Of a DNA stretch of 23,937 nucleotides, positions 1 to 23,937 are shown in pieces. The position numbers and the translations under genes are program-made. The stretch is from positions 1-23,937 of the IMG/VR virus record IMGVR_UViG_3300027861_000195. The stretch is one strand, 5' to 3'. Source of the DNA: a virus. The notes under the pieces were generated by a model. That model searched no databases, had not been told where the DNA came from, and saw only the letters and a list, made by a program, of their open reading frames with translations. Every line of letters begins with the position of its first letter. The stretch's first letter is position 1.

Positions 1-360
1 CTCATCCTCTCCTTCAATCTCAATCCATGAACCGTCCCGAACGAATGGGGCGATGGCTCTCAGAAGGTGCTCGTCGTCACCGAGCTTCTCTCCATCGAAG
101 TAGATGGAGGTAACGTCTCCACCTACAGCCCCCTGCAACTCCCACCTCCATGCAATCACGGCTTCCTCGAGCGTCGTTGCATTCTTGTATTCGTCGGTGT
201 TGATCCAGGAGAACCAACTCTCAGTCTTGCCGGTCTCTGGTTCAAACCTGCCGCCACGCCCACTGTCTGGGTCGAGCGCCTGGATTGCCTTGAGTGCAGT
301 TGCCTTGTCCTCCTTCTTCATAAAGAAGTCGCAGTTGCATTGGTACATGTGATAACCCAT
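1..360 (-). CDS. Phage protein of unknown function, 3' end cut by window
   Basis: Open frame of 120 codons from ATG at 360 running off the left edge; the C-terminus is missing. The start is fixed by GGAGG about 8 bases upstream, lying inside the last codons of the preceding gene, so the two are translationally coupled. The protein begins MGYHMYQCNCDFFMKKEDKA and later has YFDGEKLGDDEHLLRAIAPF and an acidic end. This matches my memory of a small family very common in tailed phages, often close to the MGYTHYW family, as here. Its function is unknown. No transmembrane segment or catalytic motif is visible. The gene call is secure; the role is not. Confidence 0.85.
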   Translation of the reverse strand, partial: MGYHMYQCNCDFFMKKEDKATALKAIQALDPDSGRGGRFEPETGKTESWFSWINTDEYKNATTLEEAVIAWRWELQGAVGGDVTSIYFDGEKLGDDEHLLRAIAPFVRDGSWIEIEGEDE

Positions 361-363
361 CGC

Positions 364-786
364 CTAGTCCTCCAATGCGAACGCTAGGTCTTCGCCTAGC
401 GCCTTTGTTGCGAGCTCTCGCCCAGTCCAATCCGAGAAGTACCCGTCCGAACTGATGTAGTACGGGTCCTTCAGCGCGCCGGCCTTGGTCAGGTGGTGTC
501 CCACAATGCACAGCACTGCAGTGACAGCCTCGTCGTATGGCTTGCGAGCTGTCTTGCAGAAGTTGAACCCGCGCAGACCGTCTCGCTCAAGAAAGAACGT
601 CTCGTGACCAGCGGACCCCTGCCCATTGAATCGGATGTAGTCCGAATCAACTAGGGGAGGGTCCGGATTGTCGTACTCAAATTGCAGGTTTGTAACCTCA
701 GCGACGACCTCCTTAGACGCAGCCTGAATCTTGGCCCATGTCTCCTTGCCTATTTCTGGCAGTTCCCAATAGTGTGTGTATCCCAT
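364..786 (-). CDS. MGYTHYW-family phage protein, unknown function
   Basis: 140 residues from ATG at 786, with AAGGAG 8 bases upstream. It begins MGYTHYWELPEIGKETW and contains HETFFLERDG, FNFCKTARKPYDEAV and YYISSDG. This is the recognisable signature of a widespread phage family that includes a conserved FCKT-RKPYD block. The biochemical role is not known to me. Its stop codon lies 3 bases before the next start, and its final codons carry that gene's ribosome-binding site, so it is a link in the leftward operon. Confidence 0.9.
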   Translation of the reverse strand: MGYTHYWELPEIGKETWAKIQAASKEVVAEVTNLQFEYDNPDPPLVDSDYIRFNGQGSAGHETFFLERDGLRGFNFCKTARKPYDEAVTAVLCIVGHHLTKAGALKDPYYISSDGYFSDWTGRELATKALGEDLAFALED

Positions 787-807
787 CGTCTCTCTCCTTC
801 CTGGCCC

Positions 808-1113
808 TCAGGCCATTGATGCGCGGATGTGCGCTGTCTCGTCTCCGCCGCCACTACCAGCTTGGTAGCGCTCGTAGTTTCGGATCGGTGTGTACTCCTT
901 GTAGTGCTCCTCAACGGAGGGGCTTCGTCCGTACTTCGCCTTGTACGCCATGAAGAACTTCCCCGCATCGGAGTCCTCCTCAAGGTAGGCGAGGTGGTCT
1001 TTCATGTACGAGTAGGACGAGATGTCCCATTGGATTCTCAGCTCAGCAAGCAGGTGCTTGGGAACCTCGAGCCACCCATGTCCAGGGTCTGTGTAAAAGT
1101 TGAACGTAACCAT
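808..1113 (-). CDS. Conserved phage protein (FYTDPGHGWLEV family), unknown function
   Basis: 101 residues from ATG at 1113. AAGGAG sits 6 bases upstream inside the end of the preceding gene, and one base separates that gene's TGA from this ATG. The N-terminus FNFYTDPGHGWLEVPKHLL, followed by ISSYSYM and YLEEDSDAGKFF, matches a small phage/plasmid family known by its order of motifs but not by function. No signal peptide or membrane segment is seen. The middle, rich in Asp, Glu and aromatic residues, suggests a small globular cytoplasmic protein. Confidence 0.85.
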   Translation of the reverse strand: MVTFNFYTDPGHGWLEVPKHLLAELRIQWDISSYSYMKDHLAYLEEDSDAGKFFMAYKAKYGRSPSVEEHYKEYTPIRNYERYQAGSGGGDETAHIRASMA

Positions 1114-1114
1114 G

Positions 1115-1438
1115 TCAGTCTCCTTCTGTGACTAGGTGAATCAGGCTCAGACTTTGGAAGATTTCCGTTGGGGTGTCGCCCCAAGAGAGCCCTCCTGTGA
1201 ACAGGTATCTCTTTCCGTCGAGGTGGATGTCGGCCAACTCTCTGGACGGGGAGACAAAGACCTCATCAATGGCGCTTTTGAGCAGGTCGACGGGGTCCTC
1301 CTCTCTTTGGTCGAACCCAAAGGACTCAAGGATCCAGGCGCGGCTGTCCTCCGAAATCGACTCGGCTCGGCTCTTTAGGAGTCCTACGTCCACAACCTCG
1401 GGAACTCTTGCGAATGTGATCAGCATGTCGGCGCCCAT
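1115..1438 (-). CDS. Conserved phage protein with GGLSWGDTPT motif
   Basis: 107 residues from ATG at 1438. GGAGG 5 bases upstream is embedded in the last codons of the preceding gene, which stops 1 base earlier. The C-terminal half carries RYLFTGGLSWGDTPTEIFQS. I associate this GG-(M/L)-SWGD-PT block with a small, frequent phage family of unknown function, usually found beside the FYTDPGHGWLEV family, as it is here. The acidic N-terminal half is predicted helical. Function not assigned. Confidence 0.82.
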   Translation of the reverse strand: MGADMLITFARVPEVVDVGLLKSRAESISEDSRAWILESFGFDQREEDPVDLLKSAIDEVFVSPSRELADIHLDGKRYLFTGGLSWGDTPTEIFQSLSLIHLVTEGD

Positions 1439-1439
1439 G

Positions 1440-1703
1440 TCAGCCTCCGTTCACAGGGAAGGTAAGCTCTTTGCCGTCCGGTCCTTGACCGAACAGGGCC
1501 CCGCCGTCGTTACCCTCGTCGTCCTGCGATGGGAAGATCATGCTCCCGTCGTCCAGGTGGATGACGATTGGCCGGCTATACCAACCCATGTCCGCGCTCT
1601 CTTCCTCCGAAAGCCAGCGCACACCCTTGATCGTCCTTCCAACGAGGTGCTTCTTTCCGTAGTTGTTCCAGTGATCGACTTGCTCTTTCTTGTTCTTAAA
1701 CAT
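1440..1703 (-). CDS. Small conserved phage protein (WYSRPIVIHLDDG family)
   Basis: 87 residues. I start it at the ATG at 1703 rather than the GTG just upstream because GGAG then lies 6 bases away. The start is nested in the end of the upstream gene, whose TAA overlaps the second and third codons. Motifs are LVGRTIKGVRWLSEEE, GWYSRPIVIHLDDGSMIFPS and DDEGNDGGAL. The family is frequent in phages and in some bacterial genomes; a small beta-rich fold is likely, function unknown. Confidence 0.83.
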   Translation of the reverse strand: MFKNKKEQVDHWNNYGKKHLVGRTIKGVRWLSEEESADMGWYSRPIVIHLDDGSMIFPSQDDEGNDGGALFGQGPDGKELTFPVNGG

Positions 1704-1926
1704 CACTCTCTCCTTCCTTGATACGGAGCATCCCCGTATCGGTTAGCCCGTCGAAGCGAACCCGGATGTCTTCCATGTCCGGGTGCATCCTCTCGAGGTC
1801 GGACTTGTTGGTGTACGGACCACTCGGGGTCCGGAAGTCCTTGTTCATATCGAAGTCAGCCTGCGCCTCCTCCAACTCCTTGTAGTCCCGGCCATACGCC
1901 GGCATCAGTGGCACTAGTCCAAACAT
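1696..1926 (-). CDS. Small conserved phage protein (VPAYGRDYK-like)
   Basis: 76 residues from ATG at 1926, with the same leader as the next gene (AAGGAGAGAGTG then ATGTTT). The N-terminus MFGLVPLMPAYGRDYKELEE and the FDMNKDF segment resemble a small phage family (PAYGRDYK then a short helix) that I recognise but cannot assign a role. The 3' end overlaps the start of the following gene. Immediately upstream of its ribosome-binding site is a perfect 14-bp palindrome (1941-1954). Confidence 0.8.
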   Translation of the reverse strand: MFGLVPLMPAYGRDYKELEEAQADFDMNKDFRTPSGPYTNKSDLERMHPDMEDIRVRFDGLTDTGMLRIKEGESDV

Positions 1927-1940
1927 CACTCTCTCCTTCT

Positions 1941-1954
1941 GCCCAGTACTGGGC
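1941..1954. repeat. GCCCAGTACTGGGC palindrome next to a ribosome-binding site
   Basis: A perfect 14-bp palindrome directly 5' (minus strand) of the AGAAGGAGAGAG of the 1696-1926 gene. It is one of four related sites. Confidence 0.65.
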
Positions 1955-1956
1955 GG

Positions 1957-2550
1957 TTAGCTGACCCTCATTGGCATGATCAGCACCTGGAGCAGAATCT
2001 CTGAACCATTCAGAGTCCTGCCTTCGGTTATCAAGTGGACAGGGTCGAACTTAGAGGCGACCCTCCAGACGGACCTTTGGTATTCCTTTTCCGAACCCTT
2101 CCCTTTCACGCGAACATCTCGGATTGCAGTCATCACCCGGTGAACGAGTGCGATGTTGAGCCCAACATCCTCTTCGTCCTGAGCTGCCCTGCTTCCTGGA
2201 AACGGCGCTCGCACATCTGGGAACGCCGGCTCTGTCCACTCGAGGACATCAGCAGTCATCCCCTTTGTCTTAATCCATGTGGCTAGGGAGCTTGCCGAGA
2301 CAAAGGCTTCCCCAGACAGCCCCTCAACCGGCGGCAACTCCGCAACAATGGCGCAGTGACCGTCCGTCCCAATCAAGAACGACACCTCGTCGTGGTACTC
2401 AATCGCCGCGTTCTGCAGCGTCGGACTTGCGTTCTTGTGACCTGCAATCCTGTGAATCGCCTTGGCTGCAGGCAACCAGTCGGTTGGGAATATGTGGTCG
2501 TCGGCTAAGGCGCTAGGCCTCTTTGTCGTTAGATACTTTCCTTCTCCCAT
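1957..2550 (-). CDS. Sliding-clamp-like protein (DnaN-like C-terminus), short form
   Basis: 197 residues from ATG at 2550, where AGGAAGG lies upstream; longer in-frame starts run into the upstream gene. FPTDWLPAAKAIHRIAG (21-37), LIGTDGHCAIVAEL (59-72) and EAFVSASSLATWIKTKG resemble the repeated fold of bacterial beta clamps, where a strand ends in TDG. The protein closes with QVLIMPMRVS; the E. coli clamp ends VMPMRL, a striking match. Full bacterial clamps are about 366 residues, whereas trimeric viral clamps such as T4 gp45 are about 228. I infer a processivity-clamp-like factor for DNA replication. The assignment is inference from motifs; a clamp-fold protein with another role is possible. 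Confidence 0.6.
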   Translation of the reverse strand: MGEGKYLTTKRPSALADDHIFPTDWLPAAKAIHRIAGHKNASPTLQNAAIEYHDEVSFLIGTDGHCAIVAELPPVEGLSGEAFVSASSLATWIKTKGMTADVLEWTEPAFPDVRAPFPGSRAAQDEEDVGLNIALVHRVMTAIRDVRVKGKGSEKEYQRSVWRVASKFDPVHLITEGRTLNGSEILLQVLIMPMRVS

Positions 2551-2551
2551 T

Positions 2552-2692
2552 TCACTTTCCTTCCTCAATAAAGGGCTCAAGCTCTGCCCTGTAGTAAAAG
2601 ATGTGCTCCCAGCTACCGTCCTCATAGAAGACTGTGTAGTAGTGGGAGAACCCGTATATCGTTTCGCTTACGCTCACGATTTCTTTGCTCAT
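2552..2692 (-). CDS. 46-residue protein, unknown
   Basis: A short frame read by hand, from ATG at 2692 with GGAGG about 4 bases upstream. Its TGA at 2552-2554 lies one base before the clamp-like gene's start, and its last codons (EEGK) supply that gene's AGGAAGGA ribosome-binding site. The start overlaps the preceding stop as ATGA. The product, MSKEIVSVSETIYGFSHYYT onward, is aromatic-rich and acidic with a YEDGSWEHIFYY segment that could form a small beta-sheet. The tight packing argues it is translated. Function unknown. Confidence 0.68.
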   Translation of the reverse strand: MSKEIVSVSETIYGFSHYYTVFYEDGSWEHIFYYRAELEPFIEEGK

Positions 2693-2883
2693 GCTTCCTC
2701 CTTCTTGTGCTTAACGGAGAAGAGAGGCTTGTCAGCCTTCCACCCATCCTTCTCGACGAGTTCCGAGACCATCTCGACCGCCTCCGTATAGTTCCTAGCC
2801 ATCACTGTCATTTCGGGCACAGCTCCGAACGTGTACGTCCCGCCCTCCTTGCTGACCAGCATGGTGATTGTGTATGTATTCAT
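2689..2883 (-). CDS. Small hypothetical phage protein
   Basis: 64 residues. The best start is ATG at 2883, with AAGGAG 7 bases upstream; a longer in-frame extension would overlap the micro-ORF upstream. The product, MNTYTITMLVSKEGGTYTFG and then a helix with YTEAVEMVSELVEKDGW, looks like a compact beta-alpha protein with a lysine/glutamate-rich tail. Its TGA overlaps the next ATG (ATGA). I do not recognise a family with confidence. Confidence 0.75.
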   Translation of the reverse strand: MNTYTITMLVSKEGGTYTFGAVPEMTVMARNYTEAVEMVSELVEKDGWKADKPLFSVKHKKEEA

Positions 2884-2884
2884 C

Positions 2885-2941
2885 TCACTCTCCTTCGTCT
2901 GACTGTTCATTAATCGACACCTTGATTCCCTCTTCACTCAT
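2885..2941 (-). CDS. 18-codon micro-ORF spanning a palindromic site
   Basis: From ATG at 2941, GGAGAG 5 bases upstream, to TGA at 2885-2887; the product is MSEEGIKVSINEQSDEGE. It is spaced like the other operon genes: its last codons (DEGE) form the ribosome-binding site of the next gene. The middle codons are a copy of the 16-bp palindrome (2904-2919), altered at two positions. It may be a leader peptide or a decayed gene that keeps ribosomes moving through the site. Confidence 0.4.
   Translation of the reverse strand: MSEEGIKVSINEQSDEGE
2904..2919. promoter_or_regulatory. Diverged 16-bp palindrome in micro-ORF
   Basis: TGTTCATTAATCGACA differs from the consensus at two positions, so one half-site is intact. 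It lies upstream of the 2689-2883 gene and within the 18-codon frame. Confidence 0.45.
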
Positions 2942-2961
2942 CTCACTCTCCTTTCGGCCCC

Positions 2962-3531
2962 TTAGCGGGACACAAAGTCGTAGTCCTTCTCGTCGTCTCT
3001 CGTCTCGGCGTGAAAGCTATGGGGCGGTCCACAACAATCACAGCCGAGAGCGTCCGCGTTGCCTCTCGTGATCTGCTCCCATCTAGACACTCCCTCGCGA
3101 AGAGCCTCGCGCAGGCTATCCGCCTGGATTTCGATCTCCGCCCCGAAGGGAGAGCCGTCGCTATGGCGCCCACGCAAGACCCAGTCGGCCCTCTGAAGAG
3201 ACTCCCAGTCCTCGCTACTCATCCAATCTTCCCCGCCACTGTTGTTGTGGCTGTAGCTAACGCGAAAGAACTTCAGTGGCTCGGTTTCGCCTTTCGGAGG
3301 GAGTACGTGCTTGAGCATGAAGAAGCTCTTGGCTCCCGTGTTCATGCACCTCACTAGGCATTCGCTGAAGAGAGGGTGCGACCACGGGTCATATCCACGC
3401 TCGGCTAAGAGCATAAGTCCCTTAGTCGCCGCCTCCTTCGGGCTGTCGGCCTGGATCGTGAATGCCTGCGAGCAGTCACTCAGAATCCCTCTGTTGAAAT
3501 CAATAGCCTTCTCAAATCGGTAAGGACTCAC
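2962..3531 (-). CDS. Hypothetical protein with two QADS repeats and a Cys-rich tail
   Basis: 189 residues from a GTG at 3531 with GGAGAG upstream. The protein has two related segments: FTIQADSPKEAA near residue 24 and EIEIQADSLREAL near residue 135. Each is a strand followed by a helix, so it probably arose by internal duplication. The C-terminus carries GCDCCGPPHSF at about 162-172; this CxCCGPPH pattern recurs in phage proteins and may bind a metal ion. No known catalytic set is visible. Its ribosome-binding site lies directly beside the hairpin at 3547-3560. Confidence 0.78.
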   Translation of the reverse strand: MSPYRFEKAIDFNRGILSDCSQAFTIQADSPKEAATKGLMLLAERGYDPWSHPLFSECLVRCMNTGAKSFFMLKHVLPPKGETEPLKFFRVSYSHNNSGGEDWMSSEDWESLQRADWVLRGRHSDGSPFGAEIEIQADSLREALREGVSRWEQITRGNADALGCDCCGPPHSFHAETRDDEKDYDFVSR

Positions 3532-3532
3532 C

Positions 3533-3868
3533 TCACTCTCCTTTCTGCCCAGTGCTGGGCCTCGTTAACATTGAAGTCAGCACCCTTTGAAAAGTGTTGA
3601 CCGTTTTGATCTCCTCTTCGTCTGGCTCGTGCCAACTCGGCAAGTTGCAGTGGAGCCCCCTGTTCATGTGGATTACCTCCAGCGCATAAACGATGAAGTT
3701 CCACACCGTTTCCCAAGTCTCATTACTCAGCGTGATCGTTGTGTATCCACCGCTGTACTCAGCGGTCATCGAGTCAACGCTGCAGTCAACGCAGACATCC
3801 TCTTCCGGCGACACGTAGTACTCAGTGCCACAGTCCTTGCAGCGTTGAGCTTCAATCGAATCTCTCAT
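3533..3868 (-). CDS. Zinc-ribbon protein, unknown function
   Basis: 111 residues from ATG at 3868; GGAGG lies 7 bases upstream, which favours this ATG over the out-of-frame ATG beside it. Cys10, Cys13, Cys26 and Cys29 form a CX2C-X12-CX2C zinc ribbon. The rest is mostly helical with aromatic residues (ETWETVWNFIVYALEVIHMN). The C-terminus, RPSTGQKGE, is encoded by the hairpin that precedes the next gene's ribosome-binding site. The gene at 4136-4522 ends the same way (VPSTGQTGG), because both carry this element. Confidence 0.75.
   Translation of the reverse strand: MRDSIEAQRCKDCGTEYYVSPEEDVCVDCSVDSMTAEYSGGYTTITLSNETWETVWNFIVYALEVIHMNRGLHCNLPSWHEPDEEEIKTVNTFQRVLTSMLTRPSTGQKGE
3547..3560. repeat. 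GCCCAGTGCTGGGC hairpin next to a ribosome-binding site
   Basis: Second copy, in the 3' end of the zinc-ribbon gene and just 5' of the GGAGAG of the 2962-3531 gene. Six pairs and a two-base centre. Confidence 0.65.
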
Positions 3869-3871
3869 CTC

Positions 3872-4132
3872 TCATCCTCCTAGTTCCGCAGTTTGTTGTT
3901 GCTCGTCTACGGCTGCTTGTATCTCTTGTCGGTGCTCGCCGCGCCATCGGGTCGGGCTATGAGGGGCTCGGTCAACTGCGTACATCTGCTCCAGTCGCCG
4001 AACCCAGTCGCGTCCAACAATCCATCGGTTACTGGGGTCATCTCCCCCAACTCTAAAAATGTTGTGCACAAGTTCACGGGATCGTGCCCGTGCCCGCTGT
4101 CGTTGTGCTCGCCTAAAAGCCCTACCTCTCAT
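3872..4132 (-). CDS. Small Arg-rich hypothetical protein
   Basis: 86 residues from ATG at 4132, with the same GGAGGATGAGAG leader as the next gene. The first 20 residues hold many arginines (RRAQRQRARARSRE), so nucleic-acid binding is possible. WIVGRDWVRRLEQMYAVD follows, then a Gln-rich tail. Its last codons (LGG) create the next ribosome-binding site. No family recognised. A plus-strand frame covers the same bases but has no start signal. Confidence 0.62.
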   Translation of the reverse strand: MRGRAFRRAQRQRARARSRELVHNIFRVGGDDPSNRWIVGRDWVRRLEQMYAVDRAPHSPTRWRGEHRQEIQAAVDEQQQTAELGG

Positions 4133-4135
4133 CTC

Positions 4136-4522
4136 TCATCCTCCTGTCTGCCCAGTGCTGGGCACTCTCGAGTTAACGAAAGAACTTCTAATTGTTCGCA
4201 AGAGCGTTATTGCATCGGCAGCCCCTTCACCGTCTCCATCAACAGACTCGTACTCCAGTCTTCGCAAGAGGAAGTCGTAACAATCGTCGACGGTTCCTCG
4301 GTGGCGATCCTCGCTAAGCCCCAGAACGTTCAGCCTTATGTGCCAATGTCGCCACATTTGATAAGCCATGTCCTGTGAATCATCGAGCAGTTCAAAACGT
4401 CTATCGGGGTCTTGCTCAAGTCGAGCATTCTCTGCGTGTCGCATCGCCCTAGTTGCTAGGTCGATTAGAACCTCTAGTAGTCGTTGTTCTGGTGACATCT
4501 CTTCCTCGGTAGCCAATGTCAT
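4136..4522 (-). CDS. Helical hypothetical protein
   Basis: 128 residues. I choose ATG at 4522 because AAGGAGG lies 5 bases upstream; an in-frame extension to 4600 would run through a strong RNA hairpin (4559-4588) and has no signal. The protein is acidic and almost wholly helical: MSPEQRLLEVLIDLATRAMR, FELLDDSQDMAYQMWRHWH, then YDFLLRRLEYESVDGDGEG. No catalytic motif is seen. It ends VPSTGQTGG, encoded by the recurrent hairpin at 4150-4163. Confidence 0.74.
   Translation of the reverse strand: MTLATEEEMSPEQRLLEVLIDLATRAMRHAENARLEQDPDRRFELLDDSQDMAYQMWRHWHIRLNVLGLSEDRHRGTVDDCYDFLLRRLEYESVDGDGEGAADAITLLRTIRSSFVNSRVPSTGQTGG
4150..4163. repeat. GCCCAGTGCTGGGC hairpin next to a ribosome-binding site
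   Basis: Third copy, identical to the one at 3547, in the 3' end of the 4136-4522 gene and upstream of the CAGGAGG of the 3872-4132 gene. Confidence 0.65.
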
Positions 4523-4558
4523 GGCGACCTCCTTCCTGCATTCGGAATGAACACAAGT

Positions 4559-4588
4559 CAGCCCGTGAAGACCTCTCTCCACGGGCTG
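4559..4588 (-). promoter_or_regulatory. 12-bp mRNA hairpin between operon genes
   Basis: On the minus strand the arms CAGCCCGTGGAG and CTTCACGGGCTG pair over 12 bp around a 6-base loop, AGAGGT. One pair is G-U on this strand but would be C-A on the other, so it acts as minus-strand RNA. It sits after the gene at 4612-4938 and before the ribosome-binding site at 4526. No run of U follows, so I favour an mRNA-processing or attenuation element over a simple terminator. Confidence 0.5.
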
Positions 4589-4605
4589 TGTTCTGTCCAC
4601 TCAAC

Positions 4606-4621
4606 CGTTGATTAATCGACA
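4606..4621. promoter_or_regulatory. Diverged 16-bp palindrome at a gene end
   Basis: CGTTGATTAATCGACA, two positions from the consensus, overlapping the TAA of the 4612-4938 gene and preceding the 4136-4522 gene. It fits the pattern of one site per gene or gene group. Confidence 0.45.
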
Positions 4622-4938
4622 GTCACCACTTCCTCAGAATCGGGGAAGGCCCAGCCATTGGCTGAGAGCCTCTCGATCTCGTCCGTCTTGTTCGTATGAA
4701 CAAGCTGGATGGTGACCTGTCGCTGACGTAACACCGTCGATCCGTCCGGGCTTGTAACCCGAGTCGTCTCGATTCTCGTCGTCGTTTCGCTCCTCTTGAG
4801 GCGCGGCCTGGACGACGAGTGTCGCTTGCGTGAACCGCTCAACGACGACACGTCAGCAAGCGCCAACGCCTCGGACAGTTGCCCGCCCCACGCAAACCCG
4901 ACCTTGTTTTCAGGTCGATCTTCAAACCTATTTCCCAT
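4612..4938 (-). CDS. Hypothetical protein with basic, Ser/Arg-rich middle
   Basis: 108 residues from ATG at 4938, where GGAGAGAG lies 5 bases upstream (better than the ATG at 4959). After MGNRFEDRPENKVGFAWGGQ comes a Ser/Arg/Lys stretch (GSRKRHSSSRPRLKRSETTT), then beta-like RQVTIQLVHTNKTDEIERL and a tail ending VVTVD. The stop codon TAA is supplied by a copy of the 16-bp palindrome (4606-4621). Three further copies stand upstream of the start, suggesting this gene heads its own regulated unit. Function unknown. Confidence 0.72.
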   Translation of the reverse strand: MGNRFEDRPENKVGFAWGGQLSEALALADVSSLSGSRKRHSSSRPRLKRSETTTRIETTRVTSPDGSTVLRQRQVTIQLVHTNKTDEIERLSANGWAFPDSEEVVTVD

Positions 4939-4986
4939 GTCACTCTCTCCTCTCAACACCCTCGCTTCATTGCTCAGGTATGAATC

Positions 4987-5059
4987 TGTTGATTAATCGA
5001 CAGTTCAACGAATCAAACTGTCGATTAATCGACACATCCAAACTGTCGATTAATCGACA
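4987..5059. promoter_or_regulatory. Triple 16-bp palindrome array (operator-like)
   Basis: Copies at 4987-5002 (TGTTGATTAATCGACA), 5019-5034 and 5044-5059 (both exactly TGTCGATTAATCGACA). Centres are 32 and 25 bp apart. Symmetry at this length fits a dimeric DNA-binding repressor. A TTGAAC about 17 bp from ATTCAT brackets the first copy on the minus strand, a possible promoter overlapped by the site. No protein that would bind is evident in the window. Confidence 0.6.
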
Positions 5060-5073
5060 CTTGGTATCTCAAG

Positions 5074-5242
5074 ACGGACTACCCCCTTGGGGGGATCTCG
5101 AGTCCGTTTAGGGGGATTCCCCCTCAGCTTGGAGGTTCCCCTCCAGGCGGGCGGAGCTCCCCGCTCGCACGTAGTCTTGGGCGATGGTCCAGCTCGAAGC
5201 TGGGGCGCTCACCCCTCTCAAGTCGGCGCTCCGCTCACTTGA
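5074..5242 (-). ncRNA. Chain of seven hairpins, probable structured 3' UTR or RNA
   Basis: In minus-strand order the arms are: TCAAGT/ACTTGA (5218-5242), GGGG/CCCC (5202-5215), CCAGCT/AGCTGG (5189-5203), GCGG/CCGC (5151-5164), TGGAGG/CCTCCA with loop GGAA (5130-5145), AGGGG/CCCCT (5110-5124), and ACGGACT/AGTCCGT enclosing CCCCC/GGGGG (5074-5107). The GGAA loop is of GNRA type on the minus strand only. No U-tract follows, so ordinary intrinsic termination is not obvious. It follows the stop codon of the 5277-5561 gene. Confidence 0.5.
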
Positions 5243-5276
5243 ACCCATGAGCCTTACAGCCCACGGATTCGCGGTC

Positions 5277-5561
5277 TCACTTCCACTGATTGATCAACTC
5301 TCGGACGAACACCGGGAGCGGGGACGCCTTGCGCGCACCACTCCAGCGAACAAGCATGTCCGCTACGGTTGCCGATAGTTCGAACGACGCCTCGCGGGAG
5401 TCTGCGTCCACGACCTGAGCAACGGCGTTAATCGCGCCCAGTCGATAGCCTCGCCCACTGGCGGCGGAGGACACCTCTTGACAGATGGTCAACAGTTGAT
5501 CCTCGGTTGCCGATGGCTCGAACGCGGCCCCGTCCACTGTGATCACGTTTCCTAGTCTCAT
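5277..5561 (-). CDS. Hypothetical protein between inverted repeats
   Basis: 94 residues from ATG at 5561 with AAGGAAG 7 bases upstream. MRLGNVITVDGAAFEPSATE is followed by alternating helices (DQLLTICQEVSSAASGRG, ASFELSATVADMLVRWSGA) and ends FVRELINQWK. It reads like a small soluble alpha-beta protein; I recognise no family. A hairpin with arms CTGCCA/TGGCAG lies just upstream of its ribosome-binding site, and the gene is bracketed by the 16-bp inverted repeat. Confidence 0.7.
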   Translation of the reverse strand: MRLGNVITVDGAAFEPSATEDQLLTICQEVSSAASGRGYRLGAINAVAQVVDADSREASFELSATVADMLVRWSGARKASPLPVFVRELINQWK

Positions 5562-5574
5562 CTCACTTCCTTCT

Positions 5575-5588
5575 CTGCCAGTTGGCAG
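5575..5588. repeat. CTGCCAGTTGGCAG hairpin next to a ribosome-binding site
   Basis: Diverged fourth member, 14 bases from the start of the 5277-5561 gene. The same spacing with different bases suggests that the fold is kept rather than the exact sequence. Confidence 0.5.
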
Positions 5589-5673
5589 CGCATGGGTTCA
5601 AGTGAGAAGAGCACCTATTTTCCAATCCTCATCTCCATCCGTTGCACTAAAAGCATCGGGTTCATTCCTTCCT

Positions 5674-5703
5674 GGCGGACTGTCGATTAATCGACAGTCC
5701 GCC
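5674..5703. promoter_or_regulatory. 30-bp perfect palindrome containing the 16-bp operator-like site
   Basis: The arm GGCGGACTGTCGATT is followed directly by its exact reverse complement. The inner 16 bases are the recurrent site TGTCGATTAATCGACA; the extra 7 bp on each side extend the symmetry. It lies just past the stop of the 5716-6600 gene, so in RNA it would be a very stable hairpin as well as a DNA-binding site. Confidence 0.65.
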
Positions 5704-5715
5704 CCTAATTACAGA

Positions 5716-6600
5716 CTAAGCGACCTTGGCGGTTGCAGTCTCGACCTTAGCCTCGGCGCGCACAGTGGCGGCCTTGACCTTGGCAGTGACGTACTTGCTG
5801 AGCACCAGACCGCGCTGGTAAGCCTTCAGCTCGCTCAGAGCGTCCTTGTCAACCTGCTCCTTGAACATGGGAGCAAGGATCTTGGCGTGGGATGCTGCCA
5901 TCCACATACCGTTCACCTTGACCAAGCCCTTGGCCTTGTACTCAACAACGAGTGCCTCGTTCGCGAGACGCTTGGCCTCACGCTCAGCTGCGGCCTTGGT
6001 ATCGGCGGTGTTGACATCGAAAGCAGGAAGTTCGTTCCCGTCCTTATCGACTTCAGTGCAACCGTGATAGCTAGACTTGATAGCCTCGATGATGACCTTG
6101 TTCTTCGCGTCGACCTTGCCGATGTTCGCGAATCGAAGGTTGTCACGTTGACTACCCTTAGCCAGTCCGCGAGCCTCATCAGCACTCGCGAACCGAAGAC
6201 CGTTGTCGGTCAACAGAGGCGAGATACCCTTGCCACCCTTGGGCATGTTGCCCTTGGCGAGAGATCCGAGAGCCTTGATAGCTTCCTCGTCGCCCGATTC
6301 AAGTATGCCGAGCACAATGCCGGCAGCCTGAATCAAAGCGTCGATCTCGGTCACGTTGTACTGCCGAAGCACCTGCGATGCGACGATAATCACGCCACGT
6401 CGACCAGAGGCTCCGCGACCCTCCCATTCCGAAGCGCCGGTAGTACCTCGGGCATGCACGATAACCGGAGTCAAGGTGTGCCGTCGGTTGCGACCGTTCG
6501 CTACAAGAATGTCAGCGTCAACGCCGTGGTTATCAGCGACCGTTTGAAGGCCATCGACAACCTGAGCAGTAGTCTCAATCTCAATTTTCTTAGCAGCCAT
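5716..6600 (-). CDS. Lys/Ala-rich protein, first gene of leftward operon, unknown
   Basis: 294 residues from ATG at 6600 with GGAGAGAG 5 bases upstream. MAAKKIEIETTAQVVDGLQT opens it. A central part reads GVIIVASQVLRQYNVTEIDA, and a lysine/alanine-rich helical tail (KYVTAKVKAATVRAEAKVE) closes it. No catalytic motif is visible and I do not recognise a family. Codons look more uniform than its neighbours' (many AAG, GCC, ACC), which suggests high expression. It lies just downstream of the putative large RNA and of a 16-bp palindrome at 6619-6634, so it could be co-transcribed with the RNA. It may be an abundant early or DNA/RNA-associated protein, but that is inference. Confidence 0.8.
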   Translation of the reverse strand: MAAKKIEIETTAQVVDGLQTVADNHGVDADILVANGRNRRHTLTPVIVHARGTTGASEWEGRGASGRRGVIIVASQVLRQYNVTEIDALIQAAGIVLGILESGDEEAIKALGSLAKGNMPKGGKGISPLLTDNGLRFASADEARGLAKGSQRDNLRFANIGKVDAKNKVIIEAIKSSYHGCTEVDKDGNELPAFDVNTADTKAAAEREAKRLANEALVVEYKAKGLVKVNGMWMAASHAKILAPMFKEQVDKDALSELKAYQRGLVLSKYVTAKVKAATVRAEAKVETATAKVA

Positions 6601-6618
6601 TTTTACTCTCTCCAATAG

Positions 6619-6634
6619 TGTCGATTAATCGACA
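6619..6634. promoter_or_regulatory. 16-bp palindrome upstream of the 5716-6600 gene
   Basis: An exact TGTCGATTAATCGACA, 11 bases from the gene's ribosome-binding site and between that gene and the structured RNA. Its position would allow a bound protein to block transcription into the operon. In RNA it folds to an 8-bp hairpin just before the ribosome-binding site. Confidence 0.6.
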
Positions 6635-6639
6635 GTTAG

Positions 6640-7330
6640 CCCGCTCCACAACGGAACGGGCAGAAATCCAATACACTTAGTGCAAAGGATGGAGACTGTT
6701 ACCGACTGACAGCCTCGAAAGACTGCCAGCCGATAACAGGTAAAAGACTGGAAAAATTGCTTGTTACTTCCGAGGGGATAATCAGTCCGCTCGCATTGCC
6801 TCGCGTGGCAATTACCGCCGATAGGACTAATGCCCTATCACGCCACACTGATTGTAAGGTCAGTAACCCGGCTTTCCGGTTTCATGGCTGCTAGCAGTCC
6901 CCGTACTTACTACGTTACATGGTAACGGGGACTCGATATTGTAGGCTCTCGCCCAGTAGATCCGACTGCTTTTGCGCTTACAAGGTCACCTTTTCCAGTG
7001 ACAAGGGCCCGAAATCGACTACTGTCGCCCGAAAGGGTGACCGGACTAGCGTCCTATTCGTCTTATGATTCCAGACTCGGTAGCGATTTCCCGTAGGTTT
7101 TCTACCGCTGATTTGTCTTGTCTGCCGAGATTGAATGAGCGCGTTTACCGCTATGTTTCGAGTCGCTCCCCGGGCTAGCCCTGATGGACTCCCTTGAATA
7201 GCCGAGCGACTAACGTGTCAGCACGATAAGTGTCTGCACTGCATTCCGGTTAGTAGTTGCTACTAACAGTCTTCACTATTTTGCATTGTCAAAGAACACT
7301 GCGTCCTAATGTCGACCCCGCTAGGGATGT
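6640..7330 (-). ncRNA. Putative giant structured RNA (GOLLD/ROOL-like class), about 690 nt
   Basis: No frame here has a ribosome-binding site, yet hairpins are dense. On the minus strand, 5' to 3' (window coordinates): 7249-7267 (GTTAGTAG/CTACTAAC), 7161-7211 (AGTCGCTC/GAGCGACT with inner GGCTA/TAGCC), 7076-7129 (CTCGG/CCGAG enclosing AGCG-GTAG/CTAC-CGCT), 6985-7002, 6942-6955 (GNRA loop GAGA), 6896-6933 (AGTCCCCG/CGGGGACT), 6847-6864, 6820-6839, 6795-6812, 6696-6739 and 6640-6660. Several pairs are G-U only on this strand. Size, phage context and the multi-hairpin plan resemble GOLLD and ROOL, large phage-encoded RNAs. I cannot confirm membership; it may be a new class. The boundaries are estimates. 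Confidence 0.65.
6696..6739 (-). ncRNA. 19-bp hairpin of the putative large RNA
   Basis: On the minus strand the arm CTGTTATCGGCTGGCAGTC pairs with GGCTGTCAGTCGGTAACAG without a break around the loop TTTCGA. Four of the 19 pairs are G-U wobbles there; on the plus strand the same positions would be C-A mismatches. This is the clearest evidence that the RNA is read leftward. Confidence 0.75.
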
Positions 7331-7343
7331 CTATTAATCAACA
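7328..7343. promoter_or_regulatory. Diverged 16-bp palindrome at the 5' side of the RNA
   Basis: TGTCTATTAATCAACA differs from TGTCGATTAATCGACA at two positions. With the copy at 6619-6634 it brackets the structured RNA, which suggests the same regulator could act at both sides. Confidence 0.4.
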
Positions 7344-7860
7344 GGCACACAGAGAGAATACACGCATCTATCCCTGTAGGTGAACAGGGATAGCAGGTAG
7401 TTTCTAGACGTTAGACTGCTCTGCATTTCTGATTTGATTATAAACGCGGACAGCAATCCAGAGCAGTACAGCGATTTCGCCAGGAGCTGCAGCCCAGTGG
7501 GCCTTTTGGGTATGGGGTGATTTACCTTTATATCGATTTCCCTGTAAGGGAATTGTAGAGCAGTCATGCATTCAGCTTAGTGGATGGGGTACTGCTCGGC
7601 CTGGACAGCGTAGTCTAGCGTTTAGCCTAGCCTGCTATAGGCTATGGTCCCCAATAGTTATAGGTAAGTGATTGTTTTCATAGGGGTATTTGGCTTTTGC
7701 CCCCTTGTTAACTTCAGAGGACAAAAGTTTTAAGGCAATGCGGGCGTCAGGCGTAGCGCATGCGCGTATCAGGGCTAGACCTAACCCTGACCCCCCCGGT
7801 GACCTCAACTCGTACATATATTAACCATACATTTGAACATGCTGAGTATGGCGAGCTGGT
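7344..7860. other. Gene-free, hairpin-rich region
   Basis: No supported gene: two minus frames of 60-77 codons lack ribosome-binding sites. Strong hairpins are CTATCCCTGT/ACAGGGATAG (7368-7393), ACTGCTCTG/CAGAGCAGT (7415-7467), TTCCCT/AGGGAA (7538-7552), GAGCAGT/ACTGCTC (7558-7597), TAGCCT/AGGCTA (about 7624-7645) and TCAGGG/CCCTGA (7769-7790). The ACTGCTC/GAGCAGT arms occur twice and could exchange partners. This may be a further domain of the large RNA, a second RNA, or origin DNA. Strand unresolved. Confidence 0.5.
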
Positions 7861-7861
7861 A

Positions 7862-7963
7862 GGGGGGGTACCTTTTTAGCGGTACCGGGGGTACTTATAC
7901 CTGGAGGGGGGGGGTACTTGACGGCGGTACCTTGGGCAGGTAAGTCTTTGGGGGGTAGGGGGG
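7862..7963 (+). repeat. G-run array with GGGGGTAC-YTT repeats
   Basis: Runs of 5 to 9 G at 7862-7868, 7887-7891, 7906-7914, 7950-7955 and 7958-7963. Repeats of the form GG(G/C)GGTAC(C)TT start at 7864, 7887, 7910 and 7923; the first three are exactly 23 bp apart. The run could form G-quadruplexes on the plus strand or serve as protein-binding iterons at an origin. Confidence 0.55.
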
Positions 7964-7968
7964 TATTA

Positions 7969-8043
7969 CAGACTTACCAGACTAGTCAGACTAGTAATTA
8001 CTTTTGTTTAACAGACTTGGTAGTTACTAACAGACATGTCTGT
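7969..8043. repeat. CAGACT repeats and a 14-bp palindrome
   Basis: CAGAC(T/A) starts at 7969, 7978, 7987, 8012 and 8031. The second and third form a tandem CAGACTAGT pair. The last lies in the perfect palindrome ACAGACATGTCTGT (8030-8043), which ends 12 bases before the first rightward gene. It resembles an iteron/operator region for origin function or control of the rightward transcript. Confidence 0.5.
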
Positions 8044-8055
8044 AAGGGGGCGGGG

Positions 8056-8514
8056 ATGGCGATACATTCTCTGCGGGTTTTAAAAACCAAAAAAAGAAGA
8101 ACTTGTACTTCTTGTGGTGAGAGCATCAAGGCTGGTGTTTCTTACTTTGCTCGTAACAGTTCTTTATCTGACGAGCGCGGGAATCCTGTGTATGGGTTCT
8201 TCTCTACTCACTTGGATTGTGAATGGTTAGTGGGTGAGCTCAGTGTTGGTCTTGGGAGTACTGAGGCTGGGATGAGCTTCCCTGGTTGGTTACCGTCCAG
8301 GTTGTCTGGGATGAAGGAGGTTGAGTTAGAGGGGTTAGATGGTTGGGGGAAGTTGAGTGAAGAGTCTCGGAAGCGTTTTACGGCTTTAAGGAGGCGGAGG
8401 AAGGTTCATGTAGAGCCGAGGCTTGAGTATCGGTACTACGACCCGTACACGAAGGAGAGGACGGGGTTTACGTCGACCCTCACGGGTATGCGTGAAGTGG
8501 TAGGGAACGTGTGA
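8056..8514 (+). CDS. Putative treble-clef zinc-finger protein
   Basis: 152 residues. I choose ATG at 8056, preceded by AAGGGGG; an upstream extension to 7918 would translate the repeat array. Cys17, Cys20, His52 and Cys55 (CTSCGESIKAG, then THLDC) form a CX2C...HX2C set, as in PARP/LIM-like fingers of small phage proteins, so nucleic-acid binding is plausible. The C-terminal part is Arg/Lys-rich (RFTALRRRRKVHVEPRLEYR) and then aromatic. It is the first rightward gene, next to the repeat region, and may be a regulator or accessory replication factor. Codon use is more T-rich than that of the following genes. Confidence 0.72.
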   Translation: MAIHSLRVLKTKKRRTCTSCGESIKAGVSYFARNSSLSDERGNPVYGFFSTHLDCEWLVGELSVGLGSTEAGMSFPGWLPSRLSGMKEVELEGLDGWGKLSEESRKRFTALRRRRKVHVEPRLEYRYYDPYTKERTGFTSTLTGMREVVGNV

Positions 8515-8546
8515 TACGGTTTGGTTGAACTTCCTAGGAGATAGAG

Positions 8547-9134
8547 ATGGCTGATGAACTGATCGACCCGGACACAATGGCTAGGCTTAGCGCCATGATG
8601 AGGCGAGCTCCTATGGATCAGAGCAGTGCTGCTGGGATGGTTCCATCTCCCGCTCTTCCTCCGAATCCGTACAACACGGAGTTCCCTGACTACATCGGGA
8701 ACCCTAACGCTAACTTCGTCATGCCTGAGGTTTCATCAATGATCGGCCCAGACTTCCTAGAGGGGATAAGGGCGCGCCAAAAGATGAGGGAGAGAGCGAT
8801 CTCTACCGAATTGCCCGCTGTCTATAACGAGAGGTTCCCCCCCTACATCGAGGAACGGCCCGCTCTTGGGTTTAGTCCTGGTCCGGGCGAGAGTCGCTGG
8901 GACGCTTATGGCGTGAGAAGCGCTTTTCCAGGCAATAGTTACCCGCCGGCCATGCTGCCGCAGGCAGACCCCGGACTGGGGGCAGAGTTGCGCGACTATC
9001 GAATGCCCACCGCTGAGTTCCAGCCAGCTATGCCTCTTCCCGACTCAGGAAGAGACGCTCGAGTAGAGCAGTTGATTCGCGACATGCAGGAGCAGGAAGA
9101 GTTAGAGGCCAGGCTCCGAGCAATGGGGAGATAG
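8547..9134 (+). CDS. Proline-rich protein 1 of a four-gene cassette, unknown
   Basis: 195 residues from ATG at 8547 with AGGAG 9 bases upstream. It is rich in Pro, Met, Tyr and acidic residues (MDQSSAAGMVPSPALPPNPY, NTEFPDYIGNPNANFVMPEV) and ends in a charged helix (RDMQEQEELEARLRAMGR). Long stretches look disordered. No family recognised. It is the first of four proteins of like composition, joined by TAG-AT-start junctions. A virion-internal, assembly or accessory role upstream of packaging genes is possible but unproven. Confidence 0.72.
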   Translation: MADELIDPDTMARLSAMMRRAPMDQSSAAGMVPSPALPPNPYNTEFPDYIGNPNANFVMPEVSSMIGPDFLEGIRARQKMRERAISTELPAVYNERFPPYIEERPALGFSPGPGESRWDAYGVRSAFPGNSYPPAMLPQADPGLGAELRDYRMPTAEFQPAMPLPDSGRDARVEQLIRDMQEQEELEARLRAMGR

Positions 9135-9136
9135 AT

Positions 9137-9835
9137 GTGGCCCTATTCGACGACTATGAGACCAGGCCGGTGAGGCTTGAGCCGTCGTACCAAGAAGTGG
9201 ATATGCCAACCCTTCTCAGAGATGCTGCCTTGACTGGCGGTCTCGGTGGGACTGTAGGTTTGGGGGCTGGCAGAGCGATGATTCCTTACGAGGGGCTGCC
9301 ACCCTTAAGGCCGACACCTTCAGGGCCGACCGCTCCTCCGCCGGGGTGGGCAGACCCAGAAGTCATGAGTCGGGATCTCCGGGCCAAGATCTTTCCGCCG
9401 CCAGACGCTCCTGGCCTGCTGATAACCAACGACCCAGAAGTTCTTAGGAATAGGTTTACAAACGAAGCTTTTGCTCCTGGCGCTAACGAGGTCCCGCGAC
9501 CGGGGCGCCTAGCCAGACTGGGCGCTGGCGCAAAGCGCTTTGCAGGAGCCGCTCTCGGCCCCGTTGGCATCGCGAAGGACCTAATGTTGGGTTCCACAGT
9601 AGGCGCAGGTTCTGCAGCCCTTGGTTATGAAGCTGGTGGCGGCGATAGGGAGTCAGCAGGACTCTTCACCCCTCCAGGAGAAGGCTACGAAGGTCTTGTT
9701 CGAACTGAAGATATCGAGAGAGTTATTGCTCAGAAGGAGCTCGAGAAGGAAGCCGAAAGGCAAAGACTGCTAGAGCAGTATCGAGCCTCTGGGTATGACT
9801 TAGATCCAAATACCAGGCTCAGAGACTTGAGGTAG
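9137..9835 (+). CDS. Gly/Pro-rich protein 2 with hydrophobic segments, unknown
   Basis: 232 residues from a GTG at 9137; the ATG two bases earlier is out of frame and soon closed. GGGGAG in the preceding gene's last codons is the ribosome-binding site. Residues 28-47 (ALTGGLGGTVGLGAGRAM) and about 128-175 (LGAGAKRFAGAALGPVGIAK and what follows) are Gly/Ala-rich with glycine-zipper spacing, suggesting membrane-active helices such as those of phage ejection proteins. The rest is Pro-rich, with an acidic coiled C-terminus (EKEAERQRLLEQYRASGYD). The ejection idea is inference only. Confidence 0.7.
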   Translation: MALFDDYETRPVRLEPSYQEVDMPTLLRDAALTGGLGGTVGLGAGRAMIPYEGLPPLRPTPSGPTAPPPGWADPEVMSRDLRAKIFPPPDAPGLLITNDPEVLRNRFTNEAFAPGANEVPRPGRLARLGAGAKRFAGAALGPVGIAKDLMLGSTVGAGSAALGYEAGGGDRESAGLFTPPGEGYEGLVRTEDIERVIAQKELEKEAERQRLLEQYRASGYDLDPNTRLRDLR

Positions 9836-9837
9836 AT

Positions 9838-10503
9838 ATGCCCGAAGACGGAATCATTGGCCCGGAGCTCGCAGCAAAGATTGCTGAACTGCAGAGACTG
9901 GATGAACGCGATAGGCAGCGTAGTTTGGCTCGAGCAGAGGGCGCTGTGCCTCCCACCGAAGAGCTCGTCCAGTATGGGCCTGTGCCGCCTGAGTACACCC
10001 CTGTTCCAGGCCCAGCATCTCTCGGCCCTGGTGGGATGGGCCCGAGGGTAGAGATAGACCCGCGTTTTGGTGAATACCCAGGAATACCCTCTGCTCTCCA
10101 AAAATATTCCATGACGGAACCCCGTGGTAATCCAGAGCGCGAGCGTGATGTCCGCAAGGGCTACGCGAACCCGGCATCCGTTGACGCCTACTACCCGGCT
10201 GTTCAGGATGCTTACTTACGGCAGCGTGGGGCGAGAGCAGGCCGTGCCGCGAACCGTGCCGCAGGCTCTGAGAAAGCATGGGAGGACAGCGCATGGAAAC
10301 GCCTTCATGACGAACATATGGACGTGCGAAACCAGGCTTGGGACTATACCAACCCTGATTTAGCGGCCTTTCGCGAGAGACAGCGCCTCCTTGAAGGGGC
10401 TCGCGCCCAAGAAGCCGCAAGGCAGTCAGGGCTTAGTGAGGCGTTCGGCACTCCAGAAGAGCGAGCCAGGACCATTCTGGCTTTGACGGACTTGGGTAGG
10501 TAG
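9838..10503 (+). CDS. Pro/Arg-rich protein 3, unknown
   Basis: 221 residues from ATG at 9838, two bases after the upstream stop, with GAGG overlapping that stop. The N-terminal half is proline-rich (VPPTEELVQYGPVPPEYTPV), the C-terminal half basic and helical (RQRGARAGRAANRAAGSEKA), ending in RTILALTDLGR. No homologous family recognised. The order and junctions match genes 1, 2 and 4 of the cassette, so a shared function or virion location is likely. A long antisense frame is a shadow. Confidence 0.7.
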   Translation: MPEDGIIGPELAAKIAELQRLDERDRQRSLARAEGAVPPTEELVQYGPVPPEYTPVPGPASLGPGGMGPRVEIDPRFGEYPGIPSALQKYSMTEPRGNPERERDVRKGYANPASVDAYYPAVQDAYLRQRGARAGRAANRAAGSEKAWEDSAWKRLHDEHMDVRNQAWDYTNPDLAAFRERQRLLEGARAQEAARQSGLSEAFGTPEERARTILALTDLGR

Positions 10504-10505
10504 AT

Positions 10506-11228
10506 ATGCCAGGCTTCTTCGACGAAAACTTCGGAAGAAAGGTCGCCGGTCTCGTAGGCGGCTGGGGCGAAGGCAAGGTTACATTGGGGGGCCCAGGAGG
10601 CAGGTACGCTAAGCAGCCCAGGGCCGTGCCGCTCTCTCCAGGAGAGGCGTCGAGCGAGTCTATTAGGCTTGGCCCAAGAACTGTGAACTATCCGTTCACA
10701 GGACGAGAAGTAGACCCATCTACCTTTACCCGAGAGCCGGCCCCCTACCTAGGCGCGGTTGTCGGCGGAGAAGGGGCTCTTGACGAGCAGTACGGAAGAC
10801 CTTTCGATGAGTCCGGGTTGCCCCTGTCCGAGAGAACATCTTTTCCATACGAAGGTCAGTTTGCTGCTGGGTCGTTCAGCCATGTGCCTTCAGGGCAGAT
10901 ACCCGAGGACCTGTTGTTCTCTAGGCCGGTCCTCAGGACACATAATCCACAGCAACTCCGTGCGGAGCTCAGAAAGCAGGACGACGCAGCCCTTCAGAGG
11001 ATGCTCTTTGGTAGGCAGATGGTATCGGAGCGAAGCGGGCAGTCTGCAGCAGACCAGATAAACGCTATGCGCGGCCAAGTAAACCTGGACCCAGCGTGGT
11101 CAGTCATGCTTCAAGAGTACGAGAAGAGGTTGGCTGAAAAGCGCCCGCCGGTTCTAGCAGCACTCGCGCCCACCAAAGGTGGGTCGAGCATCGCGTCTCC
11201 CGAAATGATGGCGAGACTCATACGCTAA
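10506..11228 (+). CDS. Protein 4 of the cassette, unknown
   Basis: 240 residues from ATG at 10506 with GTAGG in the upstream stop. Glycine-rich start (FGRKVAGLVGGWGEGKVTLG), then Pro/Tyr/Glu-rich segments (NYPFTGREVDPSTFTREPAP), and a helical C-terminus that ends SPEMMARLIR. This tail echoes the MARL at the start of protein 1 (DTMARLSAMMRR). No catalytic motif. It is the last gene before the structured intergenic region, which probably ends this transcription unit. Confidence 0.7.
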   Translation: MPGFFDENFGRKVAGLVGGWGEGKVTLGGPGGRYAKQPRAVPLSPGEASSESIRLGPRTVNYPFTGREVDPSTFTREPAPYLGAVVGGEGALDEQYGRPFDESGLPLSERTSFPYEGQFAAGSFSHVPSGQIPEDLLFSRPVLRTHNPQQLRAELRKQDDAALQRMLFGRQMVSERSGQSAADQINAMRGQVNLDPAWSVMLQEYEKRLAEKRPPVLAALAPTKGGSSIASPEMMARLIR

Positions 11229-11394
11229 AAAACTTCTTAGTCTGACGTGTGGCCCCTGGCTAGGGCCCCGAAGACACAGGAAGGAGGGGAGTGTCTCCGG
11301 AACCCATTAAGCCGGCTACCTGTCTTTGGTACCGCGACAGGCCCCATGGGCGGGACGTTGAAGGTAACACCTGACCACATAGAGGTCTAGTGGT
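11229..11394. other. Structured intergenic, probable bidirectional end
   Basis: Between convergent genes. Hairpins: GTGT-GGCCC/GGGCC-(bulge)-ACAC (11247-11277), which competes with a GACAC/GTGTC pairing just downstream (11273-11294); CCTGTC/GACAGG (11319-11341); and GACCAC/GTGGTC (11373-11395), directly after the stop of the minus gene. None has a strong U-tract. A 27-codon plus frame begins GTG at 11291 behind AAGGAGGGGA and could be a small gene, but nothing supports it beyond that signal. Confidence 0.45.
11291..11374 (+). CDS. Possible 27-residue ORF (weak)
   Basis: GTG start with AAGGAGG 3-5 bases upstream and stop TGA at 11372-11374. The product, starting MSPEPIKPATCLWYRDRPHG, is hydrophilic and matches no family I know. 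It lies across two hairpins, so chance is a real alternative. Confidence 0.2.
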   Translation: MSPEPIKPATCLWYRDRPHGRDVEGNT

Positions 11395-11838
11395 CTACTG
11401 TCTCTCGAGCGCCCTAATCCTTGCATTCAATTCTCTGAGCTCGCCATTGAGTTCCCCCACTCTTCTCATGTTGTCCATGATGGTAGGGGACTCTCTTAGG
11501 TTTGATTCAATTCGCTGGATGTCTCTTTCGAGCTGGTCTGCTCGGAGTCTTAGTTCGGCTATGGCTGGGTCTTGAACAGACACCTTCATCTCCTCCTGGA
11601 GAAGCCTAACGTCGCCGCGAAGGTCATAGTATGCGCCAGCCAGTCCAAGGATTTGGGTAACCGCAAAGATAACGATCCCAACCATTAACTTGATTGGGAT
11701 CTTCATTTCTTCTGGAGGCGTTTCAGGAACTGGGGCAGGGGGAGATTGCCGCTCTATTGCGCCCTCTACAGCCTCTTTGATGACTTCAATCTGTCGAGTC
11801 GTGCCCCATCGATCTCGACCTTTTTCTGAGTCGCTCAT
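11395..11838 (-). CDS. Single-span membrane protein with coiled coil
   Basis: 147 residues from ATG at 11838; the ribosome-binding site is weak (AAGAAAAAG). Residues 1-48 are charged with a Pro-rich linker (PPAPVPETPPEE). Residues about 49-71 form one transmembrane helix (IKLMVGIVIFAVTQILGLAG). From 72 to the end there is a long Leu/Glu/Arg coiled coil (RLRADQLERDIQRIESNLRE). The layout fits a membrane-anchored coiled-coil protein such as a holin-like or inner-spanin protein, but no lysis motif or partner gene is present. It is the only minus gene inside the right arm. Function open. Confidence 0.72.
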   Translation of the reverse strand: MSDSEKGRDRWGTTRQIEVIKEAVEGAIERQSPPAPVPETPPEEMKIPIKLMVGIVIFAVTQILGLAGAYYDLRGDVRLLQEEMKVSVQDPAIAELRLRADQLERDIQRIESNLRESPTIMDNMRRVGELNGELRELNARIRALERQ

Positions 11839-11893
11839 GACGGACGGTTACTTTTTCTTAGTTGGCTACTTGTCTTTATTCCTGGCCCCTATT

Positions 11894-11937
11894 GGTATAC
11901 CTTAGTTTGACCATTGTCTTAGTGTTGCTATGGCAAC
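11894..11937. promoter_or_regulatory. Divergent control region, two short inverted repeats
   Basis: Between the minus membrane gene and the plus packaging genes. It contains palindrome GGTATACC (11894-11901), a -35-like TTGACC (11907-11912) and inverted repeat GTTGC-TATG-GCAAC (11924-11937). It likely holds promoters for both directions, though no -10 box is convincing. Confidence 0.35.
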
Positions 11938-11953
11938 CATATTGGAGGACACG

Positions 11954-12211
11954 ATGAGTTTCGACCCAAGTGCGGTTACGGTCAAGGAGGCCGTTAAGCA
12001 GTTGTCAGGTTTATCTGACAGCGAACTATCTGAAGTTTACGACGCAGAGATGGATGGGAAGGGGCGAAAGTCTCTTCTTGACGAAATCACCGCTAAGCGC
12101 GATGCGCTTCGGGAAGAGGCTGCGCCTGTTTCGGCGCCAAAGAGGGTGCTTATTCGTCGCCCAGCTCGCCCAGGCTCTGCTGCAGCCACATACGTCAAGA
12201 TCGTTAAGTAG
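11954..12211 (+). CDS. Small phage protein with helical HeH-like motif
   Basis: 85 residues from ATG at 11954, where GGAGG lies 7 bases upstream; the in-frame ATG at 11930 has no such signal. VKEAVKQLSGLSDSELSEVY followed by DGKGRKSLLDEITAKRDAL resembles a short helix-loop-helix module often seen in phage structural genes. The C-terminus is basic (PKRVLIRRPARPGSAAATYV). It opens the packaging operon. Function unknown. Confidence 0.7.
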   Translation: MSFDPSAVTVKEAVKQLSGLSDSELSEVYDAEMDGKGRKSLLDEITAKRDALREEAAPVSAPKRVLIRRPARPGSAAATYVKIVK

Positions 12212-12220
12212 GGGGTGGTC

Positions 12221-12769
12221 ATGACTGAGATGTCTATGGCAGCGAACAAGAAGGCAATGATCGACCAGCGGAAGATCACTCTCGAGCAACTCGATAAGTG
12301 CTATGCAAACGGCGAGGTTCAGACCCGCTTTAAGCGCTATGTAGAGCGCGGGCGCTCTTATGAAGAAGGCCCGATGGGAGAGGGAGAGGCTCTCGAGGAA
12401 GCGCTGATGGACGTATTCGTCGGTGCGAAGAATCGCGGCTATCGCTTCTACCAGAAGTACTCCACCGAGGAACACGTCAAGCGCTTCAAGCGCGTAACTT
12501 CAAATACGCACAATGCGATGAAGTTGAGCGAGTACGTGCCTGACATGGTTGGTCTTCGCGCACGTCTTCGCAAGACAAGCGATATGGGCATGCTTGCGAA
12601 CCTCCTGGCTGCTGAGCAGGCTGGCCGCAACGACGCTAACGAGCCTAGAGATGACGCTATCCGAGCAATCGTGGCGCGTATCTCCGCAGTTCAGAAGAAC
12701 GAGACCACTGTTGCTGAACACAGCGGCGCGTCTGAAGAGGAGCTCGCAGCTGCGAAGAGCAAGGTGTAG
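12221..12769 (+). CDS. Possible small terminase subunit (by position)
   Basis: 182 residues from ATG at 12221, with GGGGG 5 bases upstream; GTG at 12215 is an alternative. It is helical and charged: LEQLDKCYANGEVQTRFKRY, EALEEALMDVFVGAKNRGYR, then LRARLRKTSDMGMLANLLAA. The tail is Ala/Glu-rich. Its place directly before the large terminase, overlapping that gene's GTG by one base, is where a small terminase normally lies. I see no recognisable DNA-binding helix-turn-helix, so the assignment rests on synteny. Confidence 0.5.
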   Translation: MTEMSMAANKKAMIDQRKITLEQLDKCYANGEVQTRFKRYVERGRSYEEGPMGEGEALEEALMDVFVGAKNRGYRFYQKYSTEEHVKRFKRVTSNTHNAMKLSEYVPDMVGLRARLRKTSDMGMLANLLAAEQAGRNDANEPRDDAIRAIVARISAVQKNETTVAEHSGASEEELAAAKSKV

Positions 12770-14739
12770 TGCCTCGCAAGGCGATGAGCCTGAAGCGTTC
12801 GAGGGCAATCTCAGAGCGCTTAACAGAAACCTCAGGGTACGCGGACTTTCCGTCGTTCTCTGAAGAGTTTTTGAAGGTATTGAATCGCCCCGAGACAAGC
12901 AATAAGGGGAGGGTTGGCGATACCGTCACCCTAAAGCTGAACGAGATCCAGGAAGACTTCTATCGCCGGATTATGAAGGCCCGAGCAGAGGGCAAGCCTG
13001 GGCGCTTCATCGTGCTCAAGGCTAGGCGGATGGGCCTGTCTACCGTTACTCAAGCGTTCATGTTTCATCAGTGCCTGACAAAGATGAATAGGCGAGCGTT
13101 TGTAACAGCGGTAGACAGAATCACTACCAACAACATCTTCATGATGGCTAAGAAGATGTACGACAACCTGCCCAATGGCACGTCTACAGACGATCCTGGA
13201 AAGGTTCATAAGGCAGAGTCCCCTAAAGAGGCTGCGGACTTGCACAACAACAAGCCGCTAGACCTTCGCCCCGAGCTGAGGCGAAACAACGATAACGAGC
13301 TCTGGATGACTCACCCGCTAGACGAAACAGCGGGGCTTAACTCCAGGTTCGAGGTGTCTGTCGCGGACGCCGTCCACTCGACTCGAGGATTTGAGATCCA
13401 CTACTTTCATGGCTCTGAGATTGCCTTTTGGGGAGACCCAGAGACGTTCATGCTTGGTCTTATGCAGACTTTGTCTGACGACCCAGAGACGCTAGTGGTT
13501 CTTGAGTCAACGGCGAACGGAGCTGGTGGTTACTTCTACAAGGAGTTCTGGAAGGCGTGGAACAAGGAGGACAGTAAGGGCAATCCAATAGAAAGCGACT
13601 GGGAGGCCATCTTCTATCCTTGGCATGCGATGCCGAACTACATCAGGGAGATCCCTGACACCGTCTCATTCGAGGACTTGGTTAAGCGATTCGACGACGA
13701 TCTTCTGTCCATGATTCAGTCCTATGACCTTCTCCCAGAGCAGGCGTATTGGGCATACCGAACCTGGATGGATAAGTGTCAGGGCAACTGGGATCTGTTT
13801 AAGCAGGAGTATCCAGGCAAACCAGAGGAGGCCTTTGCGTTCTCGGCAAGCCGTGTTTTCGAGGAGCCAGACCTAGCTGCAATCGAGCATGGCTTTGTAA
13901 AGAAGCCGCTGTTTATTGGCGATATTGTCGATGTCTCTGGACAAGAGGACTCTAGTTCAAGGATCGGCCTAGCCTCATTCATGTCCCCGGAGCTTTCCGG
14001 AAGAGGGAGCGCGAAGAGCGACTCTCTATGGGTCTGGGAATGGCCCGAAGACGAGGTGAAGTATGTCGTTGCTGTAGACCCTGCATCAGGAAAATCTACC
14101 GGAGACTGGACCGCTATCCAGGTGGTACGCGCCGATACGAGGGAGCAGGTTGCGGAGTATCAGGGGAAGACAGAGGCTCTGCAGACTTCAGAAAAGGCTG
14201 TGCTTTTGTGTAGGCACTACAATGACGCGCTACTTTCTTGGGAGATTAACGGCGTTGGTCATGCAGTTTCTCTTGGCATCATGCAGACTGAGTATTGGAA
14301 TCTGTATCAGCGAGAGCAGGTTGAGTCAGTAAACTTTGAGGCTAGGTTCGGTTGGGCGACAACAATTGCTACAAAGCCCATCATGGTTCATGTAGGAATA
14401 GACATTATTCGCTCAAGGATGCCGGTCATTAGAAGTCAACGCTTGGTCAAGGAAATGCGAATGTTCATGGAGCTGACCAAGCGATCTGCTGGATCTGTTG
14501 CTTTAGTTTCTGGCGATGAGATGTATAAACGGGTTAAGGTTGGCGCCCCTCCTGGGGAACATGACGACTTAGTTATGGCCTGGCTGCAGGCGCAAACCGT
14601 ATGTGATCTGGAGGTTGGTTCAAGCAACAGGAAGGACCCGAGGGAGAGAGACCTCCCTCCTCCTAGTTGGACCGCCTGGAGCGAAGACGATGACCACCGG
14701 CCAGTCAAGAAGAGTGGCTTTGGATCTAAGTGGGTGTGA
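12769..14739 (+). CDS. terL: Terminase large subunit
   Basis: 656 residues from a GTG at 12769 sharing one base with the preceding TAG; AAGG lies upstream. This motor packages DNA into the prohead using ATP and cuts the concatemer. The Walker A-like segment LKARRMGLSTVT is near residues 83-94. The Walker B region reads HYFHGSEIAFWGD, and the coupling motif ESTANG is at about 246-251. The RNase H-like nuclease follows: Asp437 in VVAVDPASGKSTGD, Glu492 in SWEINGVGH, and Asp599/Asp600 in EHDDLVMAW. All key acidic residues are present and the length is normal. Its stop overlaps the portal start (TGATG). Very confident. Confidence 0.95.
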   Translation: MPRKAMSLKRSRAISERLTETSGYADFPSFSEEFLKVLNRPETSNKGRVGDTVTLKLNEIQEDFYRRIMKARAEGKPGRFIVLKARRMGLSTVTQAFMFHQCLTKMNRRAFVTAVDRITTNNIFMMAKKMYDNLPNGTSTDDPGKVHKAESPKEAADLHNNKPLDLRPELRRNNDNELWMTHPLDETAGLNSRFEVSVADAVHSTRGFEIHYFHGSEIAFWGDPETFMLGLMQTLSDDPETLVVLESTANGAGGYFYKEFWKAWNKEDSKGNPIESDWEAIFYPWHAMPNYIREIPDTVSFEDLVKRFDDDLLSMIQSYDLLPEQAYWAYRTWMDKCQGNWDLFKQEYPGKPEEAFAFSASRVFEEPDLAAIEHGFVKKPLFIGDIVDVSGQEDSSSRIGLASFMSPELSGRGSAKSDSLWVWEWPEDEVKYVVAVDPASGKSTGDWTAIQVVRADTREQVAEYQGKTEALQTSEKAVLLCRHYNDALLSWEINGVGHAVSLGIMQTEYWNLYQREQVESVNFEARFGWATTIATKPIMVHVGIDIIRSRMPVIRSQRLVKEMRMFMELTKRSAGSVALVSGDEMYKRVKVGAPPGEHDDLVMAWLQAQTVCDLEVGSSNRKDPRERDLPPPSWTAWSEDDDHRPVKKSGFGSKWV

Positions 14740-16664
14740 TGGCTAAGTTCGACCCAACAAAACTACCGATTAAGCGGGACGACGCGGGGGCGCTCCTAGA
14801 CAGGGTTCTGTCTGCGGAAGAAATCATCAGGAAGTCGCATTTCGACGACTGGCGAGAGTTGATGGACGCCTATCGAATGGGCATAGAGAAGCAGGACGGT
14901 AGTCGCGGACTAGCTCTCATTTCCTCCGCCTTGGACGCTGTAAAGCCTCATATCTTCCACAACGACCCGTCCATTTTCGCGAGGCCAAGAAGGTCCACTG
15001 ACGCTGGTGAGGAGAAACTCAAGGCGAAGTTGGCGCAGGCAGCTCTCATGTATGAGTGGCAAGAGGGCGGCTTCAACAGGGAATGCCAGCGCATACTGGA
15101 CGACGCCCTGGTTCTCTCTGCAGGCGTTGGGCGAATCACATACCAGCCAGCTGGCGTATTTGTTCCCGTAGAGGACTACGACAGGGACTTGGACGAAGAA
15201 GAGGAGATTGGAGATGACTCTTCAATCGCGACTATACGTGACCAGCTCGAGGCCCTTGGATTGCCATCTGATAGGCCGACAGCTCACGCTACGCTTCTTC
15301 GCGTAAGCCCGTTCAACTTTGTTTTTCCTCCAGGATACGACGAGATTGGCCGCATGCCGTGGGTTGCCATCAGGCACCTGATTCACATCGACGAGGTCAA
15401 GAACGACAGTAGGTTCGCCAACACGAAGGACCTTGTCCCAGACAAGGTGAAGTCGTTGGATGAGCTCAATGAGTCGTCTATTGGAAATGTATGGAGTCGT
15501 GAAGACGCTGAGCATGTAGAGGTTTACGAGGTTTGGTACCACGCATGGGCAAAGCGGGTTGTTCGCGTTGGGGGAGCCAAGAAACGTCGTCGGGTGAAGG
15601 AGATGAGGATCCTTTGGGCCTGTCGACAGGGCGACAAGGGTAGCGACCTGACCGTGCTTAAGCATGCGTTGAGTCCGCTCGACATGGAGGGTTACCCGTT
15701 CGTCGATCTTCGCTTTGAGCGCGTCAACGACCAGTTTTACGGAATCTCACTAGCTCAGAAGATCTTGCCTATCGCGGTCAGGATGCAGCGCTTGATGGAC
15801 AGCGCTGTCAGCGGCCTCGAGGCGTCTATGGCCCTCAAGACTGTCTACAAAGACGGCATCTTCGATAAGAACGCAAAGGCGGCGCTAGCGTCTAACCTGC
15901 CTCAAATGGTTGCGGCAAAGAGCAAGAATGTGGGCGGCGACGTTCGCAATTTGGTGATGCCGGCCTTCCCTCAAGAGTTTCTCGGGACCATGAACATCCT
16001 TCGTTCGTTCATGAATGAGGTTGGTGCTGGCGATGAGGCTGTTCGCGGTGGTCGTTCATCAGCGAAGTCTGCTACCGAGGTTTCCTATCGAGCCGCGATG
16101 CACGCGGGCCGGTCGGAAACAAAGCTCCGCGAGTTCGAGAAGTTTGTTCAGATAGTATCGAGGAAGACTCTCCAGGTAATGCAGCAGTTCTACGACGCTG
16201 AGCGCTGGGTACGGCTAACTGGCGAAGAAGCCGCAGTGGGCTATACGCGATCAGACATTCGCGGAGAGTTTGATGTAGGCATTCACGCTGGAAGCATGAA
16301 GCCCGTAGGCCCGGAAGCCGAGAGGGAAAGCTACATCGGATTCATGAACGCTCTTGCAATGGCGGCGCAGAGTTTAACTGCGGCGCAAGTTCCACCACAG
16401 GCGATTGCGATTTTCTACACGAAAGCGCTGGAGCTCTGGGAGCAGGATAGTCCTGCAATAAGAGACAGTTTTGCACAACTCTTTGGGCAGGCAGCAGGCC
16501 AGGCTGGAGCCGCCTCCCCTGAGGGGCAGGGCGCTGGTTCCGCGCCACCAGAGGAGTCGATTGGAATGGGAGCCGCAGTTAATCCAGTGAGCGGTGATTC
16601 GCTGACTGTTCCTGCAGCTGGACGTGAAGGTTTTGGGGCGCCTCCTGGCGTACCGCAGTTTTAG
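14739..16664 (+). CDS. Portal protein
   Basis: 641 residues from ATG at 14739, overlapping the terminase stop. Portals form the dodecameric ring at one head vertex and dock the terminase. The size and order fit: N-terminal helices (DDWRELMDAYRMGIEKQDG), an aspartate/glutamate-rich loop (DRDLDEEEEIGDDSS), a central stem (FERVNDQFYGISLAQKILPI and RMQRLMDSAVSGLEA), then the conserved GGRSSAKSATEVSYRAAMHA block near residues 433-452 and a Gly/Ala/Pro-rich tail. The P22/podovirus-like portal group is the nearest I know. It is followed at 13 bases by the next gene. Confidence 0.93.
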   Translation: MAKFDPTKLPIKRDDAGALLDRVLSAEEIIRKSHFDDWRELMDAYRMGIEKQDGSRGLALISSALDAVKPHIFHNDPSIFARPRRSTDAGEEKLKAKLAQAALMYEWQEGGFNRECQRILDDALVLSAGVGRITYQPAGVFVPVEDYDRDLDEEEEIGDDSSIATIRDQLEALGLPSDRPTAHATLLRVSPFNFVFPPGYDEIGRMPWVAIRHLIHIDEVKNDSRFANTKDLVPDKVKSLDELNESSIGNVWSREDAEHVEVYEVWYHAWAKRVVRVGGAKKRRRVKEMRILWACRQGDKGSDLTVLKHALSPLDMEGYPFVDLRFERVNDQFYGISLAQKILPIAVRMQRLMDSAVSGLEASMALKTVYKDGIFDKNAKAALASNLPQMVAAKSKNVGGDVRNLVMPAFPQEFLGTMNILRSFMNEVGAGDEAVRGGRSSAKSATEVSYRAAMHAGRSETKLREFEKFVQIVSRKTLQVMQQFYDAERWVRLTGEEAAVGYTRSDIRGEFDVGIHAGSMKPVGPEAERESYIGFMNALAMAAQSLTAAQVPPQAIAIFYTKALELWEQDSPAIRDSFAQLFGQAAGQAGAASPEGQGAGSAPPEESIGMGAAVNPVSGDSLTVPAAGREGFGAPPGVPQF

Positions 16665-16677
16665 GAAGGAGGCTTAA

Positions 16678-17232
16678 ATGCCTATTTATACGCTTAGGTG
16701 CTGCCGATGCAGCCACGCTTCTGAGCAGGGTTTTACGGTTAATTCATTTGTGGCGCAGAAGGAGCGCGGCTTTACCTACATCACATGTCCAAGGTGTCAG
16801 CGACGAGGCACCATGAGTCATGACTTTGTTGCGGATGTCAAAACGCAGTCAACTCATGGTGGTGAGTATACGTTTGCTGAGAACGCTCCGGAGGATCACT
16901 TGGTTGGTCAGACTGTTTCAAAGACGGAGGCTAAGCGGATTCTTAAGAAGCATGGCCTTATCGAGTCGGTAAAAGAGGGCAAGCGCAGTCTCAACGCTGG
17001 AACCAAGCGGTATACGCAAGACGAGATTGTGAAGCGATGGTCGGAGAATCGCGCTAAAGAAACAAAGCAAGAAACCAACGCAGTTGACACAAATGCCACA
17101 GAAGTGGATACGATTGTTTCCAAGACTTGGCCTGCGCTTAAAAAGCAGGCTAAGAAACTCGGGATTAAAGTCCCGATTACAACTAAAAGGCCCGAACTTG
17201 AGCGACTGGTTCGGGAGTCACTTACAACTTAG
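16678..17232 (+). CDS. Zinc-ribbon plus SAP/HeH-like protein
   Basis: 184 residues from ATG at 16678 behind a strong AGGAAGGAGG. The N-terminus MPIYTLRCCRCSHASEQGF with Cys8, Cys11, Cys37 and Cys40 is a FmdB-like zinc ribbon. The middle is charged and helical. The C-terminus, TWPALKKQAKKLGIKVPI and then a Glu-Leu-rich helix, looks like a SAP/HeH helix-extended-helix domain that may bind DNA. It sits between portal and scaffold. Such small zinc-ribbon genes are common in phage head operons; the role is unknown. Confidence 0.72.
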   Translation: MPIYTLRCCRCSHASEQGFTVNSFVAQKERGFTYITCPRCQRRGTMSHDFVADVKTQSTHGGEYTFAENAPEDHLVGQTVSKTEAKRILKKHGLIESVKEGKRSLNAGTKRYTQDEIVKRWSENRAKETKQETNAVDTNATEVDTIVSKTWPALKKQAKKLGIKVPITTKRPELERLVRESLTT

Positions 17233-17250
17233 TCGCGTTTTGGAGAACCC

Positions 17251-18207
17251 GTGAACCCTGAGCTTGACAGCGATAATCCAGCACCGGAAGCAGCATCAGA
17301 GCACGTTGATAATTCGGAAGTGGCCGCTTCTGAGACCAACAGCGATGAAGCAATTCCTGGTAATGGGACCGATGTCTCGAGTGATGGTGCGAACGGTTCT
17401 GGGTCGTTTTGGTCTGGGAATCCCCTAGACCTTGAGCCGGAAAACCTAGCCATTTATCGAGAGATGCAATCTGGTCTAACCTCAAAAACTCAAGAAATCG
17501 CTGATTTGAAGCGTGGACTTGACGAGGATAGGTCGGTACTGCAGGACCAACGAAACCAACTCCAACAGGCCTGGCTTGCTATGCAAGCACAGTCGGGTCA
17601 AAAGCCGAATGGGGCTGACAATGCGGGGCAGGAGACTGCTCCTACCGTTGACGAACTGCGTAAGCGGTTCACCGAGAAAGCTGAGAACGGAGATGGTTTT
17701 GGCGCTCTGCTTGAGATAATGGACGCCAGGATGAAGAGCAGCGGCTCAAATCCTCGCGAACAACAGCTCCTTGAAGAGATCAATGCGCTTAAGCATCAGG
17801 TTCATTCTGTTGCGGAGACTTTTGCTCCGCACCGGGAGGCCTCTCGCTTGAACACAATCTTTGAGGATATGAAGGGCGGGAATTACCGGGAGTTCAAGGA
17901 TGAGCGCGTCAAAACGGAGATGCGTAAAATCTTGGATGCTAACGACCCAACAATTGTGAGCCTTCTCGGCTCGGGAACAGAGGATGCCTATCGGGCAGCT
18001 CTGTCTCTTGCCGGGGAGCGTGCCATCAGGGCGGTCAATGAGGGCCGTCTTATCGATAATGCTAAGCGAAGAGCCGAGTCTGCTCCTCCATCCAGCCAGT
18101 CAGGTACGTCTTCTTCCCCTATTGGATCTACTGCGACGATGTCTATGGATGACATCCTCGATCAGGTCCTGGGGCAGAATCCGGATTTGAAGGGTCGGTT
18201 TGGTTGA
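17251..18207 (+). CDS. Scaffolding protein
   Basis: 318 residues from a GTG at 17251 with GGAG 5 bases upstream. It has an acidic, disordered N-terminus (MNPELDSDNPAPEAASEHVD onward), a central coiled coil (EIADLKRGLDEDRSVLQDQR, QQLLEEINALKHQVHSVAET), a Ser-rich linker and a short C-terminal helix MSMDDILDQVLGQNPDLKG that would contact the coat protein. Composition, size and place directly before the major capsid gene identify a scaffold, which guides prohead assembly and then leaves. No protease gene is seen, so exit without cleavage is likely. Confidence 0.88.
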   Translation: MNPELDSDNPAPEAASEHVDNSEVAASETNSDEAIPGNGTDVSSDGANGSGSFWSGNPLDLEPENLAIYREMQSGLTSKTQEIADLKRGLDEDRSVLQDQRNQLQQAWLAMQAQSGQKPNGADNAGQETAPTVDELRKRFTEKAENGDGFGALLEIMDARMKSSGSNPREQQLLEEINALKHQVHSVAETFAPHREASRLNTIFEDMKGGNYREFKDERVKTEMRKILDANDPTIVSLLGSGTEDAYRAALSLAGERAIRAVNEGRLIDNAKRRAESAPPSSQSGTSSSPIGSTATMSMDDILDQVLGQNPDLKGRFG

Positions 18208-18236
18208 GTTGCGCGAAGCCTTCTAAGAGGTAACTA

Positions 18237-19331
18237 ATGGGAGCTCCATTTTCAACAACACTTAGCGACTACACGAAGGCGTTCAGCCTTACGTGGGGCG
18301 CTAGCTGGGAGAAGCTTGTTTGGCTGATCCTAGAGCAGTCCCCCCTGCTGTACTCAATGTACAACAAGGGTTCTATCCACCTTGAGGCCGCGCCTAATGC
18401 GCGAGTCCCGTTCGCCCACGCTGAGAATCCGAATGTGCAGACCTACCAGGGTTCGCAGGTTCTGAACACGGCTGACAGCGAGTTCGTCAAGATGTTCCTG
18501 TGGGACACCTGGGGGCAGATTTCCTGCCAGTCAGTCGTCGCATGCGACAAGGTCGATCTCAACCAGAACGCGAAGCGCCAGATTGGCAAGCTTCTCGATG
18601 CCGAGATGCAGCAGTGCGCTATTACTATGCGTAACTACATCGAGGAACAGCTTCACACGGCTAGTACCGTGAACGGCGACATCGATGGTATTCGCGGCAT
18701 GATTGAGTTTGCGACTCCCGCAGCGCAGGCAGCAACCGCAAACAATACGGTCGGCAACGTCCAGAAGAACGCTAACTACCACTTCAACCAGTTCCAGCAG
18801 ATCGGCGGCGGTTTCATGACTGCCGGTATTCCGACTTGGACTCAGCTCTACCGCGAGTGCTCGCAGTGGGGTCGTCGTCCTGACACGATGCTGGTCGACC
18901 CGGCTGTCTATGACGGCTACGAGGAATGGTGTGGACCGGAGCGCGCTCTGGTTGACGAGTCCATGGGAAGCGCAGGCTTCACCAGTCTCCGATTCAAGGG
19001 TGCAACTGTCATCCCTGACTACAACATCACCGAGAACAGTGGTGAGGGCTTTATGCTCAACATGACTGGTGGAGCGCCTAGCGCCTCTGCAGGACATGGC
19101 TTTGTGCCTGGAATGCTGGACCCCGTGAAGGGCAAGAGCAAGGGTCAGACTAACCTTGGAAACATGGTTCTCTGGATTAACCCGAACGCTCACTTCTTCA
19201 TGGACGACTGGCGTTTGGCCCAGGAGCAATGGGCTTGGATCTGCAAGACCAAGTTCCACGGCATTCTTACTATTAACAATCTCCGCGAGCATGGTGCGTT
19301 TAACTTTGCTGGCGGTGCCTACAGCGCCTAG
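18237..19331 (+). CDS. Major capsid protein
   Basis: 364 residues from ATG at 18237 with AAGAGG 7 bases upstream. It forms the icosahedral shell. No long N-terminal delta domain is visible; the protein starts MGAPFSTTLSDYTKAFSLTW and goes straight into coat sequence. Segments NAKRQIGKLLDAEMQQCAIT (helical spine) and LRFKGATVIPDYNITENSGE (beta region) are typical of a HK97-fold coat of marine and environmental phages. Codons appear biased toward C-ending choices, as for a highly expressed gene. A 253-codon antisense frame is a shadow. Confidence 0.93.
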   Translation: MGAPFSTTLSDYTKAFSLTWGASWEKLVWLILEQSPLLYSMYNKGSIHLEAAPNARVPFAHAENPNVQTYQGSQVLNTADSEFVKMFLWDTWGQISCQSVVACDKVDLNQNAKRQIGKLLDAEMQQCAITMRNYIEEQLHTASTVNGDIDGIRGMIEFATPAAQAATANNTVGNVQKNANYHFNQFQQIGGGFMTAGIPTWTQLYRECSQWGRRPDTMLVDPAVYDGYEEWCGPERALVDESMGSAGFTSLRFKGATVIPDYNITENSGEGFMLNMTGGAPSASAGHGFVPGMLDPVKGKSKGQTNLGNMVLWINPNAHFFMDDWRLAQEQWAWICKTKFHGILTINNLREHGAFNFAGGAYSA

Positions 19332-19345
19332 AAAGGGGTACTGAT

Positions 19346-19897
19346 ATGTCTCTCGGATATGGAAAGAGTAAGATTATTTCGGTACGCAACAGCGTGGTTG
19401 ATAGCGCTGGAGCCACCGTGGACCTCGTTGTTGGCGACGTTGTTGCCATTGACGACTCTGCGGTGATTACTGTTGACGGCCCACAGGTCATCGACGGTCG
19501 TGCCTTGGTTGCGGCCAATGCTGTTGCTGTGTTTGGCGTTGTTACCGGCAAGATTCCCGCTGGACAGGCAGGACCGATCTGCATCTCTGGCGAGTGTCTC
19601 GCCCAGGTGTACGGCGATGCGAGCACTACGGTGTCTATCGGAGCGTTCCTGGCACCTGTGACCACCCAAGAGGATGGTGCAGGCGCTGGACTGGCATTTA
19701 TTCACACGACGCTTACAACGGCTAACATTGTCGGGGCTGTCGCGAATGGCGAAGGTGACGAGTACATCACAGAGGTTCGCGGGAAGTTGGTCGATGGAAC
19801 CATCACTGCCGCCACCCCTGCCGTCCTGCCTGTGACGAATCCTGCGGCTCAGGTGTTGTGTCGGGTGACCGTCATCAACAACCCGATGTCGTACTAA
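19346..19897 (+). CDS. Capsid decoration/head protein (DUF2190-like)
   Basis: 183 residues from ATG at 19346 with AAAGGGG upstream. It is almost all beta: Val/Ala/Gly-rich (GATVDLVVGDVVAIDDSAVI and RALVAANAVAVFGVVTGKIP), with an embedded IPAGQAGPICISGECLAQVY loop and a C-terminus LCRVTVINNPMSY. This is the pattern of small trimeric capsid cement or head-fibre base proteins located just after the coat gene. The pattern is a reasonable match to the DUF2190 group, not proven. Confidence 0.7.
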   Translation: MSLGYGKSKIISVRNSVVDSAGATVDLVVGDVVAIDDSAVITVDGPQVIDGRALVAANAVAVFGVVTGKIPAGQAGPICISGECLAQVYGDASTTVSIGAFLAPVTTQEDGAGAGLAFIHTTLTTANIVGAVANGEGDEYITEVRGKLVDGTITAATPAVLPVTNPAAQVLCRVTVINNPMSY

Positions 19898-19904
19898 CAA
19901 ACTC

Positions 19905-19973
19905 GCCCGTCAGTTGCTGTAGAGCCGCTGACGGGCAACACGCCTGAGGGTAGGGGGTTTCGGCCCCCTACCC
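19905..19973 (+). terminator. Two strong hairpins after the capsid genes
   Basis: GCCCGTCAG/CTGACGGGC (19905-19936) and a 10-bp GGGTAGGGGG/CCCCCTACCC with loop TTTCGG (19948-19973). Neither is followed by a U-tract, so partial termination or mRNA 3'-end protection may be the role. They separate the capsid messages from the neck genes and could help keep coat mRNA abundant. Confidence 0.45.
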
Positions 19974-19997
19974 AAACAGGTCGAGGAGAATTGAATT

Positions 19998-20510
19998 ATG
20001 GCTACTTCTACTGCACCTTCAGGCTTCGGTCGCCCCATCTGGAACGCCATCAAAGGCGGCAACCAGGTCCACGGCGTCGGGCTTGTGCCGGTCTCCACCA
20101 CCCTGGTTAGCGCCGGCCACTCCACAACCTTTAACCGGCCTGTCTTTATTACCCCGCCAACAACTAGCGGGCGGTTCAAGGCGGAGTCGGCCAACATCTC
20201 CTTCGGTGCTGCTATCGGGGCTGATGGCACCGACTACTGGACTATCGACCTTCAAGTCGGAAATGACGCCGATGGCTGGCACTCGCTGGGGATCTCGTCT
20301 CTGAGTACTACCGCCGGTATCACCGACAATACGTCCTATTCGTTCGAGGTGGATGGCCCAGAAAGCGCCTCGCCCAGGAACGTCTTCCTGGAGGCGGGCG
20401 ACCTCCTTCGGGTTCTGTTCACTGATGTCGGGGGAGGCACGCCCGCGAACCTTACCTCCAACACCATGAACATCGTGGTGTTCCTGCGACACGCACCTCC
20501 GGGTCGATAG
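19998..20510 (+). CDS. Small beta-rich virion protein
   Basis: 170 residues from ATG at 19998 with GAGGAG 9-10 bases upstream. After MATSTAPSGFGRPIWNAIKG comes a beta-sandwich-like sequence (TTFNRPVFITPPTTSGRFKA, WTIDLQVGNDADGWHSLGIS). The C-terminal segment is hydrophobic (TMNIVVFLRHAPPGR). No known domain is clear. Position between capsid and neck genes suggests a head or head-vertex decoration. It is followed by the RNA fold that governs the next gene's ribosome-binding site. Confidence 0.68.
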   Translation: MATSTAPSGFGRPIWNAIKGGNQVHGVGLVPVSTTLVSAGHSTTFNRPVFITPPTTSGRFKAESANISFGAAIGADGTDYWTIDLQVGNDADGWHSLGISSLSTTAGITDNTSYSFEVDGPESASPRNVFLEAGDLLRVLFTDVGGGTPANLTSNTMNIVVFLRHAPPGR

Positions 20511-20586
20511 ATTCGGGTAGTCTCTTGAGGGGGTGGGTGAACTGACCTTAGCCCGCCCCCTCTTGAGCTCTCTAGGAGACCCGAAT
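20511..20586 (+). promoter_or_regulatory. RNA fold sequestering the adaptor gene ribosome-binding site
   Basis: 5'-ATTCGGGT-agt-CTC (20511-20524) pairs with GAG-ACCCGAAT (20576-20586), 11 bp around a 3-base bulge. The second strand contains part of AGGAG and the A and T of the start codon (ATG at 20585). Inside lies GAGGGGGTGGG/CCCGCCCCCTC (20527-20562), including one U-G pair on the plus strand. Exposure would need melting or unwinding by ribosomes ending the upstream gene, whose stop is directly adjacent. Confidence 0.55.
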
Positions 20587-21970
20587 GGACTTTGCGACAC
20601 TTAAGCAGCGCCTGGGTCGCCGGCGCGGATTCGACGGGAATGACGCCCGTCTAGGCGACTTCATCAACGACGCCTATATGGCGATCTGTGGCCGGCGGAA
20701 TACCTGGGTTTGGCTTAGGCGAACCCACCAGTTCGGGACACATGCACCTGAGGCTGTGACGGCTTCCCCGGACGGCACCCCGTCAGCTACAGCCACAAGC
20801 GGAGCCATCTTCACCAACGGCAGTCGGTTGGTCACGAACATGACATCGGTCGTTGCCACCCAGGACACCCGAACAGGAGCCAAAATAGAGGCCCCTGACG
20901 GGACGGTAAACCGAATCTTTAGTCACGACACGGCGACACCCACGAACCTCTACCTAGAGGCGCCGTATGGAGGCGCCACATCCTCTGCGATCAACCCAAC
21001 AGGCTCGGGGGTGGGCGCTACCTACGCCGACTCTTGGAAGATCTACTGGGACGAGTATCCGCTTCCTGAGGGAGCTGCTTCAATCGAGTCCATCGTCTGT
21101 ACGGGCAACGGGTTCGTTAGACACATCCGAGAGTCGAGCCTGCTTTCGCCTCATATGAAGGGACTGACGGTTAAGGACTACGAGTCGTACCCTCAGTATT
21201 ACGCTCTCGAGCGACACACGCAGATACCAGCGCCTGACAATGCTCTTTTTGTGGCGCAAGACTCGTCGGCGGCGACCTTTGATGCGGGAACCGTATTTCA
21301 GTACAAGTACTGTTATTACAACACGAAGACGCAGGAATTAGGCCCGATGTCTCCCGTGGCCTCAATCGAGATAGTCGCGCCAGGAGGCAGGCCGTCGATG
21401 AATGTCGGAGGGGGTACGATGCGCTCCGATTACGGCGCTGCCATTTATAGGACGAAGGACGGCGGCTCTGAGTTTTATCATTTGGTAAACGTTATTGTTG
21501 GCGGTGTTGGCCTCTGGTTCACCGACACCGCTGTGGACAGCAGTCTTGGCTTCTCTCATCAAGACACAGACTCATCGGGGAATCTGCTCTCCTCAAATAT
21601 TGGAGCTGTGGCAGAGCGCGATCTCAATACTGGCGGAAGTCACCACATTCGCTTCTGGCCCCCGCCAGACGAGGAGTACTTGGCGGACGTGACGTACTTT
21701 GTTGCTCCTCAGGAGCTCACAGAGGACCATGATACGCCGCATATCCCCAGGCAGCACCAGCCCATCCTTCTCGACTTAGCGGAAAGTTATGCGCTTAGCG
21801 AAGAAGAGAATCATGGTGCCGCAGCTCAGAAGAGGGCCTATGCGATGGAGGGGGTAGATCGTATGGAGCGCGAAGAGGAGGCTGACCCAGGAACACGCAT
21901 CCAGATTGGTCGCGGGGAGCCTGAGATCGACGAGGCCCTTGGCAGCTGGCCTAGAACCATCACAGGCTAG
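20585..21970 (+). CDS. Head-tail adaptor (neck) protein with extra domain
   Basis: 461 residues from ATG at 20585. The start, FATLKQRLGRRRGFDGNDAR followed by FINDAYMAICGRRNTW, is the helical entry of podovirus-style adaptors that bind the portal. The C-terminus, HIPRQHQPILLDLAESYALS then AAAQKRAYAMEGVDR, is the matching helical exit. Between them lies beta sequence: about residues 238-325 read FQYKYCYYNTKTQELGPMSP to IYRTKDGGSEFYHL, a fibronectin-like module also present in the next protein. The length exceeds a plain adaptor, so the module looks inserted. The role is inferred from position and motifs. Confidence 0.72.
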   Translation: MDFATLKQRLGRRRGFDGNDARLGDFINDAYMAICGRRNTWVWLRRTHQFGTHAPEAVTASPDGTPSATATSGAIFTNGSRLVTNMTSVVATQDTRTGAKIEAPDGTVNRIFSHDTATPTNLYLEAPYGGATSSAINPTGSGVGATYADSWKIYWDEYPLPEGAASIESIVCTGNGFVRHIRESSLLSPHMKGLTVKDYESYPQYYALERHTQIPAPDNALFVAQDSSAATFDAGTVFQYKYCYYNTKTQELGPMSPVASIEIVAPGGRPSMNVGGGTMRSDYGAAIYRTKDGGSEFYHLVNVIVGGVGLWFTDTAVDSSLGFSHQDTDSSGNLLSSNIGAVAERDLNTGGSHHIRFWPPPDEEYLADVTYFVAPQELTEDHDTPHIPRQHQPILLDLAESYALSEEENHGAAAQKRAYAMEGVDRMEREEEADPGTRIQIGRGEPEIDEALGSWPRTITG

Positions 21971-21981
21971 GGGACGCTTTA

Positions 21982-23937
21982 ATGGCTCGCATAGCGCAGG
22001 GGAAAGGTTTCCATGCTGTACCCGTGCTTACTAGGGGTCTTACCGACCGTGTTTGGGTTAAGAGCGGCGAAGCCCGAAAAGTAGATGGTTGTTACTTCCA
22101 GGTAGTTGGGACGGTTGAGAAGACTCGAGGGATAAGAAACCTCGTCGACTGGGCCGTTGATGAGTTCCACCTCCTGAACACAAGAATCAGTTCAATGACT
22201 CCGTTCCAGATAAGGGGCGGTCCCAGCGAGCTTGTCATCTCCTTAACGGGCGACAGTGGCGAGGCGGAGGGTATCTATCCCGTAGCGCTAGGACGGCTGA
22301 AGGACTCTGACGGCAACACCCTGGACAAGTACAAAGGGAGTCGTCTGCTTGTTCTAAGGGGGGACAGGCTAGAGAATCCTGGGATACCTCATATTGGAAT
22401 TGATAGTCCCTGGCATAGCCACTTTAAGGTTCCTGGCGTAAGCGACGATCTGGGCTACCAGTTCATCGATGGTAGGCGAGTTGAGCCGGAAGACCAGTAC
22501 GGGGGAGACTATTTCGCGTCCTGGGCCAACTGGCTGTTTATATCAAACGGTGTAGACGCAAACGTAAAGTGGAATGGCGACTATGCTGCAAGGGTAGGAG
22601 TGACCGAGCGCCCATCTCCACTGCACGTCGAGAAGATGGTTAGCGCGAAGCTTGACCCTGCCTTCTCTATCGGAGAAGAGTTTAGTGGCTTTGGCGAGGC
22701 CGATAGGGGTAATGAGGCTAATGAGATTCAGAAGTTTCAGTACAAATGTACGTTTGTTGGATCTACCGGGGCTGAGGGGCCTCCGGGCGATGCGAGTGAC
22801 TTTGTTACGACAGGCGAAATGTATGACGATCTTGCCGGCGAAGATTTTCAGGAGGCGATAGATGACGGGAATGCCACAGAAGGGACTAACAGGGCGCTAA
22901 TCCAACTCACCGGGTTTGACAGGCCTAAGCAGCAAGATGTCATCTGGAGGAATATCTACAAGAGGGCGAAGGACGGGGAGTACTACTTCTGGCGACAGGT
23001 CTGCATCAACGAGCGCACTGTCTACGACCACGAGGACACAATATCGGCAGCTTCGCTAGGCTCGCCCCTTCGGGAAAGCCTGACCGCCCCGCCAACAAGC
23101 AAGTTCATTAAGTTCTTTAGAGGGCGCGGGTACTACGTCGCGAAAGAGTTCCCGTCGTTTGTGTTCTACAGCGACCCTGGCCTGCCAGAACAGATGAGCT
23201 CAGCTCTGCAGTACTTGGACGTAAATAGCGCTGACGGAACGCCAGTAACGGGGGTCGTTACCTTTGGCGATTCGCTCATTATCTTCAAAAAGGACTCGAT
23301 GTGGCAGGTGACTGCTCTTTCTGACGGTTCGCCAATCCTTACTCCCGTAGACGAGTCAATCGGAAGCACCTCTCCGAGGGCATCTATCTTGGCCTATGAG
23401 CGCCTTGTCTTTGTCGGCGTTGATGGGGTGTATCAGTTTGATGGCGCTTCGGTGAAGCCCTTGTCTGAGAACCTGAATAATTGGTGGAAGAATGTCTTTA
23501 CCGAGGGGCTGAGGACCGCAACAGCCTGGCTTGATGAGCGAGAGAGAAGGCTGTTTATATCTCTTCAGAGCGGCCCAGGCGACCTGAATGACATGGTTGT
23601 TTGTTACCACTATCAGCTCGACGCCATCACGGTGATAAAGGGCCAGAGGATCACAGCCTCAACTGTCTACAAGGGAGAGGCCCTTCTTGGGGTACGCCTT
23701 CCCAAGAAGGTTTCTAGGAGCACCTTTGGAGGGCTGAGGCATTTTGGCGACACAGCGGCTAGACCGTCGAGTGAGATAAGAAACTCAGACATTGTCGTCT
23801 GGGGCCTTGGCGATTCGATGGAGTACGGATACCGACCCGGAAGAGAGGCTGACCCAGACGATTCAAAGAGGCCCGTTACGGTTTCGGCTGGAAGCATTGC
23901 CGGAAAGATTCGCTTCGGTCCATACAGCGCAAATCAG
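21982..23937 (+). CDS. Tail nozzle/stopper-like beta-propeller protein, 3' end cut
   Basis: 652 codons from ATG at 21982, open to the window edge; incomplete. The ribosome-binding site is weak (GGGGA, 8-10 bases upstream). The N-terminal part (ARIAQGKGFHAVPVLTRGLT) is followed by beta repeats. FQYKCTFVGSTGAEGPPGDA and IYKRAKDGEYYFWRQV (about residues 252-360) resemble the module in the adaptor. Then FGDSLIIFKKDSMWQV and VFVGVDGVYQFDG, at about 430-490, carry the beta-blade signature of phage tail nozzle/stabilisation proteins (P22 gp10-like). It would bind the adaptor and close or extend the tail channel. Confidence 0.78.
   Translation, partial: MARIAQGKGFHAVPVLTRGLTDRVWVKSGEARKVDGCYFQVVGTVEKTRGIRNLVDWAVDEFHLLNTRISSMTPFQIRGGPSELVISLTGDSGEAEGIYPVALGRLKDSDGNTLDKYKGSRLLVLRGDRLENPGIPHIGIDSPWHSHFKVPGVSDDLGYQFIDGRRVEPEDQYGGDYFASWANWLFISNGVDANVKWNGDYAARVGVTERPSPLHVEKMVSAKLDPAFSIGEEFSGFGEADRGNEANEIQKFQYKCTFVGSTGAEGPPGDASDFVTTGEMYDDLAGEDFQEAIDDGNATEGTNRALIQLTGFDRPKQQDVIWRNIYKRAKDGEYYFWRQVCINERTVYDHEDTISAASLGSPLRESLTAPPTSKFIKFFRGRGYYVAKEFPSFVFYSDPGLPEQMSSALQYLDVNSADGTPVTGVVTFGDSLIIFKKDSMWQVTALSDGSPILTPVDESIGSTSPRASILAYERLVFVGVDGVYQFDGASVKPLSENLNNWWKNVFTEGLRTATAWLDERERRLFISLQSGPGDLNDMVVCYHYQLDAITVIKGQRITASTVYKGEALLGVRLPKKVSRSTFGGLRHFGDTAARPSSEIRNSDIVVWGLGDSMEYGYRPGREADPDDSKRPVTVSAGSIAGKIRFGPYSANQ

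Follow-up and report, generated by a model that had tools for sequence, protein, structure and literature searches.

The minus strand of positions 7345 to 6639 very probably specifies a genuine structured RNA of about 707 nt that lies outside the described families. We read it as belonging to a hitherto undescribed family of large, structured RNAs that uncultured marine phages carry and Rfam lacks. The block is noncoding, its fold is conserved with compensatory changes and a preference for the minus strand, and a module of three hairpins at its 3′ end is common to two pairs of phages. Noncoding, long and with a fold supported by covariation in four sequences, it belongs to the broad kind of large structured phage ncRNA. 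An earlier note on this DNA had proposed that a large structured RNA is read from the minus strand in front of the leftward operon, and the covariation in the two phage pairs supports that proposal well.

The window, by which we mean the whole 23.9-kb stretch analysed (an IMG/VR virus record), carries leftward genes at 1–6615, few of them nameable, and a rightward structural operon that starts at 8059 and encodes terminase, portal and major head protein. An ORF scan revealed no convincing gene between 6600 and 8060, and no ORF of 50 or more amino acids inside 6640–7330. IMG/VR yielded a single close relative, L006, which was located via the protein encoded downstream of the block and is 81.6% identical to the window over the block. 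Indels in this alignment measure 1, 1, 1, 1, 2, 4, 9 and 30 nt, mostly non-triplet, and the substitutions show no three-base periodicity (33/45/44); the block is therefore regarded as noncoding. This confirmed that the roughly 690 bases hold no credible gene, and the conserved protein-coding signal that the earlier note had named as evidence against an RNA is absent from the window/L006 alignment. An overlapping ORF at 7334–7567 (77 aa) was rejected as a gene on account of single-base indels relative to L006. Neither the window nor L006 contains a tRNA, as the earlier note had remarked for the vicinity of the block; three distant relatives have a tRNA-Asn on the rightward side of the divergent region (L044:1522–1597, L025:1020–1095 and L021:797–872). 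On the same side of the window, positions 7784–7960 hold a block ATTTGAACATGCTGAGTATGG..GGTACC with G runs, diverged copies of which precede the rightward operon in several relatives, and several contigs terminate close to it. Within the rightward operon, 9599–9837 matches two places in several relatives (e.g., L008, L012 and L034), which suggests a duplicated module.

Folding energy alone is weak evidence for a structured RNA here. The minus-strand block folds at −264 kcal/mol with a z-score of −4.2 (−5.2 in a repeat run), and the plus strand (−5.3) and coding stretches (as low as −3.3 and −3.8) score similarly. The decisive evidence is compensatory change. RNAalifold consensus folds of the window/L006 alignment were compared with 60 shuffles that left conserved, variable and gapped columns where they were. 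The minus strand contained 22 compensatory pairs, against 5.6 ± 2.2 in the shuffles (maximum 10 among the 60), and the plus strand contained 17; the alifold energy z-score was −8.4 for the minus strand versus −4.0 for the plus strand. Three coding alignments of 71–93% identity, treated in the same way, gave energy z-scores between −2.3 and +1.4 and showed no surplus of compensatory pairs. Two further phages, L022 and L044, were identified via synteny and have a noncoding block at the same place, with a mutual identity of 56%. The alifold energy z-score of this pair was −9.6 for the minus strand versus −3.8 for the plus strand, and 8 compensatory pairs fall in a long-range helix of 19 bp. Covariation in homologues, which had been suggested as a check, is thus present in two phage pairs by RNAalifold with shuffles; with four sequences, two per group, the sampling is small and the support stands below R-scape-grade significance.

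The minus-strand consensus fold, obtained with L006, contains at least 14 local hairpins, bearing out the earlier impression of at least eleven strong ones. Its 5′ domain (7133–7246) consists of the stacked helices 7246–7236/7142–7133, 7229–7219/7155–7145 and 7215–7207/7165–7159, with 8 compensatory pairs over the three; the tip of this domain lacks 30 nt in L006. It is followed at 7078–7107 by a hairpin CGGUAG..CUACCG with an inner UACG loop of the UNCG type (2 compensatory pairs, pair probability 0.99). The GNRA loop seen earlier is real: the hairpin at 6943–6954 (1 compensatory pair) has a GAGA loop at 6950–6947 that is GAAA in L006, so the GNRA type is kept. An 11-bp hairpin at 6896–6933 displays a large invariant loop, CCAUGUAACGUAGUAAG (3 compensatory pairs, pair probability 0.98), and a 12-bp hairpin at 6814–6844 has 2 compensatory and 2 one-sided changes. 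The 3′ module comprises three hairpins. Hairpin 1 (6696–6739) has 19 bp and a UUCG loop, starts with CUGU, contains 3 compensatory and 3 one-sided (G-U) changes and is also found in L044 and L022. Hairpin 2 (6666–6690, AUCC..UGCAC UAA GUGUA..GGAU), taken from the helix table, is spanned by the L044 match described below, and hairpin 3 (6639–6661) begins with YUGCCCG in the window, L006, L022 and L044. We rejected hairpin 3 as an intrinsic terminator, as no U-run follows it and a terminator scan found none there.

To place the distant pair, we drew on relatives gathered from IMG/VR (at least 30 loci by terminase and at least 11 by the first rightward gene, 8059–8514) and on a covariance model, R1, built from the 3′ 180 nt of the window and L006; the E-values come from shortly calibrated models. 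R1 matched L044 at 161–248 on the minus strand (16.2 bits, E 7.6e-4 in 177 kb), and the match covers hairpin 1 (CUGU..UUCG..CAG), hairpin 2 and hairpin 3 (YUGCCCG) in that order. When L022 was searched alone with filters off, hairpin 1 scored 12.5 bits at the corresponding place. A looser two-word pattern had retrieved 59 stretches, namely two known records (those of L006 and L044) and 57 unrelated viral loci with the words CAGTCTC and TGCCCGTTC at similar spacing, which served as decoys. In a second R1 search of 534 kb including these decoys, L044 was the sole match, and none of the 57 decoy loci matched at E ≤ 10. A central-domain model reached 7.6 bits in L044 and had no significant match in other phages, and a whole-length MAFFT alignment of the four RNAs was unreliable beyond the 3′ module. 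We conclude from these comparisons that the 3′ module is homologous across the window, L006, L022 and L044; outside it, position makes it likely that the two pairs are homologous as well. We thus count at least four phages as carriers of a single RNA family that evolves rapidly, with between-pair homology established for the 3′ module. Exact words of the RNA occurred in IMG/VR in the L006 record only, and blastn against annotated phages and plasmids returned no relative. A 24-nt plasmid match, intergenic in Rhizobium, was dismissed as chance, and three GTDB genome stretches sharing a conserved 20-mer were rejected, none being confirmed by the covariance model.

Palindromes lie at both ends of the RNA. 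A perfect 16-bp palindrome, TGTCGATTAATCGACA, probably a DNA operator, stands at 6619–6634 between the RNA and the downstream gene, and an imperfect copy, TGTCTATTAATCAACA, lies at the 5′ end (7328–7343). The earlier description of flanking palindrome copies therefore holds for the 3′ side, whereas the 5′ copy matches at 14 of 16 bases and is itself not a perfect palindrome. Further copies are spread through the leftward region (perfect at 5019, 5044, 5681 and 6619; imperfect at 2902, 4606, 4987 and 7328), including several leader regions of leftward genes. The corresponding palindromes of L018 (TGACCACATGTGGTCA) and L022 (GCCACCTAGGTGGC) differ, and one GCCACCTAGGTGGC copy lies near the 5′ end of the L022 block. 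Collectively, the palindromes look like a lineage-specific set of DNA operators resembling stoperators. A second palindrome, GCCCAGTRCTGGGC, occurs between leftward genes at 1941–1954, 3547–3560 and 4150–4163.

Upstream of the RNA, a strongly conserved block at 7346–7660 contains inverted copies of AGAGCAGT and has a stable fold on both strands, with no compensatory excess. Its conservation is close in L006, and in L012 where overlapping. A conserved TATAAT lies at 7442–7437 on the minus strand, and a sigma-70 scan of the block found no promoter. Sequence features suggest that 7346–7660 is probably a control region, and it may be transcribed too. Downstream, the first leftward gene (5716–6600, minus strand) encodes a 294-aa protein that is 92–93% identical in L006, has no Pfam or PHROGs match and yields an uninformative AlphaFold model (pLDDT 38). 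Inverted repeats flank this gene (5632–5696 and 6619–6695) as well as 5277–5561 (5220–5252 and 5588–5620); the copy at 5632–5679 on the plus strand mirrors the RNA's final two hairpins and scores 9 bits with R1.

As to its mode of action, we favour a free-standing, trans-acting RNA, to which we give about an even chance. Leftward transcription would start from a promoter in 7660–7330, under the control of a palindrome-binding regulator that seems to govern the leftward units, and expression would be early. The RNA would be released from the early transcript as a stable species, by transcription end or by processing near the 3′ module. Its function, as a scaffold or assembly, would lie in the tertiary fold and not in any encoded protein. 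Three features speak for a free or processed RNA: it persists where the adjoining gene changes, it is bracketed by palindromes, and its length far exceeds that of ordinary leaders. Between the window and L022, homology is seen in the 3′ module, whereas none is detectable in the downstream genes; this argues against a leader bound to one gene. The bracketing palindrome copies are also in keeping with an element that is regulated on its own.

The main rival, less probable and still a serious contender, is a cis-acting structured 5′ leader, in which the nascent RNA would affect either the RNA polymerase transcribing it, by processive antitermination of the HK022 put type, or else the processing or translation of what lies downstream. 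The RNA has the same orientation as the first leftward gene and ends 40 nt before it, and the terminator scan found no intrinsic terminator between them; the missing terminator and the short gap suit such a leader and speak against a free RNA. In four of four phages, moreover, the RNA stands at the head of the operon. Three other relatives, L013, L018 and L049, have no detectable structured RNA, and small arginine-rich protein genes occupy the same spot at the head of their leftward operons (L013:16–351, L018:3068–3379 and L049:11103–11444, all on the minus strand). This arrangement recalls, by analogy, how lambda relies on its N protein where HK022 uses put, a system made of RNA only (PMC9378689, PMC6256539). 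The three proteins are homologous (E 1e-9 and 1e-6, two clear pairs), and a profile built from them found nothing significant in the window, L006, L022 or L044, the last being a short contig. Like the block, put is a structured RNA made early in the leader of phage operons, and the relatives' arginine-rich protein might offer a functional parallel to it. However, put is a short element, far smaller than the block, and about 700 nt would be very large for such a role. Also against a cis-acting leader, the operator palindrome stands between RNA and gene, the arginine-rich proteins match no known antiterminator or other family, and L013, L018 and L049 still have long noncoding leaders. A related idea, which we regard as unlikely, is an exchange of RNA for protein: the operon head would hold either an N-like arginine-rich protein gene (L013, L018 and L049) or the giant RNA (window, L006, L022 and L044), and the RNA may replace the basic protein, for example in modifying RNA polymerase or organising an RNP.

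It is improbable that the block is instead an element working at the level of DNA (a replication origin or an operator array, for example), with hairpins that count in the DNA itself. The location between divergent operons would suit such an element, as would the conserved neighbour 7346–7660, whose inverted repeats fold equally on both strands without covariation. In 7345–6639 and in L022/L044, however, the minus strand is clearly the better one by consensus energy, and the hairpin at 6739–6696 swaps G-U with Watson-Crick pairs, a change tolerated only by a minus-strand RNA.

A very diverged GOLLD or ROOL RNA is less probable again. Phage origin, size and number of hairpins would be compatible with it, as would the tRNA-Asn genes nearby in three distant relatives. 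Like the block, GOLLD is a large, highly structured phage RNA with members known from marine metagenomes, and its conserved 3′ and less conserved 5′ regions (PMC12286853) seem to have a counterpart in the block. Many GOLLD members exceed 800 nt (PMC12286853), against about 707 nt here, and they often, though not obligatorily, lie near tRNA islands, of which there is none by the block. ROOL, whose function is unknown, is likewise a large RNA of phages and prophages with an elaborate secondary structure; the block differs in having no covariance-model match and, in the window and L006, no tRNA neighbour. Both GOLLD and ROOL have been reported to assemble into homo-oligomeric RNA nanocages. GOLLD (RF02032) had no match at E ≤ 10 in 11 records including the window, and none at the gathering cut-off in the general Rfam scans. 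ROOL (RF03087) was equally without a match at E ≤ 10 in the 11 records, where the control genomes were silent too, and in cmscan at E ≤ 5. Across the window and the eight relatives scanned, the only Rfam 15 matches above gathering were to tRNA, and a permissive cmscan (E ≤ 5) of the RNA region in the window, L006, L022 and L044 yielded sub-threshold chance matches only. The suggested Infernal check with GOLLD, ROOL and other large-RNA models thus gave no credible match, and of the earlier suggestion, "GOLLD/ROOL-like or new class", the first part is not supported and the second fits. Structure arising from composition, with no functional RNA, is strongly disfavoured as the least probable reading: folding energy alone is ordinary relative to coding controls, but compensatory substitutions are far above both matched shuffles and coding controls.

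To our knowledge, only a small number of large structured phage RNAs have been described, and no function has yet been assigned to GOLLD or ROOL. An additional, unrelated family, whose letters evolve fast while its fold and its place at the start of an early operon are kept, would enlarge this set and connect large phage RNA with a particular gene neighbourhood and regulator. Should more genomes show the same alternation with an arginine-rich protein gene, this would be a first handle on function.
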